Assembly: GCF_004349065.1 (NCBI RefSeq)
Contig: NZ_SMKZ01000010.1
Location: forward strand, 1 to 64,000
Length of the DNA stretch: 64,000 bases
Direction: 5' to 3'
From: Jiangella asiatica
GTDB lineage: Bacteria; Actinomycetota; Actinomycetes; Jiangellales; Jiangellaceae
Below, piece by piece: positions 1-64,000 of the stretch. Made by a program: the position numbers and the translations under genes. Below the pieces are notes generated by a model. It was not told the DNA's origin. It saw only the letters and a list, made by a program, of their open reading frames with translations, and ran no database searches. The number at the start of each line of letters is the position of its first letter. Position 1 is the stretch's first letter.

Positions 1-203
1 ATGAGGAACCCCTCGGCCACGAGACGCTCGTACGCGGTTGCCACCGTGTTGCGGGAGACGCGCAGCGTGCGGGCCAGCTCACGGGTGGGCGGCAGGCGGT
101 CGCCGGGGCGCAGCCGGCCGTCGCGGAGCCCGTCGCGCAGCGCGCGGTAGACGCGGGCCGAGAGGTCGTCCCGACCGTCGACGGCGACGTGGAGGTCAAT
201 CAC
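1..203 (-). CDS. MocR-type GntR/aminotransferase regulator, N-terminal part (cut by window edge)
   Basis: The minus strand from a GTG at 203 reads a GntR winged helix-turn-helix of about 67 residues that runs off the window. Visible signature pieces are LSARVYRALRDGLRDGRL, PGDRLPPTRELARTLRVS and RNTVATAYERLVAEGFL, typical of MocR/PdxR proteins, which fuse this domain to a PLP-dependent aminotransferase fold. The C-terminal domain lies outside the window, so the MocR assignment rests on the 'LPPTRELA...SRNTV..AYE.L' pattern and the divergent layout. It is transcribed away from the AhpD-like gene at 304, leaving about 100 bp between the starts. That gap carries the repeats listed at 204-250, so the regulator probably controls the neighbour and itself. 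Confidence 0.8.
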   Translation of the reverse strand, partial: MIDLHVAVDGRDDLSARVYRALRDGLRDGRLRPGDRLPPTRELARTLRVSRNTVATAYERLVAEGFL

Positions 204-250
204 ATTGGCTCTTTCAAATCGACAAGTATTGGCTCTTCTGCCAAACCAAT
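204..250. promoter_or_regulatory. Putative MocR operator (direct plus inverted repeats)
   Basis: ATTGGCTCTT occurs at 204-213 and again at 228-237, a 24-bp period (just over two helical turns). CCAAT at 246-250 is the inverted form of its ATTGG core. The repeats abut the GTG start of the regulator and sit about 55 bp before the AhpD-like start. Direct repeats are known binding sites for MocR regulators; the assignment here is inference from position and repeat structure. Confidence 0.55.
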
Positions 251-303
251 GATCCCTCGTACGGTCACCGTGGTCGAGACACCGCACCCGAGGAGACACC
301 ATC

Positions 304-783
304 ATGGACACCGCCGTCGAGCCGACCGCCGTCCGCGACCGCCTGGACGTCGAGGCGCTCGCTCCGGCCGCCTACAAGGCGCTGGTGGCGCTGGACAGCC
401 GGTCCGGCCAGGGCCCGTTGCCGTCGACATTGCTCGACCTGGTGAAGCTGCGCGCCAGCCAGATCAACGGCTGCGCCTACTGCGTCGACTGCCACAGCCG
501 CGACGCGGTCGACGGCGCAGAGAGCGCCGCGCGCGTCCACGCGGTCGCCGTCTGGGACGAGGGTCCGTTCTTCAGCCCGGCCGAGCGAGCCGCCTTCGCG
601 CTCACCGAGTCGATGACGCGGCTCAGCGAGGGCGCGCCGAGGGTGCCGGACGGCGTCTGGGCGGTCGCCCGGGAGCACTTCGGCGACGAGGAGCTGGCTC
701 AGCTGATCATGGTGATCACGACGATCAACGCCTGGAACCGCGTCTGCGTCACCGTCCGGATGGTGCCGGAGTCATACAGCTGA
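304..783 (+). CDS. Carboxymuconolactone decarboxylase / AhpD-like peroxidase-family protein
   Basis: 159 residues. The AhpD-type redox motif INGCAYCVDCHSRDA gives C57-x2-C60-x3-H64, the arrangement used by alkylhydroperoxidase-like members of the CMD family, so a thiol-dependent peroxidase or disulfide role is more likely than lactone decarboxylation. The protein is all-helical, of usual single-domain length, has no signal peptide and is presumably cytosolic. The ATG at 304 is preceded by AGGAGA at 291-296 with 7-nt spacing, which decides the start. It is divergent from the MocR-type regulator, its likely controller. Many actinobacterial MocR genes neighbour such AhpD genes; the physiological substrate is not evident. 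Confidence 0.88.
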   Translation: MDTAVEPTAVRDRLDVEALAPAAYKALVALDSRSGQGPLPSTLLDLVKLRASQINGCAYCVDCHSRDAVDGAESAARVHAVAVWDEGPFFSPAERAAFALTESMTRLSEGAPRVPDGVWAVAREHFGDEELAQLIMVITTINAWNRVCVTVRMVPESYS

Positions 784-2257
784 GCCAGCCGGTTACGGGT
801 CGAGTCTCCGCGCCGGGCACCGAGACGTCGGCAGGGATCCGAGATCCGCGAAACGGACTATTGACGCCCCGTGGGTCGTGGTTCATGCTGAGGGCGATAG
901 CCGCGAATCACGCGACATCGCACCCTGGTCACGCCGCCAGGGTCTCGCGTGAGTGCGAACAAGCAGCTCCACGAGCTGAATAGGAAGTTCCGGTCTGGGC
1001 ATAGTCGACAACGGCTTGCCCATGTGGGTCGCGCGTCGGGGTGGCGCCGACCGAGGACTGGAGGTGCCGTTGTCTCGCACGATCGCAAGGCTTCGCCCGC
1101 TAGCCCGGCTGCGCCGCTGGCTGATCGGCCCGCACCAGCCGACCACGAGTATCCGCCTCTCCGCGGCGCTCGTCAGCCTGCTGGCCCTGTTGGCGTTGAC
1201 CATCCGCTAGCCCCAGCGCCGACCGCGAGGTCCCAGGCGGGAGCGAGGTCCACGAGGGGAAGAAACCCAGTCGGCACCTCCCGCCTCCGATCCGACGCTC
1301 GCGGCAGCGCGCCGCCGTCGGCGCAACGTCGTCCGGGCCGGCGGAGCGCTGGCGCGTCCTGGCGGCGCCGCCGGTGAGCCACTGGGCGATCGGCCGCCGG
1401 CCGGCTGCGGTACGGCCGACGACGTCCGCCATGGCGAACCGGTCAGGCGCCCGACCAGCACCAGTCCTGCCGGCCCGGACATCTCGGGGCGCGGCGGTCG
1501 GCCCACGCACGACCTCCGGCCGTCCTGGCGTAGCGGCTTCGCGCCGCTGTCGACGACCCGTGTCCGACGCGCCGTCCGGACCACACCCGCCGCGCGCACC
1601 GTGTCGGCCAGCCGGGCAGCCCACTGGAGGAGCGCACACAGCGCGCCGATCACCTGAAGCGACAGCGGCACATCCACCTCGCGGGGCCTGAGCGACGGTC
1701 CACGGAATCACCTCGACCTGTGACGTTCCGATGTCCGACGGCGCCACCGCCTCAGGACGGTGCCACCGGTGCGCTCGCCCGCGGTTCTCGTGCCCGGCCC
1801 GGCGCATTCACCGCTGACGACGAGGACGCTACCGACTCAGCTGCCAGGCACACAAGCGTTACCTTTAAGTAACTTGCGAAAGTTGTACGTGCATCGGCCT
1901 AAGTTGCACCGGCCACCACGCCTAGCCCCATCATCGGCGACGGCCACCCGGACAACGCGGACAGCGTCGCAACCAAACGCATGGCACCTGCGAATTTTCG
2001 ACGGCTCAGGATCGAGAACCTGGCGCGGGCTCATCAATAGCGGTCGGCCATTTGATGACAAGCACGAACCTTTCCGTTGACGCCCACGCAAAAGTGCCCC
2101 TACTGTGCGATCTCGTACGCGTCCGTGGGGATCGGCGGACCCTGCCGCCAGCGCGAGAGCGAGCACGACGGCAGGACCGGCGCTCCACGGCCGGCGAGCG
2201 ATGGCCCGATCCCGGTCTCCGGTGCAGGCGCCCCGGGGCTCATGGAATGGAGACCCA
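784..2257. other. Gene-poor stretch of about 1.5 kb before the laccase
   Basis: No reading frame here shows a recognisable family. The open frames in several phases are explained by GC richness. A frame at 1016-1210 ends in a single hydrophobic helix (RLSAALVSLLALLALTIR) and could be a fragment of a membrane protein, but has no convincing start. Around 1858-1910, AT-richer sequence holds overlapping inverted repeats (GTTAC-N6-GTAAC at 1858-1873; AACTT-N4-AAGTT at 1871-1884) and a second AAGTTG at 1901. These look like regulator sites rather than coding DNA. Confidence 0.5.
2077..2106 (+). promoter_or_regulatory. Candidate sigma-70-like promoter for the laccase
   Basis: TTGACG (2077-2082) and TACTGT (2101-2106) are separated by 18 bp, matching the actinobacterial TTGACN/TANNNT pattern. 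They lie about 150 bp upstream of the laccase start with no other gene between. Pattern match only; transcription start is unverified. Confidence 0.35.
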
Positions 2258-3307
2258 ATGGCTGACAATCCCGTTCGCAGCGGTACCGCCCACCACGTGA
2301 CTCGCCGGTCGATGTTGGCCGGAGCGGTAGCGGGCGCGGCATTCCCGGCGGTCGCCACCACCGCCGCGTCGGTGCCGACAGCGACGGCAGGCACGGTACC
2401 GAGGACGTCGGGGACCGCCCGTGCCGGCGGGACGACGCACCAGGTCACGATCTACGCCGAGGCGCTCCCGAACGGTCTCTACGGCTACGGCCTGGCCCCG
2501 GGCGAGGCCACCGTCCCGGGCCCGATCCTCGAGATGATCGAGGGCGACACGATGGAGATCACGCTGGTCAACACGACCGACCAGCGCCTGTCCATCCACC
2601 CGCACGGTGTCGACTACGACGTCCACTCCGACGGCAGCCCGCTCAACGCGTCGGCCACCGAGGCCGGTCAGACGCGCACGTACGTGTGGCACACCCGCGA
2701 GAAGGCACCGTCGACGGGACGGATGTGGCTGCCGGGCAGCGCCGGCTACTGGCACTACCACGATCACGCCCTGGGCTCGGACCACGGCACCGACGGCATC
2801 GCAAAGGGCCTCTACGGCGCGCTCATCGTCCGCCGCAAGGGCGACGTGCTGCCGGACCGCCAGTTCACGGTCGTGTTCAACGACATGACGATCAACAACC
2901 TGACCGCGCCGGACACGCCGATTTTCGACTGCCGGCTGGGCGAGCGCGTGGAGTTCATCGCCATCGGCCACGGCAACATGGAGCACACCTTCCACCTGCA
3001 CGCCCACCGTTGGGCCGACAACCGCACCGGCATGCTGGAGGGTCCCAACGATCCCAGCCCGGCGGTCGACAACAAGGACCTCAACCCCGGCAGCTCGTTC
3101 GGGTTCCAGGTGCTCGCCGGCGAGGGCGTCGGGCCCGGTGCGTGGATGTACCACTGCCACGTGCAGTTCCACTCCGACCCCATGTCGGGCATCTTCCTGG
3201 TCCGCAACGAGGACGGCACCATCCCCGACCACGCGCAGGAGGCGATCGACTACTTCCACGGCCACCACCACGGCGGGCACGACGAGCACGAGGGGCACGG
3301 CGGCTAG
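2258..3307 (+). CDS. Two-domain (small) laccase, Tat-exported multicopper oxidase
   Basis: 349 residues, the length of Streptomyces small laccases. A twin-arginine signal (TRRSMLAGAVAGAAFPAVA) predicts folded export. All four copper-binding blocks are present in order: HPHG, GYWHYHDH, HTFHLHAHRW and HCHVQFHSDPMSG, with Met as probable axial T1 residue. The two-domain type works as a homotrimer with the trinuclear site at subunit interfaces, oxidising phenols while reducing oxygen to water. The tail is His-rich (HGHHHGGHDEHEGHGG), a possible metal-loading segment. The ATG at 2258 follows GGAGA at 2249-2253; upstream in-frame codons lack a signal peptide and are less likely. Two further exported redox-related proteins lie immediately downstream on the same strand. 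Confidence 0.93.
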   Translation: MADNPVRSGTAHHVTRRSMLAGAVAGAAFPAVATTAASVPTATAGTVPRTSGTARAGGTTHQVTIYAEALPNGLYGYGLAPGEATVPGPILEMIEGDTMEITLVNTTDQRLSIHPHGVDYDVHSDGSPLNASATEAGQTRTYVWHTREKAPSTGRMWLPGSAGYWHYHDHALGSDHGTDGIAKGLYGALIVRRKGDVLPDRQFTVVFNDMTINNLTAPDTPIFDCRLGERVEFIAIGHGNMEHTFHLHAHRWADNRTGMLEGPNDPSPAVDNKDLNPGSSFGFQVLAGEGVGPGAWMYHCHVQFHSDPMSGIFLVRNEDGTIPDHAQEAIDYFHGHHHGGHDEHEGHGG

Positions 3308-3398
3308 GCCACCGCACTTTTTCGACGAACGACCACACGACCACAGCAGGGCCGAGAACGCATAGCCACGGGGCGCACCATCGATCGAAGGAGCAACG

Positions 3399-6300
3399 AT
3401 GAGACGCAGGAGCCTCGAACGTCCGGACGGCAGGCTACCGGCACGGTCGGCACCCTGGCGCCGCACGGCGGTTCTCGCGGGTAGTGCGGCGCTGGCGTTG
3501 AGCCTGGTCGCGCTACCGGCCCAGGGTCAGCCGGAGCCGTCGCCGAGCCCCACGAGCCCGGCCCCGCTGGTCGAGGATGCCCCGAAGGCCTCTGACGGGT
3601 CGGCACCCAGTGCCTCCCCCGCCGCCCGGCAGGCACTCGCCGCCGCCAAGGCGGCTACCGCCGCCGACAACGGCGTGAACGTGCTGGTGTTCCACGGTGC
3701 GGCCGACGCGCAGGACGACCCGGTGGCCGAGGCGACGCAGGCGATCCAGGAGCTCGGCGCGGAGCACGGCTTCGCCGTCGAGGTCTCCAGTGACCCCGCG
3801 GTGTTCTCCGCGCAGAGCCTGGCGCAGTACCGCGGCGTCGTCTTCCTGTCCGCGCAGGGCACCGAGCTGACGCCGAGCCAGGAGGACGCCCTGGAGGCCT
3901 ACCTCGAGGACGGCGGCGGCTTCCTCGGTGTTGGCGACGCGGCCCGCGCGCAGGAGCGGTCGGAGTGGTTCACCGGCCTGATCGGCACTCGGCCGGTCGG
4001 CGCGCTGCCGGACCCGCTCGACGTCTCCTCCGTGAGCGCCAGCGCCAACAACCCGCCGAACGAGGACGCGCCCAAGCTCGTCGACGGCGACGTCAACACG
4101 AAGTGGCTGGCCTTCGAGCCGACGGCATGGATCGTCGTGCAGCTGACCGAGGCAGCCGCGGTGAACCAGTACGCGTTGTCGTCGGCCAACGACGCCGCCG
4201 GCCGCGACCCGCAGGACTGGACGCTGCAGGGGTCCACGGACGGGCAGACGTGGACTGACCTGGACCAGCGCACCGGCGAGGACTTCCCGGACCGGTTCCA
4301 GACCAAGGACTACACGTTCGAGAACACCCAGGCCTACCAGTACTACCGCCTGGACATCACCAGGAACGCTGGCGACGGCCTCACCCAGCTCGCCGAGCTG
4401 CAGTTCTTCGCCGGCGACGGCACGGTCGAGCCGCCGCCGATCGTCGTGCAGGAGGCGACGGTCAGCATCGTGGACCGTCAGCACCCGGCCAACGACGGCC
4501 TCCCGCTGACGCTGGCCCGCGAGGACCGGTGGATCAACTGGGCGCCCAACCCGGTCGGCACGGTCCACACGGTCGCGCAGGTGCAGGAGCACACGTACGA
4601 GCCGGGCGAGGGATCCAACGGCGCGTTCCACCCGGTCTCCTGGTGCCGTGACTACGACGGCGGCCGCTCGTTCTACACCGGCATGGGCGGTACCGCCGCC
4701 AGCTGGTCCGAGGACGCGCTGCGCAGCCATGTCGCGGGCGCCATCCAGTGGGCTACCGGCATGGTCCGCGGCGACTGCCAGGCGACCATCGGCTCGAACT
4801 ACGAGATCGAGCGGCTGACCGAGGTGAACCAGGACGGCCAGCTCGACCAGATCGGTGAGCCGCACGGCCTGGACATCGCGCCCGACGGCACCGTCTTCTA
4901 CATCGGCAAGGCCGCCTGCGCGACCGGCCCGGTCGTCGACTGGTCCGACCCGAATGTGGGACTGGGCTGCGGCACGATCCACCAGTGGGACCCGGAGACC
5001 CAGGAGGTCAAGCACCTGACCACGCTGGACGTGTTCGGCAACCGGGGTTCCGGCGGTGAGCTGGTCAAGACCGAGGAGGGCCTGGTCGGCATCGCGCTCG
5101 ATCCGTCCTTCGCCGAGAACGGCTGGATGTACGTCTACTGGATGCCGTATGAGTCGATCGACAAGGAGCGCCGAGTCGGCGAGCGGACGGTCTCGCGGTT
5201 CACCTACGACGCCGAGGCCGACGAGATCGACCTCGACAGCCGGGTTGACCTGCTCTCCTGGGAGACCCAGATCCACAGCTGCTGCCACGCCGGCGGCGGC
5301 ATGGACTTCGACTCCGAGGGCAACCTCTACATCGGCGTCGGCGACAGCAACTCCTCGCAGGGCTCGGGCGGCTACTCCGGCAACAACTGGACGCAGGAGT
5401 TCGCCGGCATCTCGTTCCAGGACGCCCGCCGCACGTCAGGCAACACGAACGACCTGAACGGCAAGATCCTGCGAATCCACCCGGAGGACGACGGGACGTA
5501 CACCATCCCGGACGACAACCTCTTCACCGGTGAGGAGGAGGGCGGCGGCAAGACCCGCCCGGAGATCTACGTGATGGGTGTCCGCAACATCTCCACGCTC
5601 TATGTGGACCCGGAGACCGATTACCTGCACGCGGCGTGGGTCGGCCCGGACGCTGGCAACCCGGACCCGGAGCTGGGCCCGGCGAAGTACGAGACGGCGA
5701 CCATCATCACGTCGGCGGGCAACCAGGGCTGGCCGTACTGCATGGGCAACCGGCAGCCGTACCGGGATCGCAGCAACGAGGACGCGGCGATCCTGACCGG
5801 CTGGTACGAGTGCGACGGCAACCTGGTGAACACGTCGCCGCGCAACACCGGCCTGGTCGACATCCCGGACGCCCGGGACAACATGATCTGGTACTCGCCC
5901 AGCGGTGGGAACCCGGTCTTCCCGGACCGTGGCGACGGCATCCCGACATACGACAGCGACGACGCGACGTACACCTTCCCGTACCTGCGGGGCGGCTGCC
6001 AGGCGATCATGACCGGCCCGACCTACCGGGAAGCGCTGGTCGACCCGGACAGCGACGTGGCCTGGCCGTCGTACTGGGAAGGCAAGTGGATCATCGGCGA
6101 CGAGTGCACGCCGACCAACCGCGTCGCAGTGACCGTCGACCCGGAGGGCATCGACTCGCAGAGCCCGCCGCTGTTCGCCGAGGACCTGCGATCGCTCATC
6201 CCGGCCGGCGGCAACGACGACCAGCTGCAGAGCTGGATGATGACGTCGCGGTTCGGCCCGGACGGTGCGCTGTACATGTCCGACTACAGCGGCGGCTTCT

Positions 6301-7496
6301 TCAGTCTCGTCGACAACCAGAAGCTCATCCGCGTCGTCTACAACGGCGGCCCGGCGACGCCGATGGCGGCCGCCTCGGTGACGGCCGTCCAGAACAAGCC
6401 GCTGACCATGGCCTTCACCGGCGCTCGGTCCGGCGGCGTGTCCTACGCGTGGGACTTCGGCGACGGAGCCACGTCGGACGAGGCCAACCCGCGGCACATT
6501 TACGACGCGGTGGGTACCTACACCGCGACGCTGACGGTGACCTACGCCGACGGCGAGACGATGAGCACCGAGGTCGAGGTCGTCGTCGGCTGCACGGTTC
6601 CCGACGACCGGGACACCGTCTGGCTCCGTGACACCGACACCGGGGTCGCCAACCATGAGGCCGGCGGCGGCTGCACCGTCAACGACCTCATCGACGACGA
6701 GAGCAGCTGGCCCAACCACGGTCAGTTCGTCCGACACGTGACCGACGTCGCCAACGATCTCGTCGCCGACGGCGTCCTCACCGCCCGCGAACGCACGACG
6801 CTGAACCGGCTGGCCGCACAATCCGAGATCGGCACCGCGGGCGACACCGGATACGAGGCCCTCTTCGACGGGACCGCCGAGTCCCTGCAGGGGTGGACCC
6901 AGGCTCCGGGCGGCTTCTTCGAGCTCCAGGACGACGGCACGATCATCAGCCGCGGCGGGCTCGGGATGCTGTGGTACTCGGCGCGAGAGTTCGCCGACTT
7001 CTCGGTGAAGCTCCAGTTCCGGGACGTGTCGCCGGGCACGGTCCGGGCGAACAGCGGTGTGTTCACCCGGTTCCCGAGCCCGAACCAGCCGCTGGAGGAA
7101 CGGCCGGAGTGCGGCCGGACCGGCGCCGCCGCCTCGTCACCGGCGTGGGTCGCGATCTACTGCGGGCAGGAGATCCAGATCTACGACGGCGAAACCGGCG
7201 AGCCGCAGAAGACCGGGTCGGTCTACAACTTCGACCCGATCGGGCTCGACGACGCCGGTGCGACGCCGAAGGGCGAGTGGAACGACTACGAGATCCGGGT
7301 GGTCGGACAGCAGTACACGATCATCCGCAACGGCGTCGTGATCAACGAGTTCGAGAACGCACCCGGCATCACGTCGTCGCGTCCCGGTGACCCGCCGACG
7401 GATCTGCGCCAGTTCCTCAGCGGATACATCGGGTTGCAGAACCACGGCAACAACGACCAGATCGAGTTCCGCAACATCCGAGTTCGAGAGCTGTAG
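3399..7496 (+). CDS. Giant exported ThuA / F5-8C / glucose-sorbosone dehydrogenase / PKD / DUF1080 protein
   Basis: 1365 residues with an N-terminal signal peptide (about 1-45, RRTAVLAGSAALALSLVALP). Domain order: ThuA-like fold (about 90-190), a discoidin/F5-8 type C carbohydrate-binding module (about 207-337), the remainder of ThuA (about 354-449), a PQQ-type glucose/sorbosone dehydrogenase beta-propeller (about 470-982; EGLVGIALDPSF, SCCHAGGGMDFD), a PKD domain (about 987-1064; YAWDFGDG), a helical module with CTVNDLIDD and FVRHVTDVANDLV (about 1067-1147), and DUF1080, the 3-keto-disaccharide hydrolase/concanavalin-like family (about 1150-1365; ALFDGT...GWTQ). The set suggests extracellular oxidation of sugars to keto-sugars followed by cleavage; this is inference from the families. 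Start ATG has AAGGAG just upstream. It lies 91 bp after the laccase and ends before a strong hairpin. Confidence 0.88.
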   Translation: MRRRSLERPDGRLPARSAPWRRTAVLAGSAALALSLVALPAQGQPEPSPSPTSPAPLVEDAPKASDGSAPSASPAARQALAAAKAATAADNGVNVLVFHGAADAQDDPVAEATQAIQELGAEHGFAVEVSSDPAVFSAQSLAQYRGVVFLSAQGTELTPSQEDALEAYLEDGGGFLGVGDAARAQERSEWFTGLIGTRPVGALPDPLDVSSVSASANNPPNEDAPKLVDGDVNTKWLAFEPTAWIVVQLTEAAAVNQYALSSANDAAGRDPQDWTLQGSTDGQTWTDLDQRTGEDFPDRFQTKDYTFENTQAYQYYRLDITRNAGDGLTQLAELQFFAGDGTVEPPPIVVQEATVSIVDRQHPANDGLPLTLAREDRWINWAPNPVGTVHTVAQVQEHTYEPGEGSNGAFHPVSWCRDYDGGRSFYTGMGGTAASWSEDALRSHVAGAIQWATGMVRGDCQATIGSNYEIERLTEVNQDGQLDQIGEPHGLDIAPDGTVFYIGKAACATGPVVDWSDPNVGLGCGTIHQWDPETQEVKHLTTLDVFGNRGSGGELVKTEEGLVGIALDPSFAENGWMYVYWMPYESIDKERRVGERTVSRFTYDAEADEIDLDSRVDLLSWETQIHSCCHAGGGMDFDSEGNLYIGVGDSNSSQGSGGYSGNNWTQEFAGISFQDARRTSGNTNDLNGKILRIHPEDDGTYTIPDDNLFTGEEEGGGKTRPEIYVMGVRNISTLYVDPETDYLHAAWVGPDAGNPDPELGPAKYETATIITSAGNQGWPYCMGNRQPYRDRSNEDAAILTGWYECDGNLVNTSPRNTGLVDIPDARDNMIWYSPSGGNPVFPDRGDGIPTYDSDDATYTFPYLRGGCQAIMTGPTYREALVDPDSDVAWPSYWEGKWIIGDECTPTNRVAVTVDPEGIDSQSPPLFAEDLRSLIPAGGNDDQLQSWMMTSRFGPDGALYMSDYSGGFFSLVDNQKLIRVVYNGGPATPMAAASVTAVQNKPLTMAFTGARSGGVSYAWDFGDGATSDEANPRHIYDAVGTYTATLTVTYADGETMSTEVEVVVGCTVPDDRDTVWLRDTDTGVANHEAGGGCTVNDLIDDESSWPNHGQFVRHVTDVANDLVADGVLTARERTTLNRLAAQSEIGTAGDTGYEALFDGTAESLQGWTQAPGGFFELQDDGTIISRGGLGMLWYSAREFADFSVKLQFRDVSPGTVRANSGVFTRFPSPNQPLEERPECGRTGAAASSPAWVAIYCGQEIQIYDGETGEPQKTGSVYNFDPIGLDDAGATPKGEWNDYEIRVVGQQYTIIRNGVVINEFENAPGITSSRPGDPPTDLRQFLSGYIGLQNHGNNDQIEFRNIRVREL

Positions 7497-7517
7497 CCCC
7501 GGCCGCCGGTCGGTGCG

Positions 7518-7550
7518 GGTGCGGCCACGAGACCTTCTCGTGGCCGCACC
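7518..7550 (+). terminator. Perfect 15-bp stem hairpin after the ThuA/GSDH gene
   Basis: GGTGCGGCCACGAGA (7518-7532) pairs exactly with TCTCGTGGCCGCACC (7536-7550) around a 3-nt loop, 21 bp after the stop codon. No U-tract follows, as is common for actinobacterial terminators. Confidence 0.8.
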
Positions 7551-7602
7551 CCACCGGCCGGCCCGGCCGCCGGGGTGCGCCCCGGGTTCACGAGAGGTGC
7601 AC

Positions 7603-10600
7603 ATGCTGATGTTTCGACGACTCCTGGCGGCCCTGACCGGCCGCCGCCTCGGCGCGTCCCCGGGACGTCGCAAGCCCAGTTCGCAAACGGTCCTCGTGTC
7701 GGTGCTGGCGACGGCGCTCACGGCGCTGTGGCTGGTGCCGACGGCGACCGCTCTGCGCGGCGAGGCCGAGCCGGCACCGTCGCCGGCGGCGGCCGCGGAC
7801 CAGGTGCTGACCTGGACCGCGAACGACAGCGTGACCGACTACGCATCATTCCCGACGACGGCGACCGCCGGGCCGACGACCATCGTGTTCGAGAACAGCC
7901 AGGCCACCGGGAACACCACCGGCATGCCGCACACGCTGACCTTCGACACGTCGGACCCGAACTACAACCAGGACGTTACGCTGGACCTCGTCGCCAACCC
8001 GTTCGACGGCAACGGCGGGCGGCACGAGGCCCAGGTGACGCTCTCCCCCGGTACCTACCGCTACTACTGCGCGTTCCCCGGCCACGGCGAGATGACTGGC
8101 CTGCTGGTGGTCACCGGCGGTGGCGAGGACACCACGCCGCCGGAGGTCTCGGCGACGGTCAGCGGCGACCAGAACGTGGACGGCGACTACGTCGGCTCGG
8201 CCACGGTCACCGTGACGGCCACCGATGCCGGCTCGGGTGTCGAAACCGTCGAGTACGAAATCCGCGACACAGGCTTCCAGCCCTACACCGGGCCGGTGAC
8301 GGTGGACGAGCCGGGTGACTACTCGGTGCAGTACCGGGCGACGGACGCGGCCGGCAACACCTCCGAGGTCGGGTCGGTGAGCTTCACGGTCGTCGAAGCC
8401 GAACCCGACGACACGACACCACCGGACACCGCCGCGTCGGTGGGCGGCGAGCAGGACGACGAGGGCAACTACGTCGGCTCGGCGACGGTCACGGTGACGG
8501 CGACGGACGCTGGGTCCGGCGTCGCGTCGATCGAGTACAACCTCGACGGCGCCGGCTTCACCGCGTACACCGCACCCGTCGTGGTCGACTCGCTGGGCGC
8601 ACACACCGTCGAGTACCGGGCGACCGACAACGCCGGCAACGTCGCGCCGGTCGGGTCGGTGACCTTCACCGTCGTGGAGCCGGAGCCAGACGACACGACG
8701 CCGCCTTCCGTCGATGCCGCTGTCGCGGGTGACCAGGACGAGGACGGCAACTACATCGGCTCCGCCACCGTGACGGTGACCGCGTCCGACGCTGGGTCCG
8801 GGGTGGCCTCGATCGAGTACAACCTGGACGGCGCCGGCTTTGTGGCGTACAGCGCGCCCGTGGTCGTCGAAGAGCTGGGCGCACACACCGTCGAGTACCG
8901 GGCCACTGACAACTCCGGCAACGTCTCCCCCGCCGGGTCGGTGACCTTCACCGTCGTCGAGCCCGAACCCGACGACACGACCGCACCGGAGGTCTCCGCG
9001 TCGGTGGGCGGCGAGCAGGACGAGGACGGCAACTACATCACCTCCGCCACCGTCACGATCACCGCGACGGACGCACAGTCCGGCGTCGAGTCCATCGCCT
9101 ACGCACTCGACGACGGCTCGTTCGTGCCGTACACCGAGCCGGTCGTGGTGGACGAGCTGGGCGCGCACACGGTGCAGTACCGGGCGACGGACAACGCCGG
9201 CAACACCTCCGAGGTCGGCTCGGTGACCTTCACCGTCGTCGAGCCGGAGCCCGACGACACGACGCCGCCTTCCGTCGATGCCGCCGTCGCCGGTGACCAG
9301 GACGAGGACGGCAACTACATCACCTCCGCCACCGTCACGGTGACAGCGTCCGACGCTGGGTCCGGCGTCGCGTCGATCGAGTACAACCTCGACGGCGCCG
9401 GCTTCACCGCGTACACCGCACCCGTCGTGGTCGACTCGCTGGGCGCACACACCGTCGAGTACCGGGCCACTGACAACTCCGGCAACGTCTCCCCCACTGG
9501 GTCGGTGACCTTCACCGTCGTCGAGCCCGAACCCGACGACACGACCGCACCCGCCGTGACAGTGAGCGTCGCAGGCGACCAGGACGAGGACGGCAACTAC
9601 ATCACCTCCGCCACGGTCACGATCACCGCGTCCGACGCTGGGTCCGGCGTCGCGTCCATCGCCTACGCACTCGACGACGGTTCGTTCGTGCCGTACACCG
9701 AGCCGGTGGTCGTCTCGGAGCTGGGCGAACACACGCTCCAGTACCGCGCCACCGACAACGCCGGCAACGCGTCGGAGGTCGCGACCGTCGCCTTCAGCGT
9801 CGTCGAGCCGGAGCCCGACGACACGACGGCACCCACCGTCGATGCCGCCGTCGCCGGTGACCAGGACGAGGACGGCAACTACATCACCTCCGCCACCGTC
9901 ACGGTGACAGCGTCCGACGCTGGGTCCGGCGTCGCGTCGATCGAGTACAACCTCGACGGCGCCGGCTTCACCGCGTACACCGCACCCGTCGTGGTCGACT
10001 CGCTGGGCGCACACACCGTCGAGTACCGGGCCACTGACAACTCCGGCAACGTCTCCCCCGCCGGGTCGGTGACCTTCACCGTCGTCGAGCCCGAACCCGA
10101 CGACACGACCCCACCGGAGGTCTCCGCGTCGGTGGGCGGCGAGCAGGACGAGAACGGCGACTACGTCGACTCGGCCACGGTGACCGTGACCGCGTCGGAC
10201 ACCGGATCGGGAGTGGCGAGCGTCACCTACGCCGTCGACGACGGTGCGTTCGCCCCGTACACCGAGCCGGTCGTGGTCTCGGACCTGGGCGAGCACACGG
10301 TCCAGTACCGGGCCACCGACAACGCCGGCAACACCTCCGAGGTCGGCTCGGTGAGGTTCACGATCGTCGAACGGGACGGCGATGCCTGCCCCGACTCCGA
10401 CACCCGCGCCACCGTGGTCGTCGGCGGCATCGACTCCACGGTGCCGAACGTCGACACCGGCGACGGCTGCACGATCAACGACCTGATCGACGACGACGGC
10501 GCCTGGCCCAGCCACGGCGCCTTCGTCCGCCATGTCACCGAGGTCGCGAATCAGCTGGTGACCGACGGCGTCATCACGACCCGGGACCGCGGCATGATCA

Positions 10601-10701
10601 CCCGCGCGGCCGCCGCCTCCGACGTCGGCCGGGAACCCGCACCGGAGCCGTCGGACGAGCACTCGGTCGAGGAGGCGCTGGCGCGGCACCACCACCACTG
10701 A
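7603..10701 (+). CDS. Exported cupredoxin with eight tandem Ig-like (OmpL47-type) repeats
   Basis: 1032 residues from ATG 7603, chosen because GAGAGGTG lies just upstream and the signal peptide begins here. After the signal (about 1-52) comes a plastocyanin-like domain (about 66-174) with HTLTF and YYCAFPGHGEM, giving the His-Cys-His-Met ligands of a type 1 copper site. Eight repeats of 94 residues follow (about 176-925), each with a SATVTVTA strand, an (S/Q)SGV turn, and a YRATD(N/A).(G)N ending, as in OmpL47-type beta-sandwich domains. The C-terminal part (926-1032) contains CTINDLIDDDGAWPSHG and FVRHVTEVANQLV, a module shared with the preceding gene, and the protein ends in four His. It could be a stalked electron carrier or copper holder for the laccase or dehydrogenase; that role is inference. 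Confidence 0.85.
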   Translation: MLMFRRLLAALTGRRLGASPGRRKPSSQTVLVSVLATALTALWLVPTATALRGEAEPAPSPAAAADQVLTWTANDSVTDYASFPTTATAGPTTIVFENSQATGNTTGMPHTLTFDTSDPNYNQDVTLDLVANPFDGNGGRHEAQVTLSPGTYRYYCAFPGHGEMTGLLVVTGGGEDTTPPEVSATVSGDQNVDGDYVGSATVTVTATDAGSGVETVEYEIRDTGFQPYTGPVTVDEPGDYSVQYRATDAAGNTSEVGSVSFTVVEAEPDDTTPPDTAASVGGEQDDEGNYVGSATVTVTATDAGSGVASIEYNLDGAGFTAYTAPVVVDSLGAHTVEYRATDNAGNVAPVGSVTFTVVEPEPDDTTPPSVDAAVAGDQDEDGNYIGSATVTVTASDAGSGVASIEYNLDGAGFVAYSAPVVVEELGAHTVEYRATDNSGNVSPAGSVTFTVVEPEPDDTTAPEVSASVGGEQDEDGNYITSATVTITATDAQSGVESIAYALDDGSFVPYTEPVVVDELGAHTVQYRATDNAGNTSEVGSVTFTVVEPEPDDTTPPSVDAAVAGDQDEDGNYITSATVTVTASDAGSGVASIEYNLDGAGFTAYTAPVVVDSLGAHTVEYRATDNSGNVSPTGSVTFTVVEPEPDDTTAPAVTVSVAGDQDEDGNYITSATVTITASDAGSGVASIAYALDDGSFVPYTEPVVVSELGEHTLQYRATDNAGNASEVATVAFSVVEPEPDDTTAPTVDAAVAGDQDEDGNYITSATVTVTASDAGSGVASIEYNLDGAGFTAYTAPVVVDSLGAHTVEYRATDNSGNVSPAGSVTFTVVEPEPDDTTPPEVSASVGGEQDENGDYVDSATVTVTASDTGSGVASVTYAVDDGAFAPYTEPVVVSDLGEHTVQYRATDNAGNTSEVGSVRFTIVERDGDACPDSDTRATVVVGGIDSTVPNVDTGDGCTINDLIDDDGAWPSHGAFVRHVTEVANQLVTDGVITTRDRGMITRAAAASDVGREPAPEPSDEHSVEEALARHHHH
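8129..10375 (+). repeat. Eight 282-bp in-frame tandem repeats
   Basis: Repeat units begin near 8129, 8407, 8689, 8971, 9253, 9535, 9817 and 10099; all but the first are exactly 282 bp apart. The units at about 9272-9545 and 9836-10109 are almost identical at nucleotide level although separated by a different unit. Units at about 8500-8620, 9340-9460 and 9904-10024 also share long exact runs, showing recent duplication or gene conversion in two-unit steps of 564 bp. Confidence 0.9.
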
Positions 10702-10716
10702 GATCGCCTGGAGCAC

Positions 10717-10756
10717 CCGTTCCCGGGGGCCGCGACGTCGCGGCCCCCGGGAACGG
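10717..10756 (+). terminator. Perfect 20-bp palindromic hairpin after the cupredoxin gene
   Basis: The arm 10717-10736 (CCGTTCCCGGGGGCCGCGAC) is exactly complementary to 10737-10756. It sits 16 bp after the stop codon and before the tRNA gene, so it isolates the exported-protein cluster from the next locus. Confidence 0.85.
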
Positions 10757-10851
10757 CGCGTTCTGGGCTGGTCAGGTTGGGCCGCCCCGGGCCGGTCACG
10801 ATAGTGTTCTGACGGTGCGGGCCCAAGGCCAAACGCGGCCCGGCGCGTCCA

Positions 10852-10928
10852 GGGGCGGTAGCTCAGCCGGTTAGAGCAGGGGACTCATAATCCCTGGGTC
10901 GTGGGTTCGAGTCCCACCCGCCCTACCA
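10852..10928 (+). tRNA. tRNA with CAT anticodon (Ile2 or elongator Met), CCA encoded
   Basis: 77 nt folding as a canonical cloverleaf: acceptor GGGGCGG/CCGCCCT (first pair G-U), D-arm GCTC...GAGC, anticodon stem GGGGA/TCCCT around loop CTCATAA with anticodon CAT, T-arm GTGGG-TTCGAGT-CCCAC, discriminator A and genomic CCA. CAT can be elongator Met or lysidine-modified Ile. The anticodon stem ending GA/TC resembles bacterial Ile2, but I cannot settle it by eye. The decayed integrase directly downstream suggests this tRNA has served as an insertion point. Confidence 0.93.
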
Positions 10929-11007
10929 GCAATAACGCCCGATCTCGGGTCTTCTACGTCGTCCGCGTGGCACCACTTGTGGCACGAGCTCGTCTACACT
11001 GCGGGGC

Positions 11008-11250
11008 ATAACACCACGCCAAGGCCGCCAGAGAGGCAACATCGAGGAGCTGCCGAGCGGCGGCTTCCGGGTCGGCATGTACGCCGGCATCGACCCACTG
11101 ACGAAGAAGCGCCACGACCTTCGCGAAACCGTGCCGGCTGGACCCGGTGCGGCGCGTGACGCTCAAACTGGCACTGACACGCCTACTCACGCAGGTTGAT
11201 CAGAAGCGAAACCCGCGAACCACGGCCACGCTGAACCAGTACCTCGTCCC
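11008..11250 (+). pseudogene. Frameshifted N-terminal remnant of a tyrosine site-specific integrase
   Basis: One frame from about 11008 reads RQRGNIEELPSGGFRVGMYA then GIDPLTKKRHDLRETVPAG, the N-terminal SAM-like region of actinobacterial tyrosine recombinases (typically 'RGSIEELPSGALRVRVYAGxDPLTGRRHYL'). The next stretch of the family, ALTRLLTQVDQKRNPRTTAT, continues in another frame from about 11160. One frameshift therefore separates the two parts, and the core-binding and catalytic domains (R-H-R-Y) are gone. It begins about 80 bp downstream of the tRNA, the usual setting for an integrated element. Recognition is from memory of the family consensus. Confidence 0.72.
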
Positions 11251-11367
11251 GCTAGCCTCGATCGACCCCGCAGCTAGCCGCACTCTTCGCCGACTGGGAA
11301 CAGGCCTATCAGGAGCTCGCCGAGGTTTCGTCGAAGAACATCTGAAAACCCTTGAGCCCGACGGGCA

Positions 11368-11481
11368 CTGGATTGTAAGGCTGCACGACAGCACCTCATA
11401 AGCCTCTACCAGCAACAACAGTTGAGCTGTCAGCCGCACCACGCGCCTGAAGCAACCTCCGTTCACTCCATTTCGCACCAC
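11368..11481 (+). repeat. Left copy of a diverged 114-bp direct repeat
   Basis: Begins at CTGGATTGTAAGGCTGCACG and ends in CACTCCATTTCGCACCACG. It aligns over its whole length with 16538-16651 at roughly three quarters identity, sharing exact runs TTGTAAGGCTGCACGACA, CTACCAGCAACAACAGT and CACTCCATTTCGCACCACG. The pair brackets the GntR/cyclase/DUF296/MFS operon and lies next to integrase debris. Confidence 0.8.
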
Positions 11482-11575
11482 GGACGTGGGCCTGGGGCGG
11501 CTAGGACTGAACGGCCAACTGCTCACGCCGCGGGCCGGAACCTCCTGCGACGTCGAGGCCGCCGTCTCCGACGAC

Positions 11576-12877
11576 CTACCGGAGCCTGTCGGCCGGCCGT
11601 CGGCGGGTCATCGCGATGAGGATCGCGCCCAGGAGCGTCGTCCCGGCCAGGACGTACATTCCTCGTTGTACCGAGCCGGTGCTCTCCTCCACCAAGCCTA
11701 GGAAGTATGGCGCAAGGAAGCCGCCGACATTGCCGACGGAGTTCACCAGGGCGATGCCGCCGGCCGCCGCCAGACCGGTAAAGTACCGGGTCGGGAGGGC
11801 CCAGAAGACAGGCAGCACGGCGATGAAACCGAACGCGGCCAGGCATAGCGCGGCGATGGCCGGGACCGGCGACAGCGCCGCGGACAGAGCGATCCCGGCG
11901 GCGGCGGCGGTCATGCACGCGGCGCCGTACTGGCGGTACCGCCCGCTCCGGTCAGCCGCTCGGCCGACGAGGAACAGACCGGCCAGTGCGCACATCCAGG
12001 GCAGCGCGCTGATCAGCCCCACCTGCCAGCTGTCCAGCCCACCGATGTCCTCGACGGTGCTCGGCAGCCAGAACGTGACCCCGTACAGGCTCAGCTGGAT
12101 GCAGAAATAGATCAGCGAGAAGTAGAGCACGATGGGCTGCGTCAGCACCGAGCCCACCGACGCCGTGTGCCCGGCCGGTCGCGTCGCCGCCTCACGGTCG
12201 AGTTGCTCCTGTAGGGCGATCCGCTCGGCGGGCGTCAGCCACGCCGCGTCCTGCGGCCGGTCGTCGAGGAAGAACCAGGCCCAGACTCCGACGGCGGACG
12301 CCGCCAGGCCCTGGACCAGGAACATCCACTGCCAGCCGGCCAGCGCCGCGATGCCATCCATCTCCATCAGCAGCCCGGACGACGGCGCACCGAGGATGTA
12401 GGCCAGTGGCAGACCCCAGTACATGAGGCCGGTGGCGGTGGACCGGTATCGGTCCGGGAACCAGTAGGTGAGGTAGAGGATGACGCCGGGGAAGAACCCG
12501 GCCTCGGCGACGCCGAGCAGGAACCGCAGGAGGTAGAAGCTCAGCTCGCCCTGTACCAGGTACATCGCGGCGGCTATCAGGCCCCAGGAGACCATGATCC
12601 GGCTGAGCCACCTGCGGGCGCCGACCCGGTGCATGATCAGGTTGCTCGGTACCTCGAAGAAGGCGTAACCGACGAAGAAGATGCCGGCGCCCAGGCCGTA
12701 GGCCGCTGCCCCGATGCCGACGTCGACCTCCAGCTCATCCTTGGCGAAGCCGACGTTCACTCGGTCGAGGAACGCCAGGACGAACATCAGCGCCAAGAAC
12801 GGCACCAGCCGGCGCAGTGCCTTGCGGACGGCTTCTCGCGCGTGCGGATCGGATACAGCCTCGTGTTCGGATTGCAT
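11576..12877 (-). CDS. MFS transporter, anion:cation symporter (ACS) family
   Basis: About 433 residues with twelve predicted membrane helices. The TM1 motif LAFLDRVNVGFAKDEL, the GYAFFEVPSNL stretch and LGVAEAGFFPGVILYLTYWF are hallmarks of the ACS family (phthalate, tartrate, hexuronate and similar carboxylate transporters). ATG at 12877 is preferred because GATGAGG lies 8 nt upstream; a GTG three codons earlier overlaps that site. It is the last gene of the minus-strand run GntR - cyclase - cyclase - DUF296 - MFS, so it probably imports the carboxylated or cyclic substrate of the twin cyclases. The substrate itself cannot be read from sequence. Confidence 0.9.
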   Translation of the reverse strand: MQSEHEAVSDPHAREAVRKALRRLVPFLALMFVLAFLDRVNVGFAKDELEVDVGIGAAAYGLGAGIFFVGYAFFEVPSNLIMHRVGARRWLSRIMVSWGLIAAAMYLVQGELSFYLLRFLLGVAEAGFFPGVILYLTYWFPDRYRSTATGLMYWGLPLAYILGAPSSGLLMEMDGIAALAGWQWMFLVQGLAASAVGVWAWFFLDDRPQDAAWLTPAERIALQEQLDREAATRPAGHTASVGSVLTQPIVLYFSLIYFCIQLSLYGVTFWLPSTVEDIGGLDSWQVGLISALPWMCALAGLFLVGRAADRSGRYRQYGAACMTAAAAGIALSAALSPVPAIAALCLAAFGFIAVLPVFWALPTRYFTGLAAAGGIALVNSVGNVGGFLAPYFLGLVEESTGSVQRGMYVLAGTTLLGAILIAMTRRRPADRLR

Positions 12878-12964
12878 GCCAACCACCTCATCGGAGTGAC
12901 GTGCGAAACGGCCCGCGCGAATGGCCGCGCGGTCGGGCTGACTATGAACGGGTGAATGCGGAGG

Positions 12965-13474
12965 TCAGCCCCGGCGTAGCCGGATCTGCGGCAGTCCGGT
13001 GACCTCGGTGTCGTAGGCACGGTCGATGTCGACGTCCTCAAGCTCCTGGAGGAAGACCTCGCCTTGGCTCCAGATGGTCGCTCTGAAGACGTGCCCGCCG
13101 CGTACGGAACCGCCGGCCTCGGAGAACAGGCCGTGGCAGTGTGCCCACAGCTTCCCGTCGAGAGTCGTGACGTTGCCCTGGATCGACAGGATCTCCATAG
13201 ATCGCCGCAGTACGACGGTGTCGATCTCGTCGGCGAACTCGTGCTCGTGCCTGATCGGCAGCGTGGTGGTGTCCCGTGGGTTGCGCAGATAGACCTCGCT
13301 GATGGTGCCGATCACCGACGCGATCACCGCGGTCCGCACGCCGTGCTCGGCGCAGATCTCCTCGATCCGGTCGGTGAGCTGCTCCCCCGGCTTCAGCGAT
13401 GCGGCAATCAGCCGGCCTGGCCGGCCGGCGAGTGTGGCGATCCGATCGGCGCCGGACTCTATCGGTGGGTTCAT
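12965..13474 (-). CDS. PPC/DUF296-domain protein
   Basis: 169 residues, nearly all one PPC (plant and prokaryote conserved, DUF296) domain: RLIAASLKPGEQLTDRIEEI, VRTAVIASVIGTISEVYLRN, LSIQGNVTTLDGKLWAHCHG and GGHVFRATIWSQGEVFLQEL. PPC domains form trimers, and bacterial stand-alone copies have unknown function; His residues in the LWAHCHG and GGHV motifs may bind metal. It starts 49 bp after the first cyclase stop and lies 87 bp before the MFS start, so it is co-transcribed with a catabolic set. A small catalytic or metal-dependent accessory role fits better than DNA binding, but that is inference. Confidence 0.87.
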   Translation of the reverse strand: MNPPIESGADRIATLAGRPGRLIAASLKPGEQLTDRIEEICAEHGVRTAVIASVIGTISEVYLRNPRDTTTLPIRHEHEFADEIDTVVLRRSMEILSIQGNVTTLDGKLWAHCHGLFSEAGGSVRGGHVFRATIWSQGEVFLQELEDVDIDRAYDTEVTGLPQIRLRRG

Positions 13475-13523
13475 GCGGGGCCTCCTCGGTGTCGGTGTAC
13501 TCGTGCTGGTCGGTCCGCGCAGC

Positions 13524-14327
13524 TCAGAGAGGTTCGGCGACGACTGTGCAGGGCGCCTCGGCGACGTCGGTCACGGCCAACGGCAGGGCCGTCAGGCGCA
13601 CCCGGTCGGCCTGGATCGAGCCGCAGCCAGCCAGGGCGACCACCGTCGGCACAACCGCGGTGAGTGACAGTGAGACCGCTCGGTCGGCACGCGCCTTCTC
13701 CGCCGGGTAGTGCCGCAGGTACGCCTTGGCCTGGTCCGACGGCCACGGCGGCCGCTGCCATGGCACCACCGAGGCCCACTCCGCTCGAGCGTGCCGGCCA
13801 CCGGGACGGTCCACGTCCGCACAATCGGTCAGGAACAGCGGCGCTCCGCGGCGGCGCAACTCGCCGGCCAGGTCGGCGGCGCCCGCCGCACTCAGGTGTG
13901 GCGTCGCCAACAGGTAGTCCTCGCCCAGCTCCCTTGGGCTGTGATCACCCCAGCCGGTGACCAGGAGAACGGCGCATCCGGTCCAGGCACCCGCGGTGTC
14001 GCTGGCCTCGAACGCGGTTCGCACGTCCGCGGGTCCGATCGATTCCTCACGGTCCTTGGGGATCCGCAGCACGACGGTGTCGAGGTTGACCAGGCGGTCG
14101 CGCGGGAGGCTGTCGATGGTGGCTCCGCTGGCGTCCCCATACCCGGAGGTACGCATCCGGGTACCCGTCCCGCTGCCCATCCGGATGTGGAACAGGTGCG
14201 CGCGGTTACGCTCCACCGTGGCGATGTCCTCGCGCAGGTGTGGTGAGTCCCAGGGGAAGACCGAGCTCACCGGGCTGTGCGGCGCGATCGGCAAGGTCAG
14301 CGTGTGTACGCTGCTGGTCGCGGTCAT
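13524..14327 (-). CDS. Cyclase-family (kynurenine formamidase-like) protein A, metal motif altered
   Basis: 267 residues of the cyclase family (PF04199): LPIAPHSPVSSVFPWDSPHL at the N-terminus, then LVNLDTVVLRIPKD, VLLVTGWGDHS, YLLATPHLS, PLFLTDCADVDRP and a C-terminal SIQADRVRLTALPL. Catalytic members carry HxGTHxDxPxH; here the corresponding region reads FHIRMGSGTGTRMRTSGYG, so the usual His/Asp metal ligands are missing. ATG at 14327 lies one base after the stop of the paralogue, with GGAGG at 14331-14337 as ribosome site. It may form a heteromer with the paralogue or use another chemistry; both are inference. Confidence 0.85.
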   Translation of the reverse strand: MTATSSVHTLTLPIAPHSPVSSVFPWDSPHLREDIATVERNRAHLFHIRMGSGTGTRMRTSGYGDASGATIDSLPRDRLVNLDTVVLRIPKDREESIGPADVRTAFEASDTAGAWTGCAVLLVTGWGDHSPRELGEDYLLATPHLSAAGAADLAGELRRRGAPLFLTDCADVDRPGGRHARAEWASVVPWQRPPWPSDQAKAYLRHYPAEKARADRAVSLSLTAVVPTVVALAGCGSIQADRVRLTALPLAVTDVAEAPCTVVAEPL

Positions 14328-14328
14328 G

Positions 14329-15129
14329 TCACTCCTCCATGGCGACGACGGTGCACGGTGCCCCCGCCGCGCCGGCGAGGTACAGCGGCAGGACCGTGAC
14401 CGTGATCCGCTTGGCGGTGACGGACCCGCAGTTGGCCAGCGCGGCCACCGGCGACACCGACGCGTGCAACGGCACCGATGCCGGGAAGTCCGGTCCGGTC
14501 CCACCGGCGCCGCGGGAGCCGACGTAGTGCCGCATATAGATCCGGGCTTGGTCGGACGGGAATGGCGGGCGGTCCCAAGGCCGCCGCGACGACCATTCCG
14601 GGTACTGCAGGCCTTTGCCGTGCCCGCCGACATAGGCGCAGTCGGTCAGCATCAGGTCCAGGTCCTTTTCCCTCATGACCTCGACCAGCCGTTCGGCACC
14701 GGCGACGGAGAAGTGCGGCGTGGTGGTGGCGTACTCGTCGCCGAGCCGGCGGTACCGCTCACCGTCGCCCCACCCGGTGCGGACGAGAACCGCGTCCCCG
14801 GGCCGCACGTCCGGATCGACGGCCAGAGTGGCGTCAATGTCCTCGGGCATGATCGCTTCCAGGGCCCCCTTCGGGATGTCGATTACCACGGCCGGCCGGT
14901 TCACCAGTCGCGCGTAGTCGAGCTCGTCGATCTTGGGAGCGTCGTCGGCGTAGCAGGCCGCGAGCATCAAGCGGGTCCCGGTCTCGCTGTGGAAACTCAT
15001 GTCGTAGGCACTGACGCCATGGCTGTCCGGCGTCATGATCGGCGCCAACTGGAACGGGGAGTCCCAGGCCCAGACGTTGCCGACCGGCATGAACGGGTAG
15101 AGCGGCAGCGTCAGGTCGATCGTCCTCAC
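14329..15129 (-). CDS. Cyclase-family protein B, paralogue of A
   Basis: 266 residues from GTG 15129, which overlaps the TGA of the GntR gene (GTGA), favouring translational coupling. Family features: TIDLTLPLYPFMPVGNVWAW, DMSFHSETGTRLMLAACY, RPAVVIDIPKG, VLVRTGWGDG, DLMLTDCAYVGGHGKG, TAKRITVTVLPLY and APCTVVAMEE. As in A, the HxGTHxDxPxH motif is degenerate: TGT survives in HSETGTRL but the following His and Asp do not. A and B share the endings 'LTxLPL...APCTVVA' and 'SDQA.(A/I)Y.RHY', so they arose by tandem duplication. Probably hydrolyses or dehydrates a cyclic amide, lactone or hydroxyacid taken up by the MFS carrier. Confidence 0.86.
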   Translation of the reverse strand: MRTIDLTLPLYPFMPVGNVWAWDSPFQLAPIMTPDSHGVSAYDMSFHSETGTRLMLAACYADDAPKIDELDYARLVNRPAVVIDIPKGALEAIMPEDIDATLAVDPDVRPGDAVLVRTGWGDGERYRRLGDEYATTTPHFSVAGAERLVEVMREKDLDLMLTDCAYVGGHGKGLQYPEWSSRRPWDRPPFPSDQARIYMRHYVGSRGAGGTGPDFPASVPLHASVSPVAALANCGSVTAKRITVTVLPLYLAGAAGAPCTVVAMEE

Positions 15130-15887
15130 CCCGCCTCCCCGCCGTCGGCCAGGTGTTCCACGAGGTGGTAGGGGTCGCCAGCCTGCTCGGCGTGCTCGCG
15201 GATCCATCGACGCCGCTCGGTGTGGAACGCGTCGGAGATCAGATAGACATGCCGGGCCGTCTCCACCGCGATGCGCGACGGATCGCCGTCGACCACCGCC
15301 TCCAGCAAGATGCGGTGGTGGCGCGCGATGGCCATCGGATCGTCCTCGGCCTCGGCCACGACATTGAGCCAGAGTCGGAACAACACATGCTGGTCTTCCC
15401 AGACGCTGCGCACCCGCGGTAGATCGGGCACCTCGCAGAGGCTCTGATGGAACTCGAAGTCCAACTGGGCGATCTGCTGATGGCACTGCTCGGAGGCCGT
15501 GACCATCTCCATCTTGCGCACCAGCCGGTCCAGCGCCTCGATCTCCTTCTCCGAAATCACCGTCGCCGCGCTCTGGTACAGGGTGGTTTCGAGGGTGGTG
15601 CGCAACAGGTGCAGTTCGCGGATGTCGCGTTGTGACAGTGCCACCACCCGGGTGCTGCGTCCGGCGCCGACGATCAGCCCGTCCGCCTTGAGCTGCCAGA
15701 TCGCCTCGCGAAGCGGCGCCCGGCTGACCCCGAGCTGGGCGGCGAGGCGTTCTTCGACGATGCGCTGGTCGGGCTTGAGCCGGCCGCGCAGGATGACCTC
15801 GCGCAGCGAACTGTAGACGTCCTCGCTCAGCGCCGAACGCTGCACCTTCGGCAGCACGTCATCGCTCATCGGATTCGCGTTGTCCAC
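15126..15887 (-). CDS. GntR-family regulator (FCD type) of the cyclase operon
   Basis: About 253 residues. Winged helix-turn-helix (VYSSLREVILRGRLKPDQRI, ERLAAQLGVSRAPLREAIWQ) followed by an all-helical FCD ligand domain with metal-binding pattern: LDFEFHQSLCE, AIARHHRILLEA and ETARHVYLIS. GTG 15887 is preferred over ATG 15869 because GAGGG lies 7 nt upstream of the GTG while the ATG has no Shine-Dalgarno match. First gene of the operon, coupled to cyclase B; FCD regulators of this type are usually local repressors relieved by a carboxylated pathway intermediate, which fits here but is not shown. Confidence 0.88.
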   Translation of the reverse strand: MDNANPMSDDVLPKVQRSALSEDVYSSLREVILRGRLKPDQRIVEERLAAQLGVSRAPLREAIWQLKADGLIVGAGRSTRVVALSQRDIRELHLLRTTLETTLYQSAATVISEKEIEALDRLVRKMEMVTASEQCHQQIAQLDFEFHQSLCEVPDLPRVRSVWEDQHVLFRLWLNVVAEAEDDPMAIARHHRILLEAVVDGDPSRIAVETARHVYLISDAFHTERRRWIREHAEQAGDPYHLVEHLADGGEAG

Positions 15888-15972
15888 GTGACCACCCTCT
15901 CCGTCGTCCGTCGTTCGTATTCCGTCGACGGTGGACGGTAAGCTAGCGCCTACCGACATTGGCGTCAACCTG

Positions 15973-16010
15973 GTCGGCGCGTGCGCGAGCTTGTCGGCGC
16001 GTGCGCGAGC
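15973..16010. repeat. 18-bp tandem duplication upstream of the GntR operon
   Basis: GTCGGCGCGTGCGCGAGC occurs at 15973-15990 and 15993-16010, a 20-bp period, about 90 bp upstream of the GntR start. It may be a duplicated operator half or simple slippage. Confidence 0.7.
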
Positions 16011-16039
16011 GGCTCTCCGGTCCGGCCGAGCACGACGGC

Positions 16040-16200
16040 TCCATCCGCATCGCCGTCGCCACCGGGCATCGCCCCGAATACCGAGCACCTCGGCCTCGGA
16101 GACGATCGGGCTCGACCCAGGCCTGAGACTGAGCGTGGACGAGACGATGCTCGTCGAGGGCACCGATCGGCTCTACGTCGTGGGGGACGCTCCGTACTCG
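16040..16200 (+). pseudogene. Remnant of an FAD/NAD(P) pyridine nucleotide-disulfide oxidoreductase
   Basis: Three frames in succession read VATGHRPEY, then NTEHLGL, then ETIGLDPGLRLSVDETMLVE and GTDRLYVVGDA. Joined, this matches the 'ATGRRPNTxxLGLETVGLxPG...VDDTxRVxGxxxLYAVGD' segment of dihydrolipoamide dehydrogenase-like oxidoreductases, including the FAD-binding GD motif. At least two frameshifts break it and the remaining domains are absent. It lies between the GntR gene and the right direct repeat, adding to signs of decay in this interval. Confidence 0.65.
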
Positions 16201-16509
16201 TCACGCGCCCTCGGGACCGTCCGGCGGACGGCCGCCGACGGGTGGGGTTGCTGCCCGGCGCCGTGGGACTCACACCGCCTGGCCAGTACTCGACCTCTCC
16301 ACATCTCTGAGTGGCCACGCCCAACGTCGTCCGGGCGCGGTCGCCGCGTGTTCCTCCCGACGGCTGTATGAAGCGTTCAAGCGCTGCGAACCAACCGTCG
16401 ACCAGCGTCGCCCCCCGGCACCAGGACACGCCCGCGCGTGTGCCGTGGTTGATGCGGGCCCACTTGTCTGGGTCGCCACATGGCGTATGAGCTGCGGTTC
16501 TGTGGAGTG

Positions 16510-16532
16510 AGCGCAGTAAGGTTCGAACCTAC
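16510..16532 (-). other. tRNA-like 3' fragment (T-arm), possible attachment-site scar
   Basis: On the minus strand, GTAGG-TTCGAAC-CTTAC (16532-16516) folds as a tRNA T-arm, followed by TGCGCTCA as in a 3' acceptor strand plus discriminator. No anticodon or D-arm pairs upstream and CCA is replaced by CTC. Such 3' tRNA halves are left at the ends of integrated elements. The adjacent direct repeat starts about 6 bp further on. Confidence 0.45.
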
Positions 16533-16537
16533 GACCG

Positions 16538-16651
16538 CTGGTTGTAAGGCTGCACGACAACGCCTCATACAGCCACTACCAGCAACAACAGTCACGACGA
16601 CAGCTGCACCACATGCTACAGCCACCCTCGTTCCACTCCATTTCGCACCAC
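16538..16651 (+). repeat. Right copy of the diverged 114-bp direct repeat
   Basis: Aligns with 11368-11481 in the same orientation, with a few single-base indels. The interval between the copies (about 5.1 kb) holds the five-gene cyclase operon and an oxidoreductase remnant. The rest of 16200-16950 shows no recognisable gene. Confidence 0.8.
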
Positions 16652-16955
16652 GTCAGTGCACTGACCACGGATCCGCACTGCGGGCGCGCGACCGCATCTA
16701 GGCAGTGGACCGACCACGCCCGGCCCCGCGACCTGCGGATCAGAAAGGCCGCATGACACCGCCGAATATGGCCACTACCAGTAACGATGGTTTCATCCGG
16801 ACCCCTTCTTGGAGCGCAACAACCACACTGGTTGACCTCAGTTGATGCCACGAACCATGCCACACGGATCGCTCGGCCGGTTGACGACGTCGGTGAAGTT
16901 TCGGGACGCCAACCCGCTGCGGCCGAGGTCACCTGTTGCCTTGGAGGACGCAAGT

Positions 16956-16999
16956 GCGGCGGTTGTGCCCGACCTCAGAGGACGAGGCACAACCGCCGC
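16956..16999 (-). terminator. 14-bp stem hairpin downstream of the LPXTG gene
   Basis: GCGGCGGTTGTGCC (16956-16969) pairs perfectly with GGCACAACCGCCGC (16986-16999) across a 16-nt loop. It lies 36 bp beyond the stop codon of the minus-strand surface-protein gene, which it probably terminates. Confidence 0.7.
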
Positions 17000-17034
17000 G
17001 GATTGGATCAGATCAGCCGGTCAATCGTTCCTGC

Positions 17035-20000
17035 TCACTGCAGCCGCTCGCGTCGACGAAGCGTGGCAGCGACGGCCAGCCCACCGATCACCATTGCGAA
17101 TCCGCTGAGCAGGAGCCATGTGGTGAGGTTGGCGCCTGTGTCAGGCAGGTCCGGATCGTCGCCCGAGGGCTCCTGCACCGGGTGCTCGGTACACAGCAGG
17201 TTGGTTTCGACGCATTCGCTGGGCGGTTCCTCACCGGTTGGCGTAAGGAAGTTCTCCAACAGACCGTCACCCTGCTCGTCGTAGGGCTCGACACGAACGG
17301 TGTACGTGACGGTGACGGTCTGACCGGCGGCGAGCGTGCCGGTGATCGTATAGGCGCCGTCCTCGATGTCGGATACGGCCAGCGCCGCGTCGGATGCGGT
17401 CGGCCCCTCCAGCAGTGCGGTGTCGTCCGCTACACCCGCGGCGTGGTCGGTGTAGTCGACCTCGGCCGGCCCCTCGCCCGGATTGGCGAAGGTGAGCGTG
17501 TAGGTCACCTTGTCACCGGGCTGCAGTTCGGTTCCGGACTCCGGGTCCGCAGACTTTTCCACTACCAGGTTCCCGACCGGGTGGGTGGTGCAGTCCGGAT
17601 CCTCGTCCTCCGCCGGCTCGCAGACCGGTTCCGTCGGCGGCTCTTCCTGGGGGTCGAGCAGGAAGTTCGCGAGGATGTCGTCGCCGCGCTCTGCTGCATC
17701 GCGCACCCGAACCGTGTAGCTGACGGTGACAGTCTGCCCGGCCGCGAGTTCACCGGTGATGTGGATCCGGTCCTCCTCGTCCGGACCGGTCGCCGTCAGC
17801 GCCGGGTCGGATGCCGTCGGGGCGCTCACGAAGTCGGCGTCGTCGAACACGTGGGTCAGGTCGTCGACCCTGTCGACGAGGCCGGCGGCCTCGCCGATGT
17901 TGGTGAACGTGAGCGTGTAGGTCAGCTCCTGCCCTGCATTGACCGGTGTCGTGCTCTCCGGATCGGCGGACTTGGTGTCCTCGATCTCACCGATCGGCGT
18001 CACCGTGCAGTCGGGCTCTTCTCCCTCGGCGGGTTCGCACGGCGGCACCTCACAGTCCGGATCGGCCGGGTCGCACACCTCTTCGCCGGGCGGGATGAGG
18101 AAGTTCGCCGCGACGTTGTCCCCGCGCTCGCCGTCTGGCCGCAGTGTCACCTGGTAGGTGACGGTGACCGTTTGGTCAGGCTGCAGGGTCCCGGTGATGG
18201 TGAACTGTCCGTTCTCGATCGCCGACACGCTCAGTGCGGGATCGCTCGCCACTGGGGGCGAGGTGACGTCGGCGTCGTCCAGCACGTGGGTCAGGTTGTC
18301 GACCTTGTCGACCTGGCCGGCAGCCGAGCCGGTGTTGGTGAACGTCAGCGTGTAGGTCAGAACCGTTCCGGCGCCCACCGGATCATCGGATGCCTCGACC
18401 GACTTGCTGTCCTCGATGTCCGGCCAGGGAAGCTCAACGGTTGCGCACGGGTCGGTGTCGGGCGCGGCCTCTTCCTCCGGGATACACGCTGTGTTGATCA
18501 GCACCTGGTCGCCTTCACCGGTGTAGGTGACCGTGTAGGTGATAGTCACCGACTCCCCGGAGGCCAGTTCGCCCCCCCAGGTGATTTCGGGCTCGGTGAA
18601 ATCCAGGGCGCCCGGTCGGTCGGCCGTCAACGTGGACTCGTCGAGCGTGGCGTCATCCAGCACGTCGGACACGTCGTCGACCACCGGTGCCGGCGCGGTG
18701 GCGGTGTAGTCGCCGGGCCCGACGTTGGTGGCGACCACGGTATATGTCACCGTCCCGCCCACCTCGGGCAGTTCGGCCGTGTCGGCGACCTTGTCGATAA
18801 TCAGCCACGGCAGCTCGAACTCGATCTCGTCACATGGCAACCCGGTTTCCGGGTCGAGCCCGTCTTCGTTGGGCGGGTCGCACTCGGGCGTCGGCGGAAC
18901 GTCACAGCCCGGGTCTGCGGGGTCACACGGCGGCACGAACACCACGTTGCGCACCAACCCGTCGCCATCACCGGTCAACGTCACCTCGTACGTGACGGTG
19001 ACCGAATCACCGGCGACCAGCTCGCCGGTCCACGACACCATCGGGTCGGCGAAGGCCAGCGAGCCCTGCCGGTCAGCGGACAGCGACGACTCGTCCAGGG
19101 TCGCGTCGTCGAGAACGCCCGTGAGATCGTCCAGCAGAACTGCCGGCGCCTCGGCCGTGTAGTCCCCGGTGCCGACGTTGGTCAACGTCACCGTGTACCT
19201 CACCGTGTCGCCTGGACGAGAATCCGCGGTGGCGTCCGAGGTCTTGTCCACGTCCAGTTCGCGGGAAGCAATCCGGATCTCTTCGAACTCGTCGATGGTG
19301 TGGTAGGTCCAGTCGTCGATCTGGCGAACGTCGCCCCAGCTGCCGGACTCGCCGGTGTTGTCGTTGCCCAGCTGCGGCACGTCACTGCAGTCCCAGCCAT
19401 GGACGCCGCCGGTGCTGTCCACGCCGCCGGTGCCATCGGTCTGCGGCGTGGTGCAGTCTCGACCCGAGTCAAGGAGTTCGGTGTCGTTCCAGTACAGCGT
19501 GGACGATCCGGCGTCCGGGCCGTTGAGCGCCTGCACCTCCAGGCCGCCACGGGTCTCCACGTCATTGTTGACGAAGTGGATCTCACCGACCTGGTCGATC
19601 GCGACCCGCGCGCCAAGCTCCTGCGTTGCAGGGATCGGGTTGCCCAGGCCGTCGAGACCGTCGAACGGCACCGTGACCGTGCCGTCCTGGGTCACTGCCA
19701 CCGGCACCGTGACATCTTCCGGATCGGTGTAGTCCCCGTCGTTGTTGACGTCCACCTGCACGTTGAGCTGGCCGGTGAAGTTCACCACGTCGAACGTGAA
19801 CTCGCCGCTCTGTACCGTGGCGCTGTCGGGTGTGAAAGAGAGGTTGGACAGATCCGGCAGCTCCACAGCCGGCTGCAGCCACACGGTCGATCCGTCCCAC
19901 AGCTGCGCGGTGGCCGGCAGGGCCGGGTCCGGGTTCTCGAAGAAGATCTTGTAGGGATCGCCGCATTCGCCCAGCGGCGGGACCCATAGCCGGCCTGTGT

Positions 20001-21063
20001 CGGCGTCATTCCCAACGGAGTCCATACTCTCGTACGCCGAAACGCAGCTGTCGAGCTGGGCCACGCCGGTCGCGTCCGACGAGAAGACCGAGTCGATGCC
20101 GTTGAAGTCGGTATACGTCGCCTCGTACAGGAACCCGTGCTCGCTCTGGTACCAGAAGGTGAAATCCGAGGGCGTGGCCGTAGAGACCTGCGTCATCGCG
20201 TATCGCTCCGAGTAGACACGCCCGTCGATCGTCGCCGCACCACTCTGCACCTGGATGTCCCACTCGTACCTGTCACCCGTGGCAGCGACCGGTTCGAAGT
20301 CGACCTGCCAGACACCTTCCGTGCTCGACGTCAGATCCGTCCACGAGCATCCGCTGCCGGCCGGGTCGGCTTCCAAGGCTGTACATGTCTGAACCACGCC
20401 ACCAGGGCCCCGAACCGTGATCTCCACGTCCCCGGCGTTGGTGGCGTTTCCGACCTTGGCGAAGTCGATGTCGATGTTCTCGCCGGCGCCGACATAGGCA
20501 TAGAAGGTGTTGTCCTGCCGCACTGCTGTCCCGACCGGGTTCACCGATGTCGGCGACACGATGGTTTCGCCGTCCGTGGTCTCTTCAGCGGGCTGAAGGT
20601 CCACTGCGTCGTCCTCGCCGCGTACAGCCTGCCGCACTGGCTCCGGTTCGTCGCTCTCCGCAGAGACCCCCGTACTCTGCGGCTCGCTCCATTCGTCGGA
20701 GGCCGTGGCGGGTTCCTCGACCGACCCGCTCAGATCTTGCGCTGGAGCGCCCGTCTCTTCCTCCGGTTCGGCGGTTACGGCGCCATCACCTTCGGGAGTT
20801 TCAGGCAAGCTCGACGCCGACTCGTCGTCGTAAGCAGAAGGCGCCGCGCCTGTCTCATCTGGCGCCGGAGCGGAAGCGGCCTGCGCGTTGATCGGCAACG
20901 CCGCGAGGAGTAGTGAGCTCAGAATGCCCAATACGAGCATGCCGGCCGATGGCCGCCGAAGCGCCGCAACAACTCGCCTCACAAGATCCGTCGGAACAAG
21001 AGCTGCGCCGTCGCGGCCCCACCTGCGTCGACCGCGATACCTTCCTCGATGGCGCGTTGTCAT
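17035..21063 (-). CDS. LPXTG-anchored surface protein with five DUF11-type repeats
   Basis: 1342 residues. A long signal peptide with basic head ends near residue 62 (MLVLGILSSLLLAALPINAQ). An acidic Pro/Glu-rich stalk (about 65-165) precedes a large N-terminal region (about 170-600) and five repeated beta-sandwich domains beginning near 604, 756, 883, 1026 and 1166, each with a DKT/DKV/EDSK/EDTK/VEKS start and a '(T)YT(L/V)...TN.G' strand, as in DUF11-type isopeptide-like adhesin repeats. The C-terminus has LPDTG at about 1306, a hydrophobic helix and RRRERLQ: a sortase sorting signal. ATG 21063 is preceded by GAGGAC. A role in adhesion or as a cell-surface stalk is inferred from architecture. 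A sortase gene is present at 41956 but is not linked to it. Confidence 0.87.
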   Translation of the reverse strand: MTTRHRGRYRGRRRWGRDGAALVPTDLVRRVVAALRRPSAGMLVLGILSSLLLAALPINAQAASAPAPDETGAAPSAYDDESASSLPETPEGDGAVTAEPEEETGAPAQDLSGSVEEPATASDEWSEPQSTGVSAESDEPEPVRQAVRGEDDAVDLQPAEETTDGETIVSPTSVNPVGTAVRQDNTFYAYVGAGENIDIDFAKVGNATNAGDVEITVRGPGGVVQTCTALEADPAGSGCSWTDLTSSTEGVWQVDFEPVAATGDRYEWDIQVQSGAATIDGRVYSERYAMTQVSTATPSDFTFWYQSEHGFLYEATYTDFNGIDSVFSSDATGVAQLDSCVSAYESMDSVGNDADTGRLWVPPLGECGDPYKIFFENPDPALPATAQLWDGSTVWLQPAVELPDLSNLSFTPDSATVQSGEFTFDVVNFTGQLNVQVDVNNDGDYTDPEDVTVPVAVTQDGTVTVPFDGLDGLGNPIPATQELGARVAIDQVGEIHFVNNDVETRGGLEVQALNGPDAGSSTLYWNDTELLDSGRDCTTPQTDGTGGVDSTGGVHGWDCSDVPQLGNDNTGESGSWGDVRQIDDWTYHTIDEFEEIRIASRELDVDKTSDATADSRPGDTVRYTVTLTNVGTGDYTAEAPAVLLDDLTGVLDDATLDESSLSADRQGSLAFADPMVSWTGELVAGDSVTVTYEVTLTGDGDGLVRNVVFVPPCDPADPGCDVPPTPECDPPNEDGLDPETGLPCDEIEFELPWLIIDKVADTAELPEVGGTVTYTVVATNVGPGDYTATAPAPVVDDVSDVLDDATLDESTLTADRPGALDFTEPEITWGGELASGESVTITYTVTYTGEGDQVLINTACIPEEEAAPDTDPCATVELPWPDIEDSKSVEASDDPVGAGTVLTYTLTFTNTGSAAGQVDKVDNLTHVLDDADVTSPPVASDPALSVSAIENGQFTITGTLQPDQTVTVTYQVTLRPDGERGDNVAANFLIPPGEEVCDPADPDCEVPPCEPAEGEEPDCTVTPIGEIEDTKSADPESTTPVNAGQELTYTLTFTNIGEAAGLVDRVDDLTHVFDDADFVSAPTASDPALTATGPDEEDRIHITGELAAGQTVTVSYTVRVRDAAERGDDILANFLLDPQEEPPTEPVCEPAEDEDPDCTTHPVGNLVVEKSADPESGTELQPGDKVTYTLTFANPGEGPAEVDYTDHAAGVADDTALLEGPTASDAALAVSDIEDGAYTITGTLAAGQTVTVTYTVRVEPYDEQGDGLLENFLTPTGEEPPSECVETNLLCTEHPVQEPSGDDPDLPDTGANLTTWLLLSGFAMVIGGLAVAATLRRRERLQ

Positions 21064-21672
21064 GTCCTCGCTCCCCTCAGCTGCCAATCAACCTCGGCCC
21101 CGGCCACAGGATCGCTATGCGGAATGACGGCAAGGCAACACACGAGTGCGAAGACACGCCGACCAAACAATGCGAAAGATCCATGGAAGCCCACGGCAAG
21201 CACGATCCTCCGACTCACCGATCCTTATGCCAATGTGCGATTTCCTATTGATAGGGCCAAGCAGGGCTACTCAAACAGGCCGAATTTTGGGTGTCAAGGG
21301 GTTTGCGATCTTCGATTCACGGTACTAAGAATGCTTGGCGAAGCGAGGCACACCGTCACGCAATTGGAAATTTCGGACGTTCAAGACTGTCACGACCGCG
21401 ACACATGCATCTCCGCGTCGCGATTAATCGCACACAAAGAACCAGGTCACGGCCATGGTCGATTCGGCTAGCCTCGAACGAGGCACGGAATGTCGCTTAT
21501 TGCACAGCAATCGCTTTGCCGGCCCTTCGTGTTTACACATAGAGCGTACTTATGTGGTTTACACCTATGCCACTTCTCAGACTCAAATCTGCCCGCCCGC
21601 CTGCATTCGCGTCCCGCCCACCCATGCGCGGGCACCACCGAACGCATCAAGCGCGTATTCCGCAGCAAGCTC
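21064..21672. other. Lower-GC intergenic stretch, no gene recognised
   Basis: About 600 bp upstream of the surface-protein gene. Base composition is clearly less GC-rich than the surroundings (for example 21241-21600, with runs such as GAATTTTGGG and GCGATTAATCG). No open frame shows a family resemblance. It probably contains the surface-protein promoter and foreign DNA connected with the IS3 remnant next to it. Confidence 0.5.
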
Positions 21673-21927
21673 CGCTCCGGCCAGCGACGGCCCGCTGAGC
21701 GTCGGTCGGGCCGCCGGAAACAACGCCGCGATGGAGTCGTTTTCGCCCTGCTGCAGAGCAACGTCCTGGACCGACGTCGCTGGGCCAGCCGCCACGAGCT
21801 ACGCCTGGCGATCATCACCTGGATCGAACGCACCTACCGCCGCCGACGCCGCCAGGCCCGTCTCGGTCGACTCAAACCCATCGAATACGAGACGATCAAC
21901 ACCACTCAGGTCGCACTCGCCGCCTGA
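21673..21927 (+). pseudogene. IS3-family transposase (OrfB) C-terminal remnant, frameshifted
   Basis: One frame gives SVGRAAGNNAAMESF. After a frameshift near 21742 the match continues as FALLQSNVLDRRRWASRHEL, RLAIITWIERTYRRRRRQAR and LGRLKPIEYETINTTQVALA to a normal stop at 21927. This is the last third of an IS3-type DDE transposase, including the catalytic-Glu region 'NAAMESF..LLQ' and the RRRRQARLGRLTPIE tail. The N-terminal D-D part and terminal inverted repeats are not visible, so the element is dead. It sits beside a low-GC pocket and a second gene remnant. Confidence 0.8.
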
Positions 21928-21989
21928 GAACCGCTGTCACCTACTCGTGCAGCAGACCTTGCTTCATATGGTGCGGGTGTCGGCGTCCC

Positions 21990-22130
21990 GCTCAGAGATC
22001 GGATGATGCTCCGGGTGATCCAGTACGGAGAGGTGATGGCATTGCCGACCACCACTGCGTGCGCGCCGGCGTCGACGGCACGCCGTATCGTTTCGGTGCT
22101 TCTGTAAGCCGGCCAGCGCCCACCGATCGG
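21990..22130 (-). pseudogene. C-terminal remnant of an N-acetylmannosamine-6-phosphate 2-epimerase (NanE-like)
   Basis: About 44 residues on the minus strand read RWPAYRSTETIRRAVDAGAH then AVVVGNAITSPYWITRSII. NanE proteins end with this TIM-barrel phosphate-binding segment ('GAxAVVVGxAITxPxxIT'). Nothing upstream of it is preserved: the preceding sequence is the end of the ABC permease gene, so the epimerase was truncated by rearrangement. It lies directly downstream of a sugar ABC operon in the same direction, hinting that this operon once included amino-sugar catabolism. Confidence 0.6.
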
Positions 22131-22138
22131 CTGCTTCG

Positions 22139-23047
22139 TCAACCTTTGAGCCCTCCGGCGGTCAACCCGCCGATGATCTTCCGCTGGAAGATCAAGACCA
22201 CGATGATCAGCGGGATGGTGACCACGACGCCGGCCGCCATGATCGGCCCGAACGGTTGCTCGAGTTCGCTGCCGCCGGTGAAGCGCGCGATCGCGACCGT
22301 GACCGGCTGCGAGGCGAGGGTGAGGCTGAAGGTGTTCGCCATCAGGAACTCGTTCCAGGCGATGATGAACACGAGGATCGCGGTGGTGAAGACGGCAGGA
22401 GCGGCGAGCGGCAGCACGATGCGCGCGAACGCTGTGAGGGGCGTACATCCGTCCACCTGCGCCGCCTGTTCGAGCTCCCACGGTAGTTGCCGGAAGTAGC
22501 TGTACAGCACCCAGATGGCGAACGGCAGCCCGAAGCTCACGTACGGAAGCACCAGCGCCTGGTAGGTGTCTATCCACCCCCATTCGGTGAAGAGCTGGAA
22601 CAGCGGCGGGACGATCGCGATGTGCGGGAACATCGACGTCGCCAGAACGATGCCCATGACGAGGCCGCGCCGCTTGATCGGCAGGCGGGCCGCCGCGTAT
22701 GCGGCCAGGGTGCCCACGATCAGGGCGATGACCGTCGTAGTGCCGGCCACGATGAGGCTGTTGCGCAGCGCGTAGAGGAGGTTGTGCGAGCCCTGGAAGA
22801 TCGTCTCGAAGTTGAGCAGCGACGGAGATGCCGGCACGAGCGAGTTGCTCAGGATGGCCGACGGCCCCTTCAAGCTCGAGACGATCATCCAGTACATGGG
22901 GAACAGGCACCACATGGCGAGGACGGCGAAGCCCACCAGCTGACCGAGCACCACCAGCGTGCGCCGCCGGCGGCGCGCAGGCGCCACGGCACGGCGAGCC
23001 CGTGCTCCGGTACGGGCACCCACGGATACGTCCGCGGTCGTGGTCAT
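22139..23047 (-). CDS. Sugar ABC transporter permease, MalG type
   Basis: 302 residues with six membrane helices and the EAA loop PWELEQAAQVDGCTPLTAF, ending ...GLTAGGLKG as usual for CUT1 MalG-like permeases. The ATG overlaps the stop of the MalF-type gene (ATGA), so they are translationally coupled. It is the last intact gene of a seven-gene minus-strand operon; no ATP-binding subunit is encoded nearby, so a shared ATPase of MsiK type elsewhere in the genome is presumably used. Confidence 0.93.
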   Translation of the reverse strand: MTTTADVSVGARTGARARRAVAPARRRRRTLVVLGQLVGFAVLAMWCLFPMYWMIVSSLKGPSAILSNSLVPASPSLLNFETIFQGSHNLLYALRNSLIVAGTTTVIALIVGTLAAYAAARLPIKRRGLVMGIVLATSMFPHIAIVPPLFQLFTEWGWIDTYQALVLPYVSFGLPFAIWVLYSYFRQLPWELEQAAQVDGCTPLTAFARIVLPLAAPAVFTTAILVFIIAWNEFLMANTFSLTLASQPVTVAIARFTGGSELEQPFGPIMAAGVVVTIPLIIVVLIFQRKIIGGLTAGGLKG

Positions 23048-23979
23048 CCGCCACTCCCTTCCCTGTCCGATGCGAAGACCTTCACCCCGCACAGCCGGAT
23101 GATCAGGAACGCTGCAGCGAAGATCAGCATGAACGTCAGGGTGGACAGGGCCGACCCATAGCCGAACTTCGCCTGGTCGATGGCGTGCTCGTAGGTGAAC
23201 AGGGACAAGGTGGCGGTTCCGTTGGCGCCGTTCGTGAGGATGGCCGGCGTGTCGTACATCCGCATGAGGTCCAGGACGCGGAACAGCATCGCCACCAGGA
23301 TGGCGGGCGCCACCAGCGGCAGGGTGATGCTGCGGAAGCGACGTACCGCTCCGGCGCCGTCGATCTTGGCGGACTCGTAGAGATCTTTGGGAATCAACTG
23401 CAGGCCGGCGAGGACCAGGAGGCCGACAAAGGGCGCCGTCTTCCAGACGTCGATGAGCACGACGGCGGTCCGGGCCGGGGTTGTCTCCCCCGTCCAGAGG
23501 ATCTGCCGTCCCAGCAGCTCGTTGACGATGCCATTGGGGGTGAGCATCCACTTCCACAGCACCGCCGCGACGGCCGTGGGAATGGCCCAAGGCACCAAGA
23601 TCATTGCCCGAACCAAGCCGCGAAACACGCCGAGATGGCTCATGACGAGCGCCATCGCCACGCCGATCACCAACTCCAGGCCGCCGGCCGCGACGGTGAA
23701 CAGCGCCGTGTCGCGGACGGCGGCCCAGAACTGGACGGCGTCGCTTCCCCACAATGCGCGGGCATAGTTGTCGAACCCGACCAGGTGGGTCTGCCCGGTG
23801 ATGCTGTCCGAGAAGAGGGACAGACGCAGGGCCCACACGATCGGATAGCCCACCATGAGCGTGAGCAGGATGGCGGTGGGCAGCAAAAGCCGCCGGCCGA
23901 GGCGACGCTCAGCCTGATGCTGGGGCAGCCCGCTCGACCTGGAGCTGTGCCGCGCCACGGTGGTTGTCGCCGCAGACAT
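23044..23979 (-). CDS. Sugar ABC transporter permease, MalF type
   Basis: 311 residues. Six membrane helices after a short basic N-terminus, and the EAA motif PKDLYESAKIDGAGAVRRFR that contacts the ATPase. CUT1 family heterodimer partner of the next gene. Starts 11 bp after the binding-protein stop; ends in an ATGA overlap with the MalG-type gene. The co-transcribed GH13 enzyme and sugar-acid enzymes suggest an oligosaccharide or glycoside substrate. Confidence 0.93.
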   Translation of the reverse strand: MSAATTTVARHSSRSSGLPQHQAERRLGRRLLLPTAILLTLMVGYPIVWALRLSLFSDSITGQTHLVGFDNYARALWGSDAVQFWAAVRDTALFTVAAGGLELVIGVAMALVMSHLGVFRGLVRAMILVPWAIPTAVAAVLWKWMLTPNGIVNELLGRQILWTGETTPARTAVVLIDVWKTAPFVGLLVLAGLQLIPKDLYESAKIDGAGAVRRFRSITLPLVAPAILVAMLFRVLDLMRMYDTPAILTNGANGTATLSLFTYEHAIDQAKFGYGSALSTLTFMLIFAAAFLIIRLCGVKVFASDREGSGG

Positions 23980-23990
23980 CGTCGGCCCGC

Positions 23991-25271
23991 CTACATGTTC
24001 TCGATCGCGTCGATGAGCGCTGCCTGCAGGTCGCGGACTGCGTCCGCCGGATCGGTCTCGCCCTGCAGCACGGCGTAGGAGGCGTCCTGAACGGCCAGCG
24101 AGATCGCGCTCCAAGCCGGCGACTTGGGCAGCGGTCGGGCATTCGCGAGCGCTTCTTTCAAGGCTGGCAAGTACGGGAACTGCTCCACCAGCTCGGGGTC
24201 GTCGTACAGCTCGGCCACGACGGGCGAGAGGCTGCCGTCGGCCAGCAACGACCGTTGCGCCTCCGGCTCGAGCAGCCACACCGCGAAGTCCCGGGCGGTG
24301 TCCTTGTGCTCGCCATAGGTACTGACCGCCATGTTCCAGCCGCCCAAGGCGCTCGTGCCGGGGCCGTCGATGCCCGGCAGCGGCGCCACGTCGAACTTCC
24401 CCGCCACGACATTGCCGTCGCCTGCGGTGCTCGCCAGCTTGTGCATGTAGGGCCAGTTGCGCAGGAAGAGCAGGCGTCCTTGCTGGAACGCCGTCCGGCC
24501 CTCCTCCTCGGCATAGGTGATCGCCTCCCGCGAGATCCACCCCTCCTCGAACGCGTCTTGCAGCAACTGCAGCCCGGCAGCTGCCTCGGGCGTATCGACG
24601 GCCGGCGCTCCGGAGTCGTCGAGGATGTCGCCGCCGGCGGCGTTGATGGCCTCCTGAACGTTGACGGTCAGACCGTCGTACTTGGCGAACTGGCCGGCGT
24701 AGCAACCCATGTCCTCGGCTTCGGCGATGTCGCAGTACTCCATGAGCTCGCCGAACGTGCCCGGCGGCTCGGGCACCAGGTCGGACCTGTAGTAGAGCAA
24801 GCCGGCGTCGGTGTACAGCGGCAATGCGTACAACGTGTCCTCGTACCGGGCCGTGTCGAGCGGCGCCTCGAGCAGTTCGGCGTCCGGCAGACTCTCCTCC
24901 GGGATCTCCTCGATCCAATCTCGGGCGGCGAACTCGGAGACCCAGACGTTGTTGGTCATGATGAGATCGAATTCGCTGCTCCGTGCTTGCATGTTCTGCA
25001 CGATCTGGGCGCGCGTCTCGTCCGAGCTCTGAGGCTGCTCGATCAGCTCCACTTGTTCGGTCGGATTCTCCTCGTTCCATCGGTCAGCCAGATGCTGGAA
25101 GACGCCAGTGGTGTCCGGCCGGGAGGCGACGGTGATCGGGCCGCGGTCGCCGGCCTCGCTGTCGCCGGAGCCGTCCCCGGCGCCGTCGCCGGGGGTGGAC
25201 CCCGCGCAGCTTGTCAGGGCGGCCAGCCCCGCGGCGGTCACGGTGATGGCGTATACGATGCGGTTTCTCAT
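23991..25271 (-). CDS. Sugar ABC transporter substrate-binding lipoprotein
   Basis: 426 residues. Lipoprotein signal with lipobox LTSC (Cys22), followed by a Gly/Asp/Ser linker and a solute-binding protein family 1 fold: VASRPDTTGVFQHLADRWNE, SEFDLIMTNNVWVSEFA, YALPLYTDAGLLYYRSD, and the late SALGGWNMAVSTYGEHKDTA hinge region. It binds the sugar ligand at the outer membrane face and delivers it to the two permeases encoded just downstream. It follows the GH13 gene by 41 bp. Ligand identity is not readable; MalE-like family proteins of this type take alpha-glucosides and related oligosaccharides. Confidence 0.92.
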   Translation of the reverse strand: MRNRIVYAITVTAAGLAALTSCAGSTPGDGAGDGSGDSEAGDRGPITVASRPDTTGVFQHLADRWNEENPTEQVELIEQPQSSDETRAQIVQNMQARSSEFDLIMTNNVWVSEFAARDWIEEIPEESLPDAELLEAPLDTARYEDTLYALPLYTDAGLLYYRSDLVPEPPGTFGELMEYCDIAEAEDMGCYAGQFAKYDGLTVNVQEAINAAGGDILDDSGAPAVDTPEAAAGLQLLQDAFEEGWISREAITYAEEEGRTAFQQGRLLFLRNWPYMHKLASTAGDGNVVAGKFDVAPLPGIDGPGTSALGGWNMAVSTYGEHKDTARDFAVWLLEPEAQRSLLADGSLSPVVAELYDDPELVEQFPYLPALKEALANARPLPKSPAWSAISLAVQDASYAVLQGETDPADAVRDLQAALIDAIENM

Positions 25272-25312
25272 GGGCAGCTACCTTCCGTGGCGAAATGCGC
25301 GGACGGGCGGGC

Positions 25313-26671
25313 TCAGGCGAGCGTGATGACGAGGACGGCGAGGCCTCCGCCGGGCGCGGTGTCCGGTCCGAGAGTGAGCGCGATGCCGTCGGACAGCGCC
25401 CGCTCGTCGACGATCGACGTGCCGCCATTCCAGGCATCCACCACCTGGAACGGGCCCCTACCGGTGAGACCGAGCACGTCCAGCGGCAACCGAACTCTCA
25501 ACGACAAGGGTTCCGGCGCCTCGTTGCCGGCGACGACGATGGTCTTCTCGCCGGCGCGGAAGCGCGCATAGGGCACCAGCGTGACCGCCGGGTCGGCGGC
25601 GAGCGACACCATGTCGTTCACCCAGCGGTCGGCGTTCAAGACGTCCCGGTGCTCGCGCCGGATCGCGAGGATGCGCCGCACGTCGGTGTGGAAGGCGCGC
25701 CGAGCCGGATCCTCCTCGAGCTGCCTCCACGGAACCTGGCAGCCGTACAGCCACCCGCCGGGTCCGCCTGCGCCGAACAGGCCGCGCCGTACCGCGGGCA
25801 GGTTGACCTGTGTGGCGTCGAACTCCTCGCCGGCGAAGATCAGTGGGATCCGGTGGCTGAACGCGGCGGAGTAACCGAACCGCGCTCGGCTGCCGTGCAG
25901 GGCGTAGTACGAGCCCGGCCCGTCCGACCAGCCCTCGTCGTGGCAGCTGATCTGATGCGTGGTGAAACGGTGCCGGTTGGCGTTCCACTCGGCCGCGATG
26001 TCCGGGCTGAAGCCGCTCCAGTCGCGCTGGCCGACGTGGTAGCGCCCGTTCTCGGGCATGATCAGGATCGGGTGCCCGGCGCTCTCGGCCCGGCGGGCGA
26101 TCTCGTCCCACACCGTGACGTCGTACATGTCGACGTCGACGCGGAACCCGTCGACGCCGTGCTCGGTCACGTACGAGGACCACAGGTCGATCCACCAGGC
26201 GCGGAACTCCGGATGGGCGTAGTCGAAGTCGCGCATCCCCCAGGTGCCGTCCGGGAGGAACCAGTCGGGGTGCTCCGCCACCAGTGCGCTGGTGCGCAGC
26301 ACGCCGTGCGCGATGACATCGACGAGCACCTTGATCCCATGCCGGTGGGCGGTCCGGATCAGCTGGTCGAAGTCCTCCATGGTGCCCAGGGCTGGATCGA
26401 CGCGGTCGAAGCGGCTCGCCGCGTACGTGCTCCAGATGCCGTAGAAATGCGCCGTGGCCTCGTGGAACCCGGCCAGCCAGATGGCGGTGACGCCCAGGTC
26501 GGCAAGGTAGGGCAGGCGTTCGGCCGTGCTGCGGAACGTGCCGCTGCCGTGGCCGTCACCCGCGCCGTCGGGCGACGTGAACCCGCGCGGGTTGAGCTCG
26601 TAGATCACCAGGTCGCGGGTCCACTCCGGCGCGGCGACCCGTTTCGGGTCCTCGATCGGCAACGTCGTCAC
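25313..26671 (-). CDS. GH13 alpha-amylase-family glycoside hydrolase
   Basis: 452 residues without a signal peptide, so probably cytosolic. (beta/alpha)8 barrel with conserved regions: VLVDVIAHG (region I, with Ala-His where Asn-His is usual), GFRVD with nucleophile Asp179, ILIMPENG with acid/base Glu207, and SCHDEG with His244-Asp245 (normally NHD). A C-terminal beta domain follows (about 370-452). It lacks large insertions, resembling small cytosolic alpha-glucosidase or sucrose/trehalose-active members, but the odd regions I and IV make the substrate uncertain. GTG 26671 overlaps the RraA-like stop (GTGA). It would split imported glycosides before oxidation. Confidence 0.88.
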   Translation of the reverse strand: MTTLPIEDPKRVAAPEWTRDLVIYELNPRGFTSPDGAGDGHGSGTFRSTAERLPYLADLGVTAIWLAGFHEATAHFYGIWSTYAASRFDRVDPALGTMEDFDQLIRTAHRHGIKVLVDVIAHGVLRTSALVAEHPDWFLPDGTWGMRDFDYAHPEFRAWWIDLWSSYVTEHGVDGFRVDVDMYDVTVWDEIARRAESAGHPILIMPENGRYHVGQRDWSGFSPDIAAEWNANRHRFTTHQISCHDEGWSDGPGSYYALHGSRARFGYSAAFSHRIPLIFAGEEFDATQVNLPAVRRGLFGAGGPGGWLYGCQVPWRQLEEDPARRAFHTDVRRILAIRREHRDVLNADRWVNDMVSLAADPAVTLVPYARFRAGEKTIVVAGNEAPEPLSLRVRLPLDVLGLTGRGPFQVVDAWNGGTSIVDERALSDGIALTLGPDTAPGGGLAVLVITLA

Positions 26672-27312
26672 ATGACACCGTATTCGTCATAGGTCTGGGT
26701 GATGGTGGCGCCGGCCCGCAGCGTCTCCCGCACCGTGTTCTCGGTCCGGGCCTTCTCCTCGGCCAGTTCGAGGACGTCCGCGACCACCCCTGCCGGCACG
26801 ACCACGACGCCGTCGACGTCGGCCAGGACGTAGTCGCCAGGGTCGACGCGGACCCCTGCACAGGTGACCGGGACCCGGCCGCGGACAGCCTCCAGGCGAC
26901 CGGCCGAGTCCGCCGGGTGGGTTCCCCTCGCCCAGAGCCCGAAGTCGTGGCCACGGATCCGATGCAGGTCGCGGCTGTAGCCGTCGACGACGGCGCCGAC
27001 GCAGCCGTTGACCATGGCTCTGGTGGTGATGAGCTCGCCCCAGAACGCGCTGGCCACGTTCGGCGCGGCCACGACCATGATCTCGCCCTCGCGGAGCTGG
27101 TCCACGGCACCGAACTGGACGGTGTATCGCTCCTCCGGCACCTCGTCGACGGCGACGACCTCGAGCGTCGCCGCCTGCCCAACCATCCGCACTGGGGTGC
27201 CCAGGCCGTGCAGCACCGGTGTCATGGTCGCGTGCCGGATGCCGATCTCGTCGAGGGCGTCGGAGACGACCGCCGAGTACAGGGCGCTGAGCCGAGCCGC
27301 TACGTCGTCCAT
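26668..27312 (-). CDS. RraA-like / HMG-aldolase family protein
   Basis: 214 residues matching the RraA fold, which includes 4-hydroxy-4-methyl-2-oxoglutarate/oxaloacetate aldolases and sugar-acid lyases. Diagnostic segment: GCVGAVVDGYSRDLHRI (the Asp-Gly and Arg-Asp bind substrate and divalent metal), preceded by AFWGELITTRAMVNG; the C-terminal VDPGDYVLADVDGVVVVP is also typical. Genomic company (enolase-superfamily dehydratase, MDR dehydrogenase) favours a metabolic aldolase or lyase on a keto-sugar acid over RNase E inhibition. Overlaps the dehydrogenase gene by 13 bp and the GH13 gene by 4 bp. ATG 27312 has GGAGA 5 nt upstream. Confidence 0.88.
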   Translation of the reverse strand: MDDVAARLSALYSAVVSDALDEIGIRHATMTPVLHGLGTPVRMVGQAATLEVVAVDEVPEERYTVQFGAVDQLREGEIMVVAAPNVASAFWGELITTRAMVNGCVGAVVDGYSRDLHRIRGHDFGLWARGTHPADSAGRLEAVRGRVPVTCAGVRVDPGDYVLADVDGVVVVPAGVVADVLELAEEKARTENTVRETLRAGATITQTYDEYGVM

Positions 27313-28361
27313 CGGTCTCCTTCGGGTCCGGCGAGGACCTTGCCCGCCGTGGTCTGTGCGCCGGCCAGCTCGTGCAGCCCGATGGGCACGTCGGTCCAGC
27401 CGATGCGATGTGTGATGAGCGGCTCGTACCGCCCGGGGTCGTCGCCCAGCGCGATGACGGCGCGGCGGAAGTCGGCTCTGCTGTGGGAGAGCGAGCCGTT
27501 CAAGTCGAGCTCGCGGTGCACCAGGGTGTGCAGGTCGGTCGGGGTGCGGTGGCCGTGGACACCCACCACGACGATGCGGGAATGCGCGGGGAGCCCGGCG
27601 ATGAGCTCGTTGAGAGCGGCCGAGCTGCCGGTGCACTCGAACGCGACCACCCGCCGGTCGGGCCGCGGCGGCGAAGCGCCCAGGGACTCGACGACGTGGG
27701 CAGCCGTCAGCCGCCCGACGAGCCCACGCTGCGCCGCGCGCCGCTCGGCCACGACGAGCGAGCGCGCCGGAGTCGCCTCGAGGAGCAGGGCGATGAGCGA
27801 GCCCACCGTTCCCGCACCCAGCACGACCACGTCCGCGCCGTCGAGTGGCCCGGCCCTGTCCAGCGCCCGCACCGCGACGGCCAGCGGCTCGGCGAGCGCG
27901 GCGACGTCCAGCGGCACGTGCGCCGGCAGCGGCACGCAGGTCGCCGCCGGCACGTCCACGTAGTCGGCCAGCCCGCCGTCGGCGGAGAGGCCCGCCGCCG
28001 CGAGCAGCCGGCAGAGATTCACGTCCCCGCGGCGGCAGTGGGCGCAGGTCTCGCACCCGATCAGCGTGTCGGTGACCACCGCGTCACCCACGGCAAGGCC
28101 GGTCACGCCGGTCCCGGTTGCCACGACCATTCCGGAGATCTCGTGGCCCAGCACCAGTGGGGCCTGCCGGCCGGACAGCGGATGCGGACGGGTCGGGACC
28201 ACCACCGGCCCGCTGGCGTACTCCGCGACGTCCGAACCGCACAGCCCGCACCACGCGACCTCGAGCCGCACCCAGCCGTCGGGCAGGGCATCGGCGAGGG
28301 GCCATGGGCCGACCCGCACATCGCCGCGCCCGTGCCAGGCGACCGCCGTCATCTCAGACAT
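27300..28361 (-). CDS. Zinc-dependent medium-chain dehydrogenase (polyol/sugar type)
   Basis: 353 residues. GroES-like catalytic domain with zinc ligands in WCGLCGSDV and VLGHEISG, structural zinc cysteines in GCETCAHCRRGDVNLC, and a Rossmann motif VVLGAGTVGSLIALLLEA. The layout matches the sorbitol/threonine/2,3-butanediol dehydrogenase branch, which oxidises secondary alcohols of polyols, sugars or sugar acids with NAD(P). Located between the dehydratase (6 bp upstream) and the RraA-like gene (13-bp overlap), it likely makes or uses a keto sugar acid in the same route. Exact substrate unresolved. Confidence 0.9.
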   Translation of the reverse strand: MSEMTAVAWHGRGDVRVGPWPLADALPDGWVRLEVAWCGLCGSDVAEYASGPVVVPTRPHPLSGRQAPLVLGHEISGMVVATGTGVTGLAVGDAVVTDTLIGCETCAHCRRGDVNLCRLLAAAGLSADGGLADYVDVPAATCVPLPAHVPLDVAALAEPLAVAVRALDRAGPLDGADVVVLGAGTVGSLIALLLEATPARSLVVAERRAAQRGLVGRLTAAHVVESLGASPPRPDRRVVAFECTGSSAALNELIAGLPAHSRIVVVGVHGHRTPTDLHTLVHRELDLNGSLSHSRADFRRAVIALGDDPGRYEPLITHRIGWTDVPIGLHELAGAQTTAGKVLAGPEGDRWTT

Positions 28362-28367
28362 CGGCTG

Positions 28368-29624
28368 TCACCGCGGTGCGCTCGCGCCGAACACGGGCTC
28401 CCCCGGCTTGGCGTGCCGCCGGACGGCGGCTTCGTCGACGTCCACGCCGATGCCGGGCCGGTCGCTCATGGCGATCCGCCCGCCGACGATGAGCGGACCG
28501 CCGATCAGGTCGTCGAAGAAGGGCACGGACATCGCGTGGTACTCCAGCGCGAGCAGGTTGGGGAACGTGGCCGAGACCTGGGCGGCGAAGGCGGTGCCGA
28601 CCGGGCCGGCGATGTTGTGCGGCGCGACGGACAGGCCGCTGACGTCGGCAGTCTGGGCGATCAGGCGCGCTTCGGCCAGGCCGCCGACCTTGCCCAGATC
28701 CGGCGTCACGACGGCGACCGCCTGATCGCGGATGAGCGGCGCAAACCCCGCCCAGCGGCTCAGGTTCTCCCCGGTGGCGAGTGGGACCGAGGTGGAGCGG
28801 GCCAGCTCGCGCAGTCCGTCACCGTTCTCCACGGCCAGCGGATCCTCCAGCCAGAGCAGGCCTTCACCCGCGCACCTCTCGGCGATGGTGCGCGCCGTGG
28901 GGAGGTCGTACCGCCAGTGGCAGTCCAGCGCGAACTCGGCAGCACCACCGAGGCCCAGCTTGATGGCGGCGATCAGCTCGCCAAGCAGCTCCACCGACGC
29001 AGCCGGCAACCGGCGGCTTCCCTCAGGCGTGGGGATCAGGCCGGGCACGTCGACGTCGAACTTCACCGCGTCGAACCCCAGGTGCACGGCCGCGGCCGCG
29101 TTCTTCGTCACCCGGTCCAGGTCGAGCGGCTCGGTCTCCGCGCCCGGCTCGAACAGCGTGATGCCGGTCCTGCGGCCGGAGCCGTCGTCGGCGTCGAGGG
29201 CCCACGGCGACGGTCGCGTCTGCAGCAGCGGGCCCAGGCTCGTCAGCGCCGACGAGCCATGGCAGTCGGCGTAGACCCGCACGGCGTCGTGGAACCGGCC
29301 ACCGAGAAGCCGCCAGAGCGGTGTGTCCAGAGCACGAGCCGTCAGATCCCACAGCGCCGCGTCGAGTCCGGAGATCGCGTTCAGCAACATCCCGCCGGCC
29401 GAGCCGGCACCCGAACCGGCCGCGTAGAGCCGGCCGATCAGGCGGTTGATGTCACGCGGGTCCTGGCCGATGAGCAACTCGCCCAGCTCGGCGGCGATGC
29501 GCGGCAGGCCCGGAGCGAAGAATGACTCACCCCAGCCCACCAGCCCGCCATCGGTTTCGATGCGCACGATGGTCCAGTCGAAGTTCGCTTCCACGACCGC
29601 TGTGGTGACGCTACGTATGCGCAC
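28368..29624 (-). CDS. Enolase-superfamily sugar-acid dehydratase (mandelate racemase/muconate lactonizing enzyme type)
   Basis: 418 residues from GTG 29624, chosen because GAGGGAGGG sits just upstream and the typical N-terminus (RIRSVTTAVVEANFDWTIVR) begins here. Barrel motifs: AVKFDVDVPG, metal ligands in ALDCHWR (Asp), LWLEDPL (Glu) and ATGENL (Glu), then TPDLGKVGGL and APHN, i.e. the Asp-His dyad of mandelate racemase-like enzymes that abstract the proton alpha to a carboxylate. It would dehydrate an aldonic or glycaric acid to a 2-keto-3-deoxy acid. First gene of the seven-gene operon and divergent from a FadR-type regulator 136 bp away. Confidence 0.9.
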   Translation of the reverse strand: MRIRSVTTAVVEANFDWTIVRIETDGGLVGWGESFFAPGLPRIAAELGELLIGQDPRDINRLIGRLYAAGSGAGSAGGMLLNAISGLDAALWDLTARALDTPLWRLLGGRFHDAVRVYADCHGSSALTSLGPLLQTRPSPWALDADDGSGRRTGITLFEPGAETEPLDLDRVTKNAAAAVHLGFDAVKFDVDVPGLIPTPEGSRRLPAASVELLGELIAAIKLGLGGAAEFALDCHWRYDLPTARTIAERCAGEGLLWLEDPLAVENGDGLRELARSTSVPLATGENLSRWAGFAPLIRDQAVAVVTPDLGKVGGLAEARLIAQTADVSGLSVAPHNIAGPVGTAFAAQVSATFPNLLALEYHAMSVPFFDDLIGGPLIVGGRIAMSDRPGIGVDVDEAAVRRHAKPGEPVFGASAPR

Positions 29625-29720
29625 CAGCCCTCCCTCTGTCGAACGCCGCCGCAACCGACAGCCAGGCGTCCGGCCTCGTGACTCGGCTCGATCGGAAGTC
29701 TGTATCCGAACAAGTCTAGC

Positions 29721-29760
29721 TGTCAAGCTGTCCGATAGCTCGCTTGCTATACTTCCGCGT
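29721..29760. promoter_or_regulatory. Divergent promoter region: TATACT -10 for a probably leaderless regulator mRNA
   Basis: TATACT at 29748-29753 lies 7 bp before the ATG of the regulator, placing the transcription start at or next to the start codon; no Shine-Dalgarno sequence is visible, so a leaderless mRNA is likely. TTGACA on the minus strand (29726-29721) could be the -35 of the dehydratase promoter. A direct repeat AGCTGTC at 29718-29724 and 29726-29732 overlaps this -35 and may be a regulator site. Confidence 0.45.
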
Positions 29761-30501
29761 ATGGTGGAAGGGAACACTCGGCGCGTCCAGCGGCAGAGCC
29801 TGCCCGATCTCGTCATCGAGTCACTGCTCACCGACGTGGAGCGGGGGACGATCAAGCCCGGTGAGACCTTGCCGCCGGAGGCCGAGCTGGCCGCTCAGTT
29901 CGGGGTCAGCCGTGCCGTGGTCCGCGAGGCGCTGCGCTCACTCCAGGTCCACGGCGTGGTCGAGATCGTCAACGGCGTCGGATCGGTCATCAGGCCCCTC
30001 ACCTCGACCCCACTGGCCACCTACTTCAGCTTCGCCACCCGCCTGAAGGACGTCTCGACCATCGAGCTGCTCGAGGTGCGGCGCGGCGTCGAGGTCGAGG
30101 TCGCCCGCCTGGCAGCGAGCCGCGCCACCGCCGACGACACCGCAAACCTGAGCGACCTCGTGGACGCCATGGGCCAGGAGACCGGCGACCCTGGCCGCTA
30201 CGCGGAGCTGGACACCGCCTTCCACCTCGCCATCGCGCGCGCCTCACAGAACGCGATGCTCGCGCACCTCGTCGAGGCTATCCGCATACCGCTGCGTGCC
30301 TCCATCGAGCGCGGCCTGGACGTGTGGATCGACGCCGGGCATATCGACACGGTCCAGCAGATTCACGCCGACATCCTGACGGCGATCACGAGCCGTGATC
30401 CTGCGCGAGCGATCAGCGCCATGGACTACCACTTCGAACAGGTGCTGCTGATGATCGAGGGCCGGCTCGCCCGCCCAGGACGGCTGACCGACAAGTTGTA
30501 G
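29761..30501 (+). CDS. FadR-type GntR regulator (FCD domain) of the sugar-acid operon
   Basis: 246 residues. N-terminal wHTH (LVIESLLTDVERGTIKPGET, ELAAQFGVSRAVVREALRSL) and helical FCD domain with ELLEVRRGVEVEVARLAA, ELDTAFHLAIARAS and a C-terminal AMDYHFEQVLLM; Asp/His residues form the usual metal-ligand site. Divergent from the dehydratase operon, whose intermediates (2-keto-3-deoxy acids or aldonates) are typical inducers of such regulators. It ends in a convergent gap with the small gene at 30581. Confidence 0.9.
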   Translation: MVEGNTRRVQRQSLPDLVIESLLTDVERGTIKPGETLPPEAELAAQFGVSRAVVREALRSLQVHGVVEIVNGVGSVIRPLTSTPLATYFSFATRLKDVSTIELLEVRRGVEVEVARLAASRATADDTANLSDLVDAMGQETGDPGRYAELDTAFHLAIARASQNAMLAHLVEAIRIPLRASIERGLDVWIDAGHIDTVQQIHADILTAITSRDPARAISAMDYHFEQVLLMIEGRLARPGRLTDKL

Positions 30502-30580
30502 GCGTAGCCGCGGACGCCCTGACCAAGGGATCATGATGGCCCTTGGGTGCCGGAGTCGATGATGGTGACAAATGTTGCGC

Positions 30581-30877
30581 CTACGCGGCGTCGAGGCGTT
30601 GATTCCGGTGACGTCCCCTGCGGGTCAGCAGTCCGCGCAGTCGCTCGGCAGGCTGGGGCCGGATCTCTGCCCAACGTTGCAGCATCGCCGCCCGCAGCTG
30701 CTCGGACTCGCTGAGCGCGTCGACCAGGTCGTCCGCTGTGAGCCGCAGGGCCCAGTCACCGTTGTCGAGTTGCCGCCATTCGCCGACGCGGACCGACTTC
30801 CCGTCATCAGTCTCGACCTCGACGAAACAGCTGTCGTGGCCGGGCGGTTCGGTGAGCACCACGTTCAGCGCGACCAT
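30581..30877 (-). CDS. Small hypothetical protein
   Basis: 98 residues from ATG 30877 (GGGGTG 5 nt upstream); an ATG at 30952 would add 25 poorly constrained residues. The sequence has a beta-rich first half (VALNVVLTEPPGHDSCFVEV, KSVRVGEWRQLDNGDWALRL) and a helical second half (ADDLVDALSESEQLRAAMLQ), ending in a basic tail. I recognise no family. It is in the same direction as the DUF2188 gene that starts 235 bp upstream and could be co-transcribed. Confidence 0.55.
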   Translation of the reverse strand: MVALNVVLTEPPGHDSCFVEVETDDGKSVRVGEWRQLDNGDWALRLTADDLVDALSESEQLRAAMLQRWAEIRPQPAERLRGLLTRRGRHRNQRLDAA

Positions 30878-30881
30878 GACG

Positions 30882-31112
30882 TCACCCCGGTATGTCCCGC
30901 GGGTCACGGCCGCGCGGGTAGGTGCTGCGATCACCGATGGTGCGGTCGGCATGGTGAACCCGGTGCTCCACGCCGCGCTCGCGCGCGTACTGGCGGCCGC
31001 TCGCGGCAGCCTCGTCCTGGGTCGTGGCGGAGCTGAGCGGAGTCTCGTCGCCTTCGACGATGTTCACCCACTCATCGCCACGCGGCACGGTGTGAATGTC
31101 GCCCGTCGCCAT
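30882..31112 (-). CDS. DUF2188-domain small protein
   Basis: 76 residues matching the DUF2188 pattern: DIHTVPRGDEWVNIVEGDET then an alternating-helix stretch TTQDEAAASGRQYARERGVE and HRVHHADRTIGDRSTYPRGR, where the family typically has 'W.V..E....(S).F.tk.eAi..gr..A....el.ih..dG.I....YG.DP'. Function of DUF2188 is unknown; it often lies near DNA-repair or stress genes. AAGGGA is 6 nt upstream of the ATG. The ligase gene ends 76 bp upstream of it on the same strand, and its stop is 5 bp before the start of the next small gene. Confidence 0.75.
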   Translation of the reverse strand: MATGDIHTVPRGDEWVNIVEGDETPLSSATTQDEAAASGRQYARERGVEHRVHHADRTIGDRSTYPRGRDPRDIPG

Positions 31113-31188
31113 GGCTTTCCCTTCGCACGTCCGGGTGGTCCTGCACCACCGGTACCCAGAAGCAGTGGCCGGTACGCTCCGACAGAGG

Positions 31189-32154
31189 TCAGGCCGGGTC
31201 CTCGCGGACGACGTCGCGGGCCGGCTTGTCTGTGCGGATGCCCTTGTAGGAGGGGTGGCGCAGTGTGCCCTCTCGGGTCCACTCGGCGAACGCGACCTCA
31301 CACACCACCTCCGGACGCAGGAAGTGAGTGCCGGCCTTGTCCGGCTGGGTACCGACGAACGGGCTTTCCTCGACGGCCAGTGGCGCCAGCTCGGCCTTCA
31401 GTCGCCGCCGCTCGGTCAGCCTCATGCCGGTGCCGACACGACCGGCGTAGCGGAACGCCCCGTCCGGGTCGTAGTAGCCCACCGTCAACGCGCCGAGGAA
31501 GCTCTTGAAGGACGACTCACCCTCCAGCCAGCCGCCGATCACGAACTCCTGCCGCCGAGAGTTCTTGATCTTCAACCAGTCGCGGGAGCGTTTCCCGGGC
31601 TCGTAGCGGCTGCGCAGCCGTTTGGCCACGATGCCCTCGAGCTTCTGGTCGGCCGTCGCCTGGAGGAAGTCCGCGCCGCCTCCGGCAACGTAGGCGGGCA
31701 CCTGCCAGGAGCCGTCCGGCACGATCAGCTTCTCCAGCTCGGCCCGGCGGTCTTCGTACGGCACCCGCAGCAGCGACCGGCCGTCCAGGTACAGCAGGTC
31801 GAAGATCATGTAGTAGGCCGGTGTGTCCTTGATCAGCCGCGGGGTGACCGACTCCGCCTTGACGTTCATCCGCGGCTGTAGCTGCTGGAAGCTGGGCCTG
31901 CCCTTGGCATCGAGCGCGATGACCTCTCCGTCCAGGACCGCCCGCCGGTCGAGGAGCGCAGCGGCGAGCCGGCCGATCTCCGGATAGGCGCCGGTGAGGT
32001 CGCGCAGACTGCGGCTGGTGAGCCGCAGCTGCCCGTCCCGAACTCTGGCGATGGTGCGTATGCCGTCCCACTTGACCTCATAGCCCCAGGCGTCGTCGTC
32101 TTCCGGCAACGCGGCTGAGAGCATCGCGGCCATCGGTTCCACCGTGGGCGGCAT
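31189..32154 (-). CDS. ATP-dependent DNA ligase (LigD/LigC-like, stand-alone)
   Basis: 321 residues from ATG 32154, preferred over ATG 32178 because GGGGGAAG lies 7 nt upstream and family members start near 'PTVEPM'. Nucleotidyltransferase motif I is EVKWDGIR with the adenylated Lys; then LDGEVIALD, YMIFDLLYLDG, EGIVAKRL (motif IV) and DWLKIK (motif V), followed by an OB-fold domain (LGALTVGYYD, YAGRVGTGM, REGTLRHPSYKGIRTDKPA). It lacks the polymerase and phosphoesterase domains of full LigD and no Ku gene is nearby. Seals DNA nicks or breaks in the cytosol; probably an accessory repair ligase. Confidence 0.92.
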   Translation of the reverse strand: MPPTVEPMAAMLSAALPEDDDAWGYEVKWDGIRTIARVRDGQLRLTSRSLRDLTGAYPEIGRLAAALLDRRAVLDGEVIALDAKGRPSFQQLQPRMNVKAESVTPRLIKDTPAYYMIFDLLYLDGRSLLRVPYEDRRAELEKLIVPDGSWQVPAYVAGGGADFLQATADQKLEGIVAKRLRSRYEPGKRSRDWLKIKNSRRQEFVIGGWLEGESSFKSFLGALTVGYYDPDGAFRYAGRVGTGMRLTERRRLKAELAPLAVEESPFVGTQPDKAGTHFLRPEVVCEVAFAEWTREGTLRHPSYKGIRTDKPARDVVREDPA

Positions 32155-32250
32155 CGGATCTTCCCCCGTGTTCCCCATGCACCCACTGATACCCCGTCAC
32201 CGTAAGTCGAGCTCGGACTACGGGCGTCCCGGTCACCGCCGCACGGTCGA

Positions 32251-32940
32251 TCACCCCAACCGCTGCGTGGACTGAGTCGGGGCGTCAACAGGCGATCGTT
32301 TGTTGGCGACTCGCTCTTCAGGCGCCCTTTGGGCGAGGATCCAGGTGTAGGGGATCTCGGTGTTGCCCTCGGTCTGCGTCTCCACGGCGGTCCGGACGAT
32401 GACGAAGCCAGCATCCACCACCAGCTGGCGGGTGCGCTGGGCGTCGAACATGCTGAAGTGCATGTCAACCCCGAGCCACTCGACCGTTCGGCCGGGTTCG
32501 TCGGCGTCCTCGATGCTGAGCAGGAGGTAGCCGCCCGGGCGCAGCCATCGGTGTATACGGACCAGGAGAGTGCCGTGCTGATCACGTGGCACGTGGTCGA
32601 ACGTGTACAGCGACACCACCGCGTCGAATCGGCCGTCGGTGAAGTCGACAGTCCGTAGGTCGTCGCAGATGAAGGTGGCAGCCAGAACGTTGGCCCTGGC
32701 CTGTTCGATCTGTGCCGGCGAGATGTCAACGCCTGTGACGCGGAACGTCGTGGCGAGATCGGCGACGGTCGGCACGCCGGTGGCGCACCCCAGGTCGAGG
32801 ACCTCGGCGTTCGGCGTGAGCAGCGTCGTCAACCCGCCCAGCCATCGTTTCCGTGGCCACCGAGCCTGCTCGAGGCGTGCGTAGGACGACATAGCGGCGT
32901 CGTATCCGGTCCGCACGACCGCGCCGGGATCGTCACTCAT
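32251..32940 (-). CDS. Class I SAM-dependent methyltransferase
   Basis: 229 residues. SAM-binding motif I EVLDLGCATGVPTVADLA, motif II region VTGVDISPAQIEQARANV, acidic loop CDDLRTVDFTDGRFDAVVSL and motif post-III WLRPGGYLLLSIED place it in the Methyltransf_11/25 group of small-molecule methyltransferases. The acceptor is not evident. ATG at 32940 is preceded by GCGGGA. It precedes the ligase gene on the same strand by 97 bp, and a 277-bp gap separates it from the transporter genes. Confidence 0.87.
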   Translation of the reverse strand: MSDDPGAVVRTGYDAAMSSYARLEQARWPRKRWLGGLTTLLTPNAEVLDLGCATGVPTVADLATTFRVTGVDISPAQIEQARANVLAATFICDDLRTVDFTDGRFDAVVSLYTFDHVPRDQHGTLLVRIHRWLRPGGYLLLSIEDADEPGRTVEWLGVDMHFSMFDAQRTRQLVVDAGFVIVRTAVETQTEGNTEIPYTWILAQRAPEERVANKRSPVDAPTQSTQRLG

Positions 32941-33217
32941 TCCCGCACCATACCGACGAGCGACGCAACCCGACTCCGACGTTGGGTCGCCTAGCTGCTT
33001 CGCGTCACCGTCATCGAACGATCGTTTGCTGAAGATCACGCCGGGCCCCGGCCGCGACCGGGGCGGGTGTCCCCCGACACTCGTTCAACAGCGCGCCGAC
33101 GCCCGGCTGCGCGGTTGACGAAGCCCGATGCCGTCCTGGCGAAGCGCGTGGCTGCCGAGCCCGACAAGGCGTTCATGCGGACGCGGGGTGAGCGCGTTGG
33201 ACTCGGCTGACTCGAAC

Positions 33218-34747
33218 CTATGGGAGGCGACGGGCCCGTTCTTCGCCAGCGTGCCCCGGACGGGCTGACCGCATGCGCCACAGGCGCCCGGTCACCGCGG
33301 TCACGATGACGACGCCGAGGACGACGAGGAGCGCCACGGCCACCGGCGACGACGCGAAGACCGTGATGTTCCCGTCGGAGACCACGAGGGAGCGCCGGAA
33401 GTTCGTCTCGAAGATCGGGCCGAGGATGAAGGCGAGGACGAGCGGCGCCGGTGGGATTCCGAGTTTGCGCAGCAGATAGCCCACCAATCCGGCGCCGATC
33501 ATGACCGCGACGTCGAAGGGGTTGCCGTTGATGCTGTATGCGCCGATGACGAGAATCGCGACGGTGATGGTCGCCATGGTGCCCGGTGGGATCTGCGCGA
33601 TCTTCACGAAGACGGGCAGCAGCGGGATGTTCATGACGAGCAGCACGAGGTTGCCGATCACCATCGAAACCACGACGCCCCAGAAGATGTCGGGGTGGTC
33701 GCCGATCAGTTCCGGCCCCGGGGTCACCCCTTGGATCAGCAGGGCTCCGAAGATGACAGCGAGTACGCCGTTGGGCGGGAAGCCGAGGGTGAGCAGCGGG
33801 ATGAAGGTGGAGATGCTCGCGGCGTTGTTCGCGGTCTCCGGCCCGGACACCGCCTGCGGGACGCCGGAGCCGAACTCCTCCGGCTGCTTCGACACCCGTC
33901 GCTCCACGCCGTAGGAGACGAGCGACGCCAGCACGCCTCCGCCGCCGGGGATCAGCCCGAGAGCGGTGCCGATCACCGAGCCACGGCCGACGGCGCCGGC
34001 GCTGTCGGCGATGTCACGGCCGGTCGGGAGCACCCGTCCGATCGTCCGGGTCACGGAGGTCGGCCGCCGGCTCTCGGTGATGTTGACCAGCAGCTCCGAA
34101 AGTCCGAACACGCCCATGATGATGGCGACGATCTCGAATCCACCGAGTAGGTCGGGGACGCCGAGCGTCCAGCGCGGGCTGGCCGTGATGGGGTCGGGGC
34201 CCACCGAGGCGACCAGCAACCCGATGCCGATGGCCACGAGTGACTTGAGGGTGGTACCCGCGGACGTGTACGCCACGAGGAACAGCCCCAGCAGGGCCAG
34301 TACGGCGTACTCGGGCGAGCCGAAGCCGAGGGCGAAGTCGGCCAGGGTGGGCGAGAACAGGATCAGGCAGGCGGTGGCGAACAGCCCGCCGGCGAAGGAC
34401 CCGATCGCCGCCAGCCCGAGGGCCTTGCCGGCCTGCCCCTGCCGGGCCATGGCGTGGCCGTCCATGGTGCTGACGACGGAGGCCGCCTCGCCGGGGATGC
34501 GCAGCAGCACTGACGTGATGGTCCCGCCGTACATCGCGCCGTAGTAGACACCTGCCAGCAGGATGATCGCCGTGGGCCCGTCCAGGGTGAAGGTCAGCGG
34601 GATCAGCAGGGCCACCGTCGGGGCCGGCCCCAGCCCGGGCAGGACACCCACCATCATGCCGACCGTGACGCCGAGCAGCACGAACAGCAGGTTCTGCACG
34701 GACAGTGCCACTTCCAGGCCGTGCAGCAGTCCCTCGAGGATGTCCAC
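33218..34747 (-). CDS. tctA: Tripartite tricarboxylate transporter large membrane subunit (TctA family)
   Basis: 509 residues, twelve or so membrane helices, with TctA hallmarks: MVGVLPGLGPAPTVALLIPL, YYGAMYGGTITSVLLRIPGE, and GLIPGGGGVLASLVSYGVER in the second half of the inverted repeat. It is the channel-forming subunit of the Na+ or H+-coupled, binding-protein-dependent TTT system for carboxylates. It lies 9 bp after TctB. Placement behind a sulfatase suggests the imported acid may derive from a sulfated or acidic sugar, but the family mostly takes citrate-like acids. Confidence 0.93.
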   Translation of the reverse strand: MDILEGLLHGLEVALSVQNLLFVLLGVTVGMMVGVLPGLGPAPTVALLIPLTFTLDGPTAIILLAGVYYGAMYGGTITSVLLRIPGEAASVVSTMDGHAMARQGQAGKALGLAAIGSFAGGLFATACLILFSPTLADFALGFGSPEYAVLALLGLFLVAYTSAGTTLKSLVAIGIGLLVASVGPDPITASPRWTLGVPDLLGGFEIVAIIMGVFGLSELLVNITESRRPTSVTRTIGRVLPTGRDIADSAGAVGRGSVIGTALGLIPGGGGVLASLVSYGVERRVSKQPEEFGSGVPQAVSGPETANNAASISTFIPLLTLGFPPNGVLAVIFGALLIQGVTPGPELIGDHPDIFWGVVVSMVIGNLVLLVMNIPLLPVFVKIAQIPPGTMATITVAILVIGAYSINGNPFDVAVMIGAGLVGYLLRKLGIPPAPLVLAFILGPIFETNFRRSLVVSDGNITVFASSPVAVALLVVLGVVIVTAVTGRLWRMRSARPGHAGEERARRLP

Positions 34748-34756
34748 GTGGAGCTC

Positions 34757-35263
34757 CTAGAAGCCGGTCAGCGTTCCGGCCGGGAACGGAACGTCGAGGA
34801 GGTAGAGGAAGATGACGAGGATGCCGGCCGAGGCCGCGGCTGCGGTCACGACACTGGTGCGCCATGAGGACCCGACCACGGCCTTGCACCAGTAGAGGGT
34901 GACGAACGCGGTGGTGGTCGCCACCCCCAGCTGTCCCAGTGCCGGAACCGCCAGCAGCAGGACCGGCAGCGCCAGCGCCAGGCCGCGCGCTTCGGCACCG
35001 GTGATGGCCTCGGCCCGGTCCAGCAGGATCGCTGGGCGCACCTGCGCGAATCCCAGGAGCAGCGTCGTGAGCAGCGCGACCCAGAACGGCCAGAACCCGG
35101 GCTCGGTGTTGGCGATGCTGCCGACCGGCATGGTGAGCCGGACCGAGACGGTGAGGCCGGCGGCGGCCGCGAAGAGGACGGCGAAGCAGGCCCGTACGAA
35201 GCGCGGGCTCGGCGCCGGGTCGACCTCGCCGTCGCGGTGGCCGATCACCTCGGCATCGGTCAC
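34757..35263 (-). CDS. tctB: Tripartite tricarboxylate transporter small membrane subunit (TctB family)
   Basis: 168 residues from GTG 35263, which overlaps the TctC stop (GTGA). Four hydrophobic helices with the TctB layout: FAVLFAAAAGLTVSVRLTMP, EPGFWPFWVALLTTLLLGFA, LALALPVLLLAVPALGQLGV and SAGILVIFLYLLDVPFPAG. The 'G..PGFWP' box after the first helix pair is a family signature. Small partner of TctA. Confidence 0.9.
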   Translation of the reverse strand: MTDAEVIGHRDGEVDPAPSPRFVRACFAVLFAAAAGLTVSVRLTMPVGSIANTEPGFWPFWVALLTTLLLGFAQVRPAILLDRAEAITGAEARGLALALPVLLLAVPALGQLGVATTTAFVTLYWCKAVVGSSWRTSVVTAAAASAGILVIFLYLLDVPFPAGTLTGF

Positions 35264-36228
35264 TGGAGGAACTCCTCGTAGCCTCTCGCGGCCGTCTCGA
35301 GCATCTCCTGAACGTCCGAGCCCGGGATGAACTCGGGCGGAGCGACGCCCTCGCCGATCTGCGCCTGGATGTCGCCGTTCGACATGCACGTCTCCATGGC
35401 GCCCTCGAGCGTCGTCACGATCGGCTCTGGCGTGTCGACCTGGGTCGCCAGGAACCAGAACGAGTCGCCGAGGGGCAGCCCGTCGAACCCGAGCGACACC
35501 AGCGTGGGGACGTCGGGAAGGGACGGGGCCGGCTCGTCGACGGCGGTGGCGAGCGCGACGACCTCGCCGGACTGGATGCGCGGCAGGGTGACGCCGCCGT
35601 CGGCGGACAGGTACGCGGCGTCGACCTCACCACCGAGCAGCGCCTGGATGGTGTTGCCGTTGCCGGTGAACGGCACCGCCTCGAGCTGCAGGTCCTGGGT
35701 GCTGGTCAGGGCTGTGATCGAGATGCCCGGGACGCTCGTGGGCCCGGGGATGCCCACGACGAGCCGCTCGGACGCGGCGCCAGCGAAGAACTCCTCCGCG
35801 CTGGTGTACGGCGAGTCCGCCGCGACGACGAGCACCACCGGCGCCTGCCCGATCATGCCGACGGGCAGGAAGGAGTCCGGCTCGTAGCCAACACCGCCTT
35901 CGGCGATGGGCGGGACGACGGCGTTGCCGACGCTGGTGGAGACCAGCGTGTAACCGTCGGCCTCTGCTTGAGCGAACAGTCCGTTGCCGACCGCGCCGCC
36001 ACCACCGTCGCGGTTCTCCACCACGATGGTCGCGTCGAGCTCCTCCTCGATGCAGGGCACGACGAAGCGGGTCGAGACGTCGGTTGACGAACCCGCGGGA
36101 ACCGGGATGATGAGGTCGATCGGCCGGTCCGGGTAGTCGTCGGTGCTCGCGCTGTTCTGCGTCTGGCCGCAGCTGACGAGCGCGACCATCGCGGCGAGGA
36201 CGCCGGTCGTGGTGATCAGGGTGCGCAT
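35260..36228 (-). CDS. tctC: TctC-type solute-binding lipoprotein
   Basis: 322 residues. Lipobox LVSC near residue 20, then the Bug/TctC fold: YPDRPIDLIIPVPAGSSTDV (ligand carboxylate-binding 'P.PAG...D' loop), VVENRDGGGGAVGNGLFAQA, GYTLVSTSVGN, VPFTGNGNTIQALLGGEVDA and VPTLVSLGFDGL. Captures a carboxylate for TctAB. It starts 61 bp after the upstream sulfatase on the same strand, so the four genes probably form one transcript controlled from the 37.7-kb operator region. Confidence 0.93.
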   Translation of the reverse strand: MRTLITTTGVLAAMVALVSCGQTQNSASTDDYPDRPIDLIIPVPAGSSTDVSTRFVVPCIEEELDATIVVENRDGGGGAVGNGLFAQAEADGYTLVSTSVGNAVVPPIAEGGVGYEPDSFLPVGMIGQAPVVLVVAADSPYTSAEEFFAGAASERLVVGIPGPTSVPGISITALTSTQDLQLEAVPFTGNGNTIQALLGGEVDAAYLSADGGVTLPRIQSGEVVALATAVDEPAPSLPDVPTLVSLGFDGLPLGDSFWFLATQVDTPEPIVTTLEGAMETCMSNGDIQAQIGEGVAPPEFIPGSDVQEMLETAARGYEEFLQ

Positions 36229-36289
36229 CTGGGTTCCCTTCGTCGTCGTTGACAGATCCGGGACGGAGCCGGCTAGGGCCGCTCGCATC

Positions 36290-37720
36290 TCATTTCGACA
36301 CTCCGGACGGGAAGACGTGGGTGTCGTAGTCCGGGATCGCGGGCAGCCACTCCTCGGCCCATCGCTTCTCGATGCCCGCGCGGAAATCGTCGGCCGCGTC
36401 GCGGAGCTCGGCGACCACGGTGGGCAGGTCGTCGGCGAGGTTCCGGGTCTCGCCGAGGTCGTCGTCGAGGTCGGCCAGGAACACCGGGTCCTCGGCCGGG
36501 AGCGACTCCTCCAGCTGCCCGTTGAGCGTGAGCTTCCACCGTCCCTGCCGGACGGCGGTCTGCTCCCCCTGCTCCCAGAAGAGCGCCTGGTGCGGTGTGC
36601 CGGCGCCATTGGCCAGAACCGGCAGCACATCGGTGCCGTCGAGCTCGTAGCCCGAGGTGTCTCCTTCGGCCGCGGCCAGAACGGTGGGAAAGACGTCCAT
36701 GGCCGCCAGCGGCTCGTCGATGCGCTGCCCGGCAGGGATCCGCGCAGGCCAGCTGACGATCCCGGGCACACGGATGCCGCCCTCGAACAGGCTGAACTTG
36801 TGTCCCTTCAGCGGGCCGGCGCTGCTGCCGGGATAGGCGTCCTGGCCGCCGTCGAGCCAGTTGCGGATCTCGCGGGACGGGCCGTTGTCGGACGTGAAGA
36901 GGATGACAGTGTTCTCCCGCAGGCCCTGCCGCTCCAGCTCGTCGACGATGCGGCCGATCGCCTCGTCCATGGCGCTGATCATCGCCGCCATGATCATCTG
37001 CGGCCACGGCAGGTGTCGGAACGGCTCCTTGTAATTCTCCGGCGCATGCAGCGGATAGTGCGGCGCGTTGAACGGCACGTAGAGGAAGAACGGGCGCCGG
37101 TCCGAACCGGCCGTGCGGACGGCGTCGACCGCCCGGTCGCGAACCAGTTCGGTCATGTACTCGCCGTCGTGGTAGACCTCGACGCCGTTCTCCCAGAGGT
37201 CGTGGATGGGGGCGCCGAAGTAGGTCCGCCCATTCATGGGCACGCGCCGGTTGTTGGGGCTGTAGTGGATGTGAGAGTAGTAGTCGATCGCGCCGGCGAG
37301 GTGCCCGAACGACGCCTCGAAGCCGTGCGCCTCGGGACGCGACTCCACCGTCAGGCCCAGATGCCACTTCCCGATCAACTCGGTGCGGTACCCGAGCTCG
37401 CGCAGGGCTGTCGCGAGGGTCGGCACCTGCGGCGCCAGCCCGGGCGTCGTCCGGTAGCCCTGCAGGATCGAGCGGACGCCGGCGTTGCCGGGGTACCGGC
37501 CGGTGAGCAGACTCGCCCGCGACGGGGAGCAGACGGGCGAGTTGGCGTACCACGACGTCAGCAGCGCGCCCGATCGAGCGAGGTCGTCCAGGCGCGGGGT
37601 GTGCACTGTCTCGGACCCCATGATGCCGAGGTCGCCGTACCCGTGGTCGTCGGAGACGAAGACGATGATGTTCGGCCGTGCGGGCTCGCTCTGCTCGTCG
37701 TGAACGGGTACGCCAGTCAT
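36290..37720 (-). CDS. Type I sulfatase (formylglycine, CSPSR)
   Basis: 476 residues. CSPSRASLLTGR with Cys64-x-Pro-x-Arg68 is the site converted to formylglycine by the FGE enzyme (not in window). Metal ligands lie in FVSDDHGYGD and FTSDNGPS; IGKWHLG carries the conserved catalytic Lys-His. No signal peptide is seen, so it is cytosolic or exported otherwise. The 'SDDHGYGDLG...HTPRLDDLA' N-terminus is that of arylsulfatase A/GalNAc-sulfatase-like enzymes, which remove sulfate esters from sugars. First gene of a sulfatase-TctCBA run and divergent from a second sulfatase across an operator region. Confidence 0.92.
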   Translation of the reverse strand: MTGVPVHDEQSEPARPNIIVFVSDDHGYGDLGIMGSETVHTPRLDDLARSGALLTSWYANSPVCSPSRASLLTGRYPGNAGVRSILQGYRTTPGLAPQVPTLATALRELGYRTELIGKWHLGLTVESRPEAHGFEASFGHLAGAIDYYSHIHYSPNNRRVPMNGRTYFGAPIHDLWENGVEVYHDGEYMTELVRDRAVDAVRTAGSDRRPFFLYVPFNAPHYPLHAPENYKEPFRHLPWPQMIMAAMISAMDEAIGRIVDELERQGLRENTVILFTSDNGPSREIRNWLDGGQDAYPGSSAGPLKGHKFSLFEGGIRVPGIVSWPARIPAGQRIDEPLAAMDVFPTVLAAAEGDTSGYELDGTDVLPVLANGAGTPHQALFWEQGEQTAVRQGRWKLTLNGQLEESLPAEDPVFLADLDDDLGETRNLADDLPTVVAELRDAADDFRAGIEKRWAEEWLPAIPDYDTHVFPSGVSK

Positions 37721-37727
37721 GCGGCGT

Positions 37728-37790
37728 AAAGTAACACCATTGATTTAACAGGTGCAATCTTTAACCTGGCGAACCAATGGTGTTATCTTT
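37728..37790. promoter_or_regulatory. Operator array between divergent sulfatases (three copies of a 16-bp box)
   Basis: Box 1, plus strand 37728-37742: AAAGTAACACCATTG. Box 2, minus strand 37762-37747: AAAGATTGCACCTGTT. Box 3, minus strand 37790-37775: AAAGATAACACCATTG. Boxes 1 and 3 form a long inverted repeat with one base missing in box 1. The centre fits the FadR-type GntR pattern GT-N3-AC. A fourth copy is upstream of the 2-hydroxyacid dehydrogenase/GntR pair. The region is AT-rich and must also hold both promoters, so binding would repress both sulfatases. Confidence 0.7.
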
Positions 37791-37838
37791 CGCCGGACCC
37801 GACCCGTCCGGCACACGCCGCCTCGAGGCAGAGGACCC

Positions 37839-39272
37839 ATGGCAGATTCGCGACCGAACTTTCTCTTCGTCATCACTGACCAGCAGCGGTTCGACACGAT
37901 CGGCGCGCTCGGTCACGAGCAGGCGATCACGCCGACCCTCGACCGGCTCGTCCGCGAGGGCACGTCGTTCACACGGGCCTACGTGACGGCCCCGTCGTGC
38001 ACGCCGTCGCGGGCCAGCCTCTTCACCGGGATGTACCCGCACAGCACGGGCGTCTGGCGCAACAACGACAGCTGGTCGCACTCGTGGGTCGAGTCGCTCG
38101 CCGACCGTGGCTACCGGTGCGTGAACGTCGGGAAGATGCACACGATCCCGTATGAGACGCCGCTCGGGTTCCATGAGCGCCACGTCGTGGAGAACAAGGA
38201 CCGCAGCAACCCCCGGCTGCCCTTCTTCCTGGACCAGTGGGACAAGGCGCTGTGGACCGCTGGCGTCGCGAAACCGGACCGGAAGATCCTCCGCTCCCGC
38301 CCCGACTACGCCGAAAGCCTCGGTGCCTTCGCGTGGGAGGGCCCCGAGGACCTGCACTCGGACAACTTCGTCGGCCGGCTGGCCGAGCTCTGGCTGGAGC
38401 GCTATACCGGCGACGAGCCGTTCTTCCTCCAGGTCGGCTTCCCCGGGCCACACCCACCGTACGACCCGACCCCCGAGTACCTGGCGATGTACGACGGGCG
38501 CGACGTCGAGCTGCCGCACATGACACCGACGGACCTGGCTAGCCAGCCGGCCGCCCTCAAGGAGCTCCGCCAGGACCACCTCGGCATCGACCACGACGGG
38601 ATCGTCCACCTCGAGAACCCGTCACCGGAGCAGCTGGCGCGACAACGCCGGCACTACCTGGCGAACGTCACCATGATCGATCATCAGCTCGGGCTGTTGG
38701 TCGACGCGCTCGAGGCCCGCGGCGTCCTCGACAACACCGTCATCGTGTTCACGTCCGACCACGGCGACTGTCTCAACGACCACGGCCACAGCCAGAAATG
38801 GACGATGTACGACCCCAGCGTCCGCGTCCCGGCCATCGTCTGGAACCCGGGCCGGGTCGCCGCTGGCCGGCAGCTCGACGGCCTCACCTCGGTCATGGAC
38901 CTGGGACCCACGGTGCTCGAGCTCGCCGGCATCGAGCCGCCACCGTGGATGGAGGCGCAGTCGCTCGTTCCCGCACTGACCGGTGATGAGTGGGCCGGAC
39001 GAGAGTACGTGTTCGCCGAGCACGCGCGCGACCGCATCCTGACCGGCACCGCGCTCATGACGATGGTCCGCGACGAGTCGACGAAGCTGGTGATGTTCGT
39101 GGACTCCGAGGAGGGCCAGCTCTTCGACCTGCGAACGGACCCGCACGAGGAGACGAACCGCTGGGACGACCCCGCGTATGCCGCGGACCGGGCCCGGCTG
39201 CTGGCTGCGATCGCCCGGTGGCGCGCGGAGAGCGAGCTGCACACCGCGTCGTGGGCCATGCCCTTCCGCTGA
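37839..39272 (+). CDS. Type I sulfatase (formylglycine, CTPSR)
   Basis: 477 residues. CTPSRASLFTGM with Cys54-x-Pro-x-Arg58 for formylglycine; N-terminal NFLFVITDQQRFDTIGALG has the Asp-Gln metal ligands of the choline-sulfatase/iduronate-sulfatase-like branch; later VGKMHT and FTSDHGDCLNDHG complete the active site. No signal peptide. ATG 37839 follows GAGG with 4-nt spacing; upstream in-frame codons cover the operator and are not coding. It belongs to a different branch from the divergent partner, so the two likely act on different sulfate positions of one glycan. Confidence 0.92.
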   Translation: MADSRPNFLFVITDQQRFDTIGALGHEQAITPTLDRLVREGTSFTRAYVTAPSCTPSRASLFTGMYPHSTGVWRNNDSWSHSWVESLADRGYRCVNVGKMHTIPYETPLGFHERHVVENKDRSNPRLPFFLDQWDKALWTAGVAKPDRKILRSRPDYAESLGAFAWEGPEDLHSDNFVGRLAELWLERYTGDEPFFLQVGFPGPHPPYDPTPEYLAMYDGRDVELPHMTPTDLASQPAALKELRQDHLGIDHDGIVHLENPSPEQLARQRRHYLANVTMIDHQLGLLVDALEARGVLDNTVIVFTSDHGDCLNDHGHSQKWTMYDPSVRVPAIVWNPGRVAAGRQLDGLTSVMDLGPTVLELAGIEPPPWMEAQSLVPALTGDEWAGREYVFAEHARDRILTGTALMTMVRDESTKLVMFVDSEEGQLFDLRTDPHEETNRWDDPAYAADRARLLAAIARWRAESELHTASWAMPFR

Positions 39273-39308
39273 CGCTCTCAGCCGCGGTCACGTCAGCCGG
39301 CGGTCAGG

Positions 39309-40028
39309 TCAGCCGGCGGTCGCGTCGCCGTCGGGCAGCGCCGCGCCGATGCCGGAGCGCACGTCGCTCAGGATGCCGAGCATCGCCGACTCGGCGGCAG
39401 CACCGTCGCCGTCGGCGATGGCCAGCATGACGGCCTCGTGCAGATCCATCGCGGCCGGTACCGGATAGGCGTGGCTGTGACCGTGTAGCGGGCGCTCGGA
39501 CACCGCCTCGATGACCGGTTCGATCAGGGCCACGTACATCTCGTTGTGGCTGGCGCGCAGGACCGTGCGGTGGAACGCGATGTCGGCCGCCAGGTACCGG
39601 TCGAGCCGGCCGGCCTCGCCGAACACGCGCATCTCACCGGCCGCCTGACGAAGTGCGTCCTTCTCGTCCTCTGTGGCGCGCGCCGCGGCAAGGTGGGCGG
39701 CGAACGGCTCGATGCCGATGCGCAGTTCCGTCAGCGAGCGCAACTGCGCGGGGCGGGTCTCGGAGTCGAGGCGCCAGCGGATGACCCGGCGGTCGAACAC
39801 GTTCCAGGACTCTGCCGGCTGGACCACGATGCCGTTGCGCCGCTCGGACGTGACCAGGTGCATGGCCTCGAGGATGCGCATGCCCTCGCGCGCGACGGTG
39901 CGTGAGACGTCGAACCGCGCCTGGATCCCCTCCAGGGTGAGCGCCGTACCGACGGCGAGGCGCCCGCCCACGATGTCGGAGCCCAGCGCGTTCACGACCC
40001 GCGAGTGGAGAACTGTCGCCACCATCAT
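39309..40028 (-). CDS. FadR-type GntR regulator (DgoR-like) of the sulfatase regulon
   Basis: 239 residues from ATG 40028 (GAGGTGG directly upstream; GTG 40034 and ATG 40025 are alternatives). wHTH: VVNALGSDIVGGRLAVGTAL, IQARFDVSRTVAREGMRILE. The segment WNVFDRRVIRWRLDSE and the FCD core LTELRIGIEPFAAHLAAARA, DIAFHRTVLRASHNEMY and MDLHEAVMLAIADGD are characteristic of DgoR-like regulators of sugar-acid catabolism. Transcribed 37 bp after the 2-hydroxyacid dehydrogenase. It is the best candidate to bind the AAAGRTNRCACC boxes at 37728-37790 and 41054-41069. Its last 13 bp are tandemly duplicated just after the stop. Confidence 0.88.
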   Translation of the reverse strand: MMVATVLHSRVVNALGSDIVGGRLAVGTALTLEGIQARFDVSRTVAREGMRILEAMHLVTSERRNGIVVQPAESWNVFDRRVIRWRLDSETRPAQLRSLTELRIGIEPFAAHLAAARATEDEKDALRQAAGEMRVFGEAGRLDRYLAADIAFHRTVLRASHNEMYVALIEPVIEAVSERPLHGHSHAYPVPAAMDLHEAVMLAIADGDGAAAESAMLGILSDVRSGIGAALPDGDATAG

Positions 40029-40065
40029 TGCCACCTCGATCCCGGCTCACCCGACGATGAGCACC

Positions 40066-41010
40066 TCAACGCTCGATCCGGTTCCGCCACTGCGCGGCGC
40101 CGAGCAGCGCGCGGGCGTTGTGCTCGATCAAGGCCGCGTACCCCAGGGGTCGACCGCCCGCCGCATGCGGGGAGACGATGACGCCTGGCAGGTCCCACAG
40201 CGGTGATCCGGCCGGCAGCGGCTCGGTCTCGAAGACGTCCAGCGCGGCCCCCGCGATGACGCCGGCTCGCAGTGCGTTGATCAGGGCCGGCTCGTCGACG
40301 ACCGTGCCGCGGCCGACGTTGACGATCCAGGCCGTGGGACGCAGCAACGCGAGGCGCTCCGCGTCGACCAGTCCCCGAGTCTCGTCGCCGCCCGGCAGCG
40401 CGAGGACGAGGACGTCGACCGTCGGCAGCAGCGCGTCGACGTCGGCGCCGTCCAGGACGTCGAAGCCATCGCGCCGACCCTTGTCGCGGGCGATCCCCAC
40501 GACGTCGGCGCCGAGCATCGACAGGTACCCGGCGAGCGTGCGTCCGATTCCGCCGAAGCCCCAGATGGCGACGCGGCGCCCCCGAAGGGTGCTGAACTCC
40601 GGCGCGTCGTCGCCCGGCTGCCGGCCGCCGCGGTCGCTCCAGGTGTGCCGCACCTGCGCGTCGCGCAGCAGGTCCAGCCGTCGCGCGGCAGCAAGGATGA
40701 GCGCGAGCGCGTGTTCGGCTACCGGTTGGTCGTGCAGCCCGACGCCCGAGGTGAGCACCACGCCCGGGCCGAACCCCGCGGCCAGCACCTGCTCGGCCCC
40801 GGCGCCGAGCGACTGCACCCACCGCACCTGTGTCATCCGCTCAGCCGCCGTCCGCATCCACTCGCGCGAGCTGCCCCACGCCACCAGGGCGTCGGCGGTC
40901 TCGATCCGGACATCGACGGGCGCTGCGACGTCGTAGATTTCAGCCACGACGCCGTCGGGGAGCGTGAGCCGGCCGTCGATGGTGTTCGGGACGAGGAGCC
41001 GCAGATCCAT
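40066..41010 (-). CDS. D-isomer-specific 2-hydroxyacid dehydrogenase
   Basis: 314 residues. Rossmann fingerprint IWGFGGIGRTLAGYLSMLGA and the catalytic triad Arg (VNVGRGTVVDE), Glu (LDVFETEPLP) and His (VSPHAAGG) are all present, so it should be an active NAD(P)-dependent reductase or dehydrogenase of 2-keto/2-hydroxy acids such as glyoxylate/hydroxypyruvate. First gene of a two-gene unit with the GntR regulator and preceded by a box identical in type to those between the sulfatases, which ties it to breakdown of the carboxylate brought in by TctABC. Confidence 0.92.
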   Translation of the reverse strand: MDLRLLVPNTIDGRLTLPDGVVAEIYDVAAPVDVRIETADALVAWGSSREWMRTAAERMTQVRWVQSLGAGAEQVLAAGFGPGVVLTSGVGLHDQPVAEHALALILAAARRLDLLRDAQVRHTWSDRGGRQPGDDAPEFSTLRGRRVAIWGFGGIGRTLAGYLSMLGADVVGIARDKGRRDGFDVLDGADVDALLPTVDVLVLALPGGDETRGLVDAERLALLRPTAWIVNVGRGTVVDEPALINALRAGVIAGAALDVFETEPLPAGSPLWDLPGVIVSPHAAGGRPLGYAALIEHNARALLGAAQWRNRIER

Positions 41011-41053
41011 GGCGCGATGTCACTCTCCTCGGTGGGCGGGCGGGGTCAGGATA

Positions 41054-41069
41054 AAAGGTAGCACCTTTG
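41054..41069 (+). promoter_or_regulatory. Fourth copy of the sulfatase-regulon box
   Basis: AAAGGTAGCACCTTTG, 44 bp upstream of the 2-hydroxyacid dehydrogenase start. It is itself palindromic (AAAGGT-N3-ACCTTT), the FadR-type GntR arrangement, and matches box 3 at 37775-37790 in 13 of 16 positions. Suggests autoregulation of the dehydrogenase-GntR unit. Confidence 0.7.
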
Positions 41070-41305
41070 ACCCCCCGGACGATCCGGCCCTCTCCCCGTC
41101 GTCGTTACGACGACCACGCCCGGCCGGCGACCGCGAAAGCCGAACGCCGCGACCATCTCATCCTCACGCCCCCCGGACACACCCCGGCCAGGGCGCCTTC
41201 CCCGGCGTGGGCGCCCGTCCGACGGCGCCTCGGTCAGCTGCATGAAGGGCGGCTTCGTGGGCATAGCGCCTGTTGTTACGGATCCGGCCGTGAGAGGAGG
41301 CCATT

Positions 41306-41959
41306 GTGCATATCCGACGACTGGCGGCAGTTGGTGCTGGAGCGCTTGTCCTGATGCTGGCTGGGACGACGGCGTACGCACAGGGACAACAAGAGTTGTC
41401 CGAGCAGGACCAGGCCTTCCTGGTGGCCGCCCATCAGAACAATTTGGCCGAGATCGCCTCCGGTGAGGCCGCCGTCGACCAGGCGAGCACCGAGCTGGTG
41501 CGCGCCCAGGGCCAGATTCTCATCACCGACCACACGATGCTCGACGAGTCGTTGCGCCAGGTCGCTGACGCGCACGGAGTTCAGCTGCCGGCCGAGCCCA
41601 CCGCCGAGCAGCAGGCCCAGCTCGCCGATGTCACAGCCCAGCAAGGTGCGGCGTTCGACCAGGCCTGGACGCAGCTGCAGATCGCCGCTCATCAGGCCGC
41701 TCTGACGCTCGGTGAGCAGGAGATACAGCAGGGCACCGCGGCCGATGTCATCGCGCTGGCTGAGGAGGCCGGCCCGGTCATCCAGAAGCATCTGACGATG
41801 CTGCAGTCCGGTGACGCGCCCGCACCACATGGTGTCCACGCCGGCATGGGCGGTCATGCCGCCAGTGCGGATGGCGTCGGCATGCTGCCCTGGGTGCTTG
41901 CCGGCTGTGGTCTGGTCGTGCTCGCCGTCAGCGGGGCCGCGCTACGACGCCGAGCATGA
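41306..41959 (+). CDS. Exported DUF4142 protein with C-terminal membrane helix
   Basis: 217 residues. Signal peptide (RRLAAVGAGALVLMLAGTTAYAQ) and a helical DUF4142-type domain: LSEQDQAFLVAAHQNNLAEI, ASGEAAVDQASTELVRAQGQ, LITDHTMLDESLRQVADAHG, AWTQLQIAAHQAALTLGEQE; these ferritin-like four-helix proteins are of unknown function. The C-terminus has a His/Met/Gly segment (PHGVHAGMGGHAAS) and a membrane helix with RRRA tail. It looks like a sorted or anchored protein but no LPXTG is seen. GTG 41306 follows GAGAGGAGG. Overlaps the sortase gene by 4 bp (ATGA), implying joint function. Confidence 0.8.
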   Translation: MHIRRLAAVGAGALVLMLAGTTAYAQGQQELSEQDQAFLVAAHQNNLAEIASGEAAVDQASTELVRAQGQILITDHTMLDESLRQVADAHGVQLPAEPTAEQQAQLADVTAQQGAAFDQAWTQLQIAAHQAALTLGEQEIQQGTAADVIALAEEAGPVIQKHLTMLQSGDAPAPHGVHAGMGGHAASADGVGMLPWVLAGCGLVVLAVSGAALRRRA

Positions 41960-42636
41960 TCCGCTGGCTCACCGGCTCCGGCGTGGGGCGAGCCGTTGCC
42001 TGCGCGGGGGTTGCGGCCGGCATCGCGATGCTCGCGGCTGGCGTGACGCAGCTCGCATCACCGGCCGACAGCCGGGGCGGGGAGCGAATCGTCGCCGAGC
42101 GGTCCAACACGGATATGCCGGTACGGTCGCCATCGACACCCTCCACAGCGGTGCCGGCACACCCGCCGGCCCCCGCGGCGCAGGTGACTGCCGCAGCAGC
42201 GCCGACGGTGTTGACCATGGCCGGCCAGGACATCCCGCTGGAACCGGTCTCCATGCTGCCCGACGGCAGCATGGAGCTGCCGGCGCCGCCGCATGTCGGC
42301 GGATGGTGGGCGCCCGGCGCAGCGCCGGGCGACCCAGCCGGCACCGTCGTCGTCGCCGGACACGTCGACACGGCCGAGCACGGAGCAGGGATCTTCGCCC
42401 ATCTCGCCGGCCTGCCCGTCGGTGAGCCCATCAGCGTCGCGACCACCGACGGGCAGGTCCACCGTTACATCGTGAGCGATCTGATCCACGTGCACAAAGA
42501 CGATCTGCCGGCAGACGTGTTCTCACGCGCAGGCCCCAGGCGGCTCGCGGTGATCACGTGTACCGGGCCGTTCGATGACGACGGCGGCGGCTATTCTCAG
42601 AACCTCGTCGTCCTGGCCCGGCCCGACACCGGCTGA
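41956..42636 (+). CDS. Class F sortase-like protein, catalytic Arg apparently missing
   Basis: 226 residues: N-terminal membrane anchor (about 10-33), Pro/Ala-rich linker, and a sortase domain from about 95. His136 in VVVAGHVDTAEHG and Cys202 in AVITCTGPFD are the catalytic His and Cys, and the order matches class F. Class F enzymes normally have an Arg in a 'YRDN' box just after the Cys strand; here it reads YSQN (Ser214), so the transition-state Arg is absent or displaced. It could be a transpeptidase with altered chemistry or an inactive partner. Coupled to the DUF4142 gene by ATGA overlap. Confidence 0.85.
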   Translation: MIRWLTGSGVGRAVACAGVAAGIAMLAAGVTQLASPADSRGGERIVAERSNTDMPVRSPSTPSTAVPAHPPAPAAQVTAAAAPTVLTMAGQDIPLEPVSMLPDGSMELPAPPHVGGWWAPGAAPGDPAGTVVVAGHVDTAEHGAGIFAHLAGLPVGEPISVATTDGQVHRYIVSDLIHVHKDDLPADVFSRAGPRRLAVITCTGPFDDDGGGYSQNLVVLARPDTG

Positions 42637-42830
42637 TTCCGCTCGCGGCCGTGACGTCGACATCCCGGTCCGGTGTTCTGGAATCACCCTCGAGTCCACG
42701 CCACGTAGGCCTTCGACCACCGCGTCGCAGCCGGTCTCCTCAGTAACATCCAGCCGATGCTGCGCGTTCGGGTACTTCAGGGTGTTCAGCTGAGTCGGCC
42801 CCGTGCGGGACCTCGGCTGCGTCGTGAGTC

Positions 42831-43766
42831 TCAGAGCCAGCGGTCGGCTTCGGGGTACCAGCCGAAGCCGAGCATGCCCCAGGCGATCAGGGGCGGGAGC
42901 CAGGCTTGCTCGGCATCGGTGAGGGGGCGGCGATCGATGTAGGTGTCGATCAGGAGTTGCTGCGCCTCGGGCGAGATCGGCTGCCAGTTGTGATACCACG
43001 TGCCGAGCAGGCAAACGGCGTGGGCCAGGTCCATGACCGCCGGGTCCAGGCGGGCCTCCTCGAAATCGAGCACGCCGCTGATTGCCGTGCCCTGCCAGAG
43101 CAGGTTGGCGCCGCGAAAGTCAGTGTGCACCGGCTGCCGATCGGGCAGCTCGGGCAGCTCGGCGATCCGCCGGTCGAGGCGATCGAGCAGCTCCCGCGGT
43201 ACGGACTCGGCCAGCCCCTCCGGCAGGGCCCACAGCTTGCCCCGCCCGCCGGCAACCGGTCCGACGTTCTCGAGCCGGGACGCGTCCGGCCAGGCCGCGA
43301 GATCTTCGTGCAGCGCGGCCAAGGCGTGACCGGCGGCCAGGACCTGATCATGGTCGGTCGCGTCCAGCAGGCCCCCGGACAACACCGGCTGGATCCCGAC
43401 GGACTTGTCGTCCTGCAGCAGTTGTCGATGACCACCGACGGACATCAGCGGCCGGGCCACCGGCTGGCCGCGATCGGCGAGCCAGCCGACCAGGGCAGCG
43501 CGGGATGTGAGCCAGTCGTGCGCCACCGCGAGCCGGCAGATCTTGATTATCAGCCGTTGGTCGGGGGTGGTCACCCAGACCATCAGGTTCTGCGCGCTGA
43601 TGACCACCCGGTCGACGGTGCGGACCTCGATCCCATACTCGGCGACGGTCAGGTCGACGGCCCAGCCGACCGCCGCTGCCGCGCTGCCGAAGCCGAACCG
43701 GCGGCGCAGTTCCGCGTCCGGATCCGAACTCTCCCAAAGCATCTCCGGGGTCGGAGCGGTGATCAT
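42831..43766 (-). CDS. Aminoglycoside phosphotransferase-family kinase (APH-like)
   Basis: 311 residues with kinase-like fold: Lys75 in LIIKICRLA, catalytic loop PVHTDFRGANLLW (Asp216, Asn221) and metal-binding Asp234 in GVLDFEEARL. Such proteins phosphorylate small hydroxyl substrates (homoserine, choline, aminoglycosides, sugars); nothing here singles out a resistance enzyme. ATG at 43766 with GGGAGG upstream. It stands alone between the sortase and the GH116 gene, so context does not help. Confidence 0.85.
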   Translation of the reverse strand: MITAPTPEMLWESSDPDAELRRRFGFGSAAAAVGWAVDLTVAEYGIEVRTVDRVVISAQNLMVWVTTPDQRLIIKICRLAVAHDWLTSRAALVGWLADRGQPVARPLMSVGGHRQLLQDDKSVGIQPVLSGGLLDATDHDQVLAAGHALAALHEDLAAWPDASRLENVGPVAGGRGKLWALPEGLAESVPRELLDRLDRRIAELPELPDRQPVHTDFRGANLLWQGTAISGVLDFEEARLDPAVMDLAHAVCLLGTWYHNWQPISPEAQQLLIDTYIDRRPLTDAEQAWLPPLIAWGMLGFGWYPEADRWL

Positions 43767-44151
43767 CGGTCGCCTCCCAGCTTTGACGGTACGACGGCTG
43801 AGCAGCGTCCAAGCGTAGCCGCGGCGCGGCTGCTCCGCGTCGCCCATGGTCCGGCCGCAGGGTCCCGCCGGGAAGCAAGTCGCCCTTTTCGAATGCATGT
43901 CCGGATAGGGGTGGGGCTCGTGCGGCTTCGTCGCCACCCGCCCCGGGTCCTACGCGAAGGGGCAGCCGTCGCGCACGCCCACTCGGTCGGACCGGAGCTA
44001 CTGCGCATCGATACGTCTGTCGAGCGTGCGACCCACCGCACGGCCCGGCCGGCGCCGGCACGCTACCTTCGTCTGTCCGACCCGAACGACCCGACCGCCG
44101 AGGAGCGGGCGGGCCGTTCCTGAACGAACAGCGGTACACGAAGGAGCGCCG
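43767..44151. other. Divergent intergenic region, no gene recognised
   Basis: 385 bp between the divergent phosphotransferase and GH116 genes. No conserved frame is visible. It must contain both promoters; GATACGT at 44010-44016 resembles part of the GGATACGTAACC element found at 46.8 and 52.0 kb but the match is too short to rely on. Confidence 0.4.
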
Positions 44152-46650
44152 ATGACATCCCAGACGACCGCGTGGCCGGTGCTGAGCCGGTACGACGGCG
44201 AGCATTCGTTGCGTATCGCCCTCCCGCTGGGCGGAATCGGGACCGGGACAATCAGCCTCGGCGGCCGCGGCGACCTGCGCGACTGGGAGATCATGAACCA
44301 CCCGGCCAAGGGCTGGGCGCCGAAGTCGAGCTTCTTCGCCGTCCGGACGGCGACGACGGACGGTGACGGCTCCGACGCGGTCGTGCGCGCACTCGAAGGG
44401 CCGGTGGATCCCGTCCTCTACGAGGGCTCGGACGGCGCGGCAGTGCCGAACCACACCCTGCCGCGCTTCGCGCGCTCGCAGTTCCACGCCGCGTACCCGT
44501 TCGGGCAGGTCCTGCTGCAGGACCCGGACGTGCCGGTGCACGTGCGACTCCAGGCGTTCAATCCGCTCGTCCCGGCCGACGACAGCGCCAGCTCGATCCC
44601 GGTGGCCGTGCTGCGCTACGTCATAACGAACACCACCGAACGCAGTCTCGACGTGTCGGTGGCCGGGAACGTGCAGAACGTCGTGGGCGGCGGCGACGCC
44701 GCGGGCAACCGCAACACCACACGGCGGCAGTCGTCCGTCACCGGTGTGCTGCTCGCCTCCGACGGCGTCGACTCCGAGCACGAGCAGTGGGGCTCGATGG
44801 CGCTCGCCGTTCTCGACGAGGACGACGTCAGCCTGCGCACGTCCTGGACCGATCACCGGTGGGGCGGCAACCTGCTGGACTTCTGGGACGACCTCACCGC
44901 GGACGGCCACGTCGACGAGCGCGTGTCCGCGACCGACAAGCCGGTCGCCTCCGTCGTCGCCCGCCGGACCCTGGCGCCGAGCGAGACGCACGCTTACACG
45001 TTCCTACTCACCTGGCACTTCCCGAACCGCCGCAGCTGGGACGGCAGTGCGACTGTCGGCAATCACTACGCCACCGTCTACGGCGACGCCTGGGATGTCA
45101 CGAGCAGGACGGCAGCCGACCTATCCAGTCTGGAGTCGCGCAGCCTCGCGTTCGTGCACGCCCTCGTCGGCAGCGACCTACCGGAGGCGGCGAAGGAAGC
45201 CGCGCTGTTCAACATCAGCACACTACGCACGCAGACCTGCTTTCGCACCGCCGACGGGCGATTCTACGGATGGGAGGGTTGCCTCGACGGCACCGGCAGT
45301 TGCTTCGGCAATTGCACGCACGTATGGAATTACGAGCTCGCCACGCCGTACCTGTTCGGCACGCTGGCTCGATCGATGCGCGAGCTGGAGTTCGGGCACG
45401 CGACCGATGGCGACGGGCTCATGAGCTTCCGCCTACAACTGCCCCTCGAGCGCGCCCGCGAGCACGGCGTGGCCGCGGCCGACGGCCAGATGGGCTGCAT
45501 CGTCAAGCTCTACCGCGAGTGGCGCCTGTCCGGCGACGACGACCTGCTGCGCTCGCTGTGGCCCGCGGCGCGCCGGGCACTGGAGTTCGCGTGGATCCCC
45601 GGCGGCTGGGACGCCGACCGCGACGGCGTCATGGAGGGCTCGCAGCACAACACCATGGACGTGGAGTACTTCGGCCCCAACCCCGAGATCGGAACGTGGT
45701 ACCTGGCCGCGCTGCGAGCTTGCGAGGAGATGGCCCGGCACCTCGGCGACGACGCCTTCGCCGACACCTGCGCCGACCTGTTCGCCCGCGGCAGCTCCTG
45801 GATCGACGAGCACCTGTTCAACGGCGAGTACTACCGGCACGAGATCCGCCCACCTGTTTCGGAGGAAGCGATCGCCCCCGGACTGCGGATGCCCGGCACA
45901 AGCGCGGGCGACCTCACCGAACCGGAGCTGCAGATCGGCGACGGCTGCCTCACCGACCAGCTCGTCGGGCAGGCTCACGCGCACCTGGCCGGACTGGGTC
46001 ACCTGCTGGACCCGGAGCACGTCCGCACGACGCTGCGCAGCATCGTTCGGCACAACGCCCGTACGAGCGGCCCGGCCGTGCAGTTCAACCCGAGTCGCAG
46101 TTACGCGCTCGGCGACGAACCAGGGCTGGTCGTCGCCTCGTACCCGCACGGCAACCGCCCGGCTCGACCGTTCCCGTACTTCGCCGAGGTGTGGACCGGC
46201 CTGGAGTACACCGCCGCCGTCGGCCTGATCTGCGAGGGCCTGCGCGACGAGGGCGTGGGTGTGGTCGAGACGGTACGGAGCCGCTTCGACGGCCGCCGGC
46301 GCAACCCGTTCGACGAGGCCGAATGCGGTCACCACTACGTGCGGGCGATGGCCAGCTGGGGTGCTGTCGTCGCATTGACCGGGTTCCGCTACGACGGCGT
46401 CACGGGTGAGCTGCACTTCGCCGCCGCCGGCCGCGCGGCACGGTGGTTCTGGTCGACCGGGTATGCCTGGGGCACAGTCGAGCAGCGCCCGACGACCGGC
46501 GGCACCGACGTGACGCTCGAGGTGGTCGGCGGCCGGGTGCGGCTGTGCCGCCTCGTGCTGGACGGTGTGGGGTCCGCTGACATCGGCGACCGTGTGGCGA
46601 TTGCGGGCGCGCGGCTCGACGTCACCGCGCCCGAACCGGGTTCAGCCTGA
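44152..46650 (+). CDS. GH116 family glycoside hydrolase (GBA2/bile-acid beta-glucosidase type)
   Basis: 832 residues. N-terminal beta domain begins with the family signature ALPLGGIGTGTISLGGRGDL; the (alpha/alpha)6 barrel holds the nucleophile in MEGSQHNTMD (Glu495) and the acid/base Asp in CLTDQLVGQ (Asp602), as in archaeal and human GBA2 relatives. GH116 enzymes cleave beta-glucosides, beta-xylosides or N-acetyl-beta-glucosaminides with retention. No signal peptide, so it acts inside on imported glycosides. AAGGAG lies 6 nt before the ATG. Start of the 44-58 kb glycan locus, although GH20 has its own promoter. Confidence 0.9.
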   Translation: MTSQTTAWPVLSRYDGEHSLRIALPLGGIGTGTISLGGRGDLRDWEIMNHPAKGWAPKSSFFAVRTATTDGDGSDAVVRALEGPVDPVLYEGSDGAAVPNHTLPRFARSQFHAAYPFGQVLLQDPDVPVHVRLQAFNPLVPADDSASSIPVAVLRYVITNTTERSLDVSVAGNVQNVVGGGDAAGNRNTTRRQSSVTGVLLASDGVDSEHEQWGSMALAVLDEDDVSLRTSWTDHRWGGNLLDFWDDLTADGHVDERVSATDKPVASVVARRTLAPSETHAYTFLLTWHFPNRRSWDGSATVGNHYATVYGDAWDVTSRTAADLSSLESRSLAFVHALVGSDLPEAAKEAALFNISTLRTQTCFRTADGRFYGWEGCLDGTGSCFGNCTHVWNYELATPYLFGTLARSMRELEFGHATDGDGLMSFRLQLPLERAREHGVAAADGQMGCIVKLYREWRLSGDDDLLRSLWPAARRALEFAWIPGGWDADRDGVMEGSQHNTMDVEYFGPNPEIGTWYLAALRACEEMARHLGDDAFADTCADLFARGSSWIDEHLFNGEYYRHEIRPPVSEEAIAPGLRMPGTSAGDLTEPELQIGDGCLTDQLVGQAHAHLAGLGHLLDPEHVRTTLRSIVRHNARTSGPAVQFNPSRSYALGDEPGLVVASYPHGNRPARPFPYFAEVWTGLEYTAAVGLICEGLRDEGVGVVETVRSRFDGRRRNPFDEAECGHHYVRAMASWGAVVALTGFRYDGVTGELHFAAAGRAARWFWSTGYAWGTVEQRPTTGGTDVTLEVVGGRVRLCRLVLDGVGSADIGDRVAIAGARLDVTAPEPGSA

Positions 46651-46836
46651 GCCGGTCGTCACCGCAGTCGCCCGCCGGGGAGCTGCCCGGAGGTACCACC
46701 CGGCTCGGACGCAGTGGGTGACGACTCAGAGTGCCAAAACAGCGCCGGCGGGTGCCGAGGCAGCACCGACGGCGACCCGAATAAGTCGTCGCGCTGCAGC
46801 ACCGGGCCAGCGGCCGCGTGCCCGCCTCGGTATACT

Positions 46837-46886
46837 CAAGGAGGATACGTAACCACGTTGACAAACAGCGGGTTCTTCGATTTCAT
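46837..46886 (+). promoter_or_regulatory. Shared 27-bp promoter/operator element, copy A (before GH20)
   Basis: CAAGGAGGATACGTAACCAC begins at 46837, followed by GTTGACA; the same element recurs at 51997 with 25 of 27 matches. It contains the near-palindrome GGATACGTAACC and ends in TTGACA (46858-46863), which with TTTCAT (46881-46886) at 17-bp spacing forms a plausible promoter. The GH20 GTG is about 60 bp downstream of the -10. The ROK regulator in this locus is the likely binder (inference). A TATACT at 46831-46836 just before it could be another -10. Confidence 0.65.
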
Positions 46887-46945
46887 CCTCGCCAGGAGCA
46901 TCGCGCTGCTTGCTCGGTCCACCCCTGAGCCAGAGAGGACGTCGG

Positions 46946-48925
46946 GTGTCTGCCCCTCACGTCGCGCCCGACCACCAGTCGAGGAAGTCGCGCTATCTGC
47001 TGGAGCCGGCGGATCGGCCGGCGACCCTGCCCAGCATCCACTCGTGGACACCCGGTCCTGGCGTGTTCAGCCTTGACATCGACGCCGGGGTTGCGCTCAT
47101 CACGACGGACGAGGACACGCTCGATGTCGCGGCACTTTTCGCCGAGGACCTTGCCCGCTTCACCGGGCACCACCATCGCCTCGAACATGGCGCCGAACCC
47201 GGCGCCGGACAGGTGGGCCTGCACCACGTGCCGGGGATGACCGGGATACCTCCCGAGGGCTACCGCCTGGACGTGGGCGACGCAGTGCGCGTGGTGGCGT
47301 CCACCCGTTCGGGTCTCCTGTACGGCTGCCAGTCATTGCTCCAGATGATCAAGCAGGACGAACATCGACGTCACATTCCCCGCGGTGTCGGTCACGACGC
47401 TCCCCTTTTCCCGGTCCGCGGCCAGATGATCGACGTGGGCCGCAAGTATCTGTCGTTGGACTACCTGAGGTCCGAGATCCGGCGCATGGCCTGGATGAAG
47501 ATGAACAGCCTGCAGCTGCACCTGAGCGAGTGGAACGGCTTTCGCTTCGAGAGCCTGGAGCACCCAGGGCTGGCATCGCCGGAGCACTACACCCAGGACG
47601 AGCTGCGGGCCCTCGACGCGTATGCCCAACGCTGGGGGGTCACCATCGTTCCCGAGATCGATCTCCCCGGGCATGCGGTCTGGCTCACTCGGTACGAGCC
47701 CCGACTGCGGTCACCATCGACTACACAGGACTTCACCGGCTGGCCCGGCGGCGCCGGAGGAGGGTGGACTGTCGACATCACCTCTGACTTCGTCCGTGCC
47801 TTCGTCCGCGGTCTGCTCGCCGAAGTGGCGCAGGTCTTCCATGGTGAGTTCATCCACATCGGCAGCGACGAGCTGCCACTCCAGGGCACGGACAGCCAAG
47901 ACGAGTTCCTGGTGCGCTATGCCCGGGCACATCGGATGACCTACGCCGGCGACGTCTTGGTCGATTTCATCAACGACATGGCCGCCAGCCTTCGTCGTTT
48001 CGGCAAACGTGTCGAGATCTGGGAGTGGTGGGCCCACGACGACCAGCCGACGAGCATCGCTCCCGCACCCGACATCAGGGTCGACAAGTGGCTGACCGGT
48101 GATGTCGCGCAGTGGGCTCGTCACGGCTACGAGACGGTCGGGGTCAACTGGGACGGGAACTTCGTTACTCCCGGCTACGCGACGACACCGGGCGGGTTGT
48201 CGCCGCATGGCTTCGAGGGCTACATGGACTCCGAGGCGAAGTACGAGCAGGCGCACTACCCGGTTGCCGACGGTGTCATGGGATACCGGCTAGGGCGCTG
48301 GATGGACCGTGCGGAGCGCTATCCCACCGAATGGATACACCATTTCAGCCACCGTCCACTGCAGATCCTGGCCGAACGGCTGTGGGGCAGTCCGGGTGCG
48401 TCCTCCGCGGCCGCCTTCTACGAGCGAGCCGATGCCGTCGGCTCGGCACAGGACAACCTGACCGCGGTGCCGGGACGCGTGTGTCGCATCGTGTCGGTGA
48501 GCAGTGAGGAGGTCCACGCCGAGGCCGGGGCCGCCGCCAACGTCCTCGACCCGCATCCACAAACTCACTGGGTCACTCGCTACCTGCCCGAGTTGGACGT
48601 TGCCCCGCATGAGCTGGTCATCGATCTCGGGGACGTACGTCACGTCGCGGGTCTGACGGTGTGGCCGCGACAGGACGGAGCAGTGGTGGAGCAGTTCCAC
48701 CACGCCGAAGGGAGAGCCCGTTCGGTCCGGGTCGAGGTCAGTACAGATCTCTGGCGGTGGGACGTCGTGTGGTCGGGGACCATGCCCGACCATCAAGCCG
48801 CCGCCGGCGTGACCTTTCCTTCCCGGCCGGCCCGCTACGTCCGACTCACCGTCGCCACCGACTGGCAGAACCTGATGATCGTGGCGATGTCCTACATCAC
48901 GGTGTGGGAAGCACCAAGGTCATGA
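46946..48925 (+). CDS. GH20 beta-N-acetylhexosaminidase with C-terminal F5/8C module
   Basis: 659 residues from GTG 46946, with AGAGAGGAC just upstream. A small N-terminal alpha/beta domain precedes the catalytic barrel from about 155 (RGQMIDVGRKYLSLDYLRSE, LQLHLSEWNGFR, TIVPEIDLPGHA), with the catalytic Asp308-Glu309 pair in HIGSDELP, used in substrate-assisted removal of terminal GlcNAc or GalNAc. The C-terminal region (about 515-659) is a discoidin-like carbohydrate-binding module (DPHPQTHWVTRYLPE, SVRVEVSTDLWRWD). No signal peptide is visible. It lies 150 bp upstream of the ROK regulator in the same direction. Confidence 0.9.
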   Translation: MSAPHVAPDHQSRKSRYLLEPADRPATLPSIHSWTPGPGVFSLDIDAGVALITTDEDTLDVAALFAEDLARFTGHHHRLEHGAEPGAGQVGLHHVPGMTGIPPEGYRLDVGDAVRVVASTRSGLLYGCQSLLQMIKQDEHRRHIPRGVGHDAPLFPVRGQMIDVGRKYLSLDYLRSEIRRMAWMKMNSLQLHLSEWNGFRFESLEHPGLASPEHYTQDELRALDAYAQRWGVTIVPEIDLPGHAVWLTRYEPRLRSPSTTQDFTGWPGGAGGGWTVDITSDFVRAFVRGLLAEVAQVFHGEFIHIGSDELPLQGTDSQDEFLVRYARAHRMTYAGDVLVDFINDMAASLRRFGKRVEIWEWWAHDDQPTSIAPAPDIRVDKWLTGDVAQWARHGYETVGVNWDGNFVTPGYATTPGGLSPHGFEGYMDSEAKYEQAHYPVADGVMGYRLGRWMDRAERYPTEWIHHFSHRPLQILAERLWGSPGASSAAAFYERADAVGSAQDNLTAVPGRVCRIVSVSSEEVHAEAGAAANVLDPHPQTHWVTRYLPELDVAPHELVIDLGDVRHVAGLTVWPRQDGAVVEQFHHAEGRARSVRVEVSTDLWRWDVVWSGTMPDHQAAAGVTFPSRPARYVRLTVATDWQNLMIVAMSYITVWEAPRS

Positions 48926-49074
48926 GTACCTCGATCGAGTTGTGGCAGCACCAACGGGCGGCGACGAGGTCCACGCGAGTTCCCAGCTGCGCAGGACGAG
49001 CAGGGCTAGGGTCGAGTCGTATCAGCGTCGAGCAGGTCCACGGCGACGGCGGATGAGGACGGAGGGGCAGAACG

Positions 49075-50202
49075 ATGGCCACATGGGGCCAGGCGATCGA
49101 CGTGCACGGCGCCGAGCCCGCGCTGCTTCGCCACATCAACCGATCCCAAGTGCTACGGCTGCTGCGTGACGCTGGCGAGGCCATGGGCATCTCGGCGATC
49201 GGACAGGCCACCAGGTTGTCACGGCCCACGGTCGAACTGGCCCTGGCCGACTTGATCGCGCGGGGCACCGTCCTCGAAACCGGCCACACCAAGGGCTCGG
49301 CTCGCGGAGGGCGACCAGCGCGTTCATTTCAGTTCGCGGCGCGTTCCGGTTGTGTCGTGGCAGTGACTGTGCAACGCCGACAGGTGTCGGTGGATGTGTT
49401 CGACCTGCGCCAGGTCGCTCTCATGAGACAGGTGTGGCCGCTGGCGGACATCAACGAGGAGCCCGACCCGATCGGATTCGTCCAGGCCGCGGTGCACCAG
49501 GTCCTGGACGAGCGATCTCTCGCTCCCGACCTGATGAGGGTGGTCGTCGTCGGGGTCCGCGGTATCGTCGCCGAGGGCGGGCAGGTCACGGTCTCTGGAG
49601 AGCTGCCCTCATTCACCGGCGATGCCGCGCATCGCGACCTGCAGAGCAGGTTCTCGTGCCCGGTGATCGTGGAGAACGATGCCAACCTCGCGGCGCTGGC
49701 CGAGCACAAGCAGCTGGGTGGACCGCTCGATGTCGTCGGGCTGCTGATCGGCGAGGCCGTGGGCTGCGGGCTCATCCTGAACGGTGAGCTCTATCGCGGC
49801 GCCCACGGGGCTGCCGGTGAGTTCTTCGGACCGGACGCGCCCTGGGCGACGACGAGTCAACGCATCAAAACTGAGGTGGTCGCTCGCGGGTCCAGCCTGA
49901 GCGAGTTCTTCTCATTGGCCGACGGCGGAAATCGCATGGCCCGCGAGCTCGTCGTCGAGTACGCGGTGGCGATCGCCCGGTTGACCCGGAGCCTGCTCCT
50001 GCTCGATCCCCCCGTCGTGGTGATCGGCGGCGACATAGTCCACGCAGGCAAGACGTTCCTCGAGCCCCTGCGCCGCGAACTCATGCCCGACCTGTACCAC
50101 GACACTGAGATCGTCTATTCGGAACTGGGCAGCGAGTGCCATCGTGTCGGCGCACAGCAACTGGCCTTCAACTGGTTCGACGACCACCTGTTCCGTGCGT
50201 GA
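49075..50202 (+). CDS. ROK-family transcriptional regulator, zinc and ATP motifs missing
   Basis: 375 residues. N-terminal wHTH of NagC/XylR type (HINRSQVLRLLRDAGEAMGI, IGQATRLSRPTVELALADLI) and a ROK fold (VENDANLAALAEHKQ, EAVGCGLILNGELYRGAHGA). The ROK zinc motif C-x-CG-x2-GC-x-E, normally after the 'GAAGEFG' box, is replaced by a stretch without Cys (GPDAPWATTSQRIK), and the kinase DxGxT loop is absent, so it is a regulator only. It sits inside the GH20/DUF4091/ABC/GH78 locus and probably senses an amino sugar or imported oligosaccharide. Confidence 0.88.
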   Translation: MATWGQAIDVHGAEPALLRHINRSQVLRLLRDAGEAMGISAIGQATRLSRPTVELALADLIARGTVLETGHTKGSARGGRPARSFQFAARSGCVVAVTVQRRQVSVDVFDLRQVALMRQVWPLADINEEPDPIGFVQAAVHQVLDERSLAPDLMRVVVVGVRGIVAEGGQVTVSGELPSFTGDAAHRDLQSRFSCPVIVENDANLAALAEHKQLGGPLDVVGLLIGEAVGCGLILNGELYRGAHGAAGEFFGPDAPWATTSQRIKTEVVARGSSLSEFFSLADGGNRMARELVVEYAVAIARLTRSLLLLDPPVVVIGGDIVHAGKTFLEPLRRELMPDLYHDTEIVYSELGSECHRVGAQQLAFNWFDDHLFRA

Positions 50203-50203
50203 C

Positions 50204-51919
50204 ATGCCACCTCCGCCAGTGCGTGGCGTTTCGAACCGGATGACGAAGGACCACCTGGACGTGGACAGGACACCTCGCGCGACCTGGACGAGCGTGCTCT
50301 GCGACTCGCTCGAGAAGGTGTTTCCCGACGCTCGGCCGCGGCCGATGAATACCGCGATCACCCAGCACGTCTTCGCGGGCGAAACGATCTCGGTCCAGGT
50401 TGCGCTGCTGCCGCCGTCGCTGCTCGAAGGCAGCCCACCAGAGGTGGTGGTCGAGGTGGCGGCCTCGCCGGGCATCGCCGTCGCGCTGTCGACCGTCGAA
50501 CTGGTCCCGGCCACCTTCCTGGCATACGAAGGCCACGACGGCGGCTATCTGCGCGACACCGCCGGTCTGTATCCGGACCTGCTCCGACCGCTGGCCCTGG
50601 CCCGGGTACGGCCTTTCATCGGGCAGTGGCGTGCGATCTGGATCGACCTCACCGCTGCCCAGGACATCGAGGACGGCACTGTGTCCGTACAGATCACGCT
50701 GCGAGCGGACGACGGGACCACGGTCGGCCGGCACGAGTTCGCCGTCGAGGCCATGGCCGAGCCGCTGCCCCAGCTGGAGATGGTCAACACTCATTGGTTC
50801 CACTGCGACGGGCTGGCGACCTACTACGGCGTGGACGTCTGGTCGGAGCAGCACTGGAGTCTCGTCGACCGTTTCCTGGGCGCCGCAGCGGAGTTGGGGA
50901 TCAATTCGGTGCTCACGCCGGTATGGACGCCCCCGCTGGACACAGCGGTCGGGCATTACCGGCTGCCCACTCAGCTGGTCGGCATCACCGAAACCACCGA
51001 AGGGTACGCCTTCGACTTCCACCACCTCGAGCGCTGGATGCGCCTGGCTCGCAGTCACGGCATCCGCTTCCTGGAAATCAGCCACCTGTTCTCCCAGTGG
51101 GGAGCCGCCTACACGCCAGCGATCTACGTCGACCGCGGCAGCGAGACGGTCCGGGCGTTCGGCTGGGACGTGCCGGCCGTCGACCCGGGCTACCGGCGAT
51201 TGTTGGTCTCACTGCTCCCTGCGCTGCGAGCCGTGCTGGACTCGGGCTGGGGACTGGAACGGGTGATCTTCCACGTCTCGGACGAACCGCGCGGCGAACA
51301 CGCCGAAAGCTACAAGGCCGCGCGCTCGGTGATCGACGACCTGCTGGCCGGCTGCGTCATCGTGGACGCGCTGAGCGACTTCGAGCTGTTCACCTCCGGC
51401 ACGGTGCCGATCCCGGTGATCGCGACGAACCACGCCGAACCGTTCTTGCGGGCAGGCGTGCGTCCGCTCTGGCTGTACTACTGCGTTGGCCAGCACCGCG
51501 ACGTCGCCAACCGGTTCATCGCCATGCCGTCGAGCCGCAACCGAGCCATCGGCGCCCAGCTGTACCTCACCGGTGCGGCGGGCTTCCTGCACTGGGGCTT
51601 CAACTTCTACAACTCCGGCGGGTCGCTGACCGCCATCGATCCGTTCGCCACCACAGACGCCGACGGCAGCCTCCCAGCCGGCGACCCGTTCCTGGTCTAC
51701 CCAGGAACCGACGAGCGGCCGTGGCACTCGATCCGCTCTCGTGTCTTCGGCGAGGCGATCAACGACGTACGGCTGATGCAACTGGTCCGCGATCGTCGCG
51801 GCGACGAGGTTGTCCGCTCGGTCGCCGATCCACACGGGCGTACCACGCTCACCGACTACAGTCTGGACCCCGATCACTACCGCAGGGTCCGTGCCGATCT
51901 CGTCGACTCATTGCGATGA
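50204..51919 (+). CDS. DUF4091 / GH123-like glycoside hydrolase
   Basis: 571 residues from ATG 50204, one base after the ROK stop (ATG 50240 is an alternative; neither has a clear Shine-Dalgarno match, implying coupled translation). N-terminal beta domain with ETISVQVALLPP, then the DUF4091 barrel: MVNTHWFHCDGLATYYGVDV, GINSVLTPVWTPPLDTAVGH, RFLEISHLFSQWGA, RVIFHVSDEPRGEH (conserved Asp-Glu pair) and HWGFNFYNS. The family is related to GH123 glycosphingolipid beta-N-acetylgalactosaminidase, whose catalytic Asp-Glu pair corresponds to DE here. With GH20 and GH116 nearby it likely acts on a HexNAc-containing glycan. Confidence 0.85.
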   Translation: MPPPPVRGVSNRMTKDHLDVDRTPRATWTSVLCDSLEKVFPDARPRPMNTAITQHVFAGETISVQVALLPPSLLEGSPPEVVVEVAASPGIAVALSTVELVPATFLAYEGHDGGYLRDTAGLYPDLLRPLALARVRPFIGQWRAIWIDLTAAQDIEDGTVSVQITLRADDGTTVGRHEFAVEAMAEPLPQLEMVNTHWFHCDGLATYYGVDVWSEQHWSLVDRFLGAAAELGINSVLTPVWTPPLDTAVGHYRLPTQLVGITETTEGYAFDFHHLERWMRLARSHGIRFLEISHLFSQWGAAYTPAIYVDRGSETVRAFGWDVPAVDPGYRRLLVSLLPALRAVLDSGWGLERVIFHVSDEPRGEHAESYKAARSVIDDLLAGCVIVDALSDFELFTSGTVPIPVIATNHAEPFLRAGVRPLWLYYCVGQHRDVANRFIAMPSSRNRAIGAQLYLTGAAGFLHWGFNFYNSGGSLTAIDPFATTDADGSLPAGDPFLVYPGTDERPWHSIRSRVFGEAINDVRLMQLVRDRRGDEVVRSVADPHGRTTLTDYSLDPDHYRRVRADLVDSLR

Positions 51920-51996
51920 GCGTCGACACCAAACTCAACCTGGCTTCAGCAGTCGGCAGCGTACTCCCGCCCCCGGCGATTCCTGCAGCCCTAAGG

Positions 51997-52046
51997 CAAG
52001 GAGGATACGTAACCACCTTGACTAAGGGTGCTGCCGCTGGTTAGAT
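51997..52046 (+). promoter_or_regulatory. Shared 27-bp promoter/operator element, copy B (before the ABC genes)
   Basis: Same element as at 46837: CAAGGAGGATACGTAACCAC then CTTGACT. TTGACT (52018-52023) and TTAGAT (52041-52046) are 17 bp apart. It sits 78 bp after the DUF4091 stop and gives the ABC importer and GH78 genes their own promoter, co-regulated with GH20. Confidence 0.65.
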
Positions 52047-52102
52047 GGCGCGACGAGCAGGAGGCCCTGCCCGTCATCCCATCGGTCAGAGAGGACTCTG
52101 GG

Positions 52103-52312
52103 TTGTCTGCTCCTCAGCTGGTTCCGAATGAATCCCGCGCCGGGGCCGCCCCATCCCTGGCATCTACCGACAGGCCCGCGGCCATCGCTGGAACACCGCG
52201 CCGGCGCACTGGCGACCAGGGCACAACCGACCGCTCCGCCACCCGCTTGACCGGTTCGGAAAGTCTCCTGACGGCGCAGGACGCACGCCACAGAGGTACC
52301 GCTCTGGATTGA
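52103..52312 (+). CDS. Small ORF: duplicated GH20 start region, probable remnant or leader
   Basis: A TTG-started frame of 69 codons preceded by CAGAGAGGAC, the same ribosome-site context as the GH20 gene. Its beginning (SAPQLVPNESR) resembles the GH20 N-terminus (SAPHVAPDHQS), while the rest has no similarity to anything I recognise. Together with promoter element copy B this shows that the promoter, leader and first codons were duplicated. Whether the peptide is made is unknown. Confidence 0.35.
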   Translation: MSAPQLVPNESRAGAAPSLASTDRPAAIAGTPRRRTGDQGTTDRSATRLTGSESLLTAQDARHRGTALD

Positions 52313-52383
52313 GAACACGATGTCGGCCTGGCCAGTCCGGGACGAGGCGCAGCACGAGGGATCGACGGGAGAGAGGACTTTCG

Positions 52384-52545
52384 ATGGTCGAGAGACAGGC
52401 TTGCCAGACTCCGAATCGCAAATCCTCCGCCGCCGCCTCCGGAAGCGACGAGGTTGGCCGCACAAGCGTCCGGCCGCCGTCCGCGGCGCTCCTCGAAGGC
52501 AACCGCGTCGAGAGTCACAGCCACCCACGCGACGGTGCCCTATGA
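52384..52545 (+). CDS. Small ORF of 53 residues, translationally coupled to the ABC permease
   Basis: ATG 52384 is preceded by GGAGAGAGGAC, a strong ribosome site of the same type as before GH20. The 53-residue basic product (MVERQACQTPNRKSSAAASG...) has no recognised family. Its stop overlaps the permease ATG (ATGA at 52542-52545); the permease start itself lacks a Shine-Dalgarno sequence, so the small ORF probably serves to deliver ribosomes to it. Confidence 0.5.
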   Translation: MVERQACQTPNRKSSAAASGSDEVGRTSVRPPSAALLEGNRVESHSHPRDGAL

Positions 52546-53537
52546 GCGGGACGACACCGTCGTCGGACGTGTCCACGACGTCGACGTCCGCTCCGCCCGA
52601 GCCGCTGCCGGCCCTTCGGCCGGTCCTGGCGCGCAAGCGCGGCTTGCGGCAGCGGATGTGGCAGGCCAGGTGGCTGTACCTGTTCATCCTTCCCGGCTTC
52701 GTGTATTTCGTCGTGTTCCGGTATGTCCCCTTGCTGGGCAACGCCATCGCCTGGCAGGACTACAGCCCGTACCTCGGCTTCAGCGGGAGCCCATGGGTCG
52801 CCTGGGACAACTTCGCCAGGCTGCTGACCGATCCAGAGGTCGCCAACGCGGTCACCAACACTCTGTTCCTGAGCCTGCTACAGATCGTATTCGCCTTCCC
52901 GGCGCCACTGCTCCTCGCGCTCCTGCTCAACAGCATCGCCGGTGACAGGATCAAGCGCGTCGTGCAGTCGATCGTCTATCTGCCGCACTTCATCGGATGG
53001 GTCATCGTCGTCTCCATCTGGCAAGCGCTCTTCGGTGGGACGGGCGTCGTCAGCGACTTACTGGCCCAGATCACCGGTAGTCCGGTCAATCTGATGACCA
53101 ACCCGGACACGTTCGCGATCCTGATCACCTCCCAGGTCATCTGGAAGGAGGTGGGTTGGGGCACGATCATCTTCCTCGCCGCCATGACCCTGGTCCCCAC
53201 CGAGCGGTACGAGGCCGCCGCAGTGGACGGCGCCGGGGCCTTGCGCCGGATCTGGCACATCACCCTCCCTGGCATCAGCACGGTGATCGTGCTGCTGCTG
53301 ATCCTGCGCCTGGGCAGTGTGCTGACCGTCGGTTTCGAACAGATCATCCTGCAGCAGGACGCGGTGGGCGCCGAGGTCGCCCAGGTGCTCGACACGTTCG
53401 TCTACTACCGGGGTGTGCTGGGCGGCGACTGGGGTCTCGCTACCGCTGCCGGCCTCGTCAAGGGCGTCATCGGAACAGCGCTGGTTCTCGGCGCCAACTG
53501 GGCGGCCAAGCGCTTCGGCGGACAGGGGGCGTTCTGA
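52542..53537 (+). CDS. ABC transporter permease, LplB/YteP type
   Basis: 331 residues. The first helix WLYLFILPGFVYFVVFRYVP and the block IAWQDYSPYLGFSGSPWVAW mark the LplB/YteP subfamily that works with YtcQ-like binding proteins; EAA loop: PTERYEAAAVDGAGALRRIW. Six membrane helices. ATG 52542 is preferred over an in-frame ATG at 52320 because the extra 74 residues are low-complexity and the ATGA coupling to the 53-codon ORF fits. Family members import pectin- or host-glycan-derived oligosaccharides; no ATPase gene is present. Confidence 0.9.
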   Translation: MSGTTPSSDVSTTSTSAPPEPLPALRPVLARKRGLRQRMWQARWLYLFILPGFVYFVVFRYVPLLGNAIAWQDYSPYLGFSGSPWVAWDNFARLLTDPEVANAVTNTLFLSLLQIVFAFPAPLLLALLLNSIAGDRIKRVVQSIVYLPHFIGWVIVVSIWQALFGGTGVVSDLLAQITGSPVNLMTNPDTFAILITSQVIWKEVGWGTIIFLAAMTLVPTERYEAAAVDGAGALRRIWHITLPGISTVIVLLLILRLGSVLTVGFEQIILQQDAVGAEVAQVLDTFVYYRGVLGGDWGLATAAGLVKGVIGTALVLGANWAAKRFGGQGAF

Positions 53538-54442
53538 TGAGCCGGCCACGAACGTCGAGCCCGGCCCGGCCGATGTGGATGGGCCGGCCGTCCTTCCTGG
53601 TGACCGTCCTCAAGGCCGTGGTCTTGAGCGTCACCGTCGTGGTGATGCTCTACCCGTTCCTGTACGTGATCGCCGGAAGCTTCGCCTCGTCCAACGCCCG
53701 CTCGGAAGGCTCCCTGAGCCTCATCCCGACCAGCTTCTCGCTGGACGCCTACGCCTCGGTGCTCTCGGGCGGGATCGTCACCCGCGCGCTCATGGTCAGC
53801 ATCGGGGTCACCGTGATCGGGACGCTGTTCAGCGTGACCCTGACGATCCTCATGGCGTACGGACTGATGAGCACCAAGGACGTCCCCGGCGGCCGAGTGA
53901 TTCTCTACCTGGTGCTCTTCACGATGTTGTTCGGGGCAGGGATCATCCCGAATTACCTACTGGTCAGGCAGTTGGGACTGCTCGATACCTACGCCTCGCT
54001 CATCCTGCCGGGCGCCATCAGCGCCTTCAACCTGGTTGTCGTCCGCAACTTCTTCATGAACATCCCGCGGGAGATCCTGGACTGCGCGCGGATCGACGGG
54101 GCGAGCGAGTGGCGGATCCTCAGCATGATCGTGGTGCCCCTGTCCAAGGGCGTGATCGCCGTCATCGCACTCTTCTACGGCGTCGCCTACTGGAACGACT
54201 TCTTCAACGCGATGATCTACCTGAACGACACCGCCAAGTGGCCGGTGCAGTTGGTGCTCAACCAGTACGTCCTGCAGGGGTCCCCGTTGACCCCCCTGCA
54301 GAACCCCGCGGCTCCCCCACCACCGGCCGACGCCGTGCAGATGGTCGTGGTGGTGCTGGCCACGGTCCCCATCCTCATCGTCTACCCGTTCATCCAGCGC
54401 TACTTCACCAAGGGAGTGCTCACCGGCGCCATCAAGGGCTGA
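53537..54442 (+). CDS. ABC transporter permease, YtcP type
   Basis: 301 residues, six helices, EAA loop PREILDCARIDGASEWRILS and the subfamily's helix-2/3 block NARSEGSLSLIPTSFSLDAY. Start ATG shares its A with the preceding stop (TGATG), so both permeases are made in equal amounts. C-terminal RYFTKGVLTGAIKG is the standard ending of this group. Works with the YteP-type permease and the binding protein that follows 27 bp later. Confidence 0.93.
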   Translation: MSRPRTSSPARPMWMGRPSFLVTVLKAVVLSVTVVVMLYPFLYVIAGSFASSNARSEGSLSLIPTSFSLDAYASVLSGGIVTRALMVSIGVTVIGTLFSVTLTILMAYGLMSTKDVPGGRVILYLVLFTMLFGAGIIPNYLLVRQLGLLDTYASLILPGAISAFNLVVVRNFFMNIPREILDCARIDGASEWRILSMIVVPLSKGVIAVIALFYGVAYWNDFFNAMIYLNDTAKWPVQLVLNQYVLQGSPLTPLQNPAAPPPPADAVQMVVVVLATVPILIVYPFIQRYFTKGVLTGAIKG

Positions 54443-54469
54443 CAGACCCCCGACCAAGAGGAGATGGTC

Positions 54470-56146
54470 ATGGACCAGCGTTCGATGTCTTCGCCCGCAC
54501 TGCTCAGTCGTCGACGGATGCTGGGTCTGGGCGCCGGCCTCGCGGCCGCATTCCCACTCGTGGGAGGCTGCCGCACCGAGGCCCCCGGAGCCAGTCAGAC
54601 CCCGGGCGGTGTCACGTCATTCACACCACCGAGCTTCATCCCGCCGGACCAGATCCCCGGCGCCTCCATCAGCGACATCGCCGGGGTCCCACCGGCATAC
54701 ACCCGGTATCCGAGCGAACTGGTCCGCTCGGTCAAGGAGGTTCCGGGCCGAGGCGGCGAGGTCTCGACCTTCCAGGTGTTCGAGCAGGCACCGCCGCCGA
54801 GTGACAATCCGTGGCTCAACGAGTTCAACGAACGGCTCGGCGTCACGCTCCGCCCGACCTACGCAGCCGGCCCCTCGTACGGGGAGAAGGTCCAGACGAT
54901 GATGGCGAGCGGCGACCTGCCTGACATCACCTGGATCGAACGCAGCATCGCACCGGGCCTCATTCAGCCGATGCTGCAGGGCGCGTTCACCGATCTCACC
55001 GACCTGCTCGCCGGTTCGGGCATCGACCCCTACCCCAACCTGGCCAGGATCCCTACCTACGCGTGGCGCAACTCCACGGTCAACGGAATGCTTCTGGGCG
55101 TACCCAGCGCACTGCCCATGGTCAATCAGGTGACGATGTACCGCAAGGACTGGGCGACCGAACTGGGGTACACCGAGCCCCCGCGAGACGCGCAGGAGGT
55201 CATGGAACTGCTGGCCGAGTTCACCAGGGGGAACCACCGCGGGAAGCAGGGCGGCGACACGTGGGGCCTGGCCACGCTCGGGCACGGCATCGGTCTGGCG
55301 CACCAGATGTTCCGGGTCCCCAACGAATGGCGCATCGAGGACGACGGATCGCTGACGAACGAGATCGAGACCGACGAGTTCGAGGCCGCCACGGAGTACC
55401 TGGTCGAGCTGTGGAACTCAGGAGCGTTCCATCCCGACGCCGCGACCCTGCCGGTGCTCGACGCGCAGAACATCTACCAGAACGGCCGGATCGGCCTTCT
55501 GCCCGCCGGCGTCACGCCGCACTACCGGACCATGCTGCCCGCCCTCCTGGCGAACGTCCCGGAGTCCGAGCCCACGGCCATCACGCCGCCGGGGCACGAC
55601 GGCGGCGACCCGGTCATCCACCAGGAGCAGGGCTACTTCGGCATCGCCGCGATCCCCTCGGACGTCGGCAAGGACGTCGAACGGCTCGAGGAGCTGTTGC
55701 GGATCATCGACTACTGGTGCGCACCGTTCGGCAGCGAGGAGCACACCTTCATCAACTACGGGATCGAGGGACGCCACTTCGCCTTCGACGACCAAGGCAC
55801 TCCGGTCCCGACCGCGGGTGACGTCTGGGCACGGGAGGTGTCCGGGCCGTCGTGGCTGGTGGCGCCCCGCGAGGCCGCGTTCTTCTTCCCCGGAAACACC
55901 GAATGGGGTGTCGCGGCGCAAAAGGCCGTGGCCGCCGCCGTGCCGCAGTCGGTCGAGAATCCCACGTCCAATCTGATCTCCGACACCGACGTGCGCCAGT
56001 CAGGCTCTCTCAACGAGATGTACGACGACTACCTGTACGGGATCATCACCGGGCGTCGTTCGCTGAGCGAGCTCACCGAGTGGCGCGACGAGTGGCGCCG
56101 CGCCGGCGGCGACGACATCCGCAACGAGTACGAGGATGTCATGTGA
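54470..56146 (+). CDS. YtcQ/LplA-type oligosaccharide-binding lipoprotein
   Basis: 558 residues from ATG 54470; the ATG at 54464 abuts the AGAGGAG site, whereas 54470 has proper 6-nt spacing. Signal combines RRRM twin-arginine and a lipobox (VGGC, Cys34). Large solute-binding fold of the LplA/YtcQ group: NEFNERLGVTLRPTYAAG, VQTMMASGDLPDITWIERSI, MYRKDWATELGYTEPPRDAQ, EQGYFGIAAIPSDVGKDVER and the late INYGIEGRHFAFDD box. It captures a long oligosaccharide outside the cell. Its final codons overlap the GH78 GTG start. Confidence 0.92.
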   Translation: MDQRSMSSPALLSRRRMLGLGAGLAAAFPLVGGCRTEAPGASQTPGGVTSFTPPSFIPPDQIPGASISDIAGVPPAYTRYPSELVRSVKEVPGRGGEVSTFQVFEQAPPPSDNPWLNEFNERLGVTLRPTYAAGPSYGEKVQTMMASGDLPDITWIERSIAPGLIQPMLQGAFTDLTDLLAGSGIDPYPNLARIPTYAWRNSTVNGMLLGVPSALPMVNQVTMYRKDWATELGYTEPPRDAQEVMELLAEFTRGNHRGKQGGDTWGLATLGHGIGLAHQMFRVPNEWRIEDDGSLTNEIETDEFEAATEYLVELWNSGAFHPDAATLPVLDAQNIYQNGRIGLLPAGVTPHYRTMLPALLANVPESEPTAITPPGHDGGDPVIHQEQGYFGIAAIPSDVGKDVERLEELLRIIDYWCAPFGSEEHTFINYGIEGRHFAFDDQGTPVPTAGDVWAREVSGPSWLVAPREAAFFFPGNTEWGVAAQKAVAAAVPQSVENPTSNLISDTDVRQSGSLNEMYDDYLYGIITGRRSLSELTEWRDEWRRAGGDDIRNEYEDVM

Positions 56147-58350
56147 CGCCGGTCGACCAGGATCTCTCGCCGCTCACGGTAGGTGCGTCGTGGATCACCT
56201 CCGAGCAGTGGCGCGCCGATCCGACGGGGGGTCTTCCCGTCCTCGGGACGACCCTGCGGGCGGACACGCCGCCCGCCTCGGCTGTCCTTCGCGTCTGCGG
56301 CCTCGGGGTCTTCGTCGCGTCGATGAACGGGCGCCTCGTCTCCGACGACGTCCTCGAACCCGGGTACACCGACTACGCCAAGCGCGCGGAGTACTGCACG
56401 TATGACGTCACGACCCTGGTCGAGGTGGGCGACAACGTCCTGCACATCGAGCTCGGCCCCGGGATGTACCGGTCGCAGCGACACGACGACCGGTGGACGA
56501 AGATCCTCACCGACTACGGAGACCTCGCTGCGTGTGCCTCGCTCACCCTCGGATACCCAGGCGGGCAAGAGGTCATTTTTCTGAGCGGTACCGACTGGGG
56601 CGCCACGCTCGGCCAGACCCGCTCGTCGAACTGGACCGGAGGTGAGGACTTCGACGCCCGCGTCCAGCTCGACACCTCGGCGTCCGGCGTGCGGGCTTGG
56701 CCGCGCGCAGTTGTCGCCCGCACGCCAACAGAGCTCGCGCTGACCCCGAAGACGACGCCGGCACTGCGGGTTCGAGAGGTGATCGAACCGAAGAGCATCA
56801 CCCCGGTGGCGCCCCGGACTCACGTGGTGGACCTCGGAGTGAACGTAGCGGGATGGGTCGAGCTGGACTTGCCACCGCAGTCGGAGGTCACCCTGCGACC
56901 GGCGGAGCTGCTGAAAGGCGACGGCGACATCGATCCGACGACGGAAGGCTGGGGCCCCGTCTACCACACCGTCCGGACGGGAGACCGGCCGCTGACGTGG
57001 CACCCGAGGTTCTGCTACAACGGCCTGCGTTACCTCGAGGTCGCTGGGCTGGAGGAACCACTCCGGCCCGAGGAGGTGCGCGGTCTGGTCATCGCGGCCG
57101 GCGCGCGTGCCACCGGCGAGTTCTCCTGCTCGGACCAGATGCTGAATCAGATCCATCGCCTCGTGCACCGGGCGGTCACCTCGAACATGTACTCGGTCTT
57201 CACCGACTGCCCCCACCGCGAGAAGCTGGCGTTCCTGGAGGAACTCCACCTCGTCTACCCGATCCTGCAGTGGAACTACGACGTCCAGGCGCTACTGACG
57301 AACACCATGCTGCTTACGCGCGAGGCACAAGGGCCTGACGGTCATCTGCCCCTGTATGTGCCGGAGTGGGACCCGTTCCCGGATCCCTGGCGCGGGGACG
57401 TGAACTGGGGTGGCGCCATCATCCACGTTCCGTGGCAGCTGCACCGTTCCTACGACGACATCTCAGTGCTGCGCGACAACTACGAGGCGATGACACGCTA
57501 CGCGGAGCACATCCTGCTGGCCCGGGTGGACGGGCTGGTGCGGTACGGGCTGGGTGACTGGGACGGAAGGGAGGCTCGGGCGGTCCCGCTCGTCACGACC
57601 TCGGCTCTGGCCAGGATGCTCTGCGTGCTCTCCCAGGTGGCGGAGACGCTCGGCCTGGACAGCGACGCGGCACGCTGGCGGAAGGTGGCCGACGACGTCG
57701 TCGAACGGGTGCGTGACGAGTTCTGGACGGACGACCTGAGCGTCGGCGCGGACACCCTCGGCGAGACGGTCATCGCCCTGCAGTGCGGGGTGGTCCCACC
57801 GGAGCACGTCAGCCTCGTCGTGAACCGCCTCGAGGAGCGGATCGCGCGGCAGCGCTTCGTCGTCGACGTCGGTGAGGTCGGCATGGCCGCGCTCGTCGAG
57901 GTCCTCGCGGCACACGACCGGCACGAGACGCTGTACCGGGTGGCATGCCAGGAGGAGCTCCCGGGTTACGGCTACATGATCCGCCACGGTGCCACCTCCC
58001 TCACCGAGACCTGGGACGGACCGACCTTCGGCATCAGCCAGAACCACTTCATGAACGGCGCGATCGACGCCTGGTTCTACTCCCACGTGGCAGGCTTGCA
58101 GCAGACGCCGACGAGCTGTGGCTTCCGTGACCTCGTGGTGCGGCCCCGGCCGTGCGGAGATCTGCGCTCCGCCACCGCGAGCTATCGAACCAAGCGCGGG
58201 ACATTCTCCAGCGCGTGGACCATCGAGGAGGAGACGTTCCGTCTCGAGGTGGAGGTGCCACCCGGGTCGCAATGCGCCGTCGAGACGCCTGACGGCCGCC
58301 GCCGCTGCGTCGGGAGCGGGAAGCACGCATTCGAGTCCGCGCTCAGATAG
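56143..58350 (+). CDS. GH78 alpha-L-rhamnosidase-family protein
   Basis: 735 residues from GTG 56143, overlapping the binding-protein stop (GTGA) with GAGGATG upstream. N-terminal Bac_rhamnosid_N-like domain (VASMNGRLVSDDVLEPGYTD, VGDNVLHIELGPGMYR), a concanavalin-like domain (VVDLGVNVAGWVELDLPP), then the (alpha/alpha)6 catalytic barrel with VFTDCPHREKLAFLEELHLV near residue 354 and SLTETWDGPTFGISQNH near 620, which supply the catalytic Glu residues, and a C-terminal beta domain. No signal peptide: hydrolyses imported rhamnosides, or a related deoxysugar linkage, inside the cell. Last gene of the locus, ahead of a strong terminator. Confidence 0.88.
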   Translation: MTPVDQDLSPLTVGASWITSEQWRADPTGGLPVLGTTLRADTPPASAVLRVCGLGVFVASMNGRLVSDDVLEPGYTDYAKRAEYCTYDVTTLVEVGDNVLHIELGPGMYRSQRHDDRWTKILTDYGDLAACASLTLGYPGGQEVIFLSGTDWGATLGQTRSSNWTGGEDFDARVQLDTSASGVRAWPRAVVARTPTELALTPKTTPALRVREVIEPKSITPVAPRTHVVDLGVNVAGWVELDLPPQSEVTLRPAELLKGDGDIDPTTEGWGPVYHTVRTGDRPLTWHPRFCYNGLRYLEVAGLEEPLRPEEVRGLVIAAGARATGEFSCSDQMLNQIHRLVHRAVTSNMYSVFTDCPHREKLAFLEELHLVYPILQWNYDVQALLTNTMLLTREAQGPDGHLPLYVPEWDPFPDPWRGDVNWGGAIIHVPWQLHRSYDDISVLRDNYEAMTRYAEHILLARVDGLVRYGLGDWDGREARAVPLVTTSALARMLCVLSQVAETLGLDSDAARWRKVADDVVERVRDEFWTDDLSVGADTLGETVIALQCGVVPPEHVSLVVNRLEERIARQRFVVDVGEVGMAALVEVLAAHDRHETLYRVACQEELPGYGYMIRHGATSLTETWDGPTFGISQNHFMNGAIDAWFYSHVAGLQQTPTSCGFRDLVVRPRPCGDLRSATASYRTKRGTFSSAWTIEEETFRLEVEVPPGSQCAVETPDGRRRCVGSGKHAFESALR

Positions 58351-58424
58351 CAGACGCCTTCTGAGTGGGCGGCCGCGAGCGCGCGCAAGGAAGAGGCTCG
58401 ACGGGGCGTCCGAGCGCGGACGGG

Positions 58425-58462
58425 CACGGGGAGCCAACCCGCCGGCGGGTTGGCTCCCCGTG
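58425..58462 (+). terminator. Perfect 19-bp palindromic hairpin after GH78
   Basis: The arm 58425-58443 (CACGGGGAGCCAACCCGCC) is exactly complementary to 58444-58462. Lies 75 bp after the GH78 stop, between it and the convergent ABC operon. Confidence 0.85.
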
Positions 58463-58607
58463 GTTGGCCGGTACGCGGTCAAGCGCGGCATGAAGGTCGT
58501 GCTGACTTCCGTGGCCGGGTGGGCCAGCTCCTGCGCCACGGATGTGGCCTCCGGGATGCGGCGTACCGGCACCACCGCTCGAGCGTCTTCGCACTCATCG
58601 GAACCTG

Positions 58608-58783
58608 TCACCGGTCGTGGCGAGGCGGCCGGTGCAGCGGCGGGGTCGCGAACGCCCGGTCGAACACGACGCCTTCGTCCGCCAGCCGCTGCAGGTGCGG
58701 CGTCGGCACCCCGAGCACGTCGTAGCAGCTCAGCATGGTGCCGACGTCGTGCAATGGATGAGCACGACATGGGGTGCGGGCAT
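58608..58783 (-). pseudogene. Truncated, frameshifted sulfatase N-terminus
   Basis: Minus strand from ATG 58783 reads MPAPHVVLIH; after a frameshift it continues HDVGTMLSCYDVLGVPTPHL and QRLADEGVVFDRAFATPPL before a stop at 58608. This is the start of a type I sulfatase ('PNVVLIHxHDxGxxLxCYG...TPNLDRLAxEGxxFxxAFATAPxCSPSR'); it stops being recognisable exactly where the formylglycine CxPSR would follow. It begins 8 bp after the MalG-type permease stop in the same direction, so the operon once ended with a sulfatase gene. Confidence 0.65.
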
Positions 58784-58791
58784 AGGACAGG

Positions 58792-59655
58792 TCATCCTTT
58801 CATTCCGGACATCATGGCGGCCTGCAGGAAGTGCCGCTGCGCGACGACGTAGACGGCCATGATGGGCAGGAAGGCCAGCGCCACCCCGGCCATCTCCATC
58901 GGCAGAAGCGTCTCCTGCTGGCGCAGACCGGCAACGCCGACGGTCAGGGTTCGCATGTCCTCGGACTGGCCGACGACCAGCGGCCACAGGAAGTCGTTCC
59001 AGTGCCACAAGAACATGAACAGGCCGACCGTCGCCACGATCGGCCGTACCAGCGGCAGGACGAGGCTCCAGTAGATGCGCAGCTCACCGGCGCCGTCGAC
59101 GCGGGCCGCGTCGATGATCTCGTCCGGGATCCCCATGATGAACTGGCGCATGAGGAACAGCGCGTGCACGTTCGCCAGGGTCGGGACGATCAGGCCCCAG
59201 TAGGTGTTGATCCCGCCGGCCTGCGCCACGAGGATGAACAGCGGCACCAGCGTCAGGTGATACGGGATCATCATCATCGAGACGATGCTCCAGAAGATGG
59301 TGTCGCGACCGGCGAACCGCTTCTTCGCGAACGCGTAACCGGCCAGCGAGGCGAGCGCGACGATCACGACGGTGGAGCCGGCCGAATAAATGACGCTGTT
59401 GAGCGTCCACCGGGCGATCTCGCCGCCGGCCAGGGCGGTTCGGATCGTCTCCGTCGTGAGCGGCCAGGGCCACAGCGATCCCGGGAGCTCGATGACCGCC
59501 GTCGGTGGTTTGAGCGCGATCACCAGCATCGCGTAGAACGGGAAGCCCGTCGCGAGGGCCGCGACGGTCAGCGCCGTGTACCTCGCGTACCGCGGCAGCC
59601 GCGCCGCCGTGGGCCGAGTCTGGGTCGTCCGCGCTGTCGCGGTCACCGTCGTCAT
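58792..59655 (-). CDS. Sugar ABC transporter permease, MalG type
   Basis: 287 residues, six helices, EAA loop PDEIIDAARVDGAGELRIYW, ending QAAMMSGMKG as in CUT1 MalG-like permeases. ATGA overlap with the MalF-type gene. Third sugar importer of the window; like the others it lacks an ATPase gene. The broken sulfatase directly downstream hints that the transported sugar was once sulfated or derived from a sulfated glycan. Confidence 0.93.
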   Translation of the reverse strand: MTTVTATARTTQTRPTAARLPRYARYTALTVAALATGFPFYAMLVIALKPPTAVIELPGSLWPWPLTTETIRTALAGGEIARWTLNSVIYSAGSTVVIVALASLAGYAFAKKRFAGRDTIFWSIVSMMMIPYHLTLVPLFILVAQAGGINTYWGLIVPTLANVHALFLMRQFIMGIPDEIIDAARVDGAGELRIYWSLVLPLVRPIVATVGLFMFLWHWNDFLWPLVVGQSEDMRTLTVGVAGLRQQETLLPMEMAGVALAFLPIMAVYVVAQRHFLQAAMMSGMKG

Positions 59656-60575
59656 GTCCTGCTCCTGCCGAAGAACCGCCCCTGGACGATCGCGACCGCG
59701 ATCGTGATGACGAACAGCACGACGCCGATGGCTGCTGCGTAGCCGAACTCGAAGAACTCGAAGCCGCGCTGGTAGAGCAGGAACACCAGCGTGGTGCTCG
59801 ACCGGACGGGGCCACCTGCGGTCATCACGTAGATCACGTCGAACACCTGGAAGGAGTGGACCGTCTCGATCACGAGCACGAAGAACAGGGCCGGCCGCAG
59901 ATGCGGGAGTACGACGTACCGGAAGACCTGCCACCAGCGCGCGCCGTCCACCCTGGCCGCCTCCTCCAGCTCCGCCGGGACGCTGAGCAAAGCGGCCAGG
60001 AAGATCAGCATGTCGAACCCGAACCTGGCCCAGGTGGCGACCGAGGCCAGCACCGGCAACACGAGCGTCCCGCTCGACAGCCACGAGACCGACGACAGGC
60101 CGATGCCGTCCAGCAGGGAGTTGATCGCACCGTTGTCGGCGTAGATCCACCGCCAGATCACCCCGGCGAAGACCAGGCTGGTCATGACGGGAAGGAAGAA
60201 GACCGAGCGAAAGAACTTCACGCCCCGCGTCGGGCGCCGGATCAGCAGCGCCATGCCGAGGGAACTCACGACGATCAGCGGCACCGCGATCACGGTGTAG
60301 ACGGCGGTGACCACCAGCGCCTCCCCGACCAGCGGATCGGACCCGAGACGCTCGTAGTGATCGAGACCGACCCAGGAGAACCGGCCGGCGAGCGAGTAGT
60401 CGGCGAAGCTGAGGGCGATGCTGCCGGCCGCCGGCACGATCCGGAACAGCAGGAACAGTGAAACGTAGGGCAGGATGAACGCGTAGGCGATGCGCGCCTC
60501 GCGGCGCCGCAGCAGGACACCGGCCCGGTGTGCCACGTTGCTCGGAGGCGGCGCCGAGCGCTGCGTGGTGCTCAT
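59652..60575 (-). CDS. Sugar ABC transporter permease, MalF type
   Basis: 307 residues with six helices (IAYAFILPYVSLFLLFRIVP first) and EAA loop PAELEEAARVDGARWWQVFR. ATG 60575 overlaps the binding-protein stop (ATGA), and its own stop overlaps the MalG-type ATG, giving an uninterrupted coupled set of three. CUT1 family. Confidence 0.93.
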   Translation of the reverse strand: MSTTQRSAPPPSNVAHRAGVLLRRREARIAYAFILPYVSLFLLFRIVPAAGSIALSFADYSLAGRFSWVGLDHYERLGSDPLVGEALVVTAVYTVIAVPLIVVSSLGMALLIRRPTRGVKFFRSVFFLPVMTSLVFAGVIWRWIYADNGAINSLLDGIGLSSVSWLSSGTLVLPVLASVATWARFGFDMLIFLAALLSVPAELEEAARVDGARWWQVFRYVVLPHLRPALFFVLVIETVHSFQVFDVIYVMTAGGPVRSSTTLVFLLYQRGFEFFEFGYAAAIGVVLFVITIAVAIVQGRFFGRSRT

Positions 60576-61825
60576 CCGGCCGCGAGGATCCGATTGGCCT
60601 CGGCCTCGGCGTCGGCCAGTGCCTCGGCAGGCGACTTGCGGCCCAGCAGCGCCGCCTGCACCTCGACCCGCAGGGTGGTCATGACCTCGACCGACTTGGC
60701 CGGATGCGGCCCGAACGTGGACGTCATGGGAATGAGCTTCTCGACGTCGCCGAGCACCGGGTCGTCGGCATACAGGTCGTCCAGTGACCGGCGCGGCGCG
60801 AAGTAGCCGGATTCCACGTCGAACTCGCGCAGTGCCTCGGGCCGGCTGATCCAGTTCACCCACGCCTGTGCGGCGTCGGTGTTGTCGGTGGTGCTGAGCA
60901 CGCCGTAAGCGCCGACGGTTCCGTACGCGACCTGCTCCCGGTTCTCCAATGGTGGTGCGACGAGGACGTTCTCGGCTCCCCAAAGCTCGATGAGCCGTTG
61001 CGGCTCGGCGCTCACCTGGGCGACGTTGCCACGGCTGACCTCGGACTGCTCGATGTTCGATGGTTCGCTGATAGCTCCGCTGGGTGTGTAGCCGTTCTCG
61101 ACGAGCGACGTGAGGTACTCGAGTGCCTCGACCCCTTCCGGGCTGTTGAACGCGACCGACTCTCCGTCGTCGGCGAACACCGAGCCGCCGGCTTGATGCA
61201 GCCACGGATAGAAGGAGATGTTGAGCGTCATCTCCAGGTGCCCGGGGTACTCGGTCATGTAGTAGCCGGCCGCCTGCACCTTCTCGGCCGCTTCGAGGAA
61301 GGCGTCCCACGTGGTCGGCGGCTCGCCGACGCCGGCGGCGTCGAGCACCCGCTTGTCGTACACCTGGGGGATCACGCTCTGCAGCACCGGGACGGCGTAG
61401 ATCTCGCCGTCATAGGTCACCGCTTCCAAGGCGTTGTCGTGGAAGTCCTCCCGGTCCTCCCCCAGTGCCGCACCGAGCGGAGTCAGCAGGTCCTGACTGG
61501 CAAGGGTCGGTATGCGGTCGGGGATCAGGTAGGCCACATCGGGGCCCTCGCCGGCCGCGAGCGCCGCCGTCAGCTGCTCCTGAGCTCCCTGCCACGGGTT
61601 CACGGTGATGTCGACGTCGACCCCGGGATGCTCCTCCATGAACTCGGCAGCCTGCTGTTCGTAGTGCTCCCGCATGGCGTTCTCGTCGTAGATCGGGTTG
61701 GTCCACATCGTCACCGTGCCGGTGATCTCGCCGCCGCCGCCCGAGCCGGATCCGGAATCCGACCCGCAGGCAGCGACCATCATCACCGCAAGGGCACCCA
61801 CCACCGCCGTCGTTGTTCGCCGCAT
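60572..61825 (-). CDS. Sugar ABC transporter substrate-binding lipoprotein
   Basis: 417 residues. Lipobox VAAC (Cys20) with a Gly/Ser linker, then a family 1 solute-binding fold: GTVTMWTNPIYDENAMREHY, DVDITVNPWQGAQEQLTAAL, GPDVAYLIPDRIPTLASQ, YAVPVLQSVIPQVYDKRVLD and VAYGTVGAYGVLSTTDNTDA. GGAAGG lies 8 nt upstream of the ATG. Follows the alpha/beta hydrolase gene by 53 bp. Confidence 0.92.
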   Translation of the reverse strand: MRRTTTAVVGALAVMMVAACGSDSGSGSGGGGEITGTVTMWTNPIYDENAMREHYEQQAAEFMEEHPGVDVDITVNPWQGAQEQLTAALAAGEGPDVAYLIPDRIPTLASQDLLTPLGAALGEDREDFHDNALEAVTYDGEIYAVPVLQSVIPQVYDKRVLDAAGVGEPPTTWDAFLEAAEKVQAAGYYMTEYPGHLEMTLNISFYPWLHQAGGSVFADDGESVAFNSPEGVEALEYLTSLVENGYTPSGAISEPSNIEQSEVSRGNVAQVSAEPQRLIELWGAENVLVAPPLENREQVAYGTVGAYGVLSTTDNTDAAQAWVNWISRPEALREFDVESGYFAPRRSLDDLYADDPVLGDVEKLIPMTSTFGPHPAKSVEVMTTLRVEVQAALLGRKSPAEALADAEAEANRILAAG

Positions 61826-61878
61826 CGTTCGAACCTTCCTGTGAGTGTGTCGGGGTCGTCGCCGGTCCGGCCGCGCGT

Positions 61879-62961
61879 TCACAGCCACCTGCCGAACCAG
61901 CGCAGCGCCGTGTCGACGTCGACCTCGTGACCGCCTTCGTGCAGGTGTAGAGCCATCCGCTCGCCGTGGCCGAGCTCGGCCCAGTGCCGGCGGGCCCGCT
62001 CGAACTCGGTGCTGACCGCCGGTGCCCAGCCGATGTTGTCGGCGCGTCCGTGCTGCACCAGCAGGGGACGCGGGCAGATGAGGCTGACCAGGTCGGCGTC
62101 GGCGAACTCGGCGAGCAGGCCGGGGTGATGCGCGTGGACCTCGGCGGTCTCCAGGAAGCACGTGTACCGCGGATCAGGCACCGCCATCTTGGCGAGACGA
62201 TCGTTGAAGTACGCGGAGACCACTCCCGCCCGGATGCGCGGTTCCAACGGCAACCAGTACTGCGTCGCCAGACCACCCCAGCTCTGCCCCCACATCCCGA
62301 GCCGCTCCGGGTCCACCCCGCCGATCTCCGGCAGGGTGTCGAGCAGGCAGCGCAGCCGCGACAGCTCGACGCCCTCGATGAGCCGCCCGTCCATGAAGGC
62401 CAGTCGCTGTAGCCGGTTGCGCTCCTCGATGCCGGCGATGTTGAACGGCGCCAGGACGGCGAAGCCCGCCCGCACGAGGGCCAGCGCGCATTCGTGGTAC
62501 GCCCCGGAGTCGTCGGGTGCGCCGAACGTCGTCTCCGGGGTGCTCGCGATGCCGTGTTGAACGACGACAACGGGTGCACGCCCGGCTCCGTCGGGCACGG
62601 CGAGGAGCCCTTCCGCCGTCAGCCCGCCGGTCAGCGGCACCCGGATCCACGATGTCGCCAGTCCCGCCCGTACCGGATACGGCTCGATCTCGGCCGGACC
62701 GGCGGCGGCCAGCGGTGGCGCGCCGAGGAACCGGGCCCAGCGCTCCCTGTTCGGCTCGATGCTGCGGGCGTACGCGGCCTCATCCGTGTAGTCCCGCCGC
62801 CACGCCGCCTCGGCGCGTGCCTGGTATTCGTCGACGAGGCTCTGGCGAAGGTAGTGCTCGAGCTCGATGCGGTAGCGGCGGTTGCGCTCCCGCCGCCAGC
62901 GCGCGCTGTTACGCACCCCGGCGGGCTCGCCGTCCGCCGCCGGTCTCAGAATCGCAGCCAT
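61879..62961 (-). CDS. Alpha/beta hydrolase (acetyl xylan esterase/dienelactone hydrolase-like)
   Basis: 360 residues, no signal peptide. Helical N-terminal lid (YRIELEHYLRQSLVDEYQAR) then the hydrolase core: VVVVQHGIASTPET (oxyanion-hole region), nucleophile Ser in GMWGQSWGG, PRPLLVQHGRADNIGWAPAV (Asp region) and the catalytic His in LHLHEGGHEVD. Resembles bacterial acetyl xylan esterase-like and prolyl-oligopeptidase-like small hydrolases that deacylate sugars. Overlaps the DUF6351 gene by 16 bp and precedes the sugar ABC genes, so a deacylation step on imported glycosides is plausible. Confidence 0.87.
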   Translation of the reverse strand: MAAILRPAADGEPAGVRNSARWRRERNRRYRIELEHYLRQSLVDEYQARAEAAWRRDYTDEAAYARSIEPNRERWARFLGAPPLAAAGPAEIEPYPVRAGLATSWIRVPLTGGLTAEGLLAVPDGAGRAPVVVVQHGIASTPETTFGAPDDSGAYHECALALVRAGFAVLAPFNIAGIEERNRLQRLAFMDGRLIEGVELSRLRCLLDTLPEIGGVDPERLGMWGQSWGGLATQYWLPLEPRIRAGVVSAYFNDRLAKMAVPDPRYTCFLETAEVHAHHPGLLAEFADADLVSLICPRPLLVQHGRADNIGWAPAVSTEFERARRHWAELGHGERMALHLHEGGHEVDVDTALRWFGRWL

Positions 62962-64000
62962 GTTCCGGCCAGGTCCTGTTCGCCGACGCCGGGCTTGGAC
63001 CAGTCGCAGACACCGTCGGGGAAGATCCGGCGCGCCCGGGCCAGCTGATCCCGGCTGAATTCGACCGGGTAGTCGGCGGCGGCGACTGGCTGGAGCCGGC
63101 ATTTGACGACGTCGTTGGCCAGCGGCCCACCGGCCACGATCCGTGGTGAGGTCCACACCGGGTAGAGCTCCGCACAGGTGGTGCCGTCGATCTCCGGTTG
63201 CTGCGACTCCCGGATCCGCTGCGGGTCGTCACCTCGTGTCCAGCAGGAGTCCTCGAGCCATTCCGGCCGGTTGCGCGCGATCCGCTCGATCGGCCGCGCC
63301 GCGGCCGCGGTGTCCTCCTGGATCGCGGTGACCCAGGCGTCGAGCTCGGCGAGCGCCCGGCGCGCGACCGGCGCACCGGAGTTGAAGCCGCCGTGATCGA
63401 GCTCGTCGACCAGCATGACGTGGTTGTCGGCGGTTCCGTTCGCCTCGATCAGCCGCTCGCGGGTGGAGAAAGAATGGAAGCGCTGGTGGTTGTCGCCGTT
63501 CGGACGGTCGTCGAAGTAGAGCCGGAAGTCGATGATCGGAATCGCGGCCAGCCCGCCGCCGCCGTTCAGGATGCGGCCGGTGCGGTACGCGGTGTCGAGG
63601 GCCGCGGCGTCGGCCCGGGTGCGTTCGGAAACGTGCCCGGCATCGGCGTCCAGTCCGCCAATGTTCTCGTTGAGGTCCAAGAACTCGTCGACGTCGATGA
63701 CGCCGTCCTCGAGCGCGCCGAGACCGTACTGGACGCCGACGTTGTCCAACGGCCGGCGCACCGTCCCGCTCACCTCGTCGAGACCGTAGACGTTGGCGTG
63801 GTGGGAGTACACGTCGCAGCGGGCGCCGCCGGGGTTGCTGACCGGGTCGTAGCGCAGCAACGCAGGCAACTGGGCGGGGCACTGCTCGCGGGGGTCGATC
63901 CGGCGGGCGCTGCTGGCGCCTCTCGCCAGGCTCCCCCACCGGCCGAAGCCGGAGACCGCCCGCTCCTGCTCGGCGGTCAGGGCGTCCGGCGCGGTCTGGG
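62946..64000 (-). CDS. DUF6351-family protein, C-terminal part (start beyond window)
   Basis: At least 351 residues are inside the window; the N-terminus is cut off. Recognisable stretches are GLDEVSGTVRRPLDNVGVQY, INGGGG-like NGGGGLAAIPIIDFRLYFDD, HNHVM-like NHVMLVDELDHGG, NDVVKCRLQPV and the ending FPDGVCDWSKPGVGEQDL, shared by the actinobacterial DUF6351 group of large, usually exported alpha/beta-hydrolase or tannase-like proteins. No enzymatic function is established. Coupled by a 16-bp overlap to the esterase-like gene, it is upstream in the third sugar operon. Confidence 0.75.
   Translation of the reverse strand, partial: QTAPDALTAEQERAVSGFGRWGSLARGASSARRIDPREQCPAQLPALLRYDPVSNPGGARCDVYSHHANVYGLDEVSGTVRRPLDNVGVQYGLGALEDGVIDVDEFLDLNENIGGLDADAGHVSERTRADAAALDTAYRTGRILNGGGGLAAIPIIDFRLYFDDRPNGDNHQRFHSFSTRERLIEANGTADNHVMLVDELDHGGFNSGAPVARRALAELDAWVTAIQEDTAAAARPIERIARNRPEWLEDSCWTRGDDPQRIRESQQPEIDGTTCAELYPVWTSPRIVAGGPLANDVVKCRLQPVAAADYPVEFSRDQLARARRIFPDGVCDWSKPGVGEQDLAGTWLRF

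Follow-up and report, generated by a model that had tools for sequence, protein, structure and literature searches.

The window, a stretch of 64,000 nucleotides from a Jiangella asiatica contig, carries three consecutive genes for exported proteins, all on the plus strand and at the places claimed for them in an earlier sequence-only reading: a small laccase, a multidomain giant and a stalked cupredoxin (Table 1). Genes were called with a rough script that selects the longest open reading frames with high GC3, which yields approximate borders; GC3 lies between 0.90 and 0.94 across the three genes. For the laccase, ATG 2258 is the most likely start, its relatives aligning from residue 1. For the cupredoxin gene, the end at 10701 given in that reading stands, and the start at 7387 gives way to a likely start at ATG 7603, as an ORF beginning at 7387 would overlap the giant gene. 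The region separating the giant and cupredoxin genes (7494-7605) has an MFE of -89.9 kcal/mol (z -8.6 against 200 dinucleotide shuffles).

Table 1. Genes, domains and other features of the laccase locus, in window positions.
Feature	Position	Strand	Evidence
Two-domain small laccase (SLAC type)	2258..3307	+	Pfam Cu-oxidase_2/3, PDB matches
Exported giant, 1365 aa: ThuA split by F5/8C, GSDH propeller, PKD, CTM, DUF1080	3399..7496	+	ORF, Pfam domains above cut-off
ThuA domain, two halves around inserted F5/8C (4032-4400)	3600..4754	+	PF06283, PF00754
GSDH propeller domain of the giant	4761..6368	+	AlphaFold model; Pfam GSDH 79.1 bits, cut-off 25
PKD domain of the giant	6360..6575	+	PF18911 57.2 bits, residues 988-1059
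CTM of the giant, 84-85 aa module without Pfam family	6588..6842	+	CTM profile E 4.9e-41
DUF1080 (3-keto-disaccharide hydrolase family)	6849..7487	+	PF06439 119.7 bits, cut-off 26.8
Intergenic hairpin of very high stability (giant/cupredoxin), without T run	7497..7574	+	MFE
Exported cupredoxin, 1032 aa, OmpL47-type stalk, C-terminal CTM, HHHH end	7603..10701	+	Copper-bind, NF047446, CTM profile
Type 1 copper (plastocyanin-like) domain	7783..8127	+	Copper-bind 22.4 bits, cut-off 21.2
OmpL47-type repeats (stalk), approximate borders	8128..10380	+	NF047446 684.8 bits, 8 stretches
Second CTM copy, cupredoxin protein	10384..10635	+	CTM profile E 8.3e-40

The Pfam matches of the laccase, above cut-off, correspond to two cupredoxin-type domains. 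Its best PDB match is 3t9w (1.5e-126), other two-domain laccases come next, and SLAC of Streptomyces coelicolor (SCO6712, PDB ID: 3cg8) is matched at 2.4e-111. Judged by these matches, the protein is a member of the two-domain SLAC family, together with EpoA and Ssl1; the family accounts for 50 distinct PDB sequences, mutants included (E up to 1e-50). The residues of the His-x-His and HCH motifs, which we take to be copper ligands, are identical in 92-93 of 93 sequences, and an RRSM at the N-terminus presumably represents a twin-Arg-like signal motif. The C-terminal tail is His-rich. Such tails on both the laccase and the cupredoxin protein had been highlighted as a common trait; they are present in the window, and as a conserved pair they do not hold up. 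At least five His among the last 30 residues are found in 36/92 laccase homologues and 1/86 cupredoxin homologues, which rules out a shared signature.

In the giant, the ThuA domain is matched in two stretches (PF06283, 185.6 bits, best at residues 345-452), the first half being positioned via paralogue alignments, with the F5/8C domain (PF00754) at residues 212-334. The C-terminal DUF1080 domain is, by family membership, a putative 3-ketoglycoside hydrolase. The AlphaFold model of the central propeller (pLDDT 89.7, pTM 0.93) matches PDB 2ism with a VIA Z of 35.2 (rmsd 2.2 over 325 residues) and the PQQ-bound 3das with a Z of 32.5 (rmsd 2.7 over 325 residues). Fungal AA12 enzymes follow at Z 23.5 for 6i1q (rmsd 3.0 over 326) and 22.7 for 6jt5 (rmsd 3.3 over 328). 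As modelled, the propeller thus has the fold of the soluble GSDH sugar dehydrogenases. It shares this fold with soluble aldose sugar dehydrogenases (2ism, 3a9g, 3das) and sGDH (Z 27-35), along with their His, Arg-Asn and Gly-Pro positions. H176, R275, N276, G295 and P296 are invariant in 59/59 aligned sequences and align with solved GSDH sequences; they are presumably the sGDH catalytic His, the Arg-Asn pair, and the Gly-Pro loop at PQQ and calcium. The catalytic-type His is kept in 92/92 sequences.

The giant differs from these soluble enzymes in that its propeller is embedded in a much larger protein and lacks two Arg, sGDH Arg406 and Arg408, which we take to hold the carboxylates of PQQ. 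The position aligned with Arg408 is a Met in 92/92 sequences, in a locally weak alignment (2.1 bits). No Arg is found at the Arg406 position in the 76/92 sequences readable there, where the alignment is also weak; the other 16 fall outside the search pattern and are left out of this count. One of the two positions is retained in some GSDH paralogues. PqqE scores above cut-off in 4/41 carriers of the cassette and in none of the other 37, and a PqqC search returned no match in this genome or in the control genomes, which makes it uninformative. Bacteria can also import PQQ from their surroundings. At the limits used, relatives of this laccase or cupredoxin are absent from this genome's ten GSDH paralogue loci, which indicates that such a GSDH needs no such partner in general.

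The third protein carries a predicted type 1 copper cupredoxin domain with an H-C-H-M set, whose residues (H110, C156, H161, and M164) are identical in 92/92 sequences. The CTM is common to the giant and the cupredoxin protein. No Pfam match above cut-off and no PDB match at E up to 0.001 was obtained for it, and its best VIA match (Z 5.0, rmsd 3.3 over 59) gives no evidence of relationship. Neither dockerins nor cohesins are matched by Pfam in the trio (E up to 0.001) or in either CTM copy (E up to 1), so that this sequence test gives no sign of a cellulosome-type assembly, and by Pfam matches the CTM was rejected as a dockerin, a cohesin or a FIMAH; FIMAH (PF22888) matches two other giants of this genome, not the CTM.

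The distribution of the three genes was examined in 296 genomes of the class, using a search in which only the top candidates from an initial pass are scored. Laccase and cupredoxin occur in an identical set of 41 genomes, of which 40 also have the GSDH part; at the limits used, none of the three is present in the other 255. The poorest laccase match has an E of 1.8e-100 for a limit of 1e-40, and the poorest GSDH match 6e-180 for a limit of 1e-120; the cupredoxin matches in two genomes (G064 and G079) are weak (1e-13) and close to the limit. Each gene occurs in 8/114 genera, and within one genus (g4) all three are found in G200 and none in G102, G183, G209, and G217. The three lie within ~8 kb of one contig in 39/40 genomes, the cupredoxin of G164 being on a separate contig. 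Among the best 80 of 585 laccase relatives, order and strand are alike in 77/80 loci, a count biased to this clade because the loci were picked for their similarity to this laccase; the sample of 296 genomes provides the independent check. The exceptions are a locus whose giant lies elsewhere in the genome (L034, 75% identity), one at a contig end (L048), and one with the order giant-cupredoxin-laccase (L092). Distance matrices of 91 sequences correlate with r of 0.83, 0.73, and 0.62 (best of 500 permutations, 0.28), which reflects common descent too.

The co-conservation on which the sequence-only reading depended is therefore found, nearly without exception, and co-occurrence together with the shared layout rules out unrelated chance neighbours: the trio is retained jointly in many relatives of Streptomyces. 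Second laccase copies also exist without the giant. Two of them (L105 and L114) keep the cupredoxin, two (L109 and L115) have neither partner in the stretch fetched, and these four were dropped from the conservation and matrix counts for want of a GSDH in the locus. A further laccase copy without giant sits on one Streptomyces plasmid, known from the plasmid record only.

Domains of the trio are reshuffled between its proteins. DUF1080 belongs to the giant in 78/79 loci having one, and is a separate gene in L064. In 5/7 Streptomyces-type loci fetched (L103 and L110-L113) it is carried by the cupredoxin protein, as in S. fungicidicus; in the remaining two (L102 and L104) the cupredoxin-protein gene was missed by the gene caller. 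These loci carry a SLAC family laccase (that of L103 scores 602 bits to 3cg8), and hence the family that has been crystallised sits in loci holding the same parts in reshuffled form. Outright fusions also occur. In this genome, one of the ten GSDH paralogues scanned (L016) is a single protein combining GSDH, two DUF1080, a cupredoxin and a CTM, its Copper-bind score of 20.7 bits being slightly below the Pfam cut-off of 21.2; cupredoxins of this type recur in 14/296 genomes, the domain scan covering L016 only. Eleven plasmid records had a GSDH match, and GSDH-carrier fusions are seen in 3/5 of those scanned: with a cupredoxin in the haloarchaea Haladaptatus and Halocatena, and with a cytochrome c in Runella. 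A Natronococcus plasmid encodes a fusion of cupredoxin and multicopper oxidase, with a DUF1080-GSDH protein ~5 kb away. Together, these fusions point to a redox chain, and those joining GSDH to cupredoxin and cupredoxin to multicopper oxidase support the carrier order proposed below.

The trio is probably a conserved oxidase, secreted and divided among three proteins, in which electrons would run from the GSDH through the cupredoxin and the laccase to O2. With PQQ or another cofactor, the GSDH propeller would oxidise a sugar or a glycoside, C3 being the probable site, and the type 1 copper of the stalked cupredoxin would accept the electrons singly. From there they would reach the type 1 copper of the laccase, whose trinuclear site would reduce O2 to water. 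The DUF1080 domain may hydrolyse the ketoglycoside product, and the OmpL47 stalk and CTM modules may keep the components assembled, either at the cell wall or on a polysaccharide. An extracellular chain from sugars to oxygen had been suggested from the outset and is partly supported: gene co-conservation and the fusions favour it, and the missing PQQ-anchoring Arg, the rarity of PqqE and the failure of the His-tail argument do not. Parallels exist for its parts. Copper nitrite reductase, a two-domain trimeric copper enzyme, receives electrons from azurin or pseudoazurin, and is thus, like the proposed laccase, fed by a cupredoxin; it differs in its acceptor, nitrite, its respiratory donor chain, and the lack of a sugar dehydrogenase. 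The Coprinopsis AA12 pyranose dehydrogenase (PDB ID: 6jt5) carries a fused cytochrome b, so that a GSDH-like propeller delivers electrons to a dedicated extracellular one-electron carrier, as proposed here. In contrast, that carrier is a haem and not a copper protein, and the fungal system lacks DUF1080, ThuA and a dedicated laccase as terminal acceptor. In the 3'-ketolactose route proposed for Caulobacter in the excerpts of PMC9007349, LacABC carries out an extracytoplasmic oxidation at C3, after which a DUF1080 hydrolase acts; its dehydrogenase is, however, membrane-bound, and those excerpts name neither a laccase nor a cupredoxin.

An unlikely alternative combines hydrolysis with phenol oxidation: the giant would be a non-redox glycosidase, its GSDH cofactor lost, that frees phenolic aglycones for the laccase, the cupredoxin acting as a helper. 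The absence of the two PQQ-binding Arg agrees with it, as does the oxidation by SLAC of phenols, caffeic and ferulic acid among them (excerpts of PMC3918160). Furthermore, the excerpts of PMC4562250 describe a ThuA-GSDH-PKD-CBM6-PKD protein from Cellulosimicrobium cellulans F16 which, when purified, proved to be a bifunctional β-xylosidase/β-glucosidase; it belongs to a secreted complex, Xyl_I, that has laccases among its subunits. Xyl_I differs from the trio by its CBM6, and in the same excerpts DUF1080 is not listed, a cupredoxin is not named, and no redox assay of the protein is given. Laccases beside a ThuA-GSDH glycosidase in one secreted complex would also fit a three-protein oxidase. 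Moreover, hydrolysis leaves unexplained why the type 1 copper ligands are identical in all 92 cupredoxins and why fusions join GSDH to a cupredoxin or a cytochrome c.

In fungi, sugar dehydrogenases work together with laccases in recycling radicals and quinones, and the GSDH fold is related to that of the fungal AA12 enzymes 6i1q and 6jt5. The same three parts would serve if the laccase made phenoxyl radicals or quinones from lignin that GSDH and cupredoxin re-reduced at the expense of sugar, preventing lignin repolymerisation. This is quite improbable; the cupredoxin-oxidase fusion of Natronococcus suggests that the oxidase itself, and not its product, receives the electrons directly. Equally remote is a role in copper supply, with the cupredoxin and His-rich tails binding copper to load the laccase, and the giant linked only via a shared action on plant polymers. 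His-rich tails in 36/92 laccases speak for it. Against it, an H-C-H-M set is by family an electron-transfer site, copper chaperones typically rely on open sites rich in Met and His, and the GSDH-cupredoxin fusions are left unaccounted for.

The preferred reading, electron transfer from GSDH via cupredoxin to laccase, suggests that the small laccase is the O2-using end of an extracellular sugar-oxidising chain. A broader proposal, which falls a little short of being probable, is that phenol oxidation is not the primary function of bacterial small laccases: they would natively receive electrons from a dedicated secreted cupredoxin reduced by a ThuA-GSDH enzyme, the three forming one extracellular glycoside oxidase kept across Actinomycetes, with fusion-built analogues in haloarchaea. 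No published account of the trio was found in the open-access literature, among the matches listed. In the excerpts of PMC3918160, PMC5675413, and PMC8236229, SLAC-type laccases are treated as stand-alone phenol oxidases, whereas here two partner genes are constant, and those of PMC5675413 list several proposed roles for bacterial laccases. Small laccases have been well studied structurally; for their role in the living cell, co-inheritance now names two specific partner proteins, which makes that role testable. If the proposal is true, ThuA-GSDH and DUF1080 proteins would gain a redox partner, and these bacteria would possess an O2-driven extracellular oxidation of glycosides working without NAD or a membrane chain.

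Three consecutive plus-strand genes of the 7.03-Mb actinobacterial genome G000, on contig C11, encode a two-domain small laccase (SLAC type), a giant multidomain protein and a cupredoxin protein. The sequence-only reading, which had described an exported copper/dehydrogenase trio, is borne out in this respect. The genes are separated by 91 bp (laccase/giant) and 106 bp (giant/cupredoxin), and the next convincing gene downstream encodes an MFS transporter on the opposite strand. According to Pfam, the giant is composed of a ThuA domain interrupted by an F5/8C domain, followed by GSDH, PKD, a module named here CTM, and DUF1080. The cupredoxin protein displays a cupredoxin domain, eight stretches of OmpL47 repeats, a CTM and a terminal HHHH. 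Among the best 80 of 585 laccase relatives (the "named loci"), the nearest named ones are from Jiangella species, with 74-76% identity. The giant/cupredoxin intergenic region (7494-7605) folds into an extremely stable hairpin (-89.9 kcal/mol, z -8.6) without a T run; strong intergenic folds are likewise found in several related loci, and locus L054 has only ~8 bp at that place. Every component comes from an already known family; for their combination, and for how constant it is, no report was found in the open-access literature, among the matches listed.

Features of the trio and of the CTM module
Feature	Position	Strand	Remark
Small laccase	2258-3307	+	first gene of trio
Giant	3399-7496	+	second gene of trio; 1365 aa
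Cupredoxin protein	7603-10701	+	third gene of trio; 1032 aa
Cys-Cys-His site	giant residues 628-630		GSDH model residues 174-176
CTM copies in the window	6588-6842; 10384-10635		
CTM copies elsewhere in G000	contigs C37, C38, C57, C62, C68, C71; C11:69699		

Co-conservation was assessed in a class sample of 296 genomes from 114 genera, with E limits of 1e-40 for the laccase, 1e-12 for the cupredoxin domain and 1e-120 for the GSDH part, the searches scoring only the best candidates of an initial pass. The trio is co-inherited: the laccase is found in 41 genomes, the cupredoxin domain in the identical 41 (two matches being close to the limit), and the GSDH part in 40 of them, while none of the three was detected at these limits in the other 255. 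Carriers belong to eight genera in each search. The sole carrier devoid of the GSDH part is G016, whose cupredoxin lies at a contig end. Of the 40 genomes with all three parts, 39 have them within ~8 kb of one contig, the exception (G164) having its cupredoxin on a separate contig. One genus harbors one genome with the complete set and four with none of it, so that gain and loss seem to affect the set as a whole. Among the 80 named loci, which span Jiangella, Micromonospora, Actinoplanes, Saccharothrix, Kribbella, Promicromonospora and others, 79 possess the giant, 79 the cupredoxin, and 77 a common order and strand. For the one without the giant, from Saccharomonospora saliphila, a giant with 75% identity is encoded at another place in the genome. 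Additional laccase copies without a giant do exist (L105, L109, L114, L115), and one Streptomyces plasmid record has the laccase and neither partner. The distance matrices of the trio proteins correlate, a correlation that common descent also yields. On genomic grounds, a partnership of laccase, giant and cupredoxin is very likely. In 41 of these 80 best relatives, a fourth gene lies near the cassette, typically downstream of the cupredoxin gene (e.g., L026:16702-17676); its ~324-aa product has a signal-like start, and the single member scanned matched no Pfam family. It is absent from the window.

The trio also occurs in other packagings. In family f19 of the class sample, for which 7 of 18 carrier loci were fetched, the laccase is divergent from a ~850-aa ThuA-GSDH protein, whose gene is followed, with an overlap or some tens of bases apart, by a ~740-aa cupredoxin-repeat-CTM-DUF1080 gene, read in five of the seven and missed by the gene caller in L102 and L104. 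Against S. coelicolor SLAC, the laccase from one of these loci reaches 602 bits. This layout recurs on a named plasmid of Streptomyces fungicidicus, where the three genes are annotated as multicopper oxidase, ThuA domain protein and "family 16 glycoside hydrolase". Halopolyspora (L064) encodes DUF1080 in a gene of its own behind the cupredoxin gene. In genus g22 (family f17), one common C-terminal domain of ~95-125 aa ends the laccase, the cupredoxin and, in L116, the adjoining AP_endonuc_2 protein, laccase and cupredoxin being 75-86% identical over 96-127 residues (L116, L105, L114). This hints at a possible sorting or binding tag that would send these proteins to the same place.

CTM is a ~84-aa module without a Pfam family. 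Of its nine copies in G000, five belong to GSDH proteins and one to the cupredoxin protein; it is found on a beta-helix protein too. Its two cysteines are invariant across 60 aligned copies. The structure, predicted with high confidence (pLDDT 93.0) as a beta hairpin with helices, had no clear match in the PDB, nor had the sequence.

G000 possesses ten further GSDH giants on other contigs (L009-L017), with ThuA in eight of the ten scanned. The start of L013 (C104) and L017 6748-7335 (C107) are contig ends with common protein sequence inside the DUF1080 domain, and hence a single giant gene was probably split there by an assembly break. AP_endonuc_2 genes lie beside L011, L012 and L017, a Gfo/Idh/MocA gene beside L014, and, judged by eye, ABC transporter and ROK genes beside giant paralogues. 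These neighbours fit ketosugar chemistry.

Conserved residues and domain fusions speak for a redox chain. All 92 of 92 trio sequences agree at the cupredoxin H, C, H and M residues, and likewise at the catalytic-type His of the GSDH and the Cys-Cys pair directly before it. The pair is variable among the GSDH paralogues; it is present in L016 and three haloarchaeal relatives, and absent from a cytochrome-c-fused Runella protein. One of the ten paralogues scanned, L016, is a GSDH-cupredoxin fusion. Its cupredoxin, of a type found in 14 of the 296 genomes, scores just below the Pfam cut-off with all four ligand residues readable. A plasmid survey returned 11 records with a GSDH match, and proteins of five hand-chosen ones were scanned for domains. 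A Haladaptatus plasmid encodes ThuA-GSDH-malectin-cupredoxin in one protein, a Halocatena plasmid a cupredoxin-GSDH fusion, and a Runella plasmid a GSDH fused to cytochrome c. In Natronococcus, a DUF1080-GSDH protein without carrier domain lies ~5 kb from a 662-aa cupredoxin-multicopper oxidase fusion, which is not a small laccase, with an AP_endonuc_2-DUF1080 protein between them. The fifth record, from S. fungicidicus, has the trio. The haloarchaeal loci with these various fusions are L144/L147, L145 and L148. Across L016, haloarchaea and Runella, one dehydrogenase family is thus joined to differing one-electron carriers, and the carrier to an oxidase.

The predicted GSDH propeller is a good structural match to sugar dehydrogenases. 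Other findings speak against the chain. In soluble glucose dehydrogenase, two arginines bind the carboxylates of PQQ; this pair is not kept in the trio GSDH according to a sequence alignment that is weak locally. PqqE reaches the cut-off in 4 of the 41 carrier genomes. As its cofactor the propeller may use scavenged PQQ or another quinone, or it may have none. Beta-xylosidase/beta-glucosidase activity is reported for a ThuA-GSDH protein of C. cellulans with no DUF1080 listed (PMC4562250), which a purely hydrolytic giant would explain as well. Judged from sequence, the best explanation of the trio, somewhat more likely than not, is the extracellular chain that had been proposed, in which the GSDH would oxidise a sugar or glycoside, the cupredoxin carry the electrons and the laccase reduce oxygen.
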